Positions 1 through 64,000 of a stretch of DNA of 64,000 nt are shown here, piece after piece. Every line of letters begins with the position of its first letter. The first letter of the stretch is position 1. Below the pieces are notes generated by a model. It was given only the letters and a program-made list of their open reading frames with translations, was not told the DNA's origin and did no database searches. The stretch is from Myxococcus xanthus (GTDB lineage Bacteria; Myxococcota; Myxococcia; Myxococcales; Myxococcaceae). The translations under genes were made by a program, and so were the position numbers. The DNA lies in contig NZ_FNOH01000011.1 in the NCBI RefSeq assembly GCF_900106535.1, positions 1-64,000 of the forward strand. Reading direction: 5' to 3'.

Positions 1-107
1 AGCACCTTGGTGATGGCGGCCGTCAGCGACGTCTTGCCGTGGTCCACGTGTCCGATCGTGCCGATGTTCACGTGGGGCTTGTTACGCTCGAACTTCTCCT
101 TGGCCAT
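1..107 (-). CDS. tuf: Elongation factor Tu, N-terminal fragment
   Basis: Only the first 35 residues are inside the window; the gene continues beyond position 1. The visible part matches the EF-Tu N-terminus, with the G1 nucleotide-binding motif GHVDHGKT at residues 19-26. EF-Tu is the cytoplasmic GTPase that delivers aminoacyl-tRNA to the ribosome. The ATG at 105-107 has a GAGGAG ribosome binding site four bases upstream. The gene follows four tRNA genes on the same strand, the tRNA-tufB arrangement known from E. coli, so it is probably co-transcribed with them from the promoter at 608-636. Bacteria often carry a second tuf copy in the str operon; which copy this is cannot be told from the fragment alone, although the tRNA context favours the tufB type. 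Confidence 0.97.
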
Positions 108-126
108 GACACTCCTCAAAAATAAA

Positions 127-202
127 TGGAGCCCTGAACCAGGATTGAACTGGTGACCTCATCCTTACCAAGGATGCGCTCTGCCAACTGAGCTATCAGG
201 GC
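127..202 (-). tRNA. tRNA-Thr (anticodon GGT)
   Basis: A full cloverleaf can be drawn: acceptor GCCCTGA pairs with TCAGGGC, the anticodon stem-loop carries GGT, and the T-arm holds TTCAATC. The terminal CCA is encoded (TGG at 127-129 on the plus strand). It is the last tRNA before tuf, corresponding to E. coli thrT. Confidence 0.97.
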
Positions 203-227
203 TTGGCGATGCTGTGACTACAACATT

Positions 228-303
<76 letters not shown>

Positions 304-313
304 AATTGCCGAG

Positions 314-397
314 TGGAGGGAGATGGATTCGAACCATCGAAGGCGTAGAGCCGGCAGATTTACAGTCTGCTCCCTTTGGCCGCTTGGGTATCCCTCC
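314..397 (-). tRNA. tRNA-Tyr (anticodon GTA)
   Basis: This is a class II tRNA of 84 bases with a long variable arm. Acceptor GGAGGGA pairs with TCCCTCC, the anticodon is GTA inside stem CAGAC/ATCTG, and the discriminator is A. The 3' CCA is not encoded (the next bases read CTC) and must be added by nucleotidyltransferase. It corresponds to tyrU of the E. coli cluster. Confidence 0.97.
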
Positions 398-453
398 AGA
401 TATTCACTTGTCCTACCACATCCCGGGCCCTCATCCGCGGCCCCGTCCAACCT

Positions 454-526
454 GGCCGGCGGCGGGATTTGAACCCGCGACCTACTGATTACAAATCAGT
501 TGCTCTACCAGCTGAGCTACACCGGC
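454..526 (-). tRNA. tRNA-Thr (anticodon TGT)
   Basis: This is the first tRNA of the cluster, 73 bases long. Acceptor GCCGGTG pairs with CGCCGGC (one G-T pair), the anticodon loop carries TGT in stem CTGAT/ATCAG, and the T-loop is TTCAAAT. The 3' CCA is not encoded. By this folding the discriminator base is C, which is unusual because bacterial tRNA-Thr normally has A or T there. Confidence 0.95.
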
Positions 527-607
527 ACTCATCCGGTACTGCGACTGCCGCCCTACCCCGCCCCAGCGACTCCGTCAACCACCCGTCACCGCCCTGAGAG
601 GGGCGCC

Positions 608-636
608 CTTCTAGAATTCCCGTTCGCCCAAGTCAA
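608..636 (-). promoter_or_regulatory. Probable sigma-70-type promoter of the tRNA-tuf operon
   Basis: On the minus strand a TTGACT -35 box (631-636) is separated by exactly 17 bases from a TAGAAG -10 box (608-613). It lies about 80 bases upstream of the first tRNA, directly between rlmB and the cluster. The -35 box matches the consensus at five of six bases and the -10 box at four of six. Inferred from sequence only. Confidence 0.6.
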
Positions 637-658
637 GGAGATTGATCCCAAACTTCAG

Positions 659-1507
659 CTACCGGCCGGAGACGGTGCCCCGCTGGCGGGCGACCTCGTA
701 TAGCAGAATGCCGGCCGAAACGGATGCATTCAATGAACCGACCTGACCCGCCATCGGAATCCGGAGGCGGAAGTCGCAGTGCTTGAGCACTCCGTCCCGG
801 ACGCCTGCCCCCTCGGCCCCCACGACGAGCGCCAACGGCCCGTCGAGCCGGGCACTCCACATGGGCTCCTTGGCGTCGACGTCCGCCGCGGCGACCCACA
901 GGCCGGCTTCCTTCAGTTCCTCCAGAGCCCGGGAGATGTTCACCACCCGCGCGATGCGGCTGTGCTCCACGGCCCCGGCGGACGCCTTGGCCACGGTGCC
1001 CGTCACCTGCACCGCCCGGTCCTTGGCAATCACCACGCCGTGGGCCCCCAGCGCATCCGCGGAGCGGATGATGGCTCCCAGATTGTGCGGGTCCTGGATT
1101 CCGTCCAGCACGACCACCAGGGGAGGCTGTCCCAGTGCCTTCGCGGCCTCCAGGAGATCCTCCAGCTCCGCGTACTTGAAGCCGCGCAGCTCGACCACCA
1201 CGCCCTGGTGAACGCCGCCCTCCGCCAGCGTACCCAGGCGCTCGCGCGTCACCTTCTCCACGCGAATGCCGAACTCGCGAGCCCGGCTGAGCAGCTCTCC
1301 CGCCGCTCGGGCGCCGAGCTGCCCCTCCACCAGGAACAAGCGCTCCACCTCGTCCGGCCGGGCCCGAAGGGCCGCCAGGACGGGATTCACCCCGTAGACG
1401 AAACGGGAGGCTTCGCCGCCTCCGCGCTCGCCCCGGCTGGCGCGCTGGGGGACTTCTTCGCTTGCGCGCTCACCACCACGGCCGCCCTTGGAAGAACGCT
1501 CACGCAT
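659..1507 (-). CDS. rlmB: 23S rRNA (guanosine-2'-O-)-methyltransferase RlmB (TrmH/SpoU family)
   Basis: A 282-residue SPOUT methyltransferase, expected to methylate the 2'-O of G2251 in 23S rRNA using S-adenosylmethionine. It shows an N-terminal substrate-binding domain beginning near FVYGVNPVLAAL (37-48), the family motif DPHNLGAIIRSADALG (139-154), the GAEGAGV motif, and the C-terminal SLNASVSAGI motif (258-267) that forms the trefoil-knot cofactor site. The first 35 residues are a basic, Gly/Arg/Ser/Glu-rich extension not typical of the E. coli enzyme (243 aa). A later start is possible because that tail is not conserved. The gene is on the same strand as the DsbD-alpha-like gene upstream, six bases apart, so the two are probably co-transcribed. 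RlmB and TrmH paralogues are close; RlmB is preferred because of the N-terminal domain. Confidence 0.88.
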   Translation of the reverse strand: MRERSSKGGRGGERASEEVPQRASRGERGGGEASRFVYGVNPVLAALRARPDEVERLFLVEGQLGARAAGELLSRAREFGIRVEKVTRERLGTLAEGGVHQGVVVELRGFKYAELEDLLEAAKALGQPPLVVVLDGIQDPHNLGAIIRSADALGAHGVVIAKDRAVQVTGTVAKASAGAVEHSRIARVVNISRALEELKEAGLWVAAADVDAKEPMWSARLDGPLALVVGAEGAGVRDGVLKHCDFRLRIPMAGQVGSLNASVSAGILLYEVARQRGTVSGR

Positions 1508-1513
1508 GGGAAC

Positions 1514-1963
1514 TCAGAGGACCTCGACAGGAAGGGAGAAGGTCTTCTGCTGACGTGCGCAGATCTTCTCCGTGCAGATGAAGAAGACGAGCTTCGCGTC
1601 CACGGAGCCCTTGCCCGCGGCGGCCGTCGTGAAGGGGACCTCGAAGCGAGGGTCCGCGAAGGCTTGACCCTCGGCCTTCTTCGCCACGGAGTCCGCCAGG
1701 ACCAGCTTCTCCTTGGCCGGAGTCAACTGACTCCCCTTCACCTCAAGCTTCAACGGCGCCTCGTCGGAGACATGGGCCCCCGCCTTCGTCTTGATGGCGA
1801 GGACGAAGGTCCCCTTCTCCCCCGCCTTGACCTGGGTCGAGGTCCCCTCGGTGGAGACCTCATACAGTGAGGCCGGATCCACATCCGCGGCCAGTACGGG
1901 CGCGGAGCAGGTCACTGCCGCCAGCAGGGCGGCGAGGGAGGAAAGGCGTTGGCGACGAAGCAT
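1514..1963 (-). CDS. Exported protein with DsbD-alpha-like (disulfide corrector) domain
   Basis: A 149-residue protein with a classical signal peptide (MLRRQRL, a hydrophobic core, then cleavage near APVLAAD). The mature part is predicted all-beta and ends with FFICTEKICARQQKTFSLPV, a pair of cysteines four residues apart followed by a SLPV strand. This resembles the N-terminal immunoglobulin-like domain of DsbD and free-standing homologues that relay reducing power in the periplasm. The ATG at 1961-1963 is preferred over an upstream one because AGGAG sits eight bases before it and it begins the signal peptide. It lies between rimK and rlmB on the same strand, with little intergenic space. 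The redox role is inferred from the CxxxxC ending; no separate thioredoxin gene is nearby. Confidence 0.6.
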   Translation of the reverse strand: MLRRQRLSSLAALLAAVTCSAPVLAADVDPASLYEVSTEGTSTQVKAGEKGTFVLAIKTKAGAHVSDEAPLKLEVKGSQLTPAKEKLVLADSVAKKAEGQAFADPRFEVPFTTAAAGKGSVDAKLVFFICTEKICARQQKTFSLPVEVL

Positions 1964-2025
1964 GGGCGTCTCCTGGAAACGATGGGTGCGTATCACGCTT
2001 GAGACAGCGGGGGCCGTCTTTCTCT

Positions 2026-3027
2026 TCACGCGCCGCCTTCGCCGGTCCGAGCGCGGCGCCCCGTGCCCTTCCGGTCCACAGGGAGCTGGGCAGGCTCAGA
2101 TGACGCGGGCAGGGCCGACGGAGGCGACAGGTCCGGCACGGACACGGGCGGCTCCCCCGCCACGAGCGCTTCCGCGCGGATGATGATGAGCGAGGCCAGG
2201 TCCACGCCCGTCACCGCCTCCATCTCAGGAAGCGCGGGGGAGCTGTTCACCTCGAAGATCTTGGGTTGGCCCTGCACGTCGAGCAGGTCCACCGCCGCCA
2301 CTTCGAGCCCGATGAGCCGGGTGGCCTTCTCCGCGGTGGCTCGCTGGGCGGGTGACAGCTCGTGCGCCTCCAGCCGGGCCCCCTTGATGAGGGTGTGCGC
2401 CAGGCGCCCGGGGCGCGGGCGGCGACGAACCGCGGCCACCGCCTGCCCACCCACGACGAGCACACGGACGTCGATGCCCGTGCTCTTCACGTACTCCTGC
2501 ATCACGAGATTGTGCCCCAGCCCCAGGACGGCCTCGAGCGCGGCCTCCAGCGACTGGAGGCTCTCGCACACCATGACGCCGTGCTTCTCCTGCCCCTGCA
2601 GCAGTTTGACGAGGACGGGCACGCCGCCCAGCAAGCCCACCATCTCCTTGAGGTGAGCCGCGTCGCGCGCCATCACCGTCGACGGAATGTCGATGCCGTG
2701 CGCCGAGAGCAGTTGCAGCGAGCGCATCTTGTTGCGCGACTGCGCGATGGCCTGCGCGTGGTTGACGAGCGAGACCCGCGCCAGGCCGAACTGATTCACC
2801 ACGGCCAGGCCATAGTTACTGATGGACTGGGCGATGCGGGGGAGGACGACGTCCGTGGGCGCCAGCTTCTTGCGGCCGTAGTAGAGCGTGGCGCTGCGCC
2901 CATCGAGGTGCATCTGCACGCGGAGTGGGTTGAGGACCCGCACCCGGTGCCCTCTTGCGCGCGCCACCTCGACAAGTCGCCGAGTGGACGGGATGGAAGC
3001 GGAGCGCGAGAGGATCGTGGCTTTCAT
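2026..3027 (-). CDS. rimK: RimK-like ATP-grasp ligase
   Basis: A 333-residue ATP-grasp enzyme resembling RimK, which adds glutamate residues to the C-terminus of ribosomal protein S6. It shows the N-terminal preATP-grasp fold (ILSRSASIPSTRRLVEVA), the lysine-bearing segment VPVLVKLLQGQEKHGVMV, and the metal-binding segment FEVNSSPAL with E259 and N261. E. coli RimK is 300 residues. The extra 35-40 residues here are a C-terminal Pro/Ser/Arg-rich tail, probably disordered. The protein is cytoplasmic. It is transcribed toward the DsbD-alpha-like gene 62 bases downstream. Because ATP-grasp ligases vary in substrate (S6 glutamylation, F420 or lysine-biosynthesis relatives), the S6 assignment is by closest resemblance only. 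Confidence 0.8.
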   Translation of the reverse strand: MKATILSRSASIPSTRRLVEVARARGHRVRVLNPLRVQMHLDGRSATLYYGRKKLAPTDVVLPRIAQSISNYGLAVVNQFGLARVSLVNHAQAIAQSRNKMRSLQLLSAHGIDIPSTVMARDAAHLKEMVGLLGGVPVLVKLLQGQEKHGVMVCESLQSLEAALEAVLGLGHNLVMQEYVKSTGIDVRVLVVGGQAVAAVRRRPRPGRLAHTLIKGARLEAHELSPAQRATAEKATRLIGLEVAAVDLLDVQGQPKIFEVNSSPALPEMEAVTGVDLASLIIIRAEALVAGEPPVSVPDLSPPSALPASSEPAQLPVDRKGTGRRARTGEGGA

Positions 3028-3108
3028 GAGCGGGGCGGCCGTTCCGGGGAGAGAGGGACCTATAATCCCCGCCCCTCGCCGGGTAAAGCCGCCCCGCGAA
3101 CCGCTGGA

Positions 3109-4359
3109 CTAGCGCTGACGGATGGCCCGCACTTCAATCTTCACGGGCGCCTCCGGGGTGGAGGCCAGGATGCGCTCGCAGATCTGTCCCGTGAAGCGCA
3201 CACCGTCGTCATTCAGCGTCCAGGTGCTGTCGCTCGATGGAGTCCGCTCGCCTTCCACGTAGACCACGAGCAGCTTGGGGTCGGTCGGGCGCTGGGGACC
3301 ATCCAGCCGAATCAGGCAGGGCTCCGGGATCTTCACCGCCAGACTGATCTCCTCCAGAGCGCTGGCAAGTTCAGCCTGATTCCCGGCCTGGAAGAAGGAG
3401 CGGTTGCACAGCCCCGTGGTCGGGTTGCACGTGTCACCCTCGCCGCACGGGCGTTCCGCGCTACACGTACGTTTGAAGCCGCCCGCGCGCGCCATCGCTT
3501 CCAGCACTGCCGGCCCATCCCCCACCGCAGTCTCCGCACCAAAGCCGATCACGATGGTCTGAATGCCCTTTTCATGAAGCTCCCTTACAGCAGTCACGGA
3601 GGCATCGGTGTCCAGACATCCACGGTTGAGGTAACCACTCTGGCATTGGTTGCCCTCGATGGTGCACTTGCACAACTCCGGGTTCGCACCGCTGTTAGGG
3701 TTCGCCGCGTTGCAGTTTGGCAGGCCGTCCGTCAGGAGGATGACGAAGTTCTCCCGGTCGGGGTCCTGAAGCCCCTCAAGCCCTCCCACGAAGTTCAGAC
3801 TTCCGCTGGTCGGCGTCCCCCCAAGAGGCCGCCCCTCACCACCATTGGGGATGCCCTGCAGCAGGGTGTTGATTTCATTGGCGTGCGCCAGCAGCGAATC
3901 GTCATCCTCCTGCTCGGGCAGTGTCTTGAGCAGGGCTCCAGCAGTGGAGGCACGACACAAGTCCGGAATCGACTCTCCGCCCCGCGTCTCGGGATACGTC
4001 GTCAGCGCGAAACGAACGAAACGACCGCTGTTCTCAAGGAACTGCGGAACAACCGACTGCAGCGTGGTCCAACGCGTGGGGCAAACATCGACGTTGCACG
4101 GCGCTTCGCCACCGCAGGGAACTATGCTCCCTTTGAACTCCACGTCGCAGGCAGGCGACGGATTCACCGGGTACGTCATGGACCCGGAGGTATCCACCAA
4201 CAACATGATGTTGGGCTTGCTCTGACGGGCCTTGATGACCTCCTCAACCGTCGTCTGCGCGATGGCCAGCGGCTCCACCGGCTCGAAGTCGTACGTCTGA
4301 CAGGCCAGGACGACGGCGCCGACGGAGAGTGCACTCAGGAGGGGCAGCTTGGAGCGCAT
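3109..4359 (-). CDS. von Willebrand factor type A domain lipoprotein
   Basis: About 416 residues. A short signal peptide ends in the lipobox VVLAC (Cys20), so the protein is probably an outer-membrane or periplasmic lipoprotein. A VWA domain follows, with the MIDAS motif DTSGSM (56-61) and the later metal-site aspartate in LLTDGLPNC. Many cysteines (for example CNVDVCPT, CSAERPCGEGDTC) suggest disulfides in the periplasm. The family typically mediates metal-dependent adhesion or protein interaction; the partner here is unknown. Start choice is open: ATG at 4357-4359 is used here, but a TTG six bases upstream has the better-spaced AAGGA. It stands apart from its neighbours by 212 and 81 bases. 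Confidence 0.8.
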   Translation of the reverse strand: MRSKLPLLSALSVGAVVLACQTYDFEPVEPLAIAQTTVEEVIKARQSKPNIMLLVDTSGSMTYPVNPSPACDVEFKGSIVPCGGEAPCNVDVCPTRWTTLQSVVPQFLENSGRFVRFALTTYPETRGGESIPDLCRASTAGALLKTLPEQEDDDSLLAHANEINTLLQGIPNGGEGRPLGGTPTSGSLNFVGGLEGLQDPDRENFVILLTDGLPNCNAANPNSGANPELCKCTIEGNQCQSGYLNRGCLDTDASVTAVRELHEKGIQTIVIGFGAETAVGDGPAVLEAMARAGGFKRTCSAERPCGEGDTCNPTTGLCNRSFFQAGNQAELASALEEISLAVKIPEPCLIRLDGPQRPTDPKLLVVYVEGERTPSSDSTWTLNDDGVRFTGQICERILASTPEAPVKIEVRAIRQR

Positions 4360-4578
4360 AGGCAATGAATTCCTTCTGCTACTGGGGGACGCGGGACTTC
4401 CCGCGCGGCCGGGTTCTCCAAAGGGGGTACGGCGTGGCGACAGGTTACCGCGTCATTCCCGTCGGGCGCTACAGCATCGGCCGACTGATTCCGCGCCGTT
4501 TGGATGCCACTGCGACGTTACAGCCAGAGCGATACCTGGGCGGCCAAGAGCGGCGTACGTAGGGCCCAAGCCCACCGA

Positions 4579-4971
4579 CTATAGGGTGAGCACCCGTGCA
4601 CCCGCGGTCAGTCGCCAAATCGAGGCCATCCCCATCACTTCATCCAGGGTGCCCTCCAGCGACTCCGGTTCGTAGCCGCAGATGCGGACTGTGGTGTCGC
4701 AGGCGATCAGTCTGGCGCCCAGCGTGCGCGCTTCCGCCAGCATGTGCGGCGGCGCCAACACCCCGAGTGACTCCGCGCGTGCGAACTCCTCGTGCTCGCG
4801 CGCACTCGACGGCTGGCCGTAGGCGCCCCCCACGAGCTGGCGCAGCGCATCGAAGGCGAAGACGAAGTACACCTCGTCGCCCATGGCAGCGGCGGTGATT
4901 CCCATGGTGGCGGCCTGGAAGGCCGGCTCGTACGTGGCGTGCTGAAGAAAGAAGAGGACCCGTCCGGCCAT
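4579..4971 (-). CDS. DsrE/DsrF-like family protein
   Basis: A 130-residue single-domain protein with the DsrE-like alpha/beta fold: an N-terminal strand GRVLFFLQHATYE, the Ala/Met-rich helix AFQAATMGITAAAMGDEVYFVFAFDAL, and a C-terminal cysteine segment LIACDTTVRICGY. Family members carry or transfer sulfur as persulfides on a conserved cysteine, or act as peroxiredoxin-like proteins. The two cysteines near residues 93 and 101 are the likely reactive ones. No signal peptide is present, so it is cytoplasmic. It is divergent from the HEAT-repeat gene at 5061, with 89 bases between their starts including an AT-rich TATAAATT stretch at 5021-5028. No sulfur-oxidation partner genes are adjacent, so the pathway is unknown. 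Confidence 0.72.
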   Translation of the reverse strand: MAGRVLFFLQHATYEPAFQAATMGITAAAMGDEVYFVFAFDALRQLVGGAYGQPSSAREHEEFARAESLGVLAPPHMLAEARTLGARLIACDTTVRICGYEPESLEGTLDEVMGMASIWRLTAGARVLTL

Positions 4972-5060
4972 GACGCGCCGACCATAACGGGCTTCGCATC
5001 CCGTCGCGGCACCAATGACGTATAAATTGGAAACGTCCCTCTTCTGTCCGGGAAGCCCTC

Positions 5061-5714
5061 ATGGCGACCACCCTCCCCCCACGTCCTGGCGCCGGTTCCT
5101 CGTGGTCCCTCCGCCATCTCGCCTGGCGCCCCGTGGTGCTCGGAGGCTTCTTGCTCGCGGGGTCCGGAGGACTGGCCCGTATGAGTGCTTCCGCCAGTTC
5201 GGAGCCTGCCCTCGTCACCAGCGCGCCTTCGCCTGGCGCCGACGTCCATGCCCAGGTGGTCGCGCTCCTCGATGCAACGACGCGGACTGGCGCCCCATCA
5301 GATGACGCATGGAAGCGCCTGGGACCGGGAGCGGCGCCTGTCCTGTCGGCGCTCGTCGTGGACAAGGGCACCCCTACCGCGCGGCGGACGCTCGCCGTGT
5401 CCTCCCTGGCGCTGGTGGATCCATCAGGCGGCGCGGTGACCATCCGCGACGTGCTCGAGGACGCGAAGGCCCCGGCCGTGGTGCGTGCGAGCGCAGCGGA
5501 CGCCCTGCGCCAGTGCCTGGGGCTGGACGCCATCCCCACGCTCATCTCCCGGCTGCAGGACCCGGAATCACAGGTCCGGGAAGCCGTGGCCGTGGCGCTC
5601 GGGCGCCTGGGCGGGCAGCAGGCCCGGCAGGCGCTGGAGGACCGACTCCCCATCGAGGAGCGCGCCCTCGTCCGCGAGGCACTCCAGCGTGGACTCACGC
5701 TCGTCGAGCCCTGA
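5061..5714 (+). CDS. HEAT-repeat protein with N-terminal membrane anchor
   Basis: A 217-residue protein. Residues about 17-45 (LAWRPVVLGGFLLAGSGGLA) form a signal peptide or single membrane anchor, followed by a Ser/Ala-rich linker. From about residue 75 onward there are paired helices typical of HEAT/PBS-lyase repeats, for example AVVRASAADALRQCLG, AIPTLISRLQDPESQVREAV and LGRLGGQQARQALEDRL. Such solenoids act as protein-binding scaffolds; no enzymatic residues are seen. A GGAAG ribosome binding site precedes the ATG. It is followed 53 bases later by the HAD phosphatase gene on the same strand. The partner and role are unknown. Confidence 0.75.
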   Translation: MATTLPPRPGAGSSWSLRHLAWRPVVLGGFLLAGSGGLARMSASASSEPALVTSAPSPGADVHAQVVALLDATTRTGAPSDDAWKRLGPGAAPVLSALVVDKGTPTARRTLAVSSLALVDPSGGAVTIRDVLEDAKAPAVVRASAADALRQCLGLDAIPTLISRLQDPESQVREAVAVALGRLGGQQARQALEDRLPIEERALVREALQRGLTLVEP

Positions 5715-5767
5715 GGGGACACGGTCCGCCTGACTCCGGGCTCGCGTCGGCCCGGGGCTTCCATTAG

Positions 5768-6472
5768 ATGGGAGCCATGCGTCCCACCGTCCTCCTCTTC
5801 GATATCGATGGAACCCTGGTCACCACTGGCGGCGCGGGGCGCCGCTCCATGGAAGCCGCTTTCGAGAAGCTGCACGGGCGGCGGGACGCGTGCGACTCGT
5901 TCCCCATGTCCGGCATGACCGACCGGGCCATCGTCCGCAAGGCGATGCACATCATCGGCGTGGAGGACTCGGCCGCGGCCATCGACGCGGTCATCGACGC
6001 CTACGTCGCCCACCTCGCCGAAGAGGTCCACAAGGTGGATGACCAGCGATACCTCGTCTTCCCGGGCATGCGCGAGGCCGTGAAGGAGGCCCGGTCGCGG
6101 TCCGGGTTCGCCGTGGGACTGGGCACGGGCAACGTCCGTGAGGGCGCCCGCGTGAAGTTGGAGCGCGTGAGCATCTACGACCAGTTCGACTTCGGCGGCT
6201 TCGGCTGCGACAACGAGGACCGCACCGAGCTGATTCGCTGCGGCGCCAAGGCCGGCGCCGCAAAGCTGGGCGTCCCCGTGGAGGAATGCCGGGTCGTCGT
6301 CATCGGCGATACGCCCAAGGACGTCCATGCGGCCCAGGGCGTCGGCGCCGAGTGCATCGGCGTGGGGACCGGGACCTTCTCCGTGCAGGCCATCCTCGAC
6401 GCAGGGGCCACGGTCGCCTTTCCTGACTTCTCGCATCCCCAGGCCCTGGAGATTCTGCTCGGCGGGCGCTGA
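5768..6472 (+). CDS. HAD-superfamily phosphatase (phosphoglycolate phosphatase-like)
   Basis: A 234-residue HAD hydrolase. Motif I is DIDGTLV (Asp nucleophile at about residue 13), motif II is the GTGN threonine segment (VGLGTGNVREGARVKLE), and motif IV is VVVIGDTPKDV. An alpha-helical C1 cap lies between motifs I and II, as in phosphoglycolate phosphatase and beta-phosphoglucomutase relatives. The predicted reaction is hydrolysis of a small phosphorylated metabolite in the cytoplasm; the substrate is not defined by the sequence. An alternative ATG nine bases downstream gives the usual short N-terminus (MRPTVLLFD), and both are plausible. The gene follows the HEAT-repeat gene and precedes the Ala-rich gene at 6545 on the same strand. 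Confidence 0.85.
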   Translation: MGAMRPTVLLFDIDGTLVTTGGAGRRSMEAAFEKLHGRRDACDSFPMSGMTDRAIVRKAMHIIGVEDSAAAIDAVIDAYVAHLAEEVHKVDDQRYLVFPGMREAVKEARSRSGFAVGLGTGNVREGARVKLERVSIYDQFDFGGFGCDNEDRTELIRCGAKAGAAKLGVPVEECRVVVIGDTPKDVHAAQGVGAECIGVGTGTFSVQAILDAGATVAFPDFSHPQALEILLGGR

Positions 6473-6544
6473 GTCCCCTGCCCGTCCGCTCGGTGCTCGG
6501 CGCCGGGTGTGCTATCTCCCGCCGCCCTTCCGAGGAGCCGCCGC

Positions 6545-7948
6545 ATGTCGTCCACGCTCGAATCGTACGAGCTCATCCGCTTCGCCGAAGCCTTCGAGGC
6601 CCGCCTCGCCACGGCGGGGGAAATGCTCACCGGCAGGCCCGGCCTCGACGCCGAAAAGGGCTGGCTGACCACCGCGCTGGAACTGGTGCGCACCGCGCGC
6701 GCGCCCACCGAGGGCGTGCTCGACCGTGTGAAGGACCTCCCCGAGTTGGAAGAGGCTCGCGAGGAGTATGCGTTCCACCAGCAGGGCATGTGGGTGGACG
6801 TGCTGGAGAAGCTGCTCGCCGGTATCACCTTCACCGCCAGCAGCCGCGCGCCCGTCATCGAGGCCCTCTTCCCTCACCTGAAGTTCCCGCAACTGCGGCG
6901 AGCCCCCCGCGAAGCCGTCCTCGAGTACGCGACGTCCTACGAGCGGCGCACGAAGAGCGCTTATGTGACGCGCATCTTCGCCCGGGATGACTTCGCACTC
7001 GTGCGGCCCGTCATGGAACAGGTGCTGACCGCCCATACCGCGTGGCGCTCTAGCCATGAGCCGTCGCCCCTGACGCTGGAACAGGAGGCCCTCCTTCGTG
7101 AGGAACTGGTGTCGCTCGGCCGGAAGCTCGAGCAGTCGCTTCGACAGGCGCGACTGCTGGCCGAAGCCGCGCTCGTGCCCGCCCCCACTGTCTATGAGGC
7201 CGCCGGGCTGAACCTCAAGCCCAAGCGCCGCGCGGGACGGGGGCTGACGCTCTCCGACGACGCGCTGGCTGGCTTCGATGAGCCGACCGACTCCATGGAG
7301 CCCACCGAGGCCGAACTCGCCGAGGTCGCGGCACTGGATTCAGGTGGCGACATCGCAAGCCCTGCTGCCGTGGCACCGTCGGCCGCTCGCGGCGACACGG
7401 CGGCGGAGGGTGGCGACTCGTCCGCCAGCGCAGCCAGCCCAGAGGTGCTCCAGGACTCTGGCGCAGAGCGCTCGGACAACGGTGGCGACTCGGGCCCAGT
7501 GGGTGGCGCCGAGCTGAAGGCCGAGGGCTTGTCCTCCACGACAGAGACCGGCGTGGCCTCCGCGAGCACTGCTTCTGAGTCGAACGATGGCGCTGTCGCC
7601 CAGCCGGAAGCAGCTGCCGAGGGCGCGGAACTCGCGGACAAGGCCGCTGTGGACAAGGCGGCCCGGGTCGACGGGGGCGATGCGTCCCCTCAAGCCACGG
7701 ATGGAGCGGTGACGAACGACAGCCGGCCCGCGACTACCGACGAGGCCGCCGCGCAAGCCCGTAACGAGGCATCCTCTACCGCGCCACGCGGCGCGCGACG
7801 GGGTCGCAAGAAGGCCGATGCAGCGGAGCCTGCCGCGACCGAGGCCACCGAACCTCCGGCCTCGGGGGCGGCTCAGGTGCCTCGCATCCGAAAGAAGAAG
7901 GCTTCCTCGCAGTCCGCCCCACCGACTCCCGACGCGGACACGCCTTAA
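6545..7948 (+). CDS. Conserved hypothetical protein with Ala/Ser/Glu-rich low-complexity tail
   Basis: A 467-residue protein of unknown function. The first 225 residues look globular and largely helical (starting SSTLESYELIRFAEAFEARLA). From about residue 230 the protein becomes acidic, Ala/Ser/Asp-rich low complexity, and it ends in basic clusters (RRGARRGRKK-like and RIRKKKA). The ATG at 6545 is chosen over an upstream in-frame start because GAGGA lies eight bases before it. It ends 13 bases before hrpB, so the two are probably co-transcribed. No signal peptide or membrane segment was seen. The acidic/basic tail may bind nucleic acid or protein partners, but that is only inference. Confidence 0.65.
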   Translation: MSSTLESYELIRFAEAFEARLATAGEMLTGRPGLDAEKGWLTTALELVRTARAPTEGVLDRVKDLPELEEAREEYAFHQQGMWVDVLEKLLAGITFTASSRAPVIEALFPHLKFPQLRRAPREAVLEYATSYERRTKSAYVTRIFARDDFALVRPVMEQVLTAHTAWRSSHEPSPLTLEQEALLREELVSLGRKLEQSLRQARLLAEAALVPAPTVYEAAGLNLKPKRRAGRGLTLSDDALAGFDEPTDSMEPTEAELAEVAALDSGGDIASPAAVAPSAARGDTAAEGGDSSASAASPEVLQDSGAERSDNGGDSGPVGGAELKAEGLSSTTETGVASASTASESNDGAVAQPEAAAEGAELADKAAVDKAARVDGGDASPQATDGAVTNDSRPATTDEAAAQARNEASSTAPRGARRGRKKADAAEPAATEATEPPASGAAQVPRIRKKKASSQSAPPTPDADTP

Positions 7949-7961
7949 AGGACACCGGGCC

Positions 7962-10526
7962 ATGGCGGACGTCGCGCTTCCCATCGATCCCCTGTTGCCG
8001 GACATCGTCTCCACGCTGCGTGGCGCGCGGTCGCTCGTCCTGGAAGCGCCTCCTGGCGCGGGAAAGACGACGCGCGTGCCTCGCGCGCTCCTGGAGGCCG
8101 GGCTCGGTCAGGGGAAGGAAATCATCGTCCTCCAGCCACGCCGGCTTCCCACGCGGCTCGCCGCACAGCGCGTGTCCGAGGAACTGGGCGAACGCGTGGG
8201 CGAGTCCGTGGGCTACCAGGTCCGCTTCGAGGACGTGCGCAGCGCGAAGACGCGGCTGTCCTTCGTCACCGAAGGCGTCCTCGGCCGCCGGTTGCTCTCC
8301 GACCCGAAGCTTCGCGACGTGGGCATCGTCGTGCTCGACGAGTTCCACGAACGGCACCTGTCCGCGGACATCTCCCTGGCCCTGCTGCGGCGCCTTCAGG
8401 AGACGGCGCGCCCCGACCTCAAGGTCGTCGTCATGTCCGCGACGCTGGAGGCGGAGCCCATCCGGGCGTACCTCGGCGGGTGTCCCTCGCTCCGCTCCGA
8501 GGGCCGGCGCTTCGACGTGAGCGTGGAGTACCTGCCCGCGCCCGATGACCGACACCTGGACCAGCAGGTGCTCTCCGGCATCAAGCGGCTCTTCACCCAA
8601 GGCGTGGATGGCGACGTGCTCGTCTTCCTCCCAGGCGCCGGCGAAATCCGCCGCGCACGCGACGCATGCGCCGAGTTCGCCGAACGCCACGGCACCGACG
8701 TGCTCCCCCTCCACGGCGACCTGTCCCCCGCCGAGCAGGACCGCGCCGTGCGGCGGAGCTCGCGACGGAAGATCATCCTCTCCACCAACGTCGCGGAGAC
8801 GTCCGTCACCATCGACGGCGTGGCGGTGGTCATCGACTCCGGGCTCGCGCGCGTCGCCTCCCACTCCCCCTGGTCTGGCCTGCCCACCCTCAAGCTGTCC
8901 AAGGTCAGCCGCGCCTCCGCCATCCAGCGCGGGGGCCGCGCGGGCCGTACGCGTGCGGGCCACTGCCTGCGCCTCTACACCCAGCACGACTTCGACGGCC
9001 GCCCGGAGCAGGACGCCCCGGAGATTCGCCGCACGGACCTGGCCGAAACCGTCCTCTCCCTGCGCGCGTCCGGCATCACCGACCTGGCCGCCTTCCCCTT
9101 CTTCGAGCCGCCCCCGGCCGCGTCCCTGGACGCCGCGGAGACGCTGCTCCGCCGACTGGGCGCGGTCGACCCCGCCGGCACCGTCACGGAGGTGGGCGAA
9201 CGGCTCCTGCGCTTCCCCGTCCACCCCCGTCAGGCGCGCATCATCGTCGAGGGTGAGCGCCGGGGCGTGGGCGCCGAAGCCGCCGTGCTCGCCGCCCTCA
9301 TGGGCGAACGCGACATCCGCCGCGAGGCCCGCGCCAACCTGGGCCAGGGAGGACGCCCGGCCGCCGTTGTCAGCGGGCCGTCCGACCTGCTGGAGCTCTT
9401 CGAGCGCTTCCGCGAAGCCGAGCGCGCGAACTTCGCGTCGGGCCGCATGCACTCCCTCTCCCTGGAGGCCGGCGCCGTGCAGTCCGTGGACCGGGTCCAG
9501 AAGCAGCTGCGGCGCGCGGTGCGTGGACAGGGCCCCCGGCCCCAGCGGCCCGAGGACGTGGAACAAGCGCTGATGCTCAGCGTGCTCGCCGGCTACCCCG
9601 ACCGCGTCGCCCGGCGGCGTCGGCCCCGTGCGCCCGAGCTGCTGATGTTCGGAGGAGGGTCGGCCACGCTGTCAGACGTGAGCGTGGTCCAGGACGCCGA
9701 CCTCATGGTGGCCGCCGACGCCGAAGGACGGCCTGGCAAGGGCGCCGTCGTGCGGCTCGCCAGCGCCGTGGAGCCGGAATGGCTGCTCGACCTCTACCCG
9801 GACACGCTGGAGGAGGTGGACACCCTCCAGTGGAACGCCGAGGCCCGACGCGTGGAGCGGCTCACCCGCCTGTCCTACGGCAACCTCGTCCTGGAGGAGA
9901 CCCGCACGCCCGCGCCCGCCTCTGAGGCCACGGCGCGCGTGCTCGTGGAAGCCGCGCTGGCCGCGGGGCCCGGCAAGTTCGCGGACCCGGAGGCCCTGGA
10001 GCAGTGGCGCACCCGCGTGGCCCTGCTGGCCGGGGCCTTCCCCGAGGCGAAGTTCCCCACCATCGACGACACCTTCCTGCGCGATGCGCTGGCGTCGCTC
10101 TGCTCGGACGCGCGCAGCTTCAAGGACCTGGAAGGCGTGTCCCTGCTGGACGCGCTCTACGCACGCCTCACCTCCGAGCAGCAGCGGTTGCTGGCCACGC
10201 ATGCGCCGGAACGGGTGACGCTCCCCGGAGGCCGCGGCGTCAAGGTCCACTACGAGCCGGGCAAGCCGCCCTGGGTCGAGTCGCGACTCCAGGACTTCTT
10301 CGGCATGGCGCAGGGGCCCAACGTCTGCGCGGGGCGCGTCCCGCTGGTGCTGCACCTGCTGGCGCCGAACATGCGCGCGGTCCAGGTGACAACCGACCTC
10401 GCAGGTTTCTGGGAGCGGCACTACCCCGCCATCCGCAAGGAGCTCTGCCGCAAGTACCCCCGGCACTCGTGGCCCGAGGATCCGCAGCATGCCCAGCCGC
10501 CTGCCCCCCGGCCACCGCGCCGTTGA
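7962..10526 (+). CDS. hrpB: ATP-dependent RNA helicase HrpB
   Basis: An 854-residue superfamily 2 DEAH/RHA helicase. The ATP-binding loop is PPGAGKTT (30-37), motif II is DEFH (126-129, the HrpB form of DEAH), motif III is MSATLE, and motif VI is QRGGRAGRT. The C-terminal half carries the HrpB-specific domain, with FFGMAQGPNVCAGRVPLVLHLLAPN near the end. It should unwind or remodel RNA in the cytoplasm; its exact substrate in bacteria is not well defined. The ATG at 7962 is used: AAGGA lies nine bases upstream and the protein then begins at the helicase core. An in-frame extension 48 codons upstream overlaps the preceding gene and is not credible. It converges with the acetyltransferase gene, only seven bases apart. 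Confidence 0.93.
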   Translation: MADVALPIDPLLPDIVSTLRGARSLVLEAPPGAGKTTRVPRALLEAGLGQGKEIIVLQPRRLPTRLAAQRVSEELGERVGESVGYQVRFEDVRSAKTRLSFVTEGVLGRRLLSDPKLRDVGIVVLDEFHERHLSADISLALLRRLQETARPDLKVVVMSATLEAEPIRAYLGGCPSLRSEGRRFDVSVEYLPAPDDRHLDQQVLSGIKRLFTQGVDGDVLVFLPGAGEIRRARDACAEFAERHGTDVLPLHGDLSPAEQDRAVRRSSRRKIILSTNVAETSVTIDGVAVVIDSGLARVASHSPWSGLPTLKLSKVSRASAIQRGGRAGRTRAGHCLRLYTQHDFDGRPEQDAPEIRRTDLAETVLSLRASGITDLAAFPFFEPPPAASLDAAETLLRRLGAVDPAGTVTEVGERLLRFPVHPRQARIIVEGERRGVGAEAAVLAALMGERDIRREARANLGQGGRPAAVVSGPSDLLELFERFREAERANFASGRMHSLSLEAGAVQSVDRVQKQLRRAVRGQGPRPQRPEDVEQALMLSVLAGYPDRVARRRRPRAPELLMFGGGSATLSDVSVVQDADLMVAADAEGRPGKGAVVRLASAVEPEWLLDLYPDTLEEVDTLQWNAEARRVERLTRLSYGNLVLEETRTPAPASEATARVLVEAALAAGPGKFADPEALEQWRTRVALLAGAFPEAKFPTIDDTFLRDALASLCSDARSFKDLEGVSLLDALYARLTSEQQRLLATHAPERVTLPGGRGVKVHYEPGKPPWVESRLQDFFGMAQGPNVCAGRVPLVLHLLAPNMRAVQVTTDLAGFWERHYPAIRKELCRKYPRHSWPEDPQHAQPPAPRPPRR

Positions 10527-10533
10527 GGCCCCC

Positions 10534-11010
10534 TCAGAAGCGCTTGTGCATCTCCAGGTGCTCCATGCCGGCTTCCTCGAAGACACCGCCGACCGGCAGG
10601 TAGCCGTGCTTCTTGTAGAACTCCAGCGCGTAGAGCTGGGCGTGCAGCATGATGCCGTTGACGCCACGCCGACGCGCCTCTTCCTCGAGGGACGTCAGCA
10701 ACATGGAGCCCACGCGCGCCTTGCGGTGCGCCTGGAGGACGGCCATGCGGCCAATCTGACCCCACGTGCCTTCCTGGTTGGCCGGAGGCTGCGTCAACAT
10801 CACCAGGCGCCCCGTGCCGATGGCGTGGCCGCCCTGGTTGGCGATGACGTGGTAGGCGTGCGCGTCCTCGGCGTCGCGCTCGATGCCTTCGGGAACCGCC
10901 TGTTCCTCGATGAACACCACCTCGCGGATGGCGAGCGCCTGCATGAGCTCCGCCTCACTCTGAATCTGAGTGATGGTGACGGGCGCGGATGTATCCGTGG
11001 GAGAGGCCAT
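10534..11010 (-). CDS. GNAT-family N-acetyltransferase
   Basis: A 158-residue GCN5-related acetyltransferase. It shows the N-terminal segment SEAELMQALAIREVVFIEEQAVP typical of the ElaA/YjcF-like branch, the acetyl-CoA pyrophosphate loop in AVLQAHRKARVGSMLL, and the late strand-helix LYALEFYKKHGYLPVGGVF. It transfers an acetyl group from acetyl-CoA to an unknown amine acceptor. The ATG at 11008-11010 is chosen because the in-frame upstream part has no family resemblance. It is divergent from the exported-protein gene at 11160 and convergent with hrpB. Nothing nearby indicates the substrate. Confidence 0.85.
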   Translation of the reverse strand: MASPTDTSAPVTITQIQSEAELMQALAIREVVFIEEQAVPEGIERDAEDAHAYHVIANQGGHAIGTGRLVMLTQPPANQEGTWGQIGRMAVLQAHRKARVGSMLLTSLEEEARRRGVNGIMLHAQLYALEFYKKHGYLPVGGVFEEAGMEHLEMHKRF

Positions 11011-11159
11011 GTCGCGGGCAAGGTACACAAAAGCCCGCGAGGTCAACAGGCGGAAAAAGCACCGTGGCACGCCGGGGTTTGCGCCCCGTACCCCGCCCGC
11101 CTGCCGTCACGGGCGGGCCACACGGTGGGTCCGTGCGCCGTGCTAGGCTGCAAGGCGCC

Positions 11160-12209
11160 ATGCGCTTCAACCGACTGCTCGCACTCGCCCTGGCCCTGTC
11201 GGCCATGCCCGCCACCGCCCAGCCAGAGCTGTTCTTCGGCAATGGTCAGGCCCCCGTCTTCCGCGAGGAGGACCTGGACAAGCGCTTCGCCCGGTCCAAG
11301 CTGAACCAGGGGCTCAAGCAGGGGACCCAGGATGCCGGCTGCGCCCAGGTGCTCGGGGCCATGCTGACGCTGATGGGTGAAACCGGTGTGCTGCTGCACA
11401 AGCGCGATGAGAACTTCATGCTGGACCCGGTGCTGGTCAACGCCCTCAACACCCAGCTCGTCAACCAGCGCTTTCCCGGCAACGCCTTCCTCGTCGCCAT
11501 GGTGCGGCGCGTGCTCATCGACCGGAAACTGCCCCAGGAGTGGCTGGTGACGGCGCAAGCCCTCGCGCCCTACTACCCGGCCATCGACATGGGACGGCTT
11601 CGCTTCCTCGCCAACGGCGTGCAGCCCCTGGATAGCTTCCTGGTCACCCTGCCCGCCCTGCGCGAGCGCTACGCCCAGGAAGTCCAGCGCGCCACATCCG
11701 TGGGCGCGTCCACCGCCGAGGCCCTCTTCCGCGAGAACTACCTGGACCACGAGGTCGCCTTCGGCGCGCTGGAGCTGGTGGACGTCAAGCTCGAGAAGCC
11801 AAAGAAGAAGCGCCTGAAGAAGGACGAGGAGCCAGAGGCCCCCTACATGCTGGCCCGGCTCTTGTGGGTGGAGCCCGAGGCGCCGACGACGGAGCGCTTC
11901 GAGTTCAACTTCGGCAAGGCGCCCAAGCGCCCGCGCGTGGAGATCACCGCGAAGCTGCAGGACACGCAGTACACGGACCTCAACAAGCTGCTCAAGGGCT
12001 CCCGCGTCCTCGTGCGGGGCCGCTTCTGGGAGTACAAGAAGGGCCTGACGTCCATCGAGCTGCGCGACGCGCTGATCTTCCCCGAGCGGGACTGGACGAA
12101 GACGCCCTCCCTGGCGGACCCGGCCGCCGTGGCCTCGTGCCCCCTGGCCGTCAACGACCTGACCGGACTGGCGCCCATGCAGCCCGGCGCCTTCGGCACG
12201 CACCGCTGA
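11160..12209 (+). CDS. Exported conserved hypothetical protein
   Basis: A 349-residue protein with a clear signal peptide (MRFNRLLALALALSAMPATAQ), so it is exported. The middle is mostly helical (DLDKRFARSKLNQGLKQGT and following) and the C-terminal half contains predicted beta strands. A Lys-rich patch KKKRLKKDEE lies near residue 220, and a segment resembling an OB-like strand set is found at GSRVLVRGRFWEYKKGLTSI. I do not recognise the family. The ATG is preceded by AAGG. It stands alone on its strand, with 131 bases to the next gene. A role in the envelope is likely from the signal peptide only. Confidence 0.65.
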   Translation: MRFNRLLALALALSAMPATAQPELFFGNGQAPVFREEDLDKRFARSKLNQGLKQGTQDAGCAQVLGAMLTLMGETGVLLHKRDENFMLDPVLVNALNTQLVNQRFPGNAFLVAMVRRVLIDRKLPQEWLVTAQALAPYYPAIDMGRLRFLANGVQPLDSFLVTLPALRERYAQEVQRATSVGASTAEALFRENYLDHEVAFGALELVDVKLEKPKKKRLKKDEEPEAPYMLARLLWVEPEAPTTERFEFNFGKAPKRPRVEITAKLQDTQYTDLNKLLKGSRVLVRGRFWEYKKGLTSIELRDALIFPERDWTKTPSLADPAAVASCPLAVNDLTGLAPMQPGAFGTHR

Positions 12210-12341
12210 CGCGCATCCCACGCCTGGACACCCGTCCACCCGGCGGTACCGCTTTCCGGGAGACGGGCTGAGGCGCTTCTCGATGCTGGGCGCTGGCACG
12301 CCCCCTGCTCCGCTCCCCGCGCCCACCGCACGAGGGATGCC

Positions 12342-13130
12342 ATGAAGGTCGACAGTCGCGAGCCCACCAGCGGCTCCGGACAGACGAAGTCATCCGCCGA
12401 CGGAGAGCGCTTCAAGAAGGCGCTCGACGAAGCGGACGCACGCAGCAGCCCACCCAGGCCCCAACGCTTGGGACTGAACCCCCGAAGCGCCGCGCGCACG
12501 GGCCCCACGCCCACCCTGCTGGCCCGGGCCTCGGGGCCCGTGCTCACCGCCCAGCGCGGCGCTGTCTCCAGCCCCGAGAGCCTGGGACTCAAGCGGCAGG
12601 CGATGAATGTCGAAGTCCAGCGGCTGGGCACCGTCCGGAGCGAGTCCCAAGCCCTGGGCCAGGAGCGCACCGAACACCGGCTCCACGACCTCATCGCCCG
12701 CGAGCTGTCGAAGGACCTGCGCCCCGCCCTTCCAGTCCAGCCCGAAGCACGGCCGGCTCCCGGGCCGCCGCCTCCGGATGAGAAGAGGCCTCTTCAGGAA
12801 CCAATGGGCTCGGAGAACGCCACGGCGGTGACGGCGAGCGCGGGAGGCGCGCACGCCCCGGCCGAGGAAGTGACCCCCGCCGCACGCGCCGAGGCCGCAA
12901 TGGCGCTCATCGAGCGCATCGAGGTGTTCGTGAAGTCCCAGCGGCCCGCGCTCAGCATGAGCCTGCGCGGGCACCTGGACGCCACGGTGGAGGTCGAACG
13001 CACGGGCCCGCGCGAAGTGTCGCTGCGCATCCAGGGCCGGCACCGCCCTGTGGCGGCCGAGGACCTGAGCCGGCTGCGCGACGCGCTGGAATCGCTCGGG
13101 TTGAAGCTGAGCTCGCTGCGCGCGGAGTAG
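12342..13130 (+). CDS. Hypothetical protein with C-terminal FliK/HrpP-like (type III needle-length) segment
   Basis: A 262-residue protein. The first 185 residues are Pro/Ala/Arg-rich and probably disordered. The last 75 residues form a compact domain: SMSLRGHLDATVEVERT, VSLRIQGRHRPVAAEDL, then an amphipathic helix LSRLRDALESLGLKLSSL. This resembles the C-terminal substrate-specificity-switch domain of FliK and HrpP/SctP proteins, where a disordered N-terminal ruler precedes such a domain. Myxococcus lacks flagella but carries incomplete type III-like gene sets elsewhere; no type III genes are present here. The similarity is by eye and could be coincidental. A strong hairpin follows the stop. 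Confidence 0.5.
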   Translation: MKVDSREPTSGSGQTKSSADGERFKKALDEADARSSPPRPQRLGLNPRSAARTGPTPTLLARASGPVLTAQRGAVSSPESLGLKRQAMNVEVQRLGTVRSESQALGQERTEHRLHDLIARELSKDLRPALPVQPEARPAPGPPPPDEKRPLQEPMGSENATAVTASAGGAHAPAEEVTPAARAEAAMALIERIEVFVKSQRPALSMSLRGHLDATVEVERTGPREVSLRIQGRHRPVAAEDLSRLRDALESLGLKLSSLRAE

Positions 13131-13145
13131 TCCCCCGCAACGGAG

Positions 13146-13177
13146 AAGGCCCTCTCGCCGTCGGGCGAAAGGGCCTT
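13146..13177. terminator. Bidirectional hairpin terminator between convergent genes
   Basis: A 14-bp stem with one mismatch (AAGGCCCTCTCGCC against GGCGAAAGGGCCTT) and a four-base loop lies between the stop of the FliK-like gene and the stop of the ferredoxin gene. AA at its left edge and TT at its right edge suit use in both directions, though there is no long T-run. Confidence 0.65.
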
Positions 13178-13201
13178 CCGGGACACGCGACGGTCCGTGG
13201 G

Positions 13202-13537
13202 TTACGAGCCCGGCGCCGGATCCAGCAGGGAGCGCTTGCCGTCCTTCGACTTGAACTCCTCGGCCTCGGGCAGCGCGGACTTCTTCTCCGCGATGTTGGG
13301 CCACTTGGTGGACAGGTCGGCGTTCAGCGCCTTGTATTCCTTCCACTGCTCCGGGAGTTCCGTCTCCGGGAAGATGGCCTTGGTGGGGCACACCGGCTCG
13401 CAAGCACCGCAGTCGATACACTCATCCGGGTGGATGACCAGGAAGTTGGCACCCTCGTAAAAGCAGTTGACTGGGCACACCTCGACACAGTCGGTGTACT
13501 TGCACTTGATGCAAGGGTCGGCAACGACGTAGGCCAT
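13202..13537 (-). CDS. fdxA: 7Fe ferredoxin (FdxA type, 3Fe-4S/4Fe-4S)
   Basis: A 111-residue cytoplasmic electron carrier. The N-terminal half holds two cysteine clusters, [14 protein letters not shown] and [12 protein letters not shown], the pattern of FdxA ferredoxins with one 3Fe-4S and one 4Fe-4S centre. The C-terminal half carries the helical [20 protein letters not shown] extension characteristic of this class. The ATG at 13535-13537 is supported by GAGGAG seven bases upstream and by the usual MAYVVADPC beginning. The gene is monocistronic, with 111 bases before asd and a hairpin after its stop. The partner redox enzyme is not indicated by the neighbours. Confidence 0.93.
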
Positions 13538-13648
13538 TGAAAAGTCTCCTCTCGGTTGAAACCAGGCGCGTCCGTGGGCGCGCAGAGTAGTGGTTCGAGC
13601 TGACGATGGCACTCTGAATCTGTGCCACCCCTTCGCCGGTAGCGGGGC

Positions 13649-14737
13649 TCAGCCCACCAAGCCCTGGGCCAACAGCAGCTCGGCCACGAGGATGGCGCCT
13701 CGCGCGGCTCCCATCTTGGTGTTGTGCGACACCAGCACGTACTTGAAGCCGTTCTCCAGGACGCCATCCTCGCGGATGCGTCCGACGGTGGTGGCCATAC
13801 CGCCATGCGTGTCCCGGTCCAAACGGGGCTGGGGTCGGAAAGGATCGTCCAGCACTTCAATCCAGCGCGGTGCGGCGGACGGCAGGTTCCGAGCCAGCTC
13901 GGCACCCTTCCACTCCCGCAGGGCCTGGGTCACTTCGGCCACAGTCGCCTTCTTGTCCAATGAGACGAAGACGGACTCGGTGTGGCCCTCCATCACCGCC
14001 ACGCGGGTGCAGGTGCAGGACACCCGAACGTCATGCGGCGTGAGGCCGTCACCCGCTGGACGCAGCGCGCCGAGAATCTTCTTCGTCTCCACCTCGACCT
14101 TGTGCTCCTCCTTGGGAATATAGGGGATGACGTTGTCGAGGATGTCCATGCCGATGACGCCCGGCGAGCGGCCGGCGCCGGACATGGCCTGGAGGCTGGT
14201 CATCAGCACCGCCTTCACCCCGAAGCGCTCCACCAGCGGCGCCAGCGTCACCGCCAGGCCGGTGGTCGTGCAGTTGGGGATGGGGACGATGAAGCCCTTC
14301 CAGCCACGCCGGCGCTGCTGCTCCCGGATGAGGGGCGCGTGCGCGGCGTTGACGGGGGGAATCAGCAACGGGACGTCGTCTTCGTATCGGAACGCGCTGG
14401 CGGCGGAAAAGACGGGGATGTCCTTCGCCAGCCGAGGCTCCAGCTCGCGTGCCACGTCCGCCTCCACGGCGGAGAAGACCAGGTCGTAATCCTTGGCCTC
14501 GAGCGCGTCACCGGCCACCACCTTCATGCCGGCGAGCTCGGCGGGCAGCGGCTCCGGGACGAACCAGGCCGTCATGCCACTCGCCGTTTTCAGCGCCTCC
14601 GCATACGTCTTGCCCGCCGAGCGAGGCGAGGCCGCGAGCCCCGTCAGTTCGATGGAGGGGTGATTCTTCAGGGCGGCGATGAATTGCTGTCCGGCGAGTC
14701 CAGTGGCACCGATGAGGGCCGCACGAAGCCTGGCCAT
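13649..14737 (-). CDS. asd: Aspartate-semialdehyde dehydrogenase (archaeal/fungal type)
   Basis: A 362-residue NADP-dependent enzyme that reduces aspartyl phosphate to aspartate semialdehyde, the branch-point precursor of lysine, diaminopimelate, threonine and methionine. The NADP loop is GATGLAGQQF near the N-terminus, the catalytic cysteine is in PIPNCTTTGL, and the C-terminus ends with HNTKMGAARGAILVAELLL. The NCTTTG active site and overall length match the archaeal/yeast subfamily rather than the E. coli type. The ATG at 14735-14737 is preferred: GGAG lies ten bases before it and it begins directly at the Rossmann fold. It is 81 bases downstream of the rhodanese gene on the same strand and may share a transcript. 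Confidence 0.92.
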   Translation of the reverse strand: MARLRAALIGATGLAGQQFIAALKNHPSIELTGLAASPRSAGKTYAEALKTASGMTAWFVPEPLPAELAGMKVVAGDALEAKDYDLVFSAVEADVARELEPRLAKDIPVFSAASAFRYEDDVPLLIPPVNAAHAPLIREQQRRRGWKGFIVPIPNCTTTGLAVTLAPLVERFGVKAVLMTSLQAMSGAGRSPGVIGMDILDNVIPYIPKEEHKVEVETKKILGALRPAGDGLTPHDVRVSCTCTRVAVMEGHTESVFVSLDKKATVAEVTQALREWKGAELARNLPSAAPRWIEVLDDPFRPQPRLDRDTHGGMATTVGRIREDGVLENGFKYVLVSHNTKMGAARGAILVAELLLAQGLVG

Positions 14738-14818
14738 GGGGGCGTTTCTCCAGTCTCCAGAGGAGGATGTCGCCGCTCCATAACACCGTTTGACGACGCA
14801 CCGCACCCACCCTGGTGC

Positions 14819-15214
14819 TCAGCGGGGAATCGCGGCGACGGGCGCCCGGGTGTGCCGCTCCGTGGGGAAGCCACCTGTGACCCACGCGAGCAGTCCGCCG
14901 TCGAGACAGACGGCCTCGCGGCCCTTCATCCGGAGCAACCGGCAGACACGGCGCGCGTCCCTTCCGTCCGGCGAGCAGCCACACAAGACGATGAGTTCGT
15001 CATCCGGGAGCATGTGGTGGTCGCGGGCGATTTCCGCGGACGTCATCCGCAAGGCGCCTGGGATGTGCAGGTCGTAACGCTCCCAATCGGCAGCGTCGCG
15101 ACAGTCGAGGACGAGCACTTCGTCGTCCCCCAGACGCATGTAAAGCTCGGCACAGACGATGATGGGCTCCACGGTGACCTCCGCGGGGTCTCTTCGGGTA
15201 ACCCAGAGCTCCAA
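14819..15214 (-). CDS. Rhodanese-like domain protein
   Basis: A 131-residue single rhodanese domain. It shows VLVLDCRDAADWERYDLHIPGAL (CH2A-type motif) and the active-site loop LCGCSPDGRDA, with two cysteines, followed by DGGLLAWVTGGFP. Single-domain rhodaneses carry sulfane sulfur on the loop cysteine. The six-residue loop here is close to the thiosulfate sulfurtransferase type rather than Cdc25-like. It is cytoplasmic and lies between acyl-CoA dehydrogenase and asd on the same strand. No specific sulfur-donor system is visible beside it, so the physiological acceptor is unknown. Confidence 0.85.
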   Translation of the reverse strand: MELWVTRRDPAEVTVEPIIVCAELYMRLGDDEVLVLDCRDAADWERYDLHIPGALRMTSAEIARDHHMLPDDELIVLCGCSPDGRDARRVCRLLRMKGREAVCLDGGLLAWVTGGFPTERHTRAPVAAIPR

Positions 15215-15290
15215 GGGCCTCTTCCCACGCCGCCCCCCCGCCTGCCCTCCACGTGACAGGCGGGGCGCCGTGCCGCACCGCGCTCCCGCC

Positions 15291-16442
15291 CTACAGTCCG
15301 AGCTGCTTGGCGATGATTTCGTTCATCACCTCGCTGGTGCCACCGCCGATGGGCCCCAGCCGTGCGTCACGCCAGTGGCGCTGGATGTCGTACTCCATCA
15401 TGTAGCCCGCGCCGCCATGGAGTTGGAGACACTCATCCGCCACGCGGCAGCACGTCTCGGTGGCCACCTTCTTCGCCATGGACGTCTGCGCCACCGCCCA
15501 CTCACCGGCCACGTGCAGGCGCAGCGCGTGGTAGGTGAGCTGGCGCGCCGACTCGCGCGCGGTGAAGAGCTCCGCCAGCTTGTGGCGCACCACCTGGAAC
15601 TGGTGGAGCGACTGGCCGAAGGCACGCCGTGACTTCACCTGCGCCAGCACCGTCTCCAGCATGTCCTCCATGGCCCCCACCGCCCCCAGCGCGAGCGACA
15701 GGCGCTCCCACTGGAAGTTGCCCATGATCTGCGCGAAGCCCTGCCCTTCCACGCCGAGCAGGTTCTCCGCGGGCACGCGGCAGTCCTCGAAGAACAGCTC
15801 CGCGGTGTCTGAGGCGCGCCAGCCGAGCTTGTCCAGCTTGCGTCCCACGGAGAAGCCTGGCGTGCCCTTCTCCACCACCACCATGGACAGGCCCTTGTGA
15901 CCCGCGGACGGATCCGTCTTCACCGCCAGCACCACGAAGTCCGCGCGCACACCGTTGGTGATGTACGTCTTGGAGCCGTTGAGGACGTAGCTGTCGCCCT
16001 CGCGCCGAGCGGTGGTGCGCAGCCCCGCCACGTCCGAGCCCGCGTCCGGTTCGGTGATGCCCAGCGCGCCAATCTTCTCGCCCCGGATGGCGGGGGCCAG
16101 CCAGCGGAGCTTCTGCGCGTCCGTGCCGAACTGATGGATGGGCCCCGTGGAGATGGTGAACTGGGCCCCCAGCCCCGCGGACACACCGCCCGAGCCACAG
16201 CGCCCCAGCTCCTCCAGCAACACCGCCTCATACAGCTCCCCCGCCGCCGAGCCCCCGTACTCCACCGGATACTTCAGGCCGAGGAAGCCCAGCTCGCCAA
16301 AGCGGGTGAAGAGCTCCCGGGGGAACGCCTCCCGGGCCTCCCACTCCTTCACGAAGGGGAGAATCTCCTTCTCCACCACCGCACGTACGGTGCGACGAAA
16401 CGCGTCATGCTCTTCCAGGTACAGCCCTTGGCCGTGAAGCAT
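15291..16442 (-). CDS. Acyl-CoA dehydrogenase
   Basis: A 383-residue FAD enzyme catalysing alpha,beta-dehydrogenation of acyl-CoA thioesters with electrons passed to ETF. The N-terminal helical domain begins [17 protein letters not shown]. The FAD-binding strand domain includes [17 protein letters not shown] and GSKTYITNG. The C-terminal helical domain includes [18 protein letters not shown] and the typical ending [20 protein letters not shown], with a Glu at the catalytic position. The length matches the family. The start at 16442 is chosen because the upstream in-frame sequence runs through the tRNA-Cys gene; GAGGTG lies eight bases before it. Chain-length specificity cannot be read off. 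It is divergent from tRNA-Cys. Confidence 0.9.
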
Positions 16443-16553
16443 CTTTCGAGCACCTCGTCCTTTCGGGTGCCCGTACGCACGCGCACCCGGGGTGGAACCT
16501 TCTGGTAACGGCATGGTAATGGGACGCATGCACAGCAGGCAGCTGTTGCATCC

Positions 16554-16583
16554 TTGACCGCACGGTGGCGGGCTGCGTATAAA
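16554..16583 (+). promoter_or_regulatory. Promoter of tRNA-Cys
   Basis: TTGACC (16554-16559) and TATAAA (16578-16583) are separated by 18 bases, and the predicted start falls about ten bases before the mature tRNA. This is one of the best sigma-70-like promoters in the window. Confidence 0.75.
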
Positions 16584-16600
16584 GCCGACCCCATCCTCTC

Positions 16601-16672
16601 GGCGCCATAGCCAAGTGGTAAGGCAAAGGTCTGCAAAACCTTCATTCCCCGGTTCGAATCCGGGTGGCGCCT
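16601..16672 (+). tRNA. tRNA-Cys (anticodon GCA)
   Basis: A 72-base tRNA. Acceptor GGCGCCA pairs with TGGCGCC, the anticodon loop CTGCAAA carries GCA, the T-loop is TTCGAAT, and the discriminator is T as required for cysteinyl-tRNA identity. CCA is not encoded. It is a single tRNA unit with its own promoter and terminator. Confidence 0.97.
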
Positions 16673-16681
16673 CAAAGACAC

Positions 16682-16725
16682 AAGGCCCGGTGCGGAAGTC
16701 ACTCCGCATCGGGCCTTGTCCTTTT
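16682..16725 (+). terminator. Intrinsic terminator of tRNA-Cys
   Basis: A 15-bp stem (AAGGCCCGGTGCGGA against TCCGCATCGGGCCTT, one G-T pair, six-base loop) is followed by GTCCTTTTC. It begins ten bases after the tRNA. It may also insulate the beta-helix lipoprotein gene that ends at 16744 on the other strand. Confidence 0.85.
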
Positions 16726-16743
16726 CAGGGCTGAGTGGACAGG

Positions 16744-18411
16744 TCAGCAGCCCAGCTCCACCGCGCCGATGTCCGGCCCCCCGCCGCAGAACGGGATGCC
16801 GATGTCGACGCCCGAGTCCAGCGCCATGGGCCCCGGCGCGAACGCCGCCCCGAGGTCTGCCGAGCCGAGGCGTGAGGTGGTGTCCCCCGAGGTGGACTGG
16901 TAGGCCGTGAGGTCCACGGGCTTGCCGTCCTTCTTGAACTGGGCGCCTGCTGGGAAGAGGTTGTTGCCCATCTTCATCCCCGGGGCCATCGGCCCCATGT
17001 TCACCGCGATGGGGGCGTCCGCGAAGATGTTGTTCTGCACCACCGGGGACTGGGTGGGGCCACCGGTGCCATGGCCGATGATGAGCGCCGTGACCGCGCG
17101 GGTGACGGTGTTGTTCACCACTGTGGTGCCCGCCGAGTTCTCCAGGCGGATGCCCGTGCCCTCCCCGCCTCCGGCCTCGGTCATGTCGTACACGCGATTG
17201 CGGCGGATGACGACGCCGGTGGGCACGGCGCCTTCACGGGTGCCGCCCACCGCGATGCCCTTCGCGCCGTCGTAGATTTCGTTGTCCTCCACCAGCACGT
17301 TGCTCGCGGAGTAGTGGATGACGACGACATCACCCCGCGCCGTGGAGGTCGGGAGGAAGCGGTGCATCCGGTTGTTGCGGATGGTCACCCCGTAGCACGT
17401 CTTGATGTCCACGGCGTTCTCGCGGTTGCCGTAGAAGTGGTTGTTCTCCACCAGCAGGTTCTCCGCGGGCGGCAGGTTGCTGAAGCCCTCGGGCCCCAGG
17501 CACTGCACGGAGTCACCCGAGTTGTCGTGGATGTCGTTGTTGCGCACGGTGACGTCGCGCGACGTGGGCTGCACCACGACACCGTGCGAGTCCTCGTTGT
17601 CGGTGGTCTTCACGAAGTCGTAGATGTGGTTGTTCTCGATGATGGCCCCGGTGGCGTTGTTGAACGTCGTCACCGCGCCGCCGCCCGTACCACCGTGCAG
17701 GTCCGAGTTGACGAGCATGGAGCCCGTCACGTCGCCCTCGAATGTGACGGCGAAGGGCGTCTGGCCCTCCATATCGATTTCGAAGCCGTCGATGATCCAA
17801 TGCGGCTGGCGCACCTGCATCAGCCCGTGCTCGCCGGGGCCCAGGACGATGCGCGGGCTGCCCTCGCCCTGGAGCGTGATTTTCGCGTCGGCCGTGCCCG
17901 GCTTCGCGTTGTCACCGATGATGACGCGCTCCGCGTAGGTGCCGGGCAGGACTCGGATGAGCTCACCCGGGCTGGCCACGCCGATGGCCTTGTTGAGCGT
18001 GCGCAGCGGCTGCGCGGCGCTGCCGTCCCCGGCGTCGTTGCCCGACGTGCTCACCACCCACTCACGGGTATAGACGGGCGCCTCGGCGGCGACGGCCATC
18101 GCCGTGGCGTTGACGGCCGGTTGGGGCGAAGGGTCCTCGATGTTCACGTGGTCCGTGTGGTCCGGCAGCGCGGCCACCGGAGTCCCCGCCACCGCCTGCA
18201 CGCCGACGGGCGGACGCGTGGCGAAGGTTTGAGTGGGCGTGGGCGACTCCGCCGGCCCAGGCGCGGGTGTGGGCACGGGGCGAGGGGTCAGCCTCTGAAC
18301 GGGCTCAGGCGTCCCTCCACTGTCGGAGCCCGAGCAGGCCACCGAGCTCAGCAGGAGCAGGCTCGCAGCCAGGAACATCAGCTTCAGGCAGTTGCCGTGG
18401 CGGATTTTCAT
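16744..18411 (-). CDS. Right-handed beta-helix (PbH1-repeat) lipoprotein
   Basis: A 555-residue lipoprotein. The signal peptide ends with SSVAC (Cys26). A Thr/Pro-rich linker follows to about residue 110. Then comes a parallel beta-helix built of about 22-residue turns with Asn ladders, for example GAIIENNHIYDF, DVTVRNNDIHDNSG, NLLVENNHFYGN, GVTIRNNRMHRF and TVVNNTVTRA. The C-terminal segment CGGGPDIGAVELGC may cap the helix with a disulfide. Such proteins usually bind or cleave polysaccharide (pectate-lyase fold); no catalytic set is certain here. The ATG at 18409-18411 is used since an upstream TTG adds only four residues. It is divergent from the SpoIID-like gene. Surface or periplasmic location is inferred from the lipobox. 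Confidence 0.82.
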   Translation of the reverse strand: MKIRHGNCLKLMFLAASLLLLSSVACSGSDSGGTPEPVQRLTPRPVPTPAPGPAESPTPTQTFATRPPVGVQAVAGTPVAALPDHTDHVNIEDPSPQPAVNATAMAVAAEAPVYTREWVVSTSGNDAGDGSAAQPLRTLNKAIGVASPGELIRVLPGTYAERVIIGDNAKPGTADAKITLQGEGSPRIVLGPGEHGLMQVRQPHWIIDGFEIDMEGQTPFAVTFEGDVTGSMLVNSDLHGGTGGGAVTTFNNATGAIIENNHIYDFVKTTDNEDSHGVVVQPTSRDVTVRNNDIHDNSGDSVQCLGPEGFSNLPPAENLLVENNHFYGNRENAVDIKTCYGVTIRNNRMHRFLPTSTARGDVVVIHYSASNVLVEDNEIYDGAKGIAVGGTREGAVPTGVVIRRNRVYDMTEAGGGEGTGIRLENSAGTTVVNNTVTRAVTALIIGHGTGGPTQSPVVQNNIFADAPIAVNMGPMAPGMKMGNNLFPAGAQFKKDGKPVDLTAYQSTSGDTTSRLGSADLGAAFAPGPMALDSGVDIGIPFCGGGPDIGAVELGC

Positions 18412-18535
18412 GAGCAGGGGCAACGCCGGAAGCCCTGTGCGCTATTCATCCCCTCGAGTCCCGACACGTACCAGCCCGCCTGCCCGGCGGGCGCACGACG
18501 AACGGTCCGTGACAGCCTGGAGGTGCGACTGTACG

Positions 18536-20425
18536 GTGTCGCCCCCCGTGCGCCACGCCGTCACACAGCTCCTCGCCGCCGTCCTGCTCTCCGCCTGCGT
18601 GGCCTCGAAACCCGCGGCTGACAGTCCCCGTGCATCCGCGACCGGGCCGGCCGTCGTGTCATCTTCCGAGGCCACGTCGAACCCACAGGACAGCGAAGCG
18701 GGCGCTACCGGCACGGACGCATCGGCTCCTGGACCGGAAACCTTGGGCACGCCCGGAGCGTCGTCTGGCGCGACCGACAGCGCACCAGTTACCGCGCCCG
18801 ACGGCCACGAGGCACCGTCAATGGGCACGGAGCCACCGCCGCCAGAGGACCCGCTGGCGCAGGGGATTCCCACGCCGGGAGACCTCAAGCGCCTGGACTT
18901 CCGTGGGGGTGAGCCTCGCGTACCCGTGCGCCTGATGGAGGGCCGGAACGAGGTCACCTTCTCTCCGCGCGGCCGGATGCGCCTGCGCTTCGGAGGGCCC
19001 GACGAGAAGATGCTCGACGCGGCCGCGGGCACGCGCTGGACGGTCCGGGTGACGCAGGGGAGCCCGGCGGTGCTGTCCGCGCGCGTGCAACTGGCGGAGT
19101 TCCGCATGGCCGACCGCGCGGGACTCCAGGCGGCGCTGGAGTCATGGCGTGAGAAGGGGCTCGCGGTCCGAGCCCAGGTCCTGGGCTCCGTCTACGGCAT
19201 CGCCGGCAAGGTCATCGACAACCGGCGCACCCTGCTGCTGGTGGACGAGGTCCTCACGCCCGAGGCCGCCGGCCACAAGCAGGCAGAGTTGCTGCGCAGC
19301 CACGGCGTCCAGACAACGCTCTTTGAAGAAGTGCGCACGCCCTCCAAGGCCATCCTGGAGGTGCGCGACGAGGCGGGCGTCGTCGTGGGATTGGCCCAGG
19401 ACCGGCTGGACGCGGAGACGCCCGACGGCGCGGGCTTCGACGTGCGCCAGGTCGAATACGGCGTGGGCTACGACTTCCACGGCTTCGAGGACCGCACCTT
19501 CCGGGGCGCGCTCCAGCTCGTCGTGGACCGTTCGGGCCGGCTGGCGGTGGTGAACGTCGTTCCCCTGGAGGACCTGCTCAAGGGCCTGGTCCCCGCGGAA
19601 ATCTTCGCCCGCGCCCACTCGGAGGCGCTCAAGGCCCAGGCCGTCACCGCGCGCGGCGAGGTGCTGGCGAAGGTGGGCATCAAGCACCTGGCGGACCCCT
19701 ACCTCCTGTGCTCGGAGCAACACTGCGCCGTCTACCGGGGCCGTACCGGTGAGGCCGCCAGCACCACCGCCGCGGTGGAGGCCACCCGGGGCGAGGGCCT
19801 CTTCAGTGAGGACGGCCGCCTGGTGGACTCCGTCTACAGCGCCGTCTGCGGCGGCCACACCGAGGACAACGACGTGGTGTGGGGCGGGCCTCCGGACCCC
19901 AGCCTGCGTGGCCGCCCGGACGTCATCGGCCCCGTGGGCGCCCATCCCCTGCCCGCCAGCCTGGAGCGCTGGCTGACGACCGCCAACCTCCCGGCGGCCT
20001 GCCGGCTGTCCAGCTTCGCGCAGCCCAGCAAGTTCCGGTGGGAGAAGCGCTTCACGGCCGAGCAGGTGGACACCCGCCTGAAGCGGCTGGGCGTGGGGCG
20101 CGTCCAGGCCCTGGCGCTGACGGACCGGGGCGTCTCCGGCCGCGCGGCCGTGCTGACAGTGTCCGGCGACAAGGGGGCCACCCAGGTGCGCGGCGAGCTC
20201 AACATCCGCCGCCTGTTCGGCATGCTCAACAGCAGCATGGCGGTGGTGGAGGCCGAACGGGACGCCGGGGGCCGGCTCACCGGCTGGCTTTTCCGTGGCG
20301 GCGGCTGGGGGCACGGCGTAGGAATGTGCCAGACGGGCGCCATTGGCCGGGCGGAGGCCGGGCAGCGCTACCAGGACATCCTCCGTCACTACTTCAACGG
20401 TGCCGAGGTGGCCCCCATCTATTGA
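18536..20425 (+). CDS. SpoIID/LytB-domain lipoprotein
   Basis: A 629-residue protein with a GTG start (GGAGG 12 bases upstream; a GTG at 18548 is an alternative). A short signal peptide with lipobox LLSAC is followed by a long Ser/Pro/Thr-rich linker to about residue 110. A SpoIID/LytB domain follows, with VNVVPLEDLLKGLVPAE, in which Glu355 aligns with the catalytic glutamate of SpoIID, then HSEALKAQAVTARGE, VYSAVCGGHTEDND, and the ending GGGWGHGVGMCQTGAIGRAE. SpoIID enzymes cleave glycan strands of peptidoglycan lacking stem peptides; LytB-type proteins enhance amidases. Here a cell-wall remodelling role in the periplasm is likely. The TonB-like gene follows on the same strand after 119 bases. 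A link to spore or fruiting-body development is possible but not shown. Confidence 0.85.
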   Translation: MSPPVRHAVTQLLAAVLLSACVASKPAADSPRASATGPAVVSSSEATSNPQDSEAGATGTDASAPGPETLGTPGASSGATDSAPVTAPDGHEAPSMGTEPPPPEDPLAQGIPTPGDLKRLDFRGGEPRVPVRLMEGRNEVTFSPRGRMRLRFGGPDEKMLDAAAGTRWTVRVTQGSPAVLSARVQLAEFRMADRAGLQAALESWREKGLAVRAQVLGSVYGIAGKVIDNRRTLLLVDEVLTPEAAGHKQAELLRSHGVQTTLFEEVRTPSKAILEVRDEAGVVVGLAQDRLDAETPDGAGFDVRQVEYGVGYDFHGFEDRTFRGALQLVVDRSGRLAVVNVVPLEDLLKGLVPAEIFARAHSEALKAQAVTARGEVLAKVGIKHLADPYLLCSEQHCAVYRGRTGEAASTTAAVEATRGEGLFSEDGRLVDSVYSAVCGGHTEDNDVVWGGPPDPSLRGRPDVIGPVGAHPLPASLERWLTTANLPAACRLSSFAQPSKFRWEKRFTAEQVDTRLKRLGVGRVQALALTDRGVSGRAAVLTVSGDKGATQVRGELNIRRLFGMLNSSMAVVEAERDAGGRLTGWLFRGGGWGHGVGMCQTGAIGRAEAGQRYQDILRHYFNGAEVAPIY

Positions 20426-20544
20426 GGCTGGGAGGGGTTATCCTTCAAACCCGTGCGCGGCCCGCGAATCGCCCCGACCTTTCACCTGTTCAGCCGCGAA
20501 CGCGACGGGACTAGTCCGCCCGTTCGGAGGTTTATCATCCCGCC

Positions 20545-21792
20545 GTGAGCACGGGTTCTCCCACAAATTGGCGCCGCCGGAGGCGGCAGGGGTCGTCCGC
20601 GGGGCGTTTCGCCGCGGCGATTGCGCTCGCCCTGCTCCTCCATGCCGTCTACGTGGGAACCCTGCTGCTGACGAGTTCGTTCCAGGGCGACGGGAAGGCA
20701 CGCAAGCCGGTGACGCGGCCCACCTCCGTGGCCGTACGTCCGCTCACCGCCGACCAATGGGCGCAGAACCGCGGAAAGGCCTCCCCCCAGACGAAGTCCC
20801 AGGCGTCCGAGCGTCCCAAGGCCCAGGACAAGAAGCCGGAAGAGAAGAAGCCCGACGAGACGCCCAAGGGGCAGGTGGTGGACGTCGCGCCCGGCAATGA
20901 CGAGGTGGACCCGAACGCGAAGTACCTCGCGGAGAGCAACAACCGCGTGAACAAGGAGACGCGCGCTCGGGAGCAGACGCCCTTCTACCGGAACGCCATG
21001 CCCCAGCGGACGGCTCCGCAGAATCAAGAAGGTCAGAATACGGACGCGCAGACGCCGCCGCGCATGGCCGGCAACAACGGCATGGGCAACGACGACCGGC
21101 CCGTGTCCCAGGGTGGCCAGAAGCCCGCCTTCGAGATTCCCGACGCCCGAAAGAAGAACGAGGTGGCGATGAAGACGGACCCGACGTCGCCGGGTCCGGG
21201 CATGACGGTGAACAACCAGAACGAGAGCGACGAGGTGGTGGGCAACTCCAAGCGCCTCAACATCCAGCCCGGCACCGGCGGCGAGGAAGCCGGCTCCACG
21301 GGCCGCGCGGGCGCTCCGGGGCTGGCGTCGCTGACGCCGTCGCGCGCCGTCATGGACAAGGTCCTGGGCGCCGCGCCCAACGACCACCTGCAGGACGCAG
21401 AGGAAGGCGATGGCACCCTCCTCAACACGCGTGAGTGGAAGTACGCCAGCTTCTTCAACCGCGTGAAGCAGAGCGTGGGCATGCACTGGAACCCCAACGA
21501 GCAGCTGCGCCGGAGAGACCCCACCGGTGGCATCTACACGGGGAGAGACCGGTACACGCTGCTGCAAATCACGCTCGACGAGCGCGGCCAGGTGACGGAC
21601 ATCCAGGTGGAGAAGAGCAGCGGGCTCGACTTCCTCGACTTCGAGGCAGTGTCGTCCTTCAAACGCGCGCAGCCCTTCCCCAACCCGCCGCCCGGCCTGC
21701 TTTCGGACGACGCCAAGGTGAAGTTCCAGTTCGGCTTCTTCATGGAGATGGGCGGCGGCCCGAAGATGCGGCTGTTCCGCCAGCCCAACTGA
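20545..21792 (+). CDS. TonB-family C-terminal domain protein
   Basis: A 415-residue protein with a GTG start. A basic N-terminus (RRRRRQ) is followed by one transmembrane helix (residues about 22-44, AAAIALALLLHAVYVGTLLL), so it sits in the inner membrane with a periplasmic body. A long charged, Pro/Gln/Asn-rich stretch spans about 60-270. The C-terminal domain (about 305-405) has TonB-type features: FFNRVKQSVGMHWNP, YTLLQITLDERGQVTDIQVEKSSGLDFLDFEAVSSFKRAQPFPNPP. TonB and TolA proteins span the periplasm to transduce proton-motive force. No ExbB/ExbD genes are adjacent, so the energy partner must be elsewhere or the protein acts structurally. It ends 27 bases before the cation efflux gene and may form an operon with it. 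Confidence 0.85.
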   Translation: MSTGSPTNWRRRRRQGSSAGRFAAAIALALLLHAVYVGTLLLTSSFQGDGKARKPVTRPTSVAVRPLTADQWAQNRGKASPQTKSQASERPKAQDKKPEEKKPDETPKGQVVDVAPGNDEVDPNAKYLAESNNRVNKETRAREQTPFYRNAMPQRTAPQNQEGQNTDAQTPPRMAGNNGMGNDDRPVSQGGQKPAFEIPDARKKNEVAMKTDPTSPGPGMTVNNQNESDEVVGNSKRLNIQPGTGGEEAGSTGRAGAPGLASLTPSRAVMDKVLGAAPNDHLQDAEEGDGTLLNTREWKYASFFNRVKQSVGMHWNPNEQLRRRDPTGGIYTGRDRYTLLQITLDERGQVTDIQVEKSSGLDFLDFEAVSSFKRAQPFPNPPPGLLSDDAKVKFQFGFFMEMGGGPKMRLFRQPN

Positions 21793-21819
21793 GCACGCAC
21801 TGAAGTACCGTGCGGCCCC

Positions 21820-22737
21820 GTGGAAGCAACGACGCTCACCGACAGAAACCTCGCGCAGCAGGAGCGGAACCGGAAGGTCCGCAGAGTGCTGCTGGGCATC
21901 CTCGTGGCCAACTGGGTGGTGGCCAGCGCCAAGCTGATCTTCGGAATGCTCAGCCAGTCCGCGGCGGTAACGGCGGACGGGCTGCACTCGTTCATCGACG
22001 GCGGCTCCAACGTGCTGGGGCTGGTGGCCATGGGCGTGGCGTCACGCCCGGCGGACGAGGACCACCCCTACGGCCACGGCAAGTTCGAGGCGCTCGCGTC
22101 GCTGGGCATTGGCGCGATGATTGGCGTGGGCATGCTGGAGCTGGGGCGCATGGCGCTCGACTCCGTGCTCAACGACAAGCACCCGCAGGTGACGGGTACC
22201 ATGGCGGCCGTCATGGCCTTCACCCTGGTGGTGAACATGGTGGTGACGCGGGTGGAGCGGTACTACGGGCGCAAGTACAAGAGCTCCCTGCTGCTGGCGG
22301 ACGCGAGCCACACGATGTCCGACGTCTACGTCACCCTCGCGGTGCTGAGCTCCCTGCTGCTGGTGTGGCTGGGCTACCCGCGCGCGGATGGGCTGATTGC
22401 GCTGGCGGTGATGGTGTTCGTGGCCTGGGTGGCCTACGGCATCGTCCGGCAGGCGGTGGGCATCCTCTCCGACACGGCGCGCCTGGACCCCGACGAGGTG
22501 AAGCGGCACACGCTGGCAGTGCCGGGCGTGCGGTCCTGCCGCGACGTGCGCAGCCGCGGCATGGAGGAGAGCGTCTACGTGGACCTCAAAATCGAGGTGG
22601 ACCCGCAGCTCACCACCGCGCAGGCCCATGAGGTAGCGGACCGCGTGGAGCGCACGCTGCAAGGCGCCTATCCGCAGGTGGTGGACGTGGTGGTCCACGT
22701 GGAGCCGGACCGGGCCGCACTGGACATGCCCGCGTAA
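21820..22737 (+). CDS. Cation diffusion facilitator (CDF) family metal transporter
   Basis: A 305-residue inner-membrane antiporter, predicted to export Zn2+, Fe2+, Mn2+ or similar cations. It has the CDF membrane core, with metal-site residues in TADGLHSFIDG (TM2) and LLADASHTMSDVYVT (TM5), the loop motif HPYGHGKFE, and a cytoplasmic C-terminal ferredoxin-like domain (VPGVRSCRDVRSRG and onward). The TM2 site DxxHxxxD and TM5 site DxxHxxxD suggest Zn2+/Fe2+ rather than Mn2+ (which favours DxxD), but this is inference. The start is GTG at 21820. It follows the TonB-like gene by 27 bases and is terminated by the hairpin at 22745-22772. Confidence 0.9.
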   Translation: MEATTLTDRNLAQQERNRKVRRVLLGILVANWVVASAKLIFGMLSQSAAVTADGLHSFIDGGSNVLGLVAMGVASRPADEDHPYGHGKFEALASLGIGAMIGVGMLELGRMALDSVLNDKHPQVTGTMAAVMAFTLVVNMVVTRVERYYGRKYKSSLLLADASHTMSDVYVTLAVLSSLLLVWLGYPRADGLIALAVMVFVAWVAYGIVRQAVGILSDTARLDPDEVKRHTLAVPGVRSCRDVRSRGMEESVYVDLKIEVDPQLTTAQAHEVADRVERTLQGAYPQVVDVVVHVEPDRAALDMPA

Positions 22738-22744
22738 AGACGAT

Positions 22745-22772
22745 GGCCGCCTCCCCGACAAGGGAGGCGGCC
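22745..22772. terminator. Bidirectional hairpin terminator between cdf and gcvP
   Basis: A perfect 11-bp stem (GGCCGCCTCCC/GGGAGGCGGCC) with a short loop lies in the 63-base gap between the convergent stops of the cation efflux gene and gcvP. There is no T-run, so termination in either direction is inferred. Confidence 0.65.
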
Positions 22773-22800
22773 CATGGCATCAGCCGATGCGCGGGATGCG

Positions 22801-25716
22801 TCAGGCCGTGGCGGCCTTCGGCTCCGGCGTCATGTAGTCCTCGATGGGCGGGCACGAGCAGACCAGCTTCCGGTCACCGAGCACGCTGTTGAGCCGGCCC
22901 ACGGAGGGCCAGAACTTGTTGTCGCGGACCCACGGTGTGGGGAACACGGCCTGCTCGCGCGAGTAGGGACGGTTCCACTCCGGCGCGGCGACGACACGCG
23001 CGGTGTGCGGAGCGTGCTTGAGGACGTTGTTGTCCTTGGGCATGCGGCCCTCCTCGATGTCCCGAATCTCCTGACGGATGGCGATCATCGCGTCGCAGAA
23101 ACGGTCCAGCTCCGCCTTGGACTCGCTCTCCGTCGGTTCAATCATGAGCGTGCCCGCCACCGGGAAGGACACGGTGGGCGCGTGGAAGCCGTAGTCCATG
23201 AGCCGCTTGGCCACGTCCTCCACCTCCACGCCCGCCGTCTTCTTGAGCGGGCGCAGGTCGACGATGCACTCGTGCGCCACCTTGCCGCGCTTGCCCCGGT
23301 ACAGTACCGGGTAGTGGGCGTTGAGCCGCTCGGCGACGTAGTTGGCGTTGAGGATGGCCAGCTTGGTGGCCTGGGTGAGGCCCTCGCCGCCCATCATCGC
23401 GATGTACATCCACGAGATGAGCAGGATGCTCGCGCTGCCCCACGGCGCCGCGGAGATGGCGCCAATGGCCTCCGAGCCGCCCGTCTGGATGACGGGGTGC
23501 CCCGGCAGGAACTTCACCAGGTGGCTGGCCACGCAGATGGGGCCCATGCCCGGGCCGCCGCCGCCGTGCGGGATGCAGAACGTCTTGTGCAGATTGATAT
23601 GGCACACGTCCGCGCCCACCAACCCGGGCGAGGTGAGGCCCACCTGCGCGTTGAGGTTGGCGCCGTCCATGTACACCTGGCCGCCGCGCTCGTGGACGAT
23701 GGCGCAGATTTCGCGAATCTCCTCCTCGAACACGCCGTGGGTGGACGGGTAGGTCACCATCAGCGCGGCGAGCGCGTCCTTGTGCGCCTCCGCCTTCGCG
23801 CGCAGGTCATCCAGGTCGATGTTGCCGTTCTCATCGCACTTGGTGACGACGACCTTGTAGCCGGCCATCACCGCCGAAGCCGGGTTGGTGCCGTGCGCGG
23901 AGGACGGAATCAAGCACACGTCCCGGTGCCCCTGGCCGCGGCTCTGGTGGTACGCGCGGATGACGAGCAGGCCCGCGTACTCCCCCTGGCTTCCGGCGTT
24001 GGGCTGGAGCGAGCAACCCGCGAAGCCCGTCACCTGCGTGAGCATCTGCTCCAGCTGCTCGAAGATGACCTTGTAGCCAGCCGCCTGCGAGGTGGGCGCG
24101 AACGGGTGCAGCCGCCCGAACTGGGGCCACGTCACCGGAATCATCTCCGCGGTGGCGTTGAGCTTCATGGTGCAGCTGCCCAGCGGAATCATCGAGTGCG
24201 TGAGGGACAGGTCCTTCGCCTCGAGCCGCCGGATGTAGCGCAGCATCTCCGTCTCGGAGTGGTAGCTGTTGAAGACCGGGTGCGTGAGGTACGCGCTCGA
24301 GCGGCGCAGCGCCTGCGACACGGCGCTCTCCACGCCGTCCCCCACCAGGTCCGCCAACACCGGCGCGGAGGACTTGCCGGTACCGGTGGCGAAGGCCGCC
24401 AGGATGTCCTCCACGTCCGCGGGCCGCGTCGTCTCATCCAGGGACACGCCCAGCGTCTTCTCGTCGATGCGGCGGAAGTTCATCCGCGCCGCCTCGGCGG
24501 CCCCCAGCACCGCGCGCACATGCGCGGCCGACAGCTCCACGCGCAGCGTGTCGAAGTACTGGTCGTTCTTCAGCTTGAGACCCAGCTTCGCCAGCCCGCG
24601 CGCCAGCAGCACCGTCAGGCCGTGCACGCGCTCGGCGATGGCCTTCAGCCCGGAGGGGCCGTGGTAGACGGCGTACATGCTGGCGATGACGGCCAGCAGC
24701 ACCTGCGCGGTGCAGATGTTGCTCGTCGCCTTCTCGCGGCGGATGTGCTGCTCACGCGTCTGGAGCGCCATGCGCAGCGCGCGGCGTCCCTGCGCGTCCT
24801 CGGACACGCCGATGATGCGGCCGGGCATGACGCGGGTGTACGCGTTCTTCGTGGCGAAGTAGCCCGCGTGCGGGCCGCCGTAGCCCATGGGCACGCCGAA
24901 GCGCTGGGCGCTGCCCACCGCCACGTCCGCGCCGAACTCCCCCGGCGGCGTCAGCAGCGTCAGGCTGAGCAGGTCCGCGGCCACCACGAACAGGCCGCCC
25001 GCGGCGTGCACCTGCTCGCCGAAGGCCCGGTAGTCATGCACCGCGCCGTCGGTGGTCGGGTACTGCACCAGCGCGCCCACGAACTTCTTCGAGCTCAAAT
25101 CCACCGTGCGGTGGTCGCCCACCACCACCTCCACGCCCAGCGGCTGGGCGCGGGTGCGCACCACCTCCACCGTCTGCGGGTGGCAGCCGTCGGAGACGAA
25201 GAAGGCCGCGCCGGACTCCTCGCCCTTCTGGTGCACGGCCAGGGCCAGAGCCATTGCCTCGGCGGCGGCGGTGCCTTCATCCAGCAGCGAGGCGTTGGCC
25301 ACCTCCAGACCCGTCAGGTCCATGACCAGCGTCTGGAAGTTGAGCAGCGCCTCCAGCCGGCCCTGCGCAATCTCCGCCTGATAGGGCGTGTACTGGGTGT
25401 ACCAGCCCGGGTTCTGGAAGACGTTGCGGAGGATGACGTTCGGCGTGTGCGTGTCGTGGTAGCCCATGCCGATGAAGGACCGGAACACCTGGTTCTTCGC
25501 GGCGATGGACTCCAAGGCCGCCAGCAGTTCGTGCTCGCCGCGCGCGGTCGCGAGCTTCAGCGGCTCCTTGGCGCGGATGGCGGGCGGGACGGCCTGGTCG
25601 ATGAAAGCATCGAGCGAGTCCACGCCCAGCGCGGACAGCAGCTGCTTCAGCTCGGTGTCATCCGGACCATTGTGACGGCCGGCAAACGGCTCCTGATACT
25701 TCCAGTTCAAGGACAT
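22801..25716 (-). CDS. gcvP: Glycine dehydrogenase (decarboxylating), P-protein
   Basis: A 971-residue single-chain (fused alpha-beta) P-protein of the glycine cleavage system. It decarboxylates glycine with pyridoxal phosphate and passes the aminomethyl group to the lipoyl arm of GcvH. The PLP-lysine is in [19 protein letters not shown], and the Gly-rich loop follows it directly. The N-terminal half ([21 protein letters not shown]) and C-terminal half are homologous, as expected for the fused form. The ATG at 25714-25716 gives the standard start [11 protein letters not shown]. It is the last gene of a gcvT-gcvH-gcvP operon, 78 bases after gcvH, transcribed from 27334-27361. It feeds 5,10-methylene-THF to MetF and FolD, which are encoded nearby. 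Confidence 0.96.
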
Positions 25717-25794
25717 GGCTTTGTAGCTCGCAGGCGAGTCGTGCGTCGAGAAGTCGAGGACCGTCCCTAACAACCAGTCCCCGGCCCTTCACTC

Positions 25795-26184
25795 TCAGCT
25801 GTTCTGGAGCAGGGCGGTGTACGCGGCGGCGTCCATGAGTCCGTCCACCTGCTTGGGGTCCGAGGGCTCGATTTCCACAATCCAGCCCGCACCGTAGGGG
25901 TCGGTGTTCACGGTGGAGGGGTTGTCCGACAGCCCGTCGTTCACCTTCACCACCTTGCCCGTCAGCGGCGAGTACAGCTCCGACACCGCCTTGGTGGACT
26001 CGATGACGCCGAACTGCTTGCCCTCCGTCACCGTGGAGCCCACCTTGGGCAGCTCCACGTAGACCACGTCGCCCAGGGACTCCTGCGCGTGCTGCGTGAC
26101 GCCCACCACCACCGAGGTGCCCTGGACGCGGGCCCACTCGTGCTCACGGGTGTACTTCAGGTCGCCGGGGATGTTGTCGGCCAT
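25795..26184 (-). CDS. gcvH: Glycine cleavage system H protein
   Basis: A 129-residue lipoyl carrier that shuttles the aminomethyl intermediate between P, T and L proteins. The lipoylated lysine is in VIESTKAVSELYSP, surrounded by the classical hairpin (FGVIESTKAVSELYSPLTGKVVKVN). The length is typical. The ATG has AGGAG seven bases upstream. It lies 30 bases downstream of gcvT, between gcvT and gcvP, all on the minus strand. The L protein (dihydrolipoyl dehydrogenase) is not in the window. Confidence 0.97.
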   Translation of the reverse strand: MADNIPGDLKYTREHEWARVQGTSVVVGVTQHAQESLGDVVYVELPKVGSTVTEGKQFGVIESTKAVSELYSPLTGKVVKVNDGLSDNPSTVNTDPYGAGWIVEIEPSDPKQVDGLMDAAAYTALLQNS

Positions 26185-26214
26185 GTCGTTGCTCCTGGTT
26201 GGAACGGGAATGAT

Positions 26215-27297
26215 TCAGGGCTTCTTGTGGAACGGGGTCTTCACCACCACTGCGGGCACCGCGCGGCCGCGGATGTCCACGTCGAAGGTGGAGCCCTCTG
26301 TGGACAGCTCGGTGGGCACGTAGCCGATGCCAATGGCCTTCTTCACGGTGGGGCCCATGGTGCCGCTGGTCACCTCCCCCACCGGCGCGCCGTCCTTGAG
26401 GATGGCGTAGCCGTGGCGCGGAATGCCGCTGCCGGTCAGCTCGAAGCCCACCAGCTTGCGCTTCACGCCCGCGGCCTTCTGCGCCACCAGCGCTTCCTTG
26501 CCAATGAAGGCCGCCTTGTCGAGCTTGACGATCCACCCCAGCCCGGCCTCCAGCGCGGTGTGCTGGTCATCGATGTCGTTGCCGTAGAGCGCGTACTTCA
26601 TCTCCGTGCGGAGGCTGTCACGGGCGCCCAGGCCACACGGCTTCACGCCGTCCTGCTGGCCCTCGGTGAGCAGCGCGTCCCACAGCGCCACTGCGTCCCC
26701 GGCCGCGCTGTACAGCTCGAAGCCGTCCTCGCCGGTGTAGCCGGTGCGGGAGATGAGGCACTTCGCCCCGGCGACCTCGCCCTCGGCGAAGCGGTAGGTG
26801 CCAATCTTCGACAGGTCCGTCTTCGTCAGGCGCTGGACCAGGCCGGTGGCCTTGGGGCCCTGCACGGCAATCTGCGCGTAGTCGTCGCTCCGGTCCACGG
26901 GTGCCACACCCTTGGCGTGCGCCTTCATCCACGCGACGTCCTTCTCGCGGTTGCTGGAGTTGACGCAGATGAAGATGCGCTCGGGGCTGAAGCGGTAGGC
27001 GACCACGTCGTCCACGAAGGTGCCTCGCTCGTCGAGCAAGCCCGCATACACCGCCTGCCCGTCCGCGACGCGGGCCAGGTCGTTGGAGATGAGCGCGTTG
27101 ACCGTGTCCAGGGCGCCGGGACCGGAGAACTCCACCTCGCCCATGTGGGAGACGTCGAACAGGCCGACGCCGGTGCGCACGGCCTCATGCTCGCCGATGA
27201 CGGAGCTGTACTGGACGGGCATGTCCCAGCCAGCGAAGTCGACCATCCGGGCCCCCAGCTTGCGGTGTGCCGCGTTGAGGGGCGTTTGCCGGGCCAT
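26215..27297 (-). CDS. gcvT: Glycine cleavage system T protein (aminomethyltransferase)
   Basis: A 360-residue tetrahydrofolate-dependent aminomethyltransferase that releases ammonia from GcvH and forms 5,10-methylene-THF. It shows the N-terminal MVDFAGWDMPVQY, the folate-site aspartate in LFDVSHMGEVEFSG, the segment SRTGYTGEDGFELY, and the C-terminal ending GRAVPAVVVKTPFHKKP. ATG at 27295-27297 is preferred over an ATG two codons upstream because AGGAG then sits seven bases away instead of one. It is the first gene of gcvT-gcvH-gcvP. The short leader (about 30 bases) leaves no room for a glycine riboswitch. It is divergent from metF. Confidence 0.96.
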   Translation of the reverse strand: MARQTPLNAAHRKLGARMVDFAGWDMPVQYSSVIGEHEAVRTGVGLFDVSHMGEVEFSGPGALDTVNALISNDLARVADGQAVYAGLLDERGTFVDDVVAYRFSPERIFICVNSSNREKDVAWMKAHAKGVAPVDRSDDYAQIAVQGPKATGLVQRLTKTDLSKIGTYRFAEGEVAGAKCLISRTGYTGEDGFELYSAAGDAVALWDALLTEGQQDGVKPCGLGARDSLRTEMKYALYGNDIDDQHTALEAGLGWIVKLDKAAFIGKEALVAQKAAGVKRKLVGFELTGSGIPRHGYAILKDGAPVGEVTSGTMGPTVKKAIGIGYVPTELSTEGSTFDVDIRGRAVPAVVVKTPFHKKP

Positions 27298-27333
27298 CTT
27301 CATTCTCCTGGAGGGGTGTGGAAAACGGCGCGG

Positions 27334-27361
27334 ACTATAGCCGCGAGACTTGCCCGATCAA
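27334..27361 (-). promoter_or_regulatory. Predicted promoter of gcvTHP
   Basis: On the minus strand TTGATC (27356-27361) and TATAGT (27334-27339) are 16 bases apart. The predicted start near 27327 gives a 5' leader of about 30 bases. The element lies in the 96-base divergent region shared with metF, so regulators bound here could affect both one-carbon operons. Confidence 0.6.
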
Positions 27362-27393
27362 GGACGACGCGGAGCGTCTACACTGGGGGCGAC

Positions 27394-28266
27394 ATGAAGA
27401 TTCGTAATCGGTTGAATCCTTCCGACCCGTGCTTCTCCTTCGAGTTCTTCCCGCCCCGGACGGACGAGGGCGAGGCGAACCTGCTCAAGGCGCTGGAAGA
27501 CCTGGCGACCCTGCAGCCGGGTTTCGTCTCCGTGACGGAAGGCGCGGGAGGCAGCACTCGGGCGAAGACGGTGGAGTTGGTGCTGCGCATCAAGCAGGAG
27601 GCGGGTATCGAGGCGATGGCGCACCTGACATGCGGGGGGCACTCCCCGGCGGAGCTGCGCACCGTGCTGGAGCGCCTGTCGGCCGCGAAGGTGGACAACG
27701 TCCTGGTGCTGCGCGGAGACCCACCCAAGGGCCAGACGGTCTTCGAGCCCGCGCCCGGGGGTTTCCGCTACGCGTCGGAGATGGTGCGATTCATCCGAGA
27801 AGAGGATTTCAACTTCTGCCTCGGGGGAGCGTGCTATCCGGAGGGCCACGTGGAGACGCCCTCCCGTGACGACGACCTGCGTCATCTCAAGGCCAAGGTG
27901 GATGCCGGCCTGGACTTCGTGGTGACGCAGCTCTTCTTCGACAACGCGTTCTACTTCGACTTCGTGGAGCGGGCGCGCCGCGCGGGCATCAACGTCCCCA
28001 TCGTCCCCGGCATCATGCCCATCACCAACTACGAGCAGATTCAACGATTCACGCGCCTGTGCGGAGCCACCGTGCCCATGCGCCTGGCGTTGCAGCTCGA
28101 GCGGGTGAAGGACAACCCGGAGGCCATGGCCCAGCTCGGCGTGGCCCATGCGACGGTGCAGTGCATGGAGTTGCTGTCGCGCGGCGTGCCTGGCATCCAC
28201 TTCTACACGCTCAACAAGTCCCCGGCGACGCGGATGATCGTGAGCGCACTGAGAGCCCGTTCATGA
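27394..28266 (+). CDS. metF: 5,10-methylenetetrahydrofolate reductase
   Basis: A 290-residue flavoprotein reducing 5,10-methylene-THF to 5-methyl-THF for methionine synthesis. Family features are FSFEFFPPRTDEGEANL with the catalytic glutamate, VSVTEGAGGSTR, HLTCGGHSP, VLVLRGDPPKG, and the later FVVTQLFFDNAFYFDFV with GIMPITNYEQI. The length matches the bacterial catalytic domain without a regulatory extension. The ATG at 27394 has a G-rich stretch (GGGGG) before it. An upstream in-frame reading is antisense to gcvT and gcvH and is not coding. The stop overlaps the start of the small membrane protein by four bases (ATGA), suggesting translational coupling. It draws on the folate product of the divergent gcv operon. 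Confidence 0.96.
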   Translation: MKIRNRLNPSDPCFSFEFFPPRTDEGEANLLKALEDLATLQPGFVSVTEGAGGSTRAKTVELVLRIKQEAGIEAMAHLTCGGHSPAELRTVLERLSAAKVDNVLVLRGDPPKGQTVFEPAPGGFRYASEMVRFIREEDFNFCLGGACYPEGHVETPSRDDDLRHLKAKVDAGLDFVVTQLFFDNAFYFDFVERARRAGINVPIVPGIMPITNYEQIQRFTRLCGATVPMRLALQLERVKDNPEAMAQLGVAHATVQCMELLSRGVPGIHFYTLNKSPATRMIVSALRARS

Positions 28267-28685
28267 GTGGTCCTGGAATCCACCTGCCCCCAAGCGACCC
28301 GCGTAGCAAGGTCCTCAACATCATCCGTCCGCCCGCCTTCTTCCTGCTGTGCGTGGGCGTGCTGAACGTCATCTACAACATCGCGGGCTTCGTGCTGGCG
28401 GCGCTGAAGGTGACCTCGCCCTTCGTCCCCGCGGGCGCGGAGGCGTCCACGCTGGAACTGTCGCCCACGCTGGCGCTGATGCTCCTGGTGGGCATCCTCT
28501 GCGGGGTGCTGTCCGCCTGGGGCGCCATCAGCGCGCTCAACCTGAAGGGCTACGGACTGGCCACGGTGGGCGGCATCACCGCGCTCTACATCCTGTCTCC
28601 CGGCTGCGTCATTGGCGTCCCGGTGGCCGTGTGGATGCTCTTCACCTTGCGTCGCGACGGGGTTCGCGAAGCCTTCCAGGCCTGA
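28263..28685 (+). CDS. Small membrane protein coupled to metF
   Basis: A 140-residue hydrophobic protein with about three to four membrane helices: IIRPPAFFLLCVGVLNVIYNIAGFVLAAL, LALMLLVGILCGVLSAWGAISAL, and two shorter ones near YGLATVGGITALYIL and VIGVPVAVWMLFTL. It has no recognisable motif. The start overlaps the metF stop in ATGA, so it is almost certainly translated from the same mRNA. The tail LRRDGVREAFQA resembles endings of small DUF membrane proteins common in myxobacteria and planctomycetes. Its role is unknown; genetic linkage to metF is the only functional hint. A hairpin at 28698-28725 follows. Confidence 0.75.
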   Translation: MSGPGIHLPPSDPRSKVLNIIRPPAFFLLCVGVLNVIYNIAGFVLAALKVTSPFVPAGAEASTLELSPTLALMLLVGILCGVLSAWGAISALNLKGYGLATVGGITALYILSPGCVIGVPVAVWMLFTLRRDGVREAFQA

Positions 28686-28697
28686 GCGTTCAAAACG

Positions 28698-28725
28698 CGG
28701 CGGTTGGAGCGTCGGCCAACCGCCG
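28698..28725 (+). terminator. Hairpin after the metF operon
   Basis: A perfect 10-bp stem CGGCGGTTGG/CCAACCGCCG with an eight-base loop lies 13 bases after the stop of the small membrane gene. There is no T-tract. It is probably the 3' boundary of the metF transcript. Confidence 0.55.
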
Positions 28726-28945
28726 TGAATTGATGTTCAGGTCACACCGCCCGCGGCCACGCCTCCTGGCATCTGAAGCCCGGCGCTCCCTCTGACGCAG
28801 CCCCCACTCTGTTCACCAATGGCGCTCCCCCTGCCCCGGGGTTGCAGCCGTGCGGGCTTTCACACTTTCTCGGTTTCCCTCACTTTCGTAGCCACACGAG
28901 GAGGGGCGCGCGCGTCGAGTGCCGCCTCCCAGCGCAGGGGTGGCC

Positions 28946-29557
28946 ATGATTGCGTTTGAGGTCGCGCGGGGAACGCCTGAACCTTTGACGGAGCTGGCTC
29001 GGCGGCTGAGCCGCGCGGAGGAGAAGGACCGCGCCCGGGGCATGTTCTTCCTGGGGGCGCTGGACGTGGTCCGGATGGAGGTGGGGGAAGCCGCCGCGGC
29101 GCGGTGCCTGGCGGCCTCGCGCGAGCGCGCCTTCGTGCCCTTCTTCCTGTACCCCATCACCAGCTTCCTGCGGCTGTCCTTCAGCGCCGCGGGGTTGCTG
29201 GCGCCGCGGCTGGGCGGCTTCGAGGCGGCCATGCGGACCATTGGCGCCCGGTCCGCGCAGGACTTCCTGAGCACCGTGGTGGGGCGCAGCTTCCTGGCAT
29301 TGTCCGGTGGCTGCCCGCGCCGGCTCGTCAGCAACCTGCCGTCCGGCTACAGCACCGCCGTCAGCTACGGCGAGCGCGACGTGGAGTGGGTGGGCGAGCG
29401 CCAGGGCCGCCTCAACATGTTCCGCGACTTCATGCCGCACAGCTACCATGAGGGCGTGCTGCGCGCGGCGCTGGCCGCCATTGGCGCCCGCGACACGCAC
29501 ATCCGCGGGCGTGCCACGGGCCTGCTGGACGGCGAGTACGAGGTGTCCTGGAGCTAG
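28946..29557 (+). CDS. TIGR02265 (DUF2378) family protein
   Basis: A 203-residue member of a paralogous family expanded in myxobacteria. The diagnostic order of motifs is visible: KDRARGMFFLGALDVV, RAFVPFFLYPITSFLRL, APRLGGFEAAMRTIGA, QDFLSTVVGRSFLALS, GYSTAVSYGERDVEW, FMPHSYHEGVL and the ending GLLDGEYEVSWS. Function is unknown for the whole family; the proteins are cytoplasmic and often sit near regulatory genes. ATG 28946 is used because AGGGG precedes it, though a GTG at 28919 would add nine residues. Its stop overlaps the 3' end of the convergent histidine kinase gene by four bases. Confidence 0.85.
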   Translation: MIAFEVARGTPEPLTELARRLSRAEEKDRARGMFFLGALDVVRMEVGEAAAARCLAASRERAFVPFFLYPITSFLRLSFSAAGLLAPRLGGFEAAMRTIGARSAQDFLSTVVGRSFLALSGGCPRRLVSNLPSGYSTAVSYGERDVEWVGERQGRLNMFRDFMPHSYHEGVLRAALAAIGARDTHIRGRATGLLDGEYEVSWS

Positions 29558-30993
29558 AGGGCGACCTCGGCGGCGGGGCAACCCGCCGGGAGGCAGAGGG
29601 TGAAGACGCTGCCCTCCCCTTCCCGGCTCTCCACGCGCAGGGTGCCGCCGTGCTGCCGCACCGTGCTGGCCACGACTGACAGTCCCAGGCCCGTGCCCGC
29701 GGGCTTCGTCGTGAAGAGCGGCTCGAAGATGCGCTCCTGCATCGCCTCCGGGATGCCCATGCCATTGTCGGACACGCGGATGATGAAGGCGCTGCCATTG
29801 CCGCCTTCCGCGAACACGTCCACCCGGCCCAGACGGCCCGCCGGCATGGCCTCCACCGCGTTCTGCACCAGGTTGATGAGCACCTTGCGCAGCAGCTCCC
29901 GGTCCACCCAGGGTGACGCCAGCGAGAGGGGGACGCTGTTCTGGATGCGCACGCCTTCGCGGCCCGGCACCACGTCCAGCACCTCCTCCATCAGCGCGTG
30001 CAGCGAGCAGGGCCGCAGCTCCAGCGGACGCTCGCGGGCGAAGTCCAGCAGCTCGGAGGAGATGCGTGAACACACCGCCAGCTCGCGCTCGATGATTTCC
30101 AGGAAGCGCTGGAGCCGCTGGTCCGCCAGCGTCACGTCCAGCTTGCGCAGGTGACGGACGACCACGGCGTTGGCGGTGCGGGCCGCGGCCAGCGGGTTGC
30201 GCAGCTCGTGGCTCACCGTCGCCGTCATCCGCCCCACCGCCGCCAGCTTCTCCACCCGCGCGGCCTGCTCGCGGTAGGAGCTCATCTCCCGGCGCACGCG
30301 TGCCAGCGCATGCTCATGGTCCACGCGCTCGTTCGCGTACGCGCCCTCCAGCAACACCTGCTGCACCGCCACGCGCCGCATCTCCCCCAGCGTCTCGCGG
30401 CACGCAATCACCAGCACCCCGTTGACGAACACCATCCAGAAGGCGTGCTCCAGGAAGCGCCACCACGCGGGATTCGACACGCCGAAGATGGACTCCGGCC
30501 ACCAGATGCCGCGCAGGCAGTGCTCGAGCACCGCCGTGACGGTGGCGGTCGCCATCACCGCCGGGTCCCGGTAGAAGGCCAGGAAGGCCAGCGAGCCGAA
30601 CACATAGAAGTGCGTTTCGATGCGGCCGCCCGTCAGGTGGATGAAGAGCGCGGCCCAGAGCATCTGCGCGACCGCCACCACGTGCCGCGTGACGACGTCC
30701 CCGGCCCGCAGCCGCACCAGCACCAGCGGGAAGGCGGACAGCAGGCCCCCCAGCACCACCGCCACTTGCAGATGGGGATGCACCACCCGCGACGTCCCCT
30801 GCCAGGCGAAGGGCGACAGCACCGCCGCCACCGCGATGGCGACCAGCCACTGCCCCACCATCAGCACGGCGAAGCGAGAGTCCACCCGCCGTCGCACGGC
30901 CTCCAGGTGCTCGCCGAGCAGTGCGTCCACCCGCACCTCCAGCGCGTCGACCCCACGTGTGAGCACCATGTTGCCGGAAGTCTCCGTTGACAC
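29554..30993 (-). CDS. Membrane-bound sensor histidine kinase
   Basis: About 479 residues from the GTG at 30991-30993, chosen because GGAGG lies five bases upstream; an ATG at 31098 would add 35 uncharacteristic residues. The N-terminal half has five to six membrane helices, including a segment GRIETHFYVFGSLAFLAFYRDP that recurs in several uncharacterised membrane sensors. Then come a coiled-coil and the HisKA box VSHELRNPLAAA with the phospho-acceptor H262. The HATPase domain follows with N-box NLVQNAVEAM, G1 DNGMGIP, and G2 GTGLGLSV. The signal is unknown and no response regulator is adjacent, so it is an orphan kinase. It is convergent with the TIGR02265 gene. Confidence 0.88.
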   Translation of the reverse strand: MSTETSGNMVLTRGVDALEVRVDALLGEHLEAVRRRVDSRFAVLMVGQWLVAIAVAAVLSPFAWQGTSRVVHPHLQVAVVLGGLLSAFPLVLVRLRAGDVVTRHVVAVAQMLWAALFIHLTGGRIETHFYVFGSLAFLAFYRDPAVMATATVTAVLEHCLRGIWWPESIFGVSNPAWWRFLEHAFWMVFVNGVLVIACRETLGEMRRVAVQQVLLEGAYANERVDHEHALARVRREMSSYREQAARVEKLAAVGRMTATVSHELRNPLAAARTANAVVVRHLRKLDVTLADQRLQRFLEIIERELAVCSRISSELLDFARERPLELRPCSLHALMEEVLDVVPGREGVRIQNSVPLSLASPWVDRELLRKVLINLVQNAVEAMPAGRLGRVDVFAEGGNGSAFIIRVSDNGMGIPEAMQERIFEPLFTTKPAGTGLGLSVVASTVRQHGGTLRVESREGEGSVFTLCLPAGCPAAEVAL

Positions 30994-31294
30994 GGTACCC
31001 TCCGTCCGCACGTTCTCCCCGCGTGTATGGCCGAATCGCCCCCGAAGCACAGGCGCGCCCACATCCTGGTCAATCATTGCGTGACTCACCCCGGCCATAC
31101 CGGCCCCCCCGGATGAGTCGCCATCCTAACCCCTCGCACACCCCTGGCAATCCAAACTTGTCGGAATAAGCGGACTGTTCCAACAAAAACATGCAACTTG
31201 CCCTCGGGGCTCGTTGATGACGGTGTGAAACACACCGTCACCCGCTCGTTCCATCGACAGGGATTGAACAAGCGTCGAACAACCGTGGCATGTG
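30994..31294. other. Gene-poor spacer upstream of the histidine kinase
   Basis: About 300 bases without a convincing gene (longer if the small gene at 31295 is rejected). It contains a relatively AT-rich patch near 31150-31210 (for example CCAACAAAAACATGCAACTTG) and the perfect inverted repeat at 31218-31240. It probably holds the kinase promoter, but no clean -35/-10 pair is visible. Confidence 0.5.
31218..31240. repeat. Perfect 10-bp inverted repeat with AAA centre
   Basis: TGACGGTGTG-AAA-CACACCGTCA is a perfect 23-bp palindrome in the spacer between the kinase gene and the ADP-ribosylglycohydrolase region. It could be an operator for a dimeric regulator or an RNA hairpin. There is no T-run on either side, which favours an operator. 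Confidence 0.75.
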
Positions 31295-31537
31295 TCAGGG
31301 GGTGAGCATGGTGGCCATCATCCGCTGCTCCGAAGGGGCCAGCGACACGCGCACGGGCTGACACTGGGCAGGCTTGGGCCTGCCAGCGTCCGTTCCCTGA
31401 GTCTCCGAGGTCGGCGCGGCGCTCACACAGACCTGGTCGCTGCCCGGCACGACACTCGCGAAGCGCGCGGGCTCGCTCAGGGTCAACGTCTGCACCTGTG
31501 AGGGGCAACACCGGGTCAACCTCAACTCACGGTGCAC
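31295..31537 (-). CDS. Possible small protein downstream of the ADP-ribosylglycohydrolase
   Basis: An 80-codon reading frame with a GTG start overlapping the end of the glycohydrolase gene by 16 bases. It is rich in Ser, Pro, Thr and Gln, has four cysteines, and shows segments such as TLTLSEPARFASVV and VCVSAAPTSET that look like beta strands of a secreted or lipoprotein domain. No ribosome binding site is obvious, and it lacks a signal peptide unless its start is elsewhere. It may be a true small gene translated by coupling, the remnant of a longer gene, or chance in GC-rich DNA. Confidence 0.35.
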   Translation of the reverse strand: MHRELRLTRCCPSQVQTLTLSEPARFASVVPGSDQVCVSAAPTSETQGTDAGRPKPAQCQPVRVSLAPSEQRMMATMLTP

Positions 31538-32472
31538 TTGAGCAGCTTCTGCAACATGGGATGTAACAACTCACCCCCGCGCAACGACTCACGCCAACGC
31601 GCGGGGATGCCATTCACGCCGTGGATGAGCCCGGCGATACCTCCCGCCACCGCCGCGGTGGTGTCGGTATCCCGGCCCAGGCGCACGGCGGCCTTCACCC
31701 CCTGCTCGTAGGTGTCGTGCTCGACCACGCACTGGCGCGCGGAGCGGAGGCAATCCACCACGTAGCCCGTGCCCGTGCCTCGAATCTCCTCCCAGCCCGG
31801 CGGCAGGACATGCGTGTCCAGTTCAGTGCGAGCCTCGAAGCCTTCGGGATACAGATTGCGGAACGTCTCCACCGCGTCCGTCCATGCCTCCGAAGCACGC
31901 GCGCCTTGGAGGATGCGGCGGGCCCACAAGCAATACAGCGCACAGCACACCTGGGAGCGCATGTGTCCATGCGTGACGCGAGACTGAGTCATCGCGTCCG
32001 AGGCGAGCTTCGCGTCATTGCCTGAATGCCAGAGCGCCAATGGCAGCACGCGCATCAACGAGCCATTGCCGTTGTCTCGTTCGTCCTTGGGGCCGGCCAT
32101 CAGCGCGGGCGTCCCTGCGTGGACCAAGGCCAGGGCCGTGCGTGTCTGGATGCCCACGTCGAACACCTGGCCATCCACCGCGAGGTAGCCCCACTCCAGC
32201 CAGTTCACCAGGCGGCGGCCCAGGTCTTCCGGGTCCAATCGCCCATGGTAGAGCAACGAATCCAGCAGGCACAGCGCATGCGCGCCATCGTCGGACCAGG
32301 TCCCCGGCGGCACCCCGTCATGCGCGCGCTGGAAGCCCTCGGGCGGCTGGAAGTCGATGTCCTCGGGCGGTGGAATCCGCGCGGGTGCGTGGAACTCGTA
32401 GGGCACGCCCAAGGCATCCCCCACCAGCAATCCGTAGATTCCCCCGGCGATCTGCTCCTCGCGACTCGGCAT
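31522..32472 (-). CDS. ADP-ribosylglycohydrolase family protein
   Basis: A 316-residue all-helical hydrolase of the DraG/ADPRH family, which removes ADP-ribose from proteins or small molecules using a binuclear metal site. Motifs are GLLVGDALGVPYEF, TWSDDGAHALCLLDSL (metal-binding Asp pair; the usual Thr after SDD is Gly here), RDNGNGSLMRVLPLAL, and GRDTDTTAAVAGGIAGLIHG with the second aspartate pair. The ATG at 32470-32472 follows a G-rich stretch and begins the conserved core; the upstream in-frame part is not conserved. It is divergent from the methyltransferase gene. No ADP-ribosyltransferase partner is adjacent, so the target is unknown. Confidence 0.88.
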   Translation of the reverse strand: MPSREEQIAGGIYGLLVGDALGVPYEFHAPARIPPPEDIDFQPPEGFQRAHDGVPPGTWSDDGAHALCLLDSLLYHGRLDPEDLGRRLVNWLEWGYLAVDGQVFDVGIQTRTALALVHAGTPALMAGPKDERDNGNGSLMRVLPLALWHSGNDAKLASDAMTQSRVTHGHMRSQVCCALYCLWARRILQGARASEAWTDAVETFRNLYPEGFEARTELDTHVLPPGWEEIRGTGTGYVVDCLRSARQCVVEHDTYEQGVKAAVRLGRDTDTTAAVAGGIAGLIHGVNGIPARWRESLRGGELLHPMLQKLLKCTVS

Positions 32473-32654
32473 GGTGTTGCCCCCCCACGGTGAGGCGAAA
32501 CACGCTACGACAACGTCCGAGCGCGCGTACAGCGGACGCACGCCGCTGAACGCTGGGGGGCATGGATGTCGCAACAAGTTTGCGCCTTCAGGCCCCGCCA
32601 TGCAGGCTTTCACGCGAACCGGGCCATGCCGAGCCCCCACGCCCAGGAGCCCCC

Positions 32655-33464
32655 ATGTCGGCCGTATCGCCCCTAGCCCAACCCGAGGCCTGGAACCTGG
32701 TGGCGCCGGAGTACGTGCGCGAGCTGATGCCCACCTTCGAGACGTTCTCCAGGGAGGCCCTGCTCCGGGCCGGCGTAGCGCAAGGGACGCGTGTCGTGGA
32801 CGTCGCCACGGGGCCGGGCACGCTCGCGCTGCTCGCCGCGCGCGACGGCGCCCGCGTCACAGCAGTCGATTTCTCCCCGGAGATGATTGCCGCCCTGCGC
32901 GGCCGGACCGCGGAGGCGAAGCTCGACGTCGACATCCTGGAGGGTGACGGCATGGCGCTGCCCTTCGAGGCGAACGCGTTCGACGCCGCCTTCTCCATGT
33001 TCGGCCTGATGTTCTTCCCGGACCGGGCACGTGGCTTCCAGGAGCTTCACCGGGTACTGAAGCCGGGCGGCCGGGCCGTCGTGTCCAGTTGGACGCCCTT
33101 TGAACGCTCGAAAGAGCTGCGCGCCGTGTACACGCGCCTCTGGGAGCAGATGGGCGCGAAGCCATCACAGCCGGGCGCCATCCCCCTGTCCGACCCCGAC
33201 ACCTGTCAGCGGGAGATGTCCAGCGCGGGCTTCACCCACGTCACGGTGAACGAAGTGGAAGGCTCCATCGACTACCCGTCCACAGCGGCCATGGTGGATG
33301 CCACCACCCGCTCCAGCGCGCCCGTCGTGCTGGCACGCAGGGCGCTGGGCCCGCAGTGGGAGCCGCTGCTCTGGTCCATGCACGAGTACGCGCAGGCGGA
33401 GCTGGGACCGGGGCCCCAGCGCGTCACCCTCACGGCCTACCTGACGACAGGCACCAGGCCGTAG
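32655..33464 (+). CDS. Class I SAM-dependent methyltransferase
   Basis: A 269-residue methyltransferase with a Rossmann-like fold. Motif I is [16 protein letters not shown], motif II lies around [14 protein letters not shown], motif III is [12 protein letters not shown], and motif V/VI covers [20 protein letters not shown] and [13 protein letters not shown]. The pattern is close to UbiE/Coq5-type methyltransferases, but the substrate is not defined. AGGAG sits five bases before the ATG at 32655. It is convergent with folD, and the last 28 bases of both genes overlap. Nothing else in the neighbourhood suggests a substrate. Confidence 0.88.
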
Positions 33465-34303
33465 CGGACGGCCGCGTCGAGCGTGTTGCGCATCAGCATG
33501 GCGATGGTCATGGGCCCCACGCCACCGGGCACGGGGGTGATGAATGACGCGCGCTCGGCGGCAGCGGCGAATTCCACGTCGCCCACGAGCTTGCCGTCCG
33601 GCTTGCGATTCATCCCCACGTCAATCACCACCGCGCCGGGCTTTATCCACGCGCCCTTCACCAGCTCGGCCGCCCCCACCGCCACCACCAGGATGTCCGC
33701 GCCCTCCACTTCCCGGCGCAGGTCGCTCTTGCTGTGGCAGATGGTCACCGTGGCGTTCTTCTGGAGCAGCATCAGCGCCATGGGCTTGCCCACGATGTTG
33801 CTGCGCCCCACCACCACCGCCCGCTTGCCCGCGGGGTCGCAGCCAATCTCCTCCAGCAGCCGCATCACCCCGTAGGGCGTACACGCCCGGGTGGTGGACC
33901 GGCCCAGCAGCAGGTTGCCGGCGTTGAGCGGGTGGAAGCCGTCCACGTCCTTCTCCGGCTTCACGGCGGAGATGATGACGTCCGGGTCGATGTGCCTGGG
34001 CAACGGCAACTGAACCAGGATGCCGTGCACCGCCGGGTCCGCGTTGAGCTGGTGGATGACCTCCAGCAGCGCCGCCTGGGTGATGCCCTCGTCCGGGTGG
34101 AGCTCCCAGGAGCGGAAGCCCACCTCCTCCGCGGCCTTCTTCTTCCCATTGACGTAGACCTTGGAGGCGGGGTCCTCCCCCACGCGCACCACGGCCAGCC
34201 CCGGCGTCAGGCCATGCTCGAGCTTGAGCCGGTCGACCTCCGCCTTGACCTCCGCTCGCACGCGCGCCGCAACTGCCTTGCCATCAATCAACTGGGCGTT
34301 CAC
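33437..34303 (-). CDS. folD: Bifunctional methylenetetrahydrofolate dehydrogenase/cyclohydrolase
   Basis: A 288-residue enzyme interconverting 5,10-methylene-THF, methenyl-THF and 10-formyl-THF. It shows the catalytic lysine in [14 protein letters not shown], the cyclohydrolase segment [12 protein letters not shown], the NADP loop [30 protein letters not shown] and the C-terminal [17 protein letters not shown]. The GTG at 34301-34303 ([12 protein letters not shown]) is preferred because the family normally begins there; an in-frame extension upstream lacks similarity. With gcvTHP and metF it completes a one-carbon set in about 12 kb. It is divergent from the DjlA-like gene and overlaps the methyltransferase tail. 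Confidence 0.95.
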
Positions 34304-34356
34304 CCGTGCCACTCTATGCGAAACTCCCCCGCCGGAAAGGGAGCGGAACGTCGGCC

Positions 34357-35178
34357 ATGGGCGCAGGAACAGTTCTGGGAGCAATGCTGGGGTTGATGGC
34401 GGGGCTGCTCGTGGGCAGCCCCTGGGCCATTGTCCTGCTGCTCATCGCGGGCGGCTTCGCGGGGCGCTACTACGACGCCCAGCACGCCCTACCGCCCGAA
34501 GACCCGGAGGCGCTGTCCGGCTTCTCCCACGCCCCCTACGCTTCCGCCCATGACGCCACGTCGGAGGCGGCGCTCGTGCCTCGCGAGGAGGAGCCCTACG
34601 AGCAGTTCGCCAGTGACTTGTGCGCCGTGTTCGTCGAGGTGGCCCACGCGGATGGCGAGGTCCGCCGCGACGAGGTACGCGTGGTGCGGCGCTACTTCCA
34701 GACGACCCTGGGCTACGGCCCCGAGGCCCTGGAGGTCGTCCGGAGCCACCTCAAGGTCTTCCTGGCCCACCCGCCCGACCTGGACGCGGCCGTCAGCGCC
34801 TGCCATGCCCAGCTCCCCTCGGCCGAGCGGCACCGGCTGCTGGACACGCTCTACGAGCTGGCGCTGGCCGACGGAGGAATGCAGCGCTCCGAACGGGAGG
34901 TCCTGCGCCGCGTCGCCGAGGGCCTGGGCATCTCCGAAGCGGACGAGCAGGCCATCATCGCCCTGCACCTGGGCGCCGGGGATGAACACTACGCCGCGCT
35001 GGGCCTGATGCCGGACGCCACCGACGTCGAGGTGAAGCGAGCCTTCCGGCAGCTCGCCGCGGAGCACCACCCCGACAAATCCGCCCACCTCGGCCGTCAG
35101 GCCGCCGAGCAGGCCGCCCGTCGCTTCCAGCAGATTCGCGACGCCTACGAAGAGATTCGGCGCCTGCGCGGGCTGTAG
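34357..35178 (+). CDS. DjlA-like membrane-anchored co-chaperone (TerB plus J domain)
   Basis: A 273-residue protein. A hydrophobic hairpin (residues about 3-37, [27 protein letters not shown]) anchors it in the inner membrane. A TerB-like helical domain follows ([43 protein letters not shown]). The C-terminal J domain has [20 protein letters not shown] and the HPD tripeptide at 238-240. This order matches E. coli DjlA, which stimulates DnaK ATPase at the membrane. It probably recruits one of the Hsp70s of the cell; one candidate Hsp70 is encoded at 48568-50409. The smr gene follows 51 bases later on the same strand. Confidence 0.85.
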
Positions 35179-35229
35179 CGCCGGATTACATCCCTCACAG
35201 TCGCCCACGACGAGGACGCACTTTCCGCC

Positions 35230-35943
35230 ATGAGTCAGCAGCGCAACGGCCCCAAGAAGAAGGAAGCGGCTTTCAGCAACAACCCCTTCAAGTCCGCCAT
35301 CCAGGTGATGAAGGACCAGGAGAAGAAGGAGGCGCAGGAGAAGGCCGCGGCGGAGGTCGCGAAGCGCAAGGCCGCGGCGCCCCCGCCCCGGGCCACGAAG
35401 GCGCCCAAGGTCCGCGAGGAGGACGATGCCTCCCTTTTCTTCTCCGCCATGGACGGTGTGCAGCAGCTCACCCACCGGGGCGAAGCGCCCGCGCCCAACC
35501 CGCGCCTGCCTGCAATCATCGATGAAAACGCGGAGGCGCTCGCGCAGCTCTCCGAGCTGGTCGCCGGCCAGGGCGACTTCGACTTCACCGGCACGGATGA
35601 GTGCATCGAAGGAGCGAGCCCCGGCATCGACCGGAACCTGATGCGCGCGCTGCGCCGGGGCGACTTCGCCATCCAGGGACAGCTGGACCTGCACGGGAAG
35701 ACACAGAGCGAGGCGCGCGACGCGCTGGAACGCTTCCTGGGTGACAGCCGCCGCGCGAAGAAGCGCTGCGTGCTCGTCGTGCACGGTCGCGGTTTGAACT
35801 CCAAGGACCAGATTCCCGTGCTGAAGGAGCGGCTCAAGGGATGGCTGTCCGAGAAGCGGATTGGCCGGATGGTGCTGGCGTTCGCTACCGCACGGCCTCA
35901 GGACGGAGGCACCGGCGCGGTGTACGTGCTGCTCCGGCGGTAG
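35230..35943 (+). CDS. Smr/MutS2-type domain protein
   Basis: A 237-residue protein with a Lys/Ala-rich N-terminal helix (KDQEKKEAQEKAAAEVAKRK, possible coiled coil) and a C-terminal Smr domain. The domain shows GQLDLHGKTQSEARDALERFL, CVLVVHGRGLNSKDQIPVLKERL and FATARPQDGGTGAVYVLLRR, the LDxH and HGxG motifs associated with nuclease activity on branched or single-stranded nucleic acids or RNA. It resembles E. coli SmrA/SmrB in layout. SmrB cleaves mRNA at collided ribosomes, but this assignment to SmrB function is inference. It lies between the DjlA-like gene and the adenosine deaminase-like gene, all on the plus strand. Confidence 0.88.
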   Translation: MSQQRNGPKKKEAAFSNNPFKSAIQVMKDQEKKEAQEKAAAEVAKRKAAAPPPRATKAPKVREEDDASLFFSAMDGVQQLTHRGEAPAPNPRLPAIIDENAEALAQLSELVAGQGDFDFTGTDECIEGASPGIDRNLMRALRRGDFAIQGQLDLHGKTQSEARDALERFLGDSRRAKKRCVLVVHGRGLNSKDQIPVLKERLKGWLSEKRIGRMVLAFATARPQDGGTGAVYVLLRR

Positions 35944-35980
35944 TCTTTACGCGAGCCCGACACTGTGCATACATGCCGCC

Positions 35981-36976
35981 ATGGCACGCGATCTGATCGA
36001 CCTGCATATCCACGTGGGTGGCGCTGTGGCGCCCCACATCCTCTGGTCCATCGCCCACCAGCAGGGCTTCAAGCTCCCGGTGAAGAACTACTTCGACTTC
36101 GTGGAGCTCATCACCTCCCGTCCGGGCAAGGTGGGAAGCCTGGACGACTACCTGAAAATCCTCCACACCTGGACGGAGAAGATCCAGTCGTCCCCCAGCG
36201 CGATTGAGCGCTCCGTCTACGAGGTCATCGGCAAGGAGTACCGCGGCAGCCGCGTGACGCAGATGGAGCTGCGCTTCAACCCGATGAAGCGCAACCTGAA
36301 CTCCGAGCTGGACCTGGACCACATCATCCACGCCGCGCTGCGCGGCATGGACCGCGCGGTGCTGGAGTACGGCGTGAAGATGGGCCTCATCTTCTGCCTG
36401 GCCCGCGAGTTCGACCACCGGCTCAACAGCATCATCGTGGACAAGGCCATCAAGTACCGCACGCGCGGCGTGTACGGCATCGACCTGGCCGGCACGGAGA
36501 CGAACGCCATGGAGCTGAAGCCGGAGGTCGTCACCCAGTACGAAGAGCTCTTCTCGCGGGCGCGCCGCGCCGGGCTCAAGTGCACGGTGCACACCGGCGA
36601 GACGCGCGGCACCGGCGCCGAGGGTGTCATGGCCGTGGTGGAGAAGCTCCAGCCGCACCGCATCGGCCACGGCATCCGCGCCGCCTACGACGAGCACGCG
36701 ATGAAGGTGCTTCGCGAGCGCGACCTCGTCCTGGAGCTGTGCCCCACGTCCAACCTGCACACCAAGGCCGTGGAGGGCGTGGAGGAGCTGCGCCACATCG
36801 TCCGCACCTTCTGGGACCGCAAGGTGAAGTTCACCATCAACACCGACGGCCCCTACCTGCTGGAGACGGACATGCGGCGGGAGATCGACATCATCGAACA
36901 GAACGGCATCCTCACGCCCGAGCAGGTGGATCAGACGCTCGCCTGGGCCCGTGAGGCCTCGTTCATCCCCGCTTGA
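35981..36976 (+). CDS. Adenosine deaminase family protein (variant active site)
   Basis: A 331-residue (beta/alpha)8 metal hydrolase of the adenosine/AMP deaminase family. The metal-binding HxH is DLHIHVGG (His9, His11), the general acid Glu lies in CTVHTGETRG, the GHG segment is RIGHGIRAAY, and the late aspartate lies in TINTDGPYLLE (Asp289). In classical adenosine deaminases the last motif is NTDDP; here the second aspartate, which contacts the substrate, is Gly290. HAGE is also HTGE. The enzyme is probably a deaminase acting on a purine or related ring, but the substrate may differ from adenosine. The start at 35981 is used. It is followed nine bases later by pyrD (start 36985), suggesting nucleotide metabolism. 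Confidence 0.85.
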   Translation: MARDLIDLHIHVGGAVAPHILWSIAHQQGFKLPVKNYFDFVELITSRPGKVGSLDDYLKILHTWTEKIQSSPSAIERSVYEVIGKEYRGSRVTQMELRFNPMKRNLNSELDLDHIIHAALRGMDRAVLEYGVKMGLIFCLAREFDHRLNSIIVDKAIKYRTRGVYGIDLAGTETNAMELKPEVVTQYEELFSRARRAGLKCTVHTGETRGTGAEGVMAVVEKLQPHRIGHGIRAAYDEHAMKVLRERDLVLELCPTSNLHTKAVEGVEELRHIVRTFWDRKVKFTINTDGPYLLETDMRREIDIIEQNGILTPEQVDQTLAWAREASFIPA

Positions 36977-36984
36977 GCCACGCC

Positions 36985-38076
36985 ATGTACGGACTCACCC
37001 GCTCGCTCCTCTTCCAGCTCTCCGCGGAGCGCGCGCACCGGCTCGGCATGGCGGGGCTCCACTACCTGGGCCGCTCACGGGACTTGTGCGAGTCCCTGCG
37101 CGAGAAGGCCCTGGAGGGCGCCCCGCCCGGCCTGGCCGTCGAGGTGGCCGGGCTGCGCTTCGCCCACCCCGTGGCGCTGGCCGCCGGCCTGGACAAGGAC
37201 GCGGAGGCGGTGGACGGCCTCTTCGCCTGCGGCTTCTCCGCAGTGGAGATTGGCACCCTCACGCCCAGGCCCCAGCCCGGCAACCCCAGCCCTCGCCTGT
37301 TCCGCCTGCCGGAGCACCGCGCGCTCATCAACCGCATGGGCTTCAACAACCACGGCGCCACCCAGGCCGCCGCGCGGCTGCGGATGCAGACGTGGCGTCC
37401 GGGCCCGCTGGGGGTGAACATCGGCAAGAACAAGGACACGCCGCTGGAGCAGGCGGTGGATGACTACGTGGCCTGCGTGGACGCGCTGGCGCCCCTGGGC
37501 GACTACGTGGTGGTCAACGCCTCGTCCCCCAACACGCCGGGCCTGCGCAAGCTCCAGGAGCCCGAGCAGTTGGGGCAGCTCCTGGGCGCGGTGCAGGAGC
37601 GCCTGGCCACCGTGGCCCCGGGTAAGCCGCTGTTCCTCAAGATTGCCCCGGATCTGTCCCCCGAGGCAGTGGACGAGGTGGTGGATGTCGCGCGGGCCCA
37701 GAAGCTCGCCGGCCTCATCGCCACCAACACCACCGTGGCCCGGCCCTTCGAGCATCCCCTGGCGAAGGAAGCCGGCGGCCTGTCCGGCGCGCCCGTCCGC
37801 GAGCCCGCCAACGCCGTCATCCGCCGCGCCTGGCTGCGCAGCGGGGGCGCGCTGCCCATCATCGGCGTGGGGGGTGTCTTCACCGCCCAGGACGTCTACG
37901 AAAAGCTGCGCGCGGGCGCGTCGGTGGTGCAGGTGTACACGGGCTTCATCTACGAGGGCCCGGGCATGGTGGGAAACATCCTCCCCACCCTGGCCACCCT
38001 GCTCGCCCGCGACGGCTACAAGCAGGTCCGCGACGTCATCGGCGCCGAGCACCGGAAGCCGGGCGCACCCAACTGA
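36985..38076 (+). CDS. pyrD: Dihydroorotate dehydrogenase (quinone), class 2
   Basis: A 363-residue membrane-associated FMN enzyme, oxidising dihydroorotate to orotate and passing electrons to quinone in pyrimidine synthesis. The N-terminal amphipathic helices (LTRSLLFQLSAERAHRLGMAGL) are the quinone-tunnel extension of class 2. The catalytic serine is in VVVNASSPNTPGLRKL. The FMN segments are LFLKIAPDLS, LIATNTTVARP and PIIGVGGVFTAQDVYEKLRAGASVVQVYTGFIYEGPGMV. The ATG at 36985 is preferred; a TTG at 36973 would overlap the stop of the deaminase gene and add four residues. A stable hairpin follows the stop. Confidence 0.95.
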   Translation: MYGLTRSLLFQLSAERAHRLGMAGLHYLGRSRDLCESLREKALEGAPPGLAVEVAGLRFAHPVALAAGLDKDAEAVDGLFACGFSAVEIGTLTPRPQPGNPSPRLFRLPEHRALINRMGFNNHGATQAAARLRMQTWRPGPLGVNIGKNKDTPLEQAVDDYVACVDALAPLGDYVVVNASSPNTPGLRKLQEPEQLGQLLGAVQERLATVAPGKPLFLKIAPDLSPEAVDEVVDVARAQKLAGLIATNTTVARPFEHPLAKEAGGLSGAPVREPANAVIRRAWLRSGGALPIIGVGGVFTAQDVYEKLRAGASVVQVYTGFIYEGPGMVGNILPTLATLLARDGYKQVRDVIGAEHRKPGAPN

Positions 38077-38107
38077 CGCGCCGCATCAATCCGCGGACAA
38101 AAAATGA

Positions 38108-38144
38108 GCGCTCGCCGGCGCCTTGGAGTTTCACCGGCGAGCGC
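38108..38144. terminator. Hairpin between convergent pyrD and the DUF4097 gene
   Basis: An 11-bp perfect stem GCGCTCGCCGG/CCGGCGAGCGC with a 15-base loop, preceded by AAAAAAT. The A-run on its left would give a T-run for transcripts from the minus strand, so it may serve the DUF4097 gene best. Confidence 0.65.
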
Positions 38145-38175
38145 CCCGGGCCCAGTGCTTGACGGGCCTCGAAAG

Positions 38176-38862
38176 CTATTGCTGCACGGTGAGCGAGCCG
38201 CCGACCGTGCTGACATCCACCGCATGGGTGCCTGAGCCATACGTCTGCTCGCGGCCGCCCAACCTCGCGGGACTGTCGTTGAAACGACCACCGACAGTAT
38301 TGAATTCCAATCTCACATCCGCCTGGGCCGGCAGCTTCAGCCGGACATCCCCGCCCACCGAGGACACAGAAGTAGCCACGACCTTCCGCGGTGCCAATGC
38401 CACGGTGCCGTTCACCGTGCTGACATCCAACCGCTCCTCCGAACCGCTCACTTCCACACGGCCATTGACTGTCGCCAGCGACTGCCGCCCCGTCACGCCC
38501 GCCACCGTCACCGGACCGCCCACCGTCGCCAAATCCAAACGCGCCCGCCGTGGCACCTTCGCCGTGAACCTCACCGCGGGCCCGCTCCGACGGCAGGACC
38601 GCGTTTCTTGTTCACACGGACCGCAACAAACCCGCGCCCGGATGACTCCCTTTTCTTGGACGACTTCCACGCCCACTTCGTTCCGGGAACTCTCCGCGCC
38701 TTCCCAAACAACCGAGATTACCACGTCATTCCCGTCTACCGCATCTACGCGCACCGCGCCATCAACATTGCCGATGTGAACTTCAGGCATACCGTCCGTA
38801 TTGAACGTCCACGTCTGGGTGGACGGCGCGGCGGCGAGGATGAGCAGCAAGGGCAGGACCAT
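38176..38862 (-). CDS. Exported DUF4097-type beta-strand repeat protein
   Basis: A 228-residue protein with a signal peptide (MVLPLLLILAAAPSTQT). The mature part is a right-handed stack of short beta repeats: VHIGNVDGAVRVDAVDGNDVV, LDLATVGGPVTVAGV, SLATVNGRVEVSG, LDVSTVNGTVALA, TSVSSVGGDVRL, VDVSTVGGSLTV. The conserved TVGG/TVNG turns are typical of DUF4097/adhesin-like repeats. Four cysteines cluster near residue 80 (CCGPCEQETRSC). Location is periplasm or cell surface. GGAG sits seven bases before the ATG. It lies 101 bases downstream of exoK on the same strand and could be the tail of that operon. Function is unknown. Confidence 0.78.
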   Translation of the reverse strand: MVLPLLLILAAAPSTQTWTFNTDGMPEVHIGNVDGAVRVDAVDGNDVVISVVWEGAESSRNEVGVEVVQEKGVIRARVCCGPCEQETRSCRRSGPAVRFTAKVPRRARLDLATVGGPVTVAGVTGRQSLATVNGRVEVSGSEERLDVSTVNGTVALAPRKVVATSVSSVGGDVRLKLPAQADVRLEFNTVGGRFNDSPARLGGREQTYGSGTHAVDVSTVGGSLTVQQ

Positions 38863-38963
38863 GTGCGGGCTCCGGAAGGGGTGGGATGCCCCCTTCCCTA
38901 CGCCCCGGCCCCGCCCCCATTGCGCCTGGTGGAGACGCAGTATCCACACCGCTCTGACATGCC

Positions 38964-40097
38964 TCAGGCGTCCGCGCCCCGGGCAATCCGCTGATACAGC
39001 GCGTCATGGCGCCGGACCATCTTCTCCAGGGAGAGCTCGCGCGCCACGAAGTCCCGCGCCGCATGCCCCATGCTTCTCGCCTTCTCGGGATTCGCGAGAA
39101 GCTGACGGAAGGCCTGGGCCAACTGAGCGGGACGCTCGGGGTCCACCACGAGGCCGCGTTCGCCATCGCGGACCAGGTCGGTGTTGCCACCCACTCGGGT
39201 CACCACCATGGGAAGCCCCGCGGCCATGCCCTCCATCACCGCGTTGGACATGCCCTCCGCGGTGGAGCAGAGGACGCCGAAGGTCGCCCGGGCGTAGATG
39301 GCGGGCACGTCCGTGCGGTGCCGTAGGAAGTGCACGGTATCGGACACGCCCAGCTCACCGGCCAGCTTCTCCAGGCCCGGCCGGCGCGGACCATCTCCCA
39401 CCAGGAAGGCGTGCAGCGTGATGCCGGAATGGCGCAATTGGGCCAGCGCGAGCAGCAGGTCCTCCTGCCGCTTCACCGGGTGATTCATGTTGGCCACGTG
39501 GACCACCACCGGCGCGGCCCCCGTGTCGGGGAGCGGCCCGCGCAGCCCTTCGCGCCTGCGGGACTCGAAGCGCGGCAAGTCCAGGCCGTTGTGGATGACG
39601 GACACGCGCGAGGCCGGCAGGCCCTCCTCGGTGATGAGCTGGTGGCGGATGGCCTCCGCGTTGCCAATCACATGGTCCGCCATGCGGCACAGCCGCGACT
39701 GCACCGCGCGCCGCGCACGCCCCTGCCAGTGCGCCAGGTCCAACCGGCCCACGATGACCTTCGTGCCCGCGAGCTTCGCCGCCGGCACGGCCACCATCGT
39801 GGAGTAGAAGTCATGCACGTGCACCAGCTCCACGCGGTTCGCCTTGAGCCAGCGTGCCATGCGGTACACCTGATACGCCGTGTTCGGCTGCACCACGGAG
39901 CCCTTGAGCGGGAAGGCCGCGGGTGCGTGGCCCAGCTTCCACACCGCGGCAATCAGCGGCCCCGAATCATCCAGCACGGACACCTGCAACCGGTAGCTGG
40001 CGGGCAGTCCCCGCAGCAGCTCCAGCACCTGCACTTCGGTCCCTCCAATGTGGAAAGACCGGGTGAACTGAACCAGACGGAGGGGCTCCTGCCCCAT
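38964..40097 (-). CDS. exoK: Glycosyltransferase family 4, spore-coat ExoK-type
   Basis: A 377-residue GT-B fold glycosyltransferase. The N-terminal acceptor domain has FTRSFHIGGTEVQVLELLRGL; the C-terminal donor domain has VVHVANMNHPVKRQEDLLLAL, HAFLVGDGPRR and the E-x7-E motif in STAEGMSNAVMEGMAAGLP. The start at 40097 is set by a GAGGAG six bases upstream that overlaps the stop of the polymerase gene, so translation is coupled. It probably adds a sugar to the lipid-linked repeat unit of the spore-coat polysaccharide. I recall M. xanthus ExoK (MXAN_3027) as the glycosyltransferase beside ExoJ; this gene's position fits, but that match is from memory. It is cytoplasmic or peripheral to the inner membrane. 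Confidence 0.78.
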   Translation of the reverse strand: MGQEPLRLVQFTRSFHIGGTEVQVLELLRGLPASYRLQVSVLDDSGPLIAAVWKLGHAPAAFPLKGSVVQPNTAYQVYRMARWLKANRVELVHVHDFYSTMVAVPAAKLAGTKVIVGRLDLAHWQGRARRAVQSRLCRMADHVIGNAEAIRHQLITEEGLPASRVSVIHNGLDLPRFESRRREGLRGPLPDTGAAPVVVHVANMNHPVKRQEDLLLALAQLRHSGITLHAFLVGDGPRRPGLEKLAGELGVSDTVHFLRHRTDVPAIYARATFGVLCSTAEGMSNAVMEGMAAGLPMVVTRVGGNTDLVRDGERGLVVDPERPAQLAQAFRQLLANPEKARSMGHAARDFVARELSLEKMVRRHDALYQRIARGADA

Positions 40098-40107
40098 CCG
40101 CGCCTCC

Positions 40108-41388
40108 TCACGCCGCATGTCCGGACCCCTCCCACGTCGCCACCACCGGCTCGCTCGGAGCCGGACCCCATTGCCTGTCCAACGCCTCGGACGCGCGCGC
40201 CACCCGGTGCGCCGCCGCCGCCAGGCCGAAGAGCACGTACAAGTGCGCGGACAGGATGTAGCCAGAGAACAAGTCACACACGAGGTAGCCCACGACTGAC
40301 GCGGACAAGGCTCGCGCCAGCCACCCCACTTCCTTGTCCCGCGACGCCTCGAAGGCGCCGCCCGCGGCACCACCCGTGAACACCATGAAGAACAACAGGC
40401 CCACCCAGCCCAGCTCGCCGATGACGTCCAGGAAGATGTTGTGGGCCACGTACGCCCGGCGCGCCTCGGGGGGCGCGTACATGGGCCACGCGTAGCGGAA
40501 GCCACCCGCCCCCACGCCCAGCAGCGGCTTGTCCAGGCTGATGCGGCTGGCCACCTGCCACGCGTAGACGCGGCCCATGGCGGACGCGTCCTCGTGGAAC
40601 TCGGCCACCGTCTCGTTGCGCTGCCAGAAGCTCTGCGGCGCGAAGACGAGCAGGCCCATCACGAAGAGCGAGCCCACGACAATGGCCTGGATGCGGCGCT
40701 TCTCGCGGATGGCCCACACCGCCATGGCCGCGGAGAGACCGATGAAGCCGCCGCGCGAGTGCGAGACGACAATGGCCGCCACCGCCAGGATGGCCGCCGT
40801 CAAACACGCCAGACGCCACAGCCAGCCGCTGCTCTTGCGGGCCACGAAGGCCACCGCCAGCGGCACCACCAGCGCCAGGTTCATGGCCATGTGGTTCGGG
40901 TCCGCGTAGACGCCCACCCAGCGCGCGCGGAAGCCTTCCACCAGGTCCTCACCCACCAGGTACCAGTTGATGGCGCCAATGGACGTCACCACCGACGCCA
41001 GCACCATGGCCCCGCACACCACCGCCAGCCGGCGGCCGGTGGTGATGACGTTAATGAAGGTGATGTAGATGGCCGTCAGCTTCAGCAGCTCGACGCCCGT
41101 GGCGGTCGTCACCTCCGGAATCACGGACCACCCGACGGACGCCACCGCCAACGTGGAGAAGGCGATCAGCGCCAGACCGCGCGAGCCGTCCAGGTACAGC
41201 GGCTCCGCCCGCCCCAGCCGGCGTATCACCATGAGTCCCGCCGCCAGCCCCGACGTCACCAACGCGAGGCGCAGCGGTGCGAGCGCCGGGATCCACTCGC
41301 CCGGCACCGAGTACATGACCGCCGCGAAAGCGGTCAGCGCATAGAAGGCCCACACGTCACGGCGCTGCCCCTGCTCTCCCAGCACCAT
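40108..41388 (-). CDS. exoJ: O-antigen-ligase-type polysaccharide polymerase (Wzy), ExoJ-type
   Basis: A 426-residue inner-membrane protein with about 11-12 helices and the Wzy_C/O-antigen ligase signature. A large periplasmic loop contains WPMYAPPEARRAYVAHNIFLDVIGELGWVGLL with the conserved His. An earlier segment is VGVYADPNHMAMNLALVVPLAVAF. Such proteins polymerise lipid-linked repeat units or ligate O-antigen to lipid A. Pairing with a coupled glycosyltransferase and the locus position match M. xanthus ExoJ/WzyC (MXAN_3026), the polymerase for the spore-coat polysaccharide, as I remember it. It is the first gene of exoJ-exoK, with about 150 bases between it and the DUF6178 gene. The rest of the Exo system is not here, so the locus is detached. 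Confidence 0.78.
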   Translation of the reverse strand: MVLGEQGQRRDVWAFYALTAFAAVMYSVPGEWIPALAPLRLALVTSGLAAGLMVIRRLGRAEPLYLDGSRGLALIAFSTLAVASVGWSVIPEVTTATGVELLKLTAIYITFINVITTGRRLAVVCGAMVLASVVTSIGAINWYLVGEDLVEGFRARWVGVYADPNHMAMNLALVVPLAVAFVARKSSGWLWRLACLTAAILAVAAIVVSHSRGGFIGLSAAMAVWAIREKRRIQAIVVGSLFVMGLLVFAPQSFWQRNETVAEFHEDASAMGRVYAWQVASRISLDKPLLGVGAGGFRYAWPMYAPPEARRAYVAHNIFLDVIGELGWVGLLFFMVFTGGAAGGAFEASRDKEVGWLARALSASVVGYLVCDLFSGYILSAHLYVLFGLAAAAHRVARASEALDRQWGPAPSEPVVATWEGSGHAA

Positions 41389-41538
41389 TCACTCCACCTC
41401 CCGGCAGTTGCGTCGCGCACCAATACGCGTGCCTGGGCGAAAGCAGAGGACATGCCAGGGGCCCCGTCGGGCAAAGCCCTGAATCTTCTAGAACGGGGCG
41501 GCCTCGCCGAACGTGCGGGCCGCCCCGGACTGAAATTC

Positions 41539-43206
41539 CTACGGGACGGGGCTGCTCTCCATCGGAAGAACCGCCGAGGCCACCGGCTCCAGCCGCCCGT
41601 CCTGGAGCCAGGGCGTGCCCAGCTCCTCCAACAGCCGCGACAGGGTCAGCATCACCAGACGGCGCAGCTCCGCATGCGCCTCCGGCGCCACCGCCGGCTC
41701 CAGGCCCTTCTGGGCGCGCTCGGCAGCGGAGGCGCGCAGGCGCGGCGCTTCCGGGGCACCTTCGAAGAGGCGCTGGCCCAGTTCCACCACCCGCCCCAGC
41801 GGAACCGGGCGCGCGTCCGCGCGCTCCTCCAGCACCGCCATGGCCACCACCGCGGCCAGCAAGCGCTCCTGGCCCAGCGTCTCCAGGGGCACGCCGAAGC
41901 GAGCCAGGGCCTCGCGCGTGGAATCGTCGGTGCCGCCCAGCACGCCGCGGAACACCTGCACCTGGGCCTCCGCGCGGGCCAGCAGCGCCTCGGTGGCGGC
42001 CAGCTCGCGCCGGGAGCGGAACGCCACCGGCTCCGCGCCTTCCACGCGAAGCGCCCGCCGGGGCCGCTTCTGGCGCAGCGCGGAGATGGCGGCCGCCTCC
42101 TCCGGGAGCACCATCAGCACGCCCTCCACCAGGGCGCCAGGCGCCTTGGCCAGCCGGTCCGCGCGAAACTTGAGCTGGAGCGTGAGCGAGAAGCCCGTCT
42201 GGAAGATGCGCCGCAGCGGCGTGTCGCGCAGCACGTCCGTGGCGCGCTCCAGGTCCGCGCCCGTCAGGTGCTCGAGCGCCAGGGACAGGTAGTCCCGCAC
42301 CGTCTCGCTCGCGCGGCGGATGGCGTCCAAATCCCCCGGGTCCGCCAGGTCCGCCACCAGCGCGGCGCTGGCCACCTCGCGCAGTTCGTCCTCCGCGTTC
42401 ACCGCCTCCACCATCGTCAGGCCGCGGAAGGCCGCCTCCAGGTAGTCCACGTGGCCCGTGGTGGGCGCCAGCCCCGGGCGCGTGGCGGCCACGGGAGCGG
42501 GCGCCACGTCCACGCGGCTGAACAGGGACACCGCCTCCTCCAGGGACGGGAAGCCCATGTCCTGGAGCCGGCCGCGTCGGAACTGGTACGCCGCCTCCTC
42601 CAGCTCACTGGGAATCTCCCAGCGCACGGCCTCCAGCAGGCGCACGGCCTCGAAGGGGTTCTCCGCGATGAGGTCGTTGAGGAGCGAGCGGACGGCGGAC
42701 ATCTCCACGCCCTCCACCTTGATTTCGACGAGGTAACGCCCCTCCGGGGTCTCCATCGTCACGCCCGGAGGGTTGACGTCCGGGTTCTCTTCCAGGTCGT
42801 GCACCTCGATGAACTCGCGCAGGATGATTTCGAGCACTTCCAGGTCCAGCGTGTGCAGCTTGCGCAGGAACTCCCCCGTGTCCTCCACCCCGCCCCGCGC
42901 GGCGCGCAGCCAGGTGAGGACGGCGTGCGAGTCCAGCGCGTCCCGCCGCCAGCCGGCCAGGTCCACGAAGGCGCGGAACTGGCCGGGCGAGGCGAGCTGC
43001 ACCAGCTCCGTCGAATCCGCGAGCCCCAGCTCCTGGATGGTGACGTAGAGGTCCTCGGCGGGCATCGAGCGCACCAGCGCGCGGGCCTCCGCGACATCCA
43101 GGAGGGCGTCCACCCGCTGACGCGGGGACAACCTCATCAACCGCTGACGCAGCTCCCGGGGAGCCAGCTGCGTGTCGCTTCCATTTCCCTTGCCGTTTTC
43201 GGACAC
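41539..43206 (-). CDS. DUF6178 family protein
   Basis: A 555-residue protein, soluble, mostly helical and rich in Leu, Glu and Ala. Repeated short blocks occur, such as RALVRSMPAEDLYVTIQELG, HTLDLEVLEIILREFIEVH and VRLLEAVRWEIPSELEEAAYQFR. It resembles the DUF6178 proteins of Myxococcales and other former Deltaproteobacteria, which are uncharacterised. The start is GTG at 43204-43206 (VSENGKGNG), preferred because the upstream part is not conserved. It follows engB by 83 bases on the same strand and may be in the cytochrome-engB transcript. Function is unknown; no catalytic motif was seen. Confidence 0.72.
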   Translation of the reverse strand: MSENGKGNGSDTQLAPRELRQRLMRLSPRQRVDALLDVAEARALVRSMPAEDLYVTIQELGLADSTELVQLASPGQFRAFVDLAGWRRDALDSHAVLTWLRAARGGVEDTGEFLRKLHTLDLEVLEIILREFIEVHDLEENPDVNPPGVTMETPEGRYLVEIKVEGVEMSAVRSLLNDLIAENPFEAVRLLEAVRWEIPSELEEAAYQFRRGRLQDMGFPSLEEAVSLFSRVDVAPAPVAATRPGLAPTTGHVDYLEAAFRGLTMVEAVNAEDELREVASAALVADLADPGDLDAIRRASETVRDYLSLALEHLTGADLERATDVLRDTPLRRIFQTGFSLTLQLKFRADRLAKAPGALVEGVLMVLPEEAAAISALRQKRPRRALRVEGAEPVAFRSRRELAATEALLARAEAQVQVFRGVLGGTDDSTREALARFGVPLETLGQERLLAAVVAMAVLEERADARPVPLGRVVELGQRLFEGAPEAPRLRASAAERAQKGLEPAVAPEAHAELRRLVMLTLSRLLEELGTPWLQDGRLEPVASAVLPMESSPVP

Positions 43207-43289
43207 GGCGCGGTCCCTACCACAGCGCCCCCCGGCCCGGGAGCAGAACCCCACCGGGAGCGGCGGCTACCGGATGATGCCGGCGGCCC

Positions 43290-43910
43290 TCAGACGCGGG
43301 CGGACTTGCCGAAGGTGTCGAGCAGCGCGCCCCAGACCTCATCCACGCCCAGCTTCTCCGTGGAGGAGAAAGGGAGGATGACCTCCAGCGGCAGGTCCAT
43401 CAGCTTGGAGAGCTCCACCAGCCGAGGCTTGAGCCTGGCCTTGGTGAGCCGGTCCACCTTGGTGGCCACCACCAGCACCCGGCGGTTGTGCGCCTGGAGA
43501 TAGTCGAGCGTGGTGAGGTCGTCCGGCGTGGGGCCCACCTCCACGTCCACGATGCTGACCACGGCCTCCAGGCGGTGCCGCTTCTCCAGGTAGGTGGTGA
43601 TCATCTTCTCCCACTGGGCCTTGTCCGCCTTGCTGGCCTTGGCGAAGCCGTAGCCCGGCAGGTCGGCCAGGCGGATCTGGTGGCGCACGCCGCCGCGCTC
43701 CAGGTCCACGTCGAAGAAGTTCAACGTCCGGGTGCGCCCCGGCGTGTTGGACACGCGCACCAGCTTCCTGCGGCCGGTGAGCGCGTTGATCATGGAGGAT
43801 TTGCCCACGTTGGAGCGGCCGACGAAGGCCACCTCCGCCGTGTGGTCCGTCGGGTAGCCCTTGGGCTCCACGGCGGTGGTGACGAAGCGTGCGTCGAGGA
43901 CCTTGATCAC
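43290..43910 (-). CDS. engB: Ribosome biogenesis GTP-binding protein EngB (YsxC/YihA)
   Basis: A 206-residue essential GTPase assisting 50S subunit assembly. G1 is GRSNVGKSS, the switch region includes SNTPGRTRTLNFF, G3 is LADLPGYGFA, G4 is ATKVDRLTKA, and G5 lies in LPFSSTEKLG. The length is typical. The start is GTG at 43908-43910, four bases after the stop of the cytochrome gene, so the two are co-transcribed and perhaps translationally coupled. The protein acts in the cytoplasm. Linkage to a multiheme cytochrome is unusual for this family. Confidence 0.94.
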   Translation of the reverse strand: MIKVLDARFVTTAVEPKGYPTDHTAEVAFVGRSNVGKSSMINALTGRRKLVRVSNTPGRTRTLNFFDVDLERGGVRHQIRLADLPGYGFAKASKADKAQWEKMITTYLEKRHRLEAVVSIVDVEVGPTPDDLTTLDYLQAHNRRVLVVATKVDRLTKARLKPRLVELSKLMDLPLEVILPFSSTEKLGVDEVWGALLDTFGKSARV

Positions 43911-43914
43911 AACG

Positions 43915-44391
43915 TCATTTCTTGGCCGACGGATCCGCGGCGCGGCGGGCGCGCTCGGCGGACCAGTGGTCGATGGCCTTGAGCGACTCCTTGAAGTCGA
44001 ACGGCCGGAGGGAGGGCGAGGAAGCGTCGTGGCAGGAGCGGCACTGCTTCTCAGAGGGGTCCACCAGGCCCACCAGGCGCGCCAGCTCCGAGTCCTTCAT
44101 CACGTACTCGGGCGAGTAGTACTGCCCACCGCCGTGGCATGTCTCACAGGTGACATTCACCGTCGCCTGGGTGACCTGCTCCGGCGAGTGGCAGGACAGG
44201 CAGCGCCCGTCCTTCTTCTGCTGGTCGGTGAGCGAACTCTCCGCCCGGGCGTGCTTCGACTGCATCCAGGCGTCGTAGGCCTCGGGGTGGCAACCCTTGC
44301 AGCTATCCGGGCCTACGAAGTCGGCGCCCCCGGCCGCCCCAGCGGCGGCCAGCACGAGAAGGGAGAGGATCCTGATGCCAGGAACGCGCAT
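43915..44391 (-). CDS. Exported tetraheme cytochrome c
   Basis: A 158-residue protein with a signal peptide (MRVPGIRILSLLVLAAAGAAGG) and four CXXCH haem-binding motifs: CKGCH (31-35), CLSCH (64-68), CETCH (82-86) and CRSCH (117-121). Spacing and the segment FVGPDSCKGCHPEAYDAWMQSKHA match the cytochrome c554/NrfH-like multihaem class. It is periplasmic and likely an electron carrier. The ATG at 44389-44391 begins the signal peptide; upstream in-frame sequence is not conserved. It is the first gene of a transcript continuing to engB and possibly the DUF6178 gene. No oxidoreductase partner is adjacent. Confidence 0.85.
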   Translation of the reverse strand: MRVPGIRILSLLVLAAAGAAGGADFVGPDSCKGCHPEAYDAWMQSKHARAESSLTDQQKKDGRCLSCHSPEQVTQATVNVTCETCHGGGQYYSPEYVMKDSELARLVGLVDPSEKQCRSCHDASSPSLRPFDFKESLKAIDHWSAERARRAADPSAKK

Positions 44392-44518
44392 GAAGCCGGA
44401 GTAGCAGAGCCCCCCGGACGGGGCAAGGCGTCTCGTGGTTGAATGACCGGCAGAAACTTCCGTCGGGCATAGGGGGTTGCTAGAGCCTTGCCCGCCCGTT
44501 CCAGCAGGGAGGAGCCGT

Positions 44519-44986
44519 ATGCGCATCCTGACCGTCCTCGCCGTCCTCACCTTCGCCGTCCCCGCCGCCGCCAAGCCCTGGCAGGGCATTGAGCCGGGCG
44601 TGTCGAAGCGCGACGAAATCATCAAGAAGTTCGGTGAGCCCTCGCGTACCGTCAAACAGGACGGCAAGGAGATCATCGCCTACCTGTCCAAGGAGGCCAT
44701 CAAGGGCACCACCCAGGCTCAGTTCAAGGTGGATCCGGACACGCAAATGGTGGAGCGCATCGACGTGTTCCCCGGGCCCATCATCGACAAGGAGACGGTG
44801 GAGAACAGCTACGGCCCCTCCTGCCCCTCCGGCGCCGCGCCCGCCACGCCCTGCTACCTGCGCAAGCTGACGGACGACTTCCGCACCTACTTTCTCTACC
44901 CCCGCCTGGGCCTGGCCATCTTCTTCAACGAGGACGGCAAGACGGTTCAGTCGTTGACGTTCACCACGCAGAAGGCCGCGAAGTAA
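44519..44986 (+). CDS. Exported conserved hypothetical protein
   Basis: A 155-residue protein with a signal peptide (MRILTVLAVLTFAVPAAAKP). The mature part starts WQGIEPGVSKRDEIIKKFGEPSRTVKQDGKEIIAYL, a pattern seen in small periplasmic BamE/SmpA-like domains (a GMTK-type helix then FGEP). Two cysteines (PSCPSGAAPATPCYL) may form a disulfide. GGAGGA precedes the ATG at the right distance. The gene is followed after ten bases by coaE, so they are probably in one operon. Similarity to BamE-type modules is by pattern only and function is unknown. Confidence 0.72.
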   Translation: MRILTVLAVLTFAVPAAAKPWQGIEPGVSKRDEIIKKFGEPSRTVKQDGKEIIAYLSKEAIKGTTQAQFKVDPDTQMVERIDVFPGPIIDKETVENSYGPSCPSGAAPATPCYLRKLTDDFRTYFLYPRLGLAIFFNEDGKTVQSLTFTTQKAAK

Positions 44987-44996
44987 GGCCCCGCCC

Positions 44997-45593
44997 GTGC
45001 ACGTCTTCGGACTGACGGGAGGCATCGCCTCCGGCAAGAGCACCGTGACGCGCATCCTGCGGGAGCTGGGCGCGGAGGTGCTGGACGCGGACGTGATTGC
45101 CCGCGAGGTGGTGGAACCGGGCACGCCCGGGCTGGCCGCGGTGGCGGCGCGCTTCCCCGGCGTGGTGGGCTCGGACGGCCGGCTGGACCGGGTGAGGCTG
45201 GGCGCACGCGTCTTCGGGGACCCCGCAGAGCGCGCCGCGCTCAATGACATCACCCACCCGCTGGTGCGTCAGGCCTTCATGGACAAGCTCCAGGCGCTGG
45301 AGGAACGGGGCGTGGCGCGCGTCATCTACGACGTGCCCCTGCTCATCGAAAGCGGCATGCACACCTGGATGGAGGCCGTGGCGGTGGTGTGGGTGCCCCG
45401 CGCAATGCAGAAGGCCCGGCTGATGTCGCGCGACGGGCTGGACTCCGACGCCGCCGACGCCCGGCTGGCTGCCCAGCTTCCCCTGGACGACAAGCGCGCC
45501 CATGCCACCTGGGTCATCGACAACAGTGGGGACCTGGCCTCCACCCGCGCCCAGGTTGAAGCGATGTGGCGCGCCATGCTCGCGCGCGGCTGA
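44997..45593 (+). CDS. coaE: Dephospho-CoA kinase
   Basis: A 198-residue P-loop kinase catalysing the last step of coenzyme A synthesis. Walker A is GLTGGIASGKST (6-17), DADVIAREVVEPGTPG follows, and the substrate-binding segments VRLGARVFGDPAERAALNDITHPLV and YDVPLLIESGM are family markers. The start is GTG at 44997, ten bases after the stop of the exported-protein gene. It is cytoplasmic. The reductase gene at 45617 follows after 23 bases on the same strand, so coaE may be co-transcribed with the lipid-type operon that uses CoA or ACP substrates. Confidence 0.94.
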   Translation: MHVFGLTGGIASGKSTVTRILRELGAEVLDADVIAREVVEPGTPGLAAVAARFPGVVGSDGRLDRVRLGARVFGDPAERAALNDITHPLVRQAFMDKLQALEERGVARVIYDVPLLIESGMHTWMEAVAVVWVPRAMQKARLMSRDGLDSDAADARLAAQLPLDDKRAHATWVIDNSGDLASTRAQVEAMWRAMLARG

Positions 45594-45616
45594 GCGCCGG
45601 GTATGCTGCGCGCCGC

Positions 45617-46759
45617 ATGAGCGAGACGCGCAAGAAGGCCACGGCCGGAACGTACTTCATCACCGGCTACCCGGGATTCATCGGCAAGCGGCTGGTGGAA
45701 CACATCGCCCGCGAGGACCCGAAGGGGCACATCTACGCGCTGGTGCAGCCCAAGTCGTTCAAGGAAGCGCAGCAGCACGCCGCCCGCGTGAAGGGCGCCA
45801 AGGTGGAGCTGCTCACCGGCGATGTGGTGGACATGCACCTGGGCCTGTCGGGCGAGGAGTACCAGCGCCTGTGCGAGCGGGTGACGGACATCTTCCACCT
45901 GGCGGCGGTGGCCCAGTTGGGCGTGGCCAAGGAGACGGCCTGGCGGGTGAACGTGGACGGCACCCGCAACATGCTGGAGCTGGCTCGGGACTGCGGGAAG
46001 CTCACGCGCTTCAACTACTTCTCCACCTGCTACGTGTCCGGCGACCGCCTGGGCGTCATCGCCGAGGACGAGCTGGACCGGGGCCAGGGCTTCCGCAACG
46101 CCTACGAGGAGACGAAGTTCCAGGCGGAGCGGCTGGTGCAGCGCGCGGCTGCCACCGTGCCCATCACCGTCTTCCGTCCGTCCAGCGTGGTGGGCGACTC
46201 CCGCACGGGGGAGATCGACCGCTTCGAGGGGCCCTACTACCTGGGCATCCTCCTGGTCACCTCGCCGCTGGTGGTGCCCCTGCCCCTGCCGGGCAATGGC
46301 GTGGCGCCGCTCAACGTGGTGCCGGTGGACTACGTGGTGGAGGCGGTGTGGCGCCTGTCGAAGGACCCGCGCGCCCAGGGCAACACCTTCCACCTGGTGG
46401 ACCCCAACCCGATGAGCGCGCGCCGCGTGTACGAGCTCATCGCGGAGAAGTCGAACAAGAAGCTGCCGCGCTTCAACCTCTCCGCGCGCGCGGCGGACGT
46501 CATGCTGCGGCTGCCGCTGCTGGAGAAGCTGGCCCGCCCCCAGCGCGCCGCCATCAGCTACGTCAACCACCTGGCCATCTACAACTGCCACAACACGCTG
46601 GAGCTGCTGGACGGCACCGGCGTGCGGTGCCCTCCCCTATCATCCTATCTGGATCAGCTCGTGGCCTACGTGCGGGACCAGTACCGCAAGCGCCGTGAGG
46701 GCTCGGACGAATACGACCCGTTGGATCAGGGCACGGCACCCGACGCGGAGCGTCCCTGA
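45617..46759 (+). CDS. Extended SDR-family NAD(P)-dependent reductase
   Basis: A 380-residue extended short-chain dehydrogenase. The nucleotide loop is FITGYPGFIGKRLVEH, the active-site pair is Tyr163 and Lys167 in NAYEETKFQAERLV, and HLAAVAQLGVAKETAWRVNVDGTRNML is typical of the NAD_binding_4 (acyl-CoA/thioester reductase, male-sterility) branch. The C-terminal extension of about 100 residues would contribute substrate specificity. The enzyme probably reduces a thioester or keto group of an acyl chain in the cytoplasm. It is followed by two hotdog-fold genes on the same strand (gaps of 39 and 5 bases). The ATG at 45617 begins the conserved part. Confidence 0.82.
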   Translation: MSETRKKATAGTYFITGYPGFIGKRLVEHIAREDPKGHIYALVQPKSFKEAQQHAARVKGAKVELLTGDVVDMHLGLSGEEYQRLCERVTDIFHLAAVAQLGVAKETAWRVNVDGTRNMLELARDCGKLTRFNYFSTCYVSGDRLGVIAEDELDRGQGFRNAYEETKFQAERLVQRAAATVPITVFRPSSVVGDSRTGEIDRFEGPYYLGILLVTSPLVVPLPLPGNGVAPLNVVPVDYVVEAVWRLSKDPRAQGNTFHLVDPNPMSARRVYELIAEKSNKKLPRFNLSARAADVMLRLPLLEKLARPQRAAISYVNHLAIYNCHNTLELLDGTGVRCPPLSSYLDQLVAYVRDQYRKRREGSDEYDPLDQGTAPDAERP

Positions 46760-46798
46760 GCACGCGCGGCGGCCAGCCGTGGTAGATCGACGGTTCCC

Positions 46799-47194
46799 AT
46801 GCCACGCACCTACCAGCCAGGCGACACGTTCACGCACGTCCGCGAGTGCGACCGGTACCGGCCGATTTACTACGCGGGCGCCTCGGGGGATTACAACCCC
46901 ATCCACATCGACCCGGAGGCGGGCTCCGCCGCCGGGCTCAATGGCAACATCCTCCAGGGGCTGTGCACCCTGGGCTGGGTGGTGGAAGCCATTGCCGGCT
47001 TCGTGGAGGACCCCGGCCGGGTCCGCCGCGTGAAGGCGCGCTTCTCGCGCCCGGTGCGGCCCGAGGACACGATTACCTTCCAGGGCCGGGTCACCGCCGT
47101 CCAGGACGGGCGGCTCACGGCGGAAGTCTCCGCCACCAACCAGCGCGGCGAGGACGTCCTCAAGGGCGCCGTCGTCGAAGCCTTCATCGGGTAA
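46799..47194 (+). CDS. MaoC-type hotdog dehydratase, HadB-like subunit
   Basis: A 131-residue single-hotdog protein with the hydratase 2 motif YYAGASGDYNPIHIDPEAG, containing the catalytic Asp31 and His36. The rest (LQGLCTLGWVVEAIAGF, KARFSRPVRPEDTITFQGRV) is typical of HadB, the catalytic subunit of (3R)-hydroxyacyl-ACP dehydratases. It is predicted to dehydrate 3-hydroxyacyl thioesters together with the next gene product. It lies 39 bases after the SDR gene and five bases before the HadA-like gene. Substrate carrier (CoA or ACP) is unknown. Confidence 0.85.
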   Translation: MPRTYQPGDTFTHVRECDRYRPIYYAGASGDYNPIHIDPEAGSAAGLNGNILQGLCTLGWVVEAIAGFVEDPGRVRRVKARFSRPVRPEDTITFQGRVTAVQDGRLTAEVSATNQRGEDVLKGAVVEAFIG

Positions 47195-47199
47195 CGACC

Positions 47200-47679
47200 A
47201 TGGCCCTCGACAAGCAATTCATCGGCCGTGAGTACGGCCCGTACCACTACACCCTGGGCGAGGAGAAGATGCGCGAGTTCACGCTCGCCGTCGGCGGCGC
47301 GAAGCCGGGTGCCGGAACGCCGGGCGAGCCTCCCGCGCACGTCAGCCCGCTCCTCTACGACGCGCAGGCCGCCAAGGCGGGGCCTCACGGGGGCCTCATC
47401 GCCTTCCCCAGCTTCGCCGTCGTCTTCGCCATCCGCCCCTTCAGCGCCGCCATCGCGGACCCCGCGCTGAACATCAACATGCAGATGCTGGTGCACGGCG
47501 AACAGGACCTGGAGTTCCTGGACGTCATGCGCCCAGGCGACGTGATGACGACCACCGGCCGCATCGCGGACCTCTACGAGCGCGCCCGAATGGGCTTCGT
47601 CATCGTCACCAGTGAGTCGCGCAACCAGCACGGCACCCTGGTGGTGAAGGGCACGTGGACGGCCATCATCCGCGGCTAG
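47200..47679 (+). CDS. MaoC-like N-terminal (FAS1-dehydratase type) protein, HadA-like subunit
   Basis: A 159-residue hotdog protein. KQFIGREYGPYHYTLGEEKMREFTLAVG and the segment LIAFPSFAVVFAI match the MaoC_dehydrat_N / HadA type, which lacks the Asp-His pair and provides the substrate cradle for a HadB partner. The hotdog helix and strands follow (LEFLDVMRPGDVMTTTGRIADLYERARMGFVIVTSES). It follows the HadB-like gene after five bases, so a heterodimeric dehydratase is likely. Its stop converges on the TPR gene two to three bases away. The paired organisation resembles mycobacterial hadA-hadB but with the order reversed. Confidence 0.82.
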   Translation: MALDKQFIGREYGPYHYTLGEEKMREFTLAVGGAKPGAGTPGEPPAHVSPLLYDAQAAKAGPHGGLIAFPSFAVVFAIRPFSAAIADPALNINMQMLVHGEQDLEFLDVMRPGDVMTTTGRIADLYERARMGFVIVTSESRNQHGTLVVKGTWTAIIRG

Positions 47680-47682
47680 CCG

Positions 47683-48567
47683 TCAGCCCGCGGAAATGAC
47701 GCCTTCATCAATGAGCTGGACGAGGATGCGCGCGGTATCCAGCCGCGTCATCCCCGACAGCGAGAAGAGGTCTTCGTAGCTCACCGAACCGTCAATCTGC
47801 GCCAGCACGAAGCCGGCGCGGTGGTCCAGGTTGAGCCAGATGATGTCGTCCGGCTGCAGGCGCACCGCGGGCACCCGGCCCAGGTCGCCCAGCTTGGACT
47901 CCAGCCGGCCCATCAGCATCCGCTCACTGCGCGCGCGCAGCGACTCCACGCGGATGTCCGACGGCGCCAGCTCCTTCGCCTTGAAGAGCAGGTCCACCGC
48001 GCCGGAGTGGTCATCCAGTTCCAGCAGGTCCTCGGCCCCGCGCAGGAGCAGGTCCAGCTCGCTCTCCATCACGGGGAGGTCGAACTCCTGGGTGTGGCCT
48101 GCGGGGATGCCGTACTCGTCGGTGTCCCCCTTCGCCTGGAGGACGGGCTCGTCGAATTCGATGACCACGTCACGCGCCAGCAGCTCCAGCACGTCCGCCG
48201 GCGCGCCGTCCAGCGCCTCCGGAAGGACGACGGGCGCGGGCGGCGACTTGCCACCGGCCTCCGAGGGGCCGCCCTGTCCTTCCGCCCATGCGCCCCAGTC
48301 GCCTTCCAGCGCCGGTGAGACGGGCAGGTCCGCGTCGGTGGGCGCCAGCCGCCCCAGCGAAGGCTCCAACTCCGGAGGCCGCTCGAACGGCGTCGCCGTG
48401 CCCCGCGAAGGCGCGCCCGCGGCGGCCGCCAGGTACTCCCGGGCGCGGGTGTTGGCCGGATCCAGCTCCAGCGCGCGCTCGAAGAGCCGCTGCGCTCCCT
48501 GGGCGTCGCCACTGAGGCGCAGCCACAGTCCTGCCTCGATGAGCTGGTTCGCGCGCTGGCTGCTCAT
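47683..48567 (-). CDS. TPR-domain protein of the Hsp70 module
   Basis: A 294-residue protein. A single N-terminal TPR motif is visible (ANQLIEAGLWLRLSGDAQGAQRLFERALELDP), then a Pro/Ala/Gly-rich linker (about 50-130), then a second TPR-like region (LLLRGAEDLLELDDHSGAVDLLFKAKELAP). The ending RLQPDDIIWLNLDHRAGFVLAQIDGSVSYEDLFSLSGMTRLDTARILVQLIDEGVIS looks like the winged-helix/threshold domain found in many myxobacterial TPR proteins. Its ATG directly follows the Hsp70 stop codon (TAGATG), so translation is coupled. It probably acts as an adaptor or client-binding partner of the Hsp70. No enzymatic motif is seen. Confidence 0.78.
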   Translation of the reverse strand: MSSQRANQLIEAGLWLRLSGDAQGAQRLFERALELDPANTRAREYLAAAAGAPSRGTATPFERPPELEPSLGRLAPTDADLPVSPALEGDWGAWAEGQGGPSEAGGKSPPAPVVLPEALDGAPADVLELLARDVVIEFDEPVLQAKGDTDEYGIPAGHTQEFDLPVMESELDLLLRGAEDLLELDDHSGAVDLLFKAKELAPSDIRVESLRARSERMLMGRLESKLGDLGRVPAVRLQPDDIIWLNLDHRAGFVLAQIDGSVSYEDLFSLSGMTRLDTARILVQLIDEGVISAG

Positions 48568-50409
<1,842 letters not shown>

Positions 50410-50427
50410 GGGGAACCGTACTTACTC

Positions 50428-51789
50428 CTAGAACGTCCAGCGCAGCTTCTTGAGCGCGGCCTTCGCTTCCGCGTTGTCCGGGGCCAGCTTCGCCGCATCC
50501 TCGAAGGCTCGCTTCGCGAGTTTCTTCGATCCGCTGTCCAACAGCACCTTTCCCAGCGTCAGTTGGTGCTCGACCTTGTCGGGTTCCAGCTCCACGGCGC
50601 GCTGCGCCAGCCCTCGGCTTTCGGCTGCATCCTGCCCCAACAGGTTCCCCAGGCGGGCGCAGCGCCAGGCGGCCTCGGCGTTCCGGTCGTCCAGCGAGCA
50701 GGCGAGCCGGTAGGCCGACATGGCGCCATGCGTGTCCCCATGCCGCTCCATCTCCCGCCCTCGAGCGACCTCGATGGTCGCCCGCTGCGAGTCATGCCCC
50801 CGGCGTGCCTTGACCAGGAGAAGAGCGACTTCGCGGTTCTTCGGGTCCATCGTCTGGACCTGATGGAAGTCGTGATAGGCCCGCTCCCAGTCGCCGCTGG
50901 CGATGGCGGCCTTGCCCCGGGCAATCAGCTCGGCCAGTCGGCCCGTGCGGGCCAGGTAGGGATGCCGGGCCAACCGGGCCTGCCGCTCCGCGCGGCGCGC
51001 TTCGGACGCGCCATCATCCGGCGGTGGCGCCAGCGGACGCGACGGCGGCGGAATGGATGAAGGCCCGCTGGACGCCACGGGCGGACGAGGCGCCGGGGGT
51101 GGCGATGAAAGCTGATGCACCGGCGGCGGTTCTGGCGTCAGCAGGTGCTGCGCAGGCGCGGACGGAGGCGGCGCGGAGGGTGGCGGCGGCGCGGCGGCGC
51201 GTTCGGCCTGAGCCAGTGCCGGATTCGCGCGCAGGTAGGCCTCCCGCTTGTCGGGCTGCATGAGCACGTTGTGCGCGTCCGTGAGGCGCCGGAAGATGCG
51301 CTCCATGCGGGCGCGGAAGCTGCCCAGGTTCTTCCCGAAGTAGCGGTCCGGATGGAAGCGGCGCGAAGCGTTGTAATACGCCTGCTTCACCTCCGACGCG
51401 GGAGCCCCGGGCTTCAGCCCCAACACGGCGAAGTGGTCCATCGCGTCGAGCGAGCGCTCCAGCTCGATGATCTCCTTCTTCCGCTCCGGCTCGAGGTCCA
51501 CTTCCTCGGCCATGGCCGCGTCCACCACGGGCGCGGGCGCCCCCCGAGGCACCACCCGGGCGGGGACGATGGCGCCCTTGGCCCGCAGCGCCAGCAGCAC
51601 GGCGATGGTGCGCGGCTCGCCCAGCTTGGAGCGCGCCAGCACCTGGTCGATGCGCTCCACGCGCCCCACGAGCTGGAGCACCGAGCCCTCTTCCGCGGTG
51701 AGCTGGAGACGCGCTGCATCCAGTTGGGGCACCGTGGCGATGTGATCCGTCAGGGCCCCCAGCCCGATGATCGTGTTTGGCGCACTCAC
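50428..51789 (-). CDS. J-domain/TPR fusion co-chaperone
   Basis: A 453-residue protein using the GTG at 51787-51789; a TTG at 51852 would add 21 residues. The N-terminal 100 residues resemble a winged-helix/threshold-type domain (LQLTAEEGSVLQLVGRVERIDQVLARSKL). A J domain at about 115-180 has DHFAVLGLKPGAPASEVKQAYY and the HPD motif in RRFHPDRYFGK (146-148). A Pro-rich linker of about 90 residues is followed by C-terminal TPR repeats (about 285-450: SGDWERAYHDFHQVQTMDPKNREVALLL, DRNAEAAWRCARLGNLLGQDA). It should stimulate the ATPase of the adjacent Hsp70 and bind clients by its TPRs. The gene is first in the J-Hsp70-TPR operon, 18 bases upstream of the Hsp70 start. Confidence 0.88.
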   Translation of the reverse strand: MSAPNTIIGLGALTDHIATVPQLDAARLQLTAEEGSVLQLVGRVERIDQVLARSKLGEPRTIAVLLALRAKGAIVPARVVPRGAPAPVVDAAMAEEVDLEPERKKEIIELERSLDAMDHFAVLGLKPGAPASEVKQAYYNASRRFHPDRYFGKNLGSFRARMERIFRRLTDAHNVLMQPDKREAYLRANPALAQAERAAAPPPPSAPPPSAPAQHLLTPEPPPVHQLSSPPPAPRPPVASSGPSSIPPPSRPLAPPPDDGASEARRAERQARLARHPYLARTGRLAELIARGKAAIASGDWERAYHDFHQVQTMDPKNREVALLLVKARRGHDSQRATIEVARGREMERHGDTHGAMSAYRLACSLDDRNAEAAWRCARLGNLLGQDAAESRGLAQRAVELEPDKVEHQLTLGKVLLDSGSKKLAKRAFEDAAKLAPDNAEAKAALKKLRWTF

Positions 51790-51897
51790 AGTGACAGTCC
51801 GAGGAAAGCCTTCCGGAGTTTCCAGACTAGGGTTCCGGACGCAGGGCGTCAAACGTCCGTGAACCCTTCCCCATGCGGTGGAACGCGGCCACGCCGG

Positions 51898-53142
51898 TCA
51901 GTTGGCGGCGAGCACGCGCTCAAGAATGGACAGACCTTCATCCAACTCACGCACGGTGACGATGAAGGGCGGCGCGAAGCGCAGCGTGCGGTCGCCGGCG
52001 GCATTCACCAGCAGCCCCTCTCCGCGCAGTTGGGCGATGACGGGCGCCACCTCGCGATCCAACTCCACGCCCACCAGCAGCCCCTGGCCGCGCACGGCCT
52101 GGATGCGACCCGCAGGCAGCCGGCCCTGGAGTTCACGCGCCCGGGCGAGCAGATAGGCGCCCTTCTCCTGGACCTCGTCCAGGAAACCGGGACGGCGGAG
52201 GATGCGCACCACGGCATTGGCGGCGGCCGCAGCCACCGGGTTGCCACCAAAGGTGGAGCCGTGCGTGCCCGGCGTGAGGCTGGCGCCCAGCTCTTCCTTG
52301 CAGAGCATGGCGCCAATCGGCAGGCCGTTGCCCAGCGCCTTCGCCACACTGATGCCGTCCGGGACGATGCCCTCGTGCATGAAGCCGAACGGCTTGCCAG
52401 TGCGGCCCATGCCCGTCTGGACTTCGTCCACCAGCAGCAGCAGCCCGTGCTCGTCACACAGCGCGCGCAGACCGACGAGGAAACCCAGGGGCGCCATGCG
52501 CACCCCGCCCTCCCCTTGGATGGGCTCCACGAGGATGGCGGCGGTCGCCGGGCCCACGGCCTTGCGCACCGCTTCGAGGTCGCCGTAGGGCACGTGGGTG
52601 AAGCCGGCGGGCAGCGGCTCGAAGCCCTTCTGGTACTTCGCCTGGCCGGTGGCGGTGACGGTGGCCAGGGTGCGGCCGTGGAAGCTGCTGTCGAAGGAGA
52701 TGACCTCGAAGCGCTCCGGCGTGCCGCGGTCCTTCATCACCTTGCGCGTCAGCTTGAGCAGCGCCTCGTTCGCCTCCGCGCCCGAGTTGCAGAAGAACGC
52801 GCGTGACAGGCCGGACCACTCGGTGAGCTGCGCGGCCAGGTCAATCTGGGGCTGCGAATAGAACACGTTGGAGACGTGCCACAGTGAATCCAGTTGCGCC
52901 TTCGCGGCAGCCACGACTTCCGGGTGGCAGTGTCCCAGCGCGCACGTGGCGATGCCGCCAATCAGGTCCAGGTACTCGCGGCCATCCATGTCCCAGACAC
53001 GAGCCCCCTGGCCCCGAGCCAGGACGAAGGGCGGCTGCTTGTAGTTCTGCAGCAGGTGGCGCTTCGCCTTCTGGACCAGGGCGTCGGTGGAGGAGTCGGA
53101 CGATGCGGAGAGGGACGGCTCGGATTGCGACAAGGCAGTCAT
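51898..53142 (-). CDS. argD: Acetylornithine aminotransferase
   Basis: A 414-residue class III PLP aminotransferase that converts N-acetylglutamate semialdehyde to acetylornithine (and succinyl-diaminopimelate in lysine synthesis). Motifs are LGHCHPEVV, FFCNSGAEANEALLKL, FHGRTLATVTATGQAKY, ILVEPIQGEGGVRM, LLLVDEVQTGMGRTG, and the PLP-lysine in ISVAKALGNGLPIGAM. The ATG at 53140-53142 is used; its putative GAAGG lies very close. It lies 37 bases after hslU on the same strand, an order (hslU then argD) also seen in Geobacter-type genomes. Family resemblance to ornithine and GABA aminotransferases exists; ArgD is the best fit. Confidence 0.88.
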   Translation of the reverse strand: MTALSQSEPSLSASSDSSTDALVQKAKRHLLQNYKQPPFVLARGQGARVWDMDGREYLDLIGGIATCALGHCHPEVVAAAKAQLDSLWHVSNVFYSQPQIDLAAQLTEWSGLSRAFFCNSGAEANEALLKLTRKVMKDRGTPERFEVISFDSSFHGRTLATVTATGQAKYQKGFEPLPAGFTHVPYGDLEAVRKAVGPATAAILVEPIQGEGGVRMAPLGFLVGLRALCDEHGLLLLVDEVQTGMGRTGKPFGFMHEGIVPDGISVAKALGNGLPIGAMLCKEELGASLTPGTHGSTFGGNPVAAAAANAVVRILRRPGFLDEVQEKGAYLLARARELQGRLPAGRIQAVRGQGLLVGVELDREVAPVIAQLRGEGLLVNAAGDRTLRFAPPFIVTVRELDEGLSILERVLAAN

Positions 53143-53179
53143 CCTTCGTGCGGTACGGTACCCCTCCGCATATAGCGCG

Positions 53180-54577
53180 CTACAGGATGTAGCGCGACAG
53201 GTCCTCGTCCTGGACGATGGCGGCCAGGCGCTCGCGCACGTAGGCGGCGTCCACCTGGAAATCCCGGGGGCCCATCTCACTGGCGGAGAAAGACACCTCG
53301 TCCAGCAGTCGCTCCAGGATGGTGTGCAGCCGCCGGGCGCCGATGTTCGCCGTGCTCTCGTTGGCCTGCTGGGCGATGCGCGCCAGCTCCGTCACCGCGT
53401 CGTCGGTGAAGGACAGACGCACACCTTCGGTGCTGAGCAGGGCCGTGTACTGTCGCAAGAGCGAATTCTTCGGCTCCCGGAGGATTCGGACCAGGTCCTC
53501 GCCCGTCAGGGGCTCCAGCTCCACGCGGATGGGGAAGCGGCCCTGCAATTCCGGGATGAGGTCGCTGGGCTTGGAGACGTGGAAGGCGCCAGCGGCGATG
53601 AAGAGCATGTGGTCCGTCTTCACCACGCCATACTTGGTGTTGATGGTGGAGCCCTCGACGATGGGGAGGATGTCCCGCTGGACGCCCTCCCGGGACACGT
53701 CCGGGCCGCCCCCGCCCTTGCCGCCCTCACGGCTGGCAATCTTGTCGATTTCGTCGATGAAGATGATGCCGTTCATCTCGGCGCGGGCCACGGCCTCGCG
53801 CTGGACGCGGTCGGGGTCCACCAGCTTGGCGGCCTCTTCCTTGCGCAGGAGCTGAAGCGCCTCGGGCACGCGCACGCGACGGCGGCGCGTCTTGTTCATG
53901 CCCGGCACGTTCTTGAAGAGGTCCTGGAGGTTGACGCCAATCTCCTCCATGCCCTGGCCGGAGAAGCCCCGCATGAAGGTGGGCGACGACTCCGCGGTCT
54001 CCACCTCCACCTCCACGTCATCCAGGGTGCCGGCGCGGAGCTGGGCGCGGAACTTCTCGCGCGCGCTGTCGCTGACACGCTGGACCGGTGGGGGTGGCGG
54101 TGGGGCGAAGCCGAACGGCGGCGTCGCGGACGACGACTTCACGCCGCCGCCCTGCATCAGCTCGATCAAGCGGTCCTCGGCCAGTTCCTCGGCGCGGGGG
54201 CCGACCTTCTCGGTCTCCTCCTCGCGGACCAGCGCGATGGCGGCCTCGACGAGGTCGCGAATCATCGACTCGACGTCACGGCCGACGTAGCCGACCTCGG
54301 TGAACTTGGAGGCCTCCACCTTGACGAAGGGCGCCTGGGCGAGCTTCGCCAGGCGGCGGGCAATCTCCGTCTTCCCCACGCCGGTGGGGCCAATCATGAT
54401 GATGTTCTTCGGGTGGATTTCGTCGCGCAGATCGTCATCGACCTGCTGGCGGCGCCACCGGTTGCGCAGGGCAATGGCGACGGCGCGCTTGGCGGCGTTC
54501 TGCCCGACGATGTAGCGGTCCAGCTCGCTGACGACCTCGCGAGGCGTGAAGGCGGACAACTTGCGCGATTCGGCCAC
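53180..54577 (-). CDS. hslU: ATP-dependent protease ATPase subunit HslU
   Basis: A 465-residue AAA+ unfoldase of the HslUV protease. Walker A is [11 protein letters not shown], pore loop GYVGRDVES, the I-domain lies about 110-230 with a Pro-rich stretch (FAPPPPPP), Walker B is [11 protein letters not shown], and the C-terminal segment ends with the conserved LSRYIL that docks into HslV. GTG start with AGGAG nine bases upstream. It begins 12 bases after hslV, forming hslV-hslU on the minus strand. It unfolds and feeds substrates to HslV in the cytoplasm. Confidence 0.97.
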
Positions 54578-54589
54578 GGGGTGTGTCTC

Positions 54590-55117
54590 CTAGAGCTCTT
54601 CGATGGAGATGTTGGCGTTGGTGTAGATGTCGATTTCACCCGCGATGGTGAGCGACTGGTGCACCACGTCGCGAGCAGACATCTGCGTGTGCGCCATGAG
54701 GGCGCGCGCGGCGGCGAACGCGTAGGGGCCACCACTTCCCACGGCGGCGATGCCGTAGTCGGGTTCAATCACGTCACCCGCGCCGGAGAGGATGAACGTC
54801 TTCTCCTTGTCGGCGACGATGAGGAGCGCTTCCAGCCGGCGGAGGAAGCGGTCGGTGCGCCAGTCCTTGCCCAGCTCCACGCAGGCGCGGGCCATGTTCT
54901 TCTGATGCTCCTTGAGCTTGGCCTCGAAGCGCTCGAAGAGCGTGAAAGCGTCCGCGGTGCTGCCAGCGAAGCCGGCGAGCACCTGGCCTTCGCCCAGCCG
55001 GCGGACCTTCTTCGCCGTGTTCTTCATCACGGTCTTTTCGAGGGAGACCTGGCCGTCGCTGGCGATGGCGACCTTCCCGTCACGCCGCACGCAGAGGATG
55101 GTGGTGCCGTGGAACAT
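54590..55117 (-). CDS. hslV: ATP-dependent protease peptidase subunit HslV
   Basis: A 175-residue threonine protease. A four-residue propeptide MFHG precedes the catalytic N-terminal threonine of [21 protein letters not shown]. Other features are [31 protein letters not shown] and the sodium-site C-terminus. The N-terminal proteasome-like fold has the expected length. It lies 12 bases before hslU and about 70 bases after the SLC13 gene. In Bacillus and some other bacteria xerC directly precedes hslV; here an SLC13 gene separates them. Confidence 0.97.
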
Positions 55118-55187
55118 AGGACCCGGGGTTTAACAAGCCGGGCGCGGCGTTTCCAAGGAACAGTGACTGGCTGTCTGCTCTCAGACT

Positions 55188-57008
55188 TCAAAAAGGAAGC
55201 ACCCACGGCACCACCAGCACCGCCAGCGCGACGATGAGCACCTGGAGCGGGATGCCCACCCGGGCATAGTCGGCGAACCGGTAGCCCCCAGGGCTCATGA
55301 CCAGCGTGTTCACGGGCGACGCGATGGGCGTGGCGAACGCCGCCGACGCGGTAATGGCCACCGCCATCAACAGCGGCTCGGGCCGGAGTTCCATGGACTC
55401 CGCGATGCGGAGGGCCACCGGGGCCACGAGGACGGCGGTGGCGGTGTTGGAGATGAACAGGCCCAGGGTGGACGTCACGATGGCGAGCACCGCCAATACG
55501 GCGTGGGGGCTGGCGCCAGTGAAGAGCCGCTCCAGGCCCGCCACCGCCAGTTGCGTCACGCCGGTCCGCTCCAGCGCGGTGGCCAGCGGGAACATTCCGG
55601 CGATGAGCACGACACTCTCCCAATTGACCGTGCGGTAGACGTCCGCGGAGCGCACGCAACCCGTGAGCACCATGGCCACCGCCGCGAGCAGCACCGCGAC
55701 CACGTTGGGCAGCAGGCCCAAGGCCATCACGGTCAGCATCGCCAGGGTGATGATGACGGTGAGCGTCGCCCGCCGAGGATCCGCGAGGCGGTCGGTGCGC
55801 GGGTCGGGCTCGGCGAGCAGCACGAGGTCCTTTCGGGCCTCGGACAGGTTGCGCAGGTGCTTCTTGCGGCCCTTCACGAGCAGGGTGTCCCCGCGCCGCA
55901 GCGTGAAGTCCTTGAGTGCGGGGGACGAGGCATCCACCACGGCGTCCGCGCCCCGGCGAATCGCGAGCACCGTGGCCCGGAACTGGTCACGAAAGCGCGC
56001 CTGCCGGAGCGTCCGGCCCACCAGCGCCGAGCGGCGGGGAATCACCACCTCCGCGAGCGACTCCTCGGGTGGCAGCGACAGCGACTGCAAGGACGGGAGC
56101 CGCTCCAACCCCCAGTGCTCCACCGTCGCGACGACGGCATCCTCATGGCCCTGGACGACCAGGACCTCGTCCGCTCCGAAGGGACGGTGCGGAACCACCG
56201 GATGCGCGGCGCCCATCAATGAGATGCCCACCACGTTCACTCCGTGCGCGGAGCGCAGGTTGGCCTCGCCGAGCGTCCGGCCCACGAGCTTCGAGCCACG
56301 GGGAACGCGGAGGGCATGAAGCAACGTTCCCAGGCCGTACTCCGTGGCGAAGTCCTCGGGCGACAGCACGGCCTGCGCCGCGACCTGCCCCTGCGCCGCC
56401 GAGGGCAGCAGGTATTTGCCAGCGAAGATGAGGAACAGCATGCCCACGGCGAGCATCACCACGCCGATGGGAAAGAAGGTGAAGAAGCGGAACGGCTCAT
56501 GGCCCGCGTCCCGGAGCGCCCCACTCACGATGAGGTTGGGCGGGGTGCTGATGAGCGTCAGCATGCTGCCCAGGTGGGCGGCGAACGCGAAGGGCAGGTA
56601 GATGCGGGCAGGCGCGATTCCGCGGCGAAGGGCGAGCGTTCCCACCACCGGCATCAGGATGGCCACGGTCCCCGTGGAGCTCATGAAGGCAGACAGCGCG
56701 GCGGTGGCCAGCATCACCACGGCGATGGTGCGCCCCTCCCCTTCCCCAGCGAGGTGCCCCAGCCGCTGCCCCAGCCACCCGGCCAGTCCTGTCTCCGTGA
56801 TGGCGCCGCCAATCACGAAGAGCCCCACCAGCATGATGACCACCGGGTTGCTGAAACCCGCGAGCGCATCATCCACAGGAACGATGTCGAAGAGGAGGAG
56901 CGACAGCAGCGCGAGCAACGCCACAATGTCCAGCCGCACCCGGTCGCTCACGAAGAGCACCAGGGAGACGGCGAGGATGCCAAGGGTGATGAGCGCGGGA
57001 GAGGTCAC
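55188..57008 (-). CDS. SLC13/ArsB-type anion transporter with two TrkA-C domains
   Basis: A 606-residue inner-membrane protein. About 11-12 membrane helices are split into two halves (about 1-200 and 415-606), with the repeated re-entrant motif: first MSSTGTVAILMP, second FISNTATAVLVAP. Two TrkA_C (RCK_C) domains lie between them, at about 225-300 (RGSKLVGRTLGEANLRSAHGV) and 315-400 (RRSALVGRTLRQARFRDQF). This layout is typical of SLC13/DASS-like carriers such as the sulfate or di/tricarboxylate transporters with cytoplasmic regulatory domains. The substrate is unknown. The start is GTG at 57006-57008. It interrupts xerC and hslV, which are often adjacent elsewhere. Confidence 0.85.
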   Translation of the reverse strand: MTSPALITLGILAVSLVLFVSDRVRLDIVALLALLSLLLFDIVPVDDALAGFSNPVVIMLVGLFVIGGAITETGLAGWLGQRLGHLAGEGEGRTIAVVMLATAALSAFMSSTGTVAILMPVVGTLALRRGIAPARIYLPFAFAAHLGSMLTLISTPPNLIVSGALRDAGHEPFRFFTFFPIGVVMLAVGMLFLIFAGKYLLPSAAQGQVAAQAVLSPEDFATEYGLGTLLHALRVPRGSKLVGRTLGEANLRSAHGVNVVGISLMGAAHPVVPHRPFGADEVLVVQGHEDAVVATVEHWGLERLPSLQSLSLPPEESLAEVVIPRRSALVGRTLRQARFRDQFRATVLAIRRGADAVVDASSPALKDFTLRRGDTLLVKGRKKHLRNLSEARKDLVLLAEPDPRTDRLADPRRATLTVIITLAMLTVMALGLLPNVVAVLLAAVAMVLTGCVRSADVYRTVNWESVVLIAGMFPLATALERTGVTQLAVAGLERLFTGASPHAVLAVLAIVTSTLGLFISNTATAVLVAPVALRIAESMELRPEPLLMAVAITASAAFATPIASPVNTLVMSPGGYRFADYARVGIPLQVLIVALAVLVVPWVLPF

Positions 57009-57229
57009 ATCCAGCAGCTATGACACCTCACGTAGGGATTCGCTACGCCTACGCCCAGCCCACGCCCCAGGCTCGACGTCACGACCGCTGGCGCGCCAAT
57101 AGCACCGGCAAGCCCCACTGCACGCCCAGATGGACGAGGCAGAGCGCGGCGAGGACGGGCGCAACACAGGACAGGTTCGCGATGGCAATTACGGTCCCCG
57201 TCACGCGGCGTCGCCTGGTCGCCGAGCAC

Positions 57230-58132
57230 TCACGCCCGCGGATGCGCGGAGTCGTAGACCTGCTGGAGCTGCTCCCACGTCACCTGGGTATACCGCTGCG
57301 TGGTGGACAAGCTTGAATGGCCCAGCAGCTCCTGGATGCTGCGGATGTCCGCGCCCCCGCCCAGCAGGTGCGTGGCGAAGGAGTGACGCATGGCATGCGG
57401 GCTCACCTTCCGCGTCAGCGCGCACTTCAGCACGTATGTATCCAGGTGCCGCGCGATGCTCCTCGGCGTCAGGCGTCCTCCCCGGAAGTTGAGGAACATC
57501 GCCTCTGGCGCCTGGTCCTTCCGAATCGTGGCCAGCAGCTCCCCCCGCCGTGCGAGGTACGCCTCCAACGCTCGGATGGACTGCGCGTTCACGGGCACGA
57601 GCCGCTCCTTGCTCCCCTTGCCCATCACCCTGACGATTCGCCCGCTGCGGTCGATGTCCAGCAGGTCCAACCCGCACAACTCACTGATACGCAGGCCGCC
57701 GCCGTAGAGCAGCTCCAGAATCGCCCTGTCCCGCAGCCCGAGCACCGTCTTCACGTCGGGCATGTCCAGGATGGCGAAAACCTCCTCCACCGGCAGCACC
57801 TTGGGCAGCGTCTTCGGCAGCTTCGGGCTCTTCACCAGCTTCGCGGGGCTCGCGGGCAACAGCTTCTGCCGAACGAGGTACTTGTAGAACGACTTGATGC
57901 TCGCCAGCCGCCGCGCCCGGCTCGCCGGGGCGTGGTCCGTGCTCAACGTGCCCAGGTAGCCACGAATCGCCGCGTGCGTCCCCGACAGGAGCGACAGCTT
58001 CATTCGCTCCACCAGGTAGCGCTCGAAGTCCACCAGGTCGATGAGGTAGTTGCGCACCGTGTGCGGGGACGAGCCCTTCTCGTCCTCCAGGTGGGCGCGG
58101 AACTTCTCCAGCAGCGGCGACAGGCTCGTCAT
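57230..58132 (-). CDS. xerC: Tyrosine recombinase XerC/XerD family
   Basis: A 300-residue site-specific recombinase that resolves chromosome dimers at dif during division. The N-terminal SAM-like DNA-binding domain begins LLEKFRAHLEDEKGSSPHTVRNYLIDLVDF. The catalytic domain has the Arg in YGGGLRISELCGL, Lys in GKGSKERLVPV, HxxR in SPHAMRHSFATHLL, the His in LLGHSSLSTTQ and the nucleophilic Tyr in RYTQV. XerC is favoured over XerD because trmFO and hslVU are close, as in Firmicutes. ATG at 58130-58132 is the natural start. A 221-base gap of no apparent coding content separates it from the SLC13 gene. Confidence 0.9.
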   Translation of the reverse strand: MTSLSPLLEKFRAHLEDEKGSSPHTVRNYLIDLVDFERYLVERMKLSLLSGTHAAIRGYLGTLSTDHAPASRARRLASIKSFYKYLVRQKLLPASPAKLVKSPKLPKTLPKVLPVEEVFAILDMPDVKTVLGLRDRAILELLYGGGLRISELCGLDLLDIDRSGRIVRVMGKGSKERLVPVNAQSIRALEAYLARRGELLATIRKDQAPEAMFLNFRGGRLTPRSIARHLDTYVLKCALTRKVSPHAMRHSFATHLLGGGADIRSIQELLGHSSLSTTQRYTQVTWEQLQQVYDSAHPRA

Positions 58133-58182
58133 CGAGGACGAGCCTACGGGCCGGAGAAATCCTGGCAAGATTCGCGGTGGGC

Positions 58183-60444
58183 CTACGGCGCCTTGGCCGG
58201 AGCCGCGGCAGGCGCTGCCGCCGCCGGAGCCGGTTCCGCCTGGGACGGCAACAGCGCCAGGCAGGTGTCCTGAGACAACCAGCCCGCGTGGCAGAACCAG
58301 GTCAACAGCGGAATCCGGACCTGCCAGAGCAACACGAAAACCACCGCCAGCGTGATGGCCAGCTTCGTCCACCCGGACGCGCCCTCCGCCTCGTCGTCCT
58401 CCTGCTGCCGGACCAGCGCCGAGCGCACCATGTCCAAGCGGTCCACCCGGGCGTTCGAGGGCAGCTTCGGACGGCGCGTCACCAGCGAGGACAGCTCCGG
58501 TGTCAGCATCAGCCGGTCATTCAGCGCCCAGCCCGAGCCTTCCAACAGCAGCGCCAGGTTGCGCCGGCGCAGCTTCAGCCAGCCCAGAAGTCCTGCCGGG
58601 GCCATGACGACAATGGCAATCAGCGTCGCCGCGGAGATGAGGTCCACCAGCGTCAGCGACTTCACCTGCGTCATGATGAACGCGAAGGACGAGCCCAGCG
58701 CCGCAGCCGCCAGGCCGCCCGCCGCCACGATGCCCGCGAGCCCGCCGCCTGGAGGTGCTGCGGCTGCTGCAGCGGGAGCCGCGCCCGCCGCCGGAGAAGG
58801 CGCCACCGGCGGCGCATTCGTCGCGTTCGTGTAGCCCTTCTCCAGCGTCGAATCGAACGTCTTCTCGCCCGCCGACGCCAGGCCCTCCACCTTACTGGTG
58901 ATGAATTCGCCGATGCGCGCGAAGGGCATGGTCATCGACTCCCACAGCGACACGGGCTGACGAACCACCTGCGTCACGATGGCGTCGCTCTCCACGCCGT
59001 CCACGTCGTAGAAGACGCCCCGCTTGCCCACCGCGAGCTCCGTGCTCCGGCCGCTCGTCACCGGCACCGCCACTTCATACCCGGGCGTCCCGTCCTTCGG
59101 CGCCACCTGGACGTAGAGGATGCAGGTGGTCCCCAGCGCGGTGAGCGCGGAGTGCGCGGCCCGGTTCGTCACCAGCACCGACAGCGTGTACTTGCGCCCG
59201 CCCAGGATGAGCGTCCCCTTCTCCACCAGCGCCAACCGCTTGGGCATGTAGAGGTTGGGCATGCTGATGAAGTTGTTCGCGAACAGCAGCAGCCAGCGCT
59301 GGTAGAGGACCAACCGCTCCAGCTCGTTGACGGCATCCAGCGTGGGCTTGAGCGCGAGGTCCGCCGCGCTCGCCGCTTCCAGGGCATCCAGGTCCGCGTC
59401 CGAAACCGACGGCAGCGTGTCCATCAGCGTGCGCACCGGGTTCGCCTCGAGCTGCGCCTGCCACGCCAGCACGCCATCCGCCTTCGCCGCCAGCCCCCGC
59501 CACGCCGAGTCCGACAGCCGCTGCGAATCCCCCGTCATCGGCGTGGCGACGTCCGTGCGGAACGCCTCCAGCACCTCGTACGCGGGCCCGCGCAGGAGAC
59601 GGGACCACTCCAGCACACCCGACGCATCCGGCGGCGCGATGGGCAGGTCACCCGCCGCCTTCCCCAGCGCCGCCATGTCGCCCAGTGCACCCTCCACCCG
59701 CTCCGCGCGCAGGCGCAGGCTCGCCGCCGCTTCGGGCTGCGCGGCCACCAGCCGGCACTGCACGAAGTACGCATCCAGCAACGGCGCCACGTCGCGCACG
59801 CGCTTGGCTGTCTCCAGGCTGATGTCGCCCCAGACGAACGCCGCGCCCTGCTTCTCCCGGTGCTCCCGCAGCTTCGCGCGCTCCTCGCGGAAGCGTGCCA
59901 CCAGCGCCGCGTCCACGCCCGCCTTGCCTGCCCGATTCGTCAGCGCGGGAAAGCTGGCCATCAGCTCCTGGGCCAGGGGCCGCAGGTGCTCGGACAGGTG
60001 CTCAGGAGCGACGATGCCATCGCCGTTCTGCCCGGTCTCGCGCAGGGCCTTCTCGCTCTCGCGAACCTGCGCCAGGGAGATGCGCCCGGCGTCCGTCGCC
60101 TTCAGCGTCCGGAGAATCATCTCCGCCGCGCCGCGCAGGGGCCGCGCCTCCTCGCTGAGCGCGTTCAACTCCAGCACGTCACTGGAAGCATCCGCGCCGC
60201 GCCGGTCCTTGAGCTGTTTGGCGGCCCAGTCCACCGCCGTGCGCACCTCCGCCACGCGGATGCGGCCGTTGCCGTCCGCGTCCATCAACGTCAGCAGGCG
60301 TGGATCACAGCTCAAGCCCTCCAACGGGCACGCCGTGGCAATCCACTGCGTTTCGGGGATGCGGATCGCCTCCACCAGCACATCGAAGGAGGGAATGTCG
60401 ACCTGGAGCGAGCCGCCGTAGCGGCGATAGATGAGCGAAGCCAT
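58183..60444 (-). CDS. Large EF-hand-containing membrane protein of unknown function
   Basis: A 753-residue protein. A canonical EF-hand loop DADGNGRIRVAE lies at residues 55-66 and two degenerate loops follow (ATDAGRISLAQV about 116-127; QNGDGIVAPEHL 139-150), so calcium binding is likely. Residues 180-480 are helical and then beta-rich with segments GTLILGGRKYTLSVLV and TCILYVQVAPK. A Pro/Ala-rich linker (about 545-570) is followed by two membrane helices (GLAGIVAAGGLAAAALGSSFAF; LVDLISAATLIAIVVMAPAGLLGWL) and a third near the end (LAITLAVVFVLLWQV). The start at 60444 is used. It lies between the beta-propeller lipoprotein gene and xerC on the same strand. The family is not recognised. Confidence 0.72.
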   Translation of the reverse strand: MASLIYRRYGGSLQVDIPSFDVLVEAIRIPETQWIATACPLEGLSCDPRLLTLMDADGNGRIRVAEVRTAVDWAAKQLKDRRGADASSDVLELNALSEEARPLRGAAEMILRTLKATDAGRISLAQVRESEKALRETGQNGDGIVAPEHLSEHLRPLAQELMASFPALTNRAGKAGVDAALVARFREERAKLREHREKQGAAFVWGDISLETAKRVRDVAPLLDAYFVQCRLVAAQPEAAASLRLRAERVEGALGDMAALGKAAGDLPIAPPDASGVLEWSRLLRGPAYEVLEAFRTDVATPMTGDSQRLSDSAWRGLAAKADGVLAWQAQLEANPVRTLMDTLPSVSDADLDALEAASAADLALKPTLDAVNELERLVLYQRWLLLFANNFISMPNLYMPKRLALVEKGTLILGGRKYTLSVLVTNRAAHSALTALGTTCILYVQVAPKDGTPGYEVAVPVTSGRSTELAVGKRGVFYDVDGVESDAIVTQVVRQPVSLWESMTMPFARIGEFITSKVEGLASAGEKTFDSTLEKGYTNATNAPPVAPSPAAGAAPAAAAAAPPGGGLAGIVAAGGLAAAALGSSFAFIMTQVKSLTLVDLISAATLIAIVVMAPAGLLGWLKLRRRNLALLLEGSGWALNDRLMLTPELSSLVTRRPKLPSNARVDRLDMVRSALVRQQEDDEAEGASGWTKLAITLAVVFVLLWQVRIPLLTWFCHAGWLSQDTCLALLPSQAEPAPAAAAPAAAPAKAP

Positions 60445-60503
60445 ACAGGCGGCGGAAGTAAGCACACCGCCCGACGAATCGCACGATCCTCAACAATCAA
60501 AAG

Positions 60504-62147
60504 CTACGGCGTCGCGGGGACGCTGTAGATGCCGGCCTTCGGGCCCTGCGTAATCGCGTACACGGCCAGCGAGTCATTCTTGCCCCCGAAGGACACCGGC
60601 ACCTGGATGCCCTGATCCAGCGTCTTCCGCGCCTGGGTCTTCACGTCGTACACCGCCACATCGTAGGTGTCCGAGTCCATGCGGGCATACGTGACGAGCA
60701 CCCGCTGGCCATCATCGGACAGCTTGTAGCTGAAGATGCCTTGCAGCCACGTGCGAGGGTCCGCCTGCCGGGGCAGGTCCATGGCCATGAAGTCACACGA
60801 GCGTCCATTGCGGATGCAGTTGGAGCGGAACACCACCTGCCCGTTGCCCGGCGTGAAGCCATAGCCAAAGACGCCCTGCTGCACCTTCGCCGCCCGCTCC
60901 TCCCCCAGGGTGTACAGCATCAGGTCCACCGAATACGCGGGCTTGAGGATGCGCGAGAGGAACGCCACATAGCGCCCGTCCGAGCCCCAGACGAAGTTGG
61001 GCACGCGGCCGCCCACCTGCTTCGTCGTGCCGTCCGGCAGCGCGGCCACCGACATCAGCCCCGCGTTCGCAGTCGAGTCATACTTCTCCAGGAAGCCCAC
61101 CGCCTGCGAGTCCGGCGAGAAGGCCAGCTTCTCCACCTGCACGCCCAGCTTGCGCCCCGCGCCCCCCGCCGCCGGGCCCAGGTACAAGTCCCCTGGCACG
61201 TTCGGCTTGCCGTTCTCCGTGCGCGCCAGCCACTTGCCATCGGGCGAAAAGGCAAACACACCCGAGGCCACCGCCAACCGCTTCGCCTTCAGTTCGGGCA
61301 GCTCCGCCAAGTACAAGTCATACAGCCCCCGCACCGACTCGCTGCGCACCTGGAAGGCCACGCGCTGACCATCCGGGGAGACTTCGTAGTCCCCCACCTG
61401 GTCCCCCACCTTCATGGGCGGCGCGTCTGGCTTCTCCACGGAGATGGCCGCCATGCCCCCCGCCGCGGACAGCCGGCGCTTGAAGAGCAGCGTCTTGCCG
61501 TCCGGCGTGAACTGGGCGGTGCTGACCTCCGCCGCCACGTCCGTGAAGGGTCCTGACGGCAGCGTGCCCAGCTTCAGCTTGCCGCCATCCACGTAGGCCA
61601 GCTTCGTCCCGTCCGGGCTGGGCAGCATGTAGCTGACCGCCGTGCCCAGCACGACAGGCGCCGCCTTCGCGTCATCCAGCGACGCCACGTTCAGCGCGCC
61701 CGACTGCGTCGCCGGGTTGTAGCCAGTGAGGAAGAGGACGTACTTCGAGCCCGGCGCCACCAACTGTCCGCCGGGGACGTTCGTCACGCCCTCGCCCAGC
61801 TTGCGCGGCTCGCCGCCCTCCACGGGCACCGCGTACAGCTCGCCCAGCACCATCTGCGGCGGAATGCCGTCCAGCCGGGGCTTCTGCCCGTTGACGAGGT
61901 ACGTGGCGAAGCGGCCGTCCGACGTCACCCGCAGGTCCGTCACGCGGCCCGAGGCCAGGAGCGTGCCCTGCCCCGCGCCGGGGGCACCGGGCGGAGGTGG
62001 CTTCTCCGCCGCCGCGGCGGCCTTGGCGCGCCGCACGCCCGGGGCCTCCGAGCCGCCATTTTCGCCCTGCTTGCAGCCCGTGCCCGCCATCACCAGCGAG
62101 GCCATCAGGCCCGCGGTCCACAGCCGCCCCTGCCGCATCCGCATCAT
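60504..62147 (-). CDS. TolB/WD40-like beta-propeller lipoprotein
   Basis: A 547-residue lipoprotein (lipobox AGTGC, Cys25) with a short Ala/Pro-rich linker and then a beta-propeller built from repeated blades marked by SPDG or TPDG turns: [60 protein letters not shown] and [19 protein letters not shown]. TolB-like propellers mediate protein contacts at the outer membrane. The start ATG overlaps the trmFO stop (ATGA), so the two are coupled; an ATG one codon later has better ribosome binding site spacing. It is followed by the EF-hand gene 59 bases downstream. Function is unknown; periplasmic location is by lipobox. Confidence 0.8.
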
Positions 62148-63517
62148 GCGCTCCTCTGATCCACGTGCTCGGGGGCGCCCGCCGCCGGGACGCCCGCATG
62201 CGGCAGCCATGCCGCCAGGTCCTGCTTCGCTCGCGCCGAATACGCCGCGCGCTTCTCCGCCTTCTTCATCCGCCCGGTCAGCGGCGAAAAGATGCCGAAG
62301 CTGATGTTGGAGGGCTGGTGCGGGTAGTCCGGCGGGTGCGCTTCGCCCGTCACGTGCCGCAGCAGCGCGCCCATCGCCGTGGTGGCCGGCGGCGGAACGA
62401 ACTCCGTCCCCGTCAGCCGTGCGTGCAGCGCCAACGCCACCAGGTATCCACATGCCGCGCTCTCCACGTAGCCCTCCACGCCGGAGATCTGCCCCGCGAA
62501 GTAGAGCCGGGGCTCCGTCTTCAGCGACAAGTCCTTCGCCAGCAGCCGGGGCGAGTCGATGAAGGTGTTCCGGTGGATCTGCCCCATCCGGAGGAACTCC
62601 GCTTGCTGAAGTCCGGGGATGAAGCTGCTGAAGATGCGCTTCTGTTCACCCCAGGTCAGCCGCGTCTGGAAGCCCACCATGTTCCAGGACGTGCCGCCCA
62701 CGTCCTCCATGCGCAGCTGCACCACCGCGTAGGGCTCCTGGCCCGTGCGCGGGTCCCTCAGGCCCACCGGCTTCATGGGCCCATAGGCCAGGGTGTCGTC
62801 GCCACGCTCGGCCATCACTTCAATGGGCAGACACCCTTCGAAGTACTTGGGTTCCTCGAAAGCGTGCGGCACCACCTTCTGACCCGCCTTCACCTCGGCG
62901 ATGAAGCGGTAGTACTCGTCCTTCGTCATCGGAAGGTTGAGGTAGTCGTCCCCGCCGCCCTTGCCGTAGCGGCTCTGGCGGAACGCCACGTTCATGTCGA
63001 TGGAGTCCGCCGACAGGATGGGCGCGATGGAGTCATAGAAGTAGAGCCGGGTGCCCACGTGGCGCTCCAGCTCCCGCGTCAGCGCATCCGACGTGAGCGG
63101 TCCCGTGGCAATCACCACCGGGCCGTCCTCGGGCAGCTGCTCCACCTCGCCGGCCACCAGCTCCACGCCGGGCTGGCGCAGCAGGGACTCCGTAATCGCG
63201 GCGGAGAAGCGCTCGCGCTCCACCGCCAGCGCGTCCCCCGCGGGCACCCGGTTCGCGTCCGCCGCGCTCAGCACCAACGAGCCCAGCGCGCGCAGCTCCG
63301 CGTGCAGCAGGCCAATGGCGCTCTCCGGGTTGTCCGAGCGCAGCGAGTTGCTGCACACCAGCTCCGCCAGCGTGTCCGACTTGTGCGCGGGAGAACGCTT
63401 CTGGGGCTTCATCTCCCGCAGCACCACCGGCACCCCGCGGCGGGAGAGCTGGTAGGCGCACTCCGTCCCCGCCAGGCCGCCGCCAATCACCGTCACCCGC
63501 TGCTTCTGATCCGCCAT
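62144..63517 (-). CDS. trmFO: Methylenetetrahydrofolate-tRNA (uracil-5-)-methyltransferase TrmFO
   Basis: A 457-residue folate- and FAD-dependent enzyme that forms m5U54 in tRNA. It has the FAD loop [15 protein letters not shown], the segment [40 protein letters not shown], and the C-terminal [10 protein letters not shown]. Length fits the family. GGAGG lies six bases before the ATG at 63515-63517. It uses 5,10-methylene-THF, the same cofactor produced by GcvT and handled by FolD. Its order before xerC and hslVU echoes the Firmicute arrangement. It is divergent from the DksA-family gene. Confidence 0.95.
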
Positions 63518-63788
63518 CCGCTTCCTCCAGGCCCGCGCCGCGCGGCGTCCAGCAACTGTTAGCAGGACTGACACGCCCTGGCCCAGCGTCGATTCAACCG
63601 TGTGTGACCCCACGCTCTCGCACCGGATTCACGCATGGCCGGCTGCCCACCGGCCCACCTCCGCCTCCCGCTGGAAGGCGCGGTTTCCCTACCTGGGTTG
63701 CACCCCTACGTTTCTCGCGTTCGCCGCTCGGGGGCGGCCTGCATCCGGGCGAGCGCCACTGAACTCGTAGACTGGGAGGACCGAAGCC

Positions 63789-64000
63789 ATGGCGACCCGC
63801 CGAACCCTGGACCTGAACCGGATCCGCGAACTCCTGCAGCGCCGCCGCAGGGAGATCCTCAGCGCCAACGAGGGGGCGCACCGCGAGCTCACCGCCCTGA
63901 AGAACCAGGAGCGGGACCCCGAATACGAAGAAAACGCCCAGTCCGAGCTGGCCGACTACACCCTCTCCAGTCTGATGGAATCGCAGCGGCGCGAAATCAT
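63789..64000 (+). CDS. DksA/TraR-family transcription factor, N-terminal fragment
   Basis: The window ends inside this gene; 70 codons are visible. The reading MATRRTLDLNRIRELLQRRR and then a charged helix ending in LSSLMESQRREI match the N-terminal coiled coil of DksA/TraR proteins, which reach into the secondary channel of RNA polymerase and modulate transcription with ppGpp. The zinc-finger and C-terminal parts are outside the window, so DksA proper versus a TraR-like paralogue is not decided. It is divergent from trmFO with about 270 bases between them. Confidence 0.75.
   Translation, partial: MATRRTLDLNRIRELLQRRRREILSANEGAHRELTALKNQERDPEYEENAQSELADYTLSSLMESQRREI

Follow-up and report, generated by a model that had tools for sequence, protein, structure and literature searches.

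The locus and its gene product

The window, that is, the whole stretch of DNA analysed, comprises 64,000 nucleotides of a Myxococcus xanthus contig (NZ_FNOH01000011.1, positions 1 to 64,000 of the forward strand). On its minus strand the open reading frame at 58183–60444 translates without an internal stop into a protein of 753 amino acids, and this gene is real. A long plus-strand open reading frame, 58177–60528, was rejected as an antisense frame of a gene with 70% GC, and a scan for promoters and terminators found nothing beyond chance level. Segment 53180–63613 of the window carries TrmFO, XerC, HslV-type and HslU-type genes, an order known from other bacteria, which is broken up here by genes for a beta-propeller protein, the EF-hand protein and a CitMHS-type transporter.

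The features of the protein are collected in Table 1. The soluble part extends to about residue 540. The stretch of it that had been described previously as a 350-residue soluble part consists of at least two modules, one helical and one beta. By column entropy, the beta domain comes next in conservation to the segment that follows the second transmembrane helix (TM2), ahead of the other soluble modules. The Ala/Pro linker of the preliminary description is visible in the sequence.

Table 1. Features of the EF-hand gene and its product (window coordinates; residues of the 753-residue protein).
Feature	Residues	Window positions	Strand	Basis
CDS, EF-hand inner-membrane protein		58183..60444	-	translation; full-length homologues
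EF-hand loop 1 (DADGNGRIRVAE)	55-66	60247..60282	-	ligands in 97/104 members; strand and helix in model
EF-like loop 2, degenerate (KATDAGRISLAQ)	115-126	60067..60102	-	model: strand 121-123, helix 124-137
EF-like loop 3 (GQNGDGIVAPEH)	138-149	59998..60033	-	N140-G-D142-G143 nearly invariant; profile match to EhCaBP EF-hand 1
EF-like loop 4 (NRAGKAGVDAAL)	170-181	59902..59937	-	G173 and G176 nearly invariant; loops 3 and 4 matched as an EF-hand pair by profile
Helical region	198-390	59275..59853	-	1-400 model, pLDDT mostly 80-95 except 240-270
Beta domain	403-500	58945..59238	-	strands in full-length model; column entropy
Ala/Pro linker	about 545-567	58744..58812	-	sequence
Transmembrane helix 1	572-590	58675..58731	-	hydropathy
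Transmembrane helix 2	597-615	58600..58656	-	hydropathy
Post-TM2 cytoplasmic segment (predicted)	621-665	58450..58584	-	lowest mean column entropy
Transmembrane helix 3	695-713	58306..58362	-	hydropathy
C-terminal tail, predicted periplasmic	714-753	58186..58305	-	topology inferred

Membrane part and topology

Three hydrophobic peaks coincide with the three membrane helices that had been proposed, and hydropathy gave no N-terminal signal peptide. The mean number of Lys and Arg residues is 0.26 in the loop between TM1 and TM2 versus 9.9 after TM2. By the positive-inside rule, the lack of a signal and this distribution of charge lead us to place the three soluble parts (EF-hand, helical and beta) in the cytoplasm together with the post-TM2 segment. 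The predicted cytosolic topology of the EF-hand part is fairly well supported, and we consider it quite probable. At 1.24 bits, the mean column entropy of the post-TM2 segment is below that of every other segment, and the post-TM2 segment carries the motif W-x-KLR-x-R ... G638-W-A-x-N642 ... T656 ... P662. In the tail, Cys718 and Cys728 are both invariant in 16 sequences of the Myxococcus-Archangium clade.

A protein with three transmembrane helices, a Gly/Ala-rich TM1 and its strongest conservation next to the membrane might be a subunit of a Ca2+-gated channel, carrier or membrane enzyme, in which a transmembrane oligomer would do the work and the EF-hand domain would serve as a cytosolic gate. 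Citrin does appear in the fold list at Z 4.1, but the match, which spans 135 residues, has an rmsd of 21.8 and is tied with unrelated entries. Given that the transmembrane helices are poor in polar and charged residues, that no transporter or channel family scored above cut-off, and that the gene has no conserved neighbour, we regard a gated channel, carrier or enzyme subunit as improbable.

The EF-hand loops and their conservation

Loop 1 reads D55-A-D57-G-N59-G60-R61-I62-R63-V-A-E66. Positions 1, 3, 5 and 12 carry acidic or amide ligands, and positions 6, 8 and 9 are Gly, Ile and Arg, respectively. Among 104 family members the column counts are 104 for D55, 99 for D57, 100 for N/D59, 91 for G60, 103 for R61, 104 for I/V/L62, 104 for R63 and 99 for E66. 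All four side-chain ligand positions are retained together in 97/104 members, the Gly at position 6 in 91/104 and a hydrophobic residue at position 8 in 104/104. Conservation of this breadth indicates that the signature is more than chance, and that most relatives appear to have kept a calmodulin-like loop since early in the history of the phylum.

The PROSITE pattern PS00018 bars Arg at loop position 9, and because that position is Arg the pattern was passed by 0/86 family members; once position 9 was freed, 69/86 passed. Thus loop 1, which the preliminary description had called a perfect canonical EF-hand loop, is close to canonical but not perfect. An invariant Arg at position 9 is unusual for EF-hands and could lower the affinity for Ca2+. 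The two degenerate loops of the same description were recovered at 138–149 (NGDG) and 170–181 (NRAGKAGVD), and a further EF-like loop, loop 2, mostly lacks acidic ligands.

Evidence for EF-hand homology

A profile of the N-domain (residues 18–205) was compared with 177,635 PDB sequences, and the best 60 matches were EF-hand proteins without exception (60/60; E 0.0018 to 0.013). In these alignments loop 1 is in register with the loops of calmodulin and of CDPKs, and loops 3 and 4 together align with the first EF-hand pair of EhCaBP. Each match is weak singly; it is the uniform list of EF-hand proteins that argues for homology. Pfam points the same way. The whole protein gave 0 families above the curated cut-off, the N-domain alone gave EF-hand_6 at 14.4 bits, below the cut-off of 25, and EF-hand models matched up to 24/34 members of the N-domain alignment, weakly and under cut-off.

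Residues 1–400 were modelled from 15 sequences, the window protein and its relatives from the contig scan (pLDDT 82, pTM 0.66). In the model the strand of loop 1, 61–63, is flanked by helices 48–54 and 64–77, and further strands lie at 90–92, 121–123, 175–177, 277–279 and 309–311, separated in pairs by a helix. These short strands are placed in the model as in paired EF-hands, and their spacing alone suggests up to four EF-hand-like pairs. The secondary structure of the model fits paired helix-loop-helix units with a short strand, but the fold search gave no confident match. Taken with the retention of ligands in the family, these data bear out the earlier description of an EF-hand membrane protein; EF-hand homology is well supported and, to us, very probable. 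Binding of Ca2+ by the window protein is plausible, and we lean toward it.

Searches for a known family or fold

Searches of Pfam, NCBIfam, PHROGs and PADLOC with 33 members gave nothing convincing. In PDB sequence searches the whole protein gave chance matches only and the beta domain gave no match. No fold stood out for the full-length or the 1–400 model (best Z 5.4 and 4.8, respectively), and Foldseek returned a best E of 0.01 with a TM score of 0.13. Since the beta and transmembrane parts were modelled at low confidence, within the full-length job only, we do not claim new folds for them. The protein belongs to an unnamed family, as had been proposed, one absent from Pfam, NCBIfam and the PDB, and no description of the 753-residue protein was found in the open-licence papers on Myxococcus EF-hand proteins. 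A phage or defence origin was also considered and rejected, there being 0 matches in phages or viral contigs.

Spread of the family

The contig scan yielded 17 loci, almost all from Myxococcus, Corallococcus, Archangium and Citreicoccus, and a search of the phylum placed the family in 123/195 Myxococcota genomes, with identity to the window protein falling to about 27%. There is usually one copy per genome, some copies being split over contigs; the window's own genome has a single copy, and no paralogue was found in it. Three members (G083:C1, G133:C115 and G040:C18) contain one or two in-frame stops, which may reflect decay or sequencing errors. One record, L014, is titled Comamonas sp. KCTC 72670, an organism label that looks wrong. 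It encodes a protein that shares 89% identity with the Myxococcus protein over almost the entire length.

The only trace found outside the phylum is a truncated, unannotated relative of 44% GC on the Aeromonas salmonicida plasmid pBY3 (L088:1733-2128). Its identity is 57% to a distant member and, over 122 residues, 35% to the window protein. It adjoins a guaA-like fragment and lies near an IS91-like element. On the basis of this one plasmid fragment, the family extends beyond the Myxococcota.

Gene neighbourhood

The gene order in Myxococcus and near relatives is trmFO-propeller-EF-xerC, with the propeller and EF-hand genes side by side and pointing the same way. In the window 59 bp separate these two genes, and the propeller gene encodes a lipoprotein-type signal. 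The preliminary description had drawn on this linkage to propose a calcium-responsive envelope complex of the two products. The linkage itself is real, but it is restricted to Myxococcus, Corallococcus and near relatives: neither the propeller gene nor xerC is nearby at any of 41 other loci (0/41; L012 and L048–L087). Moreover, the EF-hands are predicted to be cytoplasmic, which would put the membrane between them and the lipoprotein, and access to the periplasm would be limited to the tail of about 40 residues. The envelope complex is unlikely, and we give it very little weight. No neighbour is conserved across the phylum, and a functional partner identified by synteny was rejected, no gene being common to more than 7/43 loci. 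Because there is no conserved neighbour outside the Myxococcus group, the EF-hand gene behaves as a stand-alone unit, and its local linkage says little about function.

Ligand loss and the role of the ion

In an unrooted tree of 45 members both main subfamilies keep the ligands. Five members (L049–L052 and L085), which form a clade with full branch support, lack ligands from the set D3, D5 and E12 but retain D1, R7 and R9; although the tree is unrooted, ligand loss in this clade is the simpler reading. Because the clade keeps the protein after losing ligands, the ion would not be essential to the core function. Probably it is not central to that function but regulatory, or can be dispensed with.

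The possibility therefore had to be weighed that the EF-hand domain is a structural relic, with loop 1 held by a permanent ion or by its own Arg and the protein performing a membrane task unresponsive to calcium. R61 and R63 match D55 in invariance, the clade that lost ligands still has D1, R7 and R9, the remaining EF-like loops are degenerate, and the post-TM2 segment and beta domain are the most conserved parts, all of which would suit a relic. However, retention of the four ligand positions in 97/104 members, across a divergence that reaches about 27% identity, is not easily accounted for unless ion binding has been under selection. We take a relic to be a genuine possibility, though one that we doubt.

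Our best reading, held tentatively and with a little less than even confidence, is that the protein is a divalent-cation-responsive, cytosol-facing inner-membrane regulator or scaffold, for which we infer the ion binding, the coupling and the partner. The large N-terminal part would lie in the cytoplasm, anchored by a transmembrane hairpin and the third transmembrane helix. Its EF-hand domain, with one full-ligand loop and at least three degenerate EF-like loops, would be followed by the helical region and the beta domain. Loop 1 would bind a divalent cation, probably Ca2+, upon which the EF-hand domain, helical region and beta domain may move relative to one another. This shift might be transmitted to the membrane part through the conserved post-TM2 segment, so that the EF-hand protein would regulate or scaffold a partner located at the membrane's inner face. 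Ligand retention across two ancient subfamilies is consistent with such a regulator or scaffold; against it stand a fold that has no confident match among solved structures and the lack of a conserved partner gene.

In its strongest form, this would be an ancient inner-membrane family that reads cytosolic Ca2+ via a calmodulin-like domain and acts via its beta and membrane modules, which we think rather unlikely. To our knowledge, a cytosolic calcium-signalling effector of this kind has not been described in bacteria. It is an old question whether cytosolic Ca2+ is a bacterial signal, and candidate sensors with conservation broad enough for a test are few. The present family is single copy, keeps its loop across most of the phylum, is predicted to face the cytoplasm and includes a natural comparison group in which the loop was apparently lost. 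No named relatives were found for its beta and membrane modules, so that a structure would probably define a new family.

Comparison with known systems

Citrin is a mitochondrial carrier regulator with eight EF-hands. The citrin/aralar regulatory domain (PDB 4p5w) resembles the window protein in idea: EF-hand pairs are set in an array, few of the sites work, and the array is attached to a membrane part. The fold match is the weak one given above, and the window protein is without a carrier domain.

EfhP (PA4107), from the inner membrane of Pseudomonas aeruginosa, has one N-terminal transmembrane helix and two EF-hand loops, the EF-hands being predicted to be periplasmic (PMC4053335). Compared by description only, the two are alike as bacterial inner-membrane EF-hand proteins with no EF-hand paralogue in the genome. 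The layout differs: the window protein has no N-terminal signal, its N-terminal EF-hands are predicted to be inside, in the cytoplasm, and its three transmembrane helices are C-terminal.

In relation to the EF-hand superfamily at large (calmodulin, plant CDPK, EhCaBP1), the window protein is distinguished by Arg at loop position 9, by a single full loop with degenerate partners, and by the embedding of these in a membrane protein of 753 residues whose beta and transmembrane parts are unmatched. It is nevertheless like the superfamily in the ligands of loop 1 and in the pair formed by loops 3 and 4, both in register, and, as far as the 1–400 model indicates, in its helix-loop-strand-helix structure.
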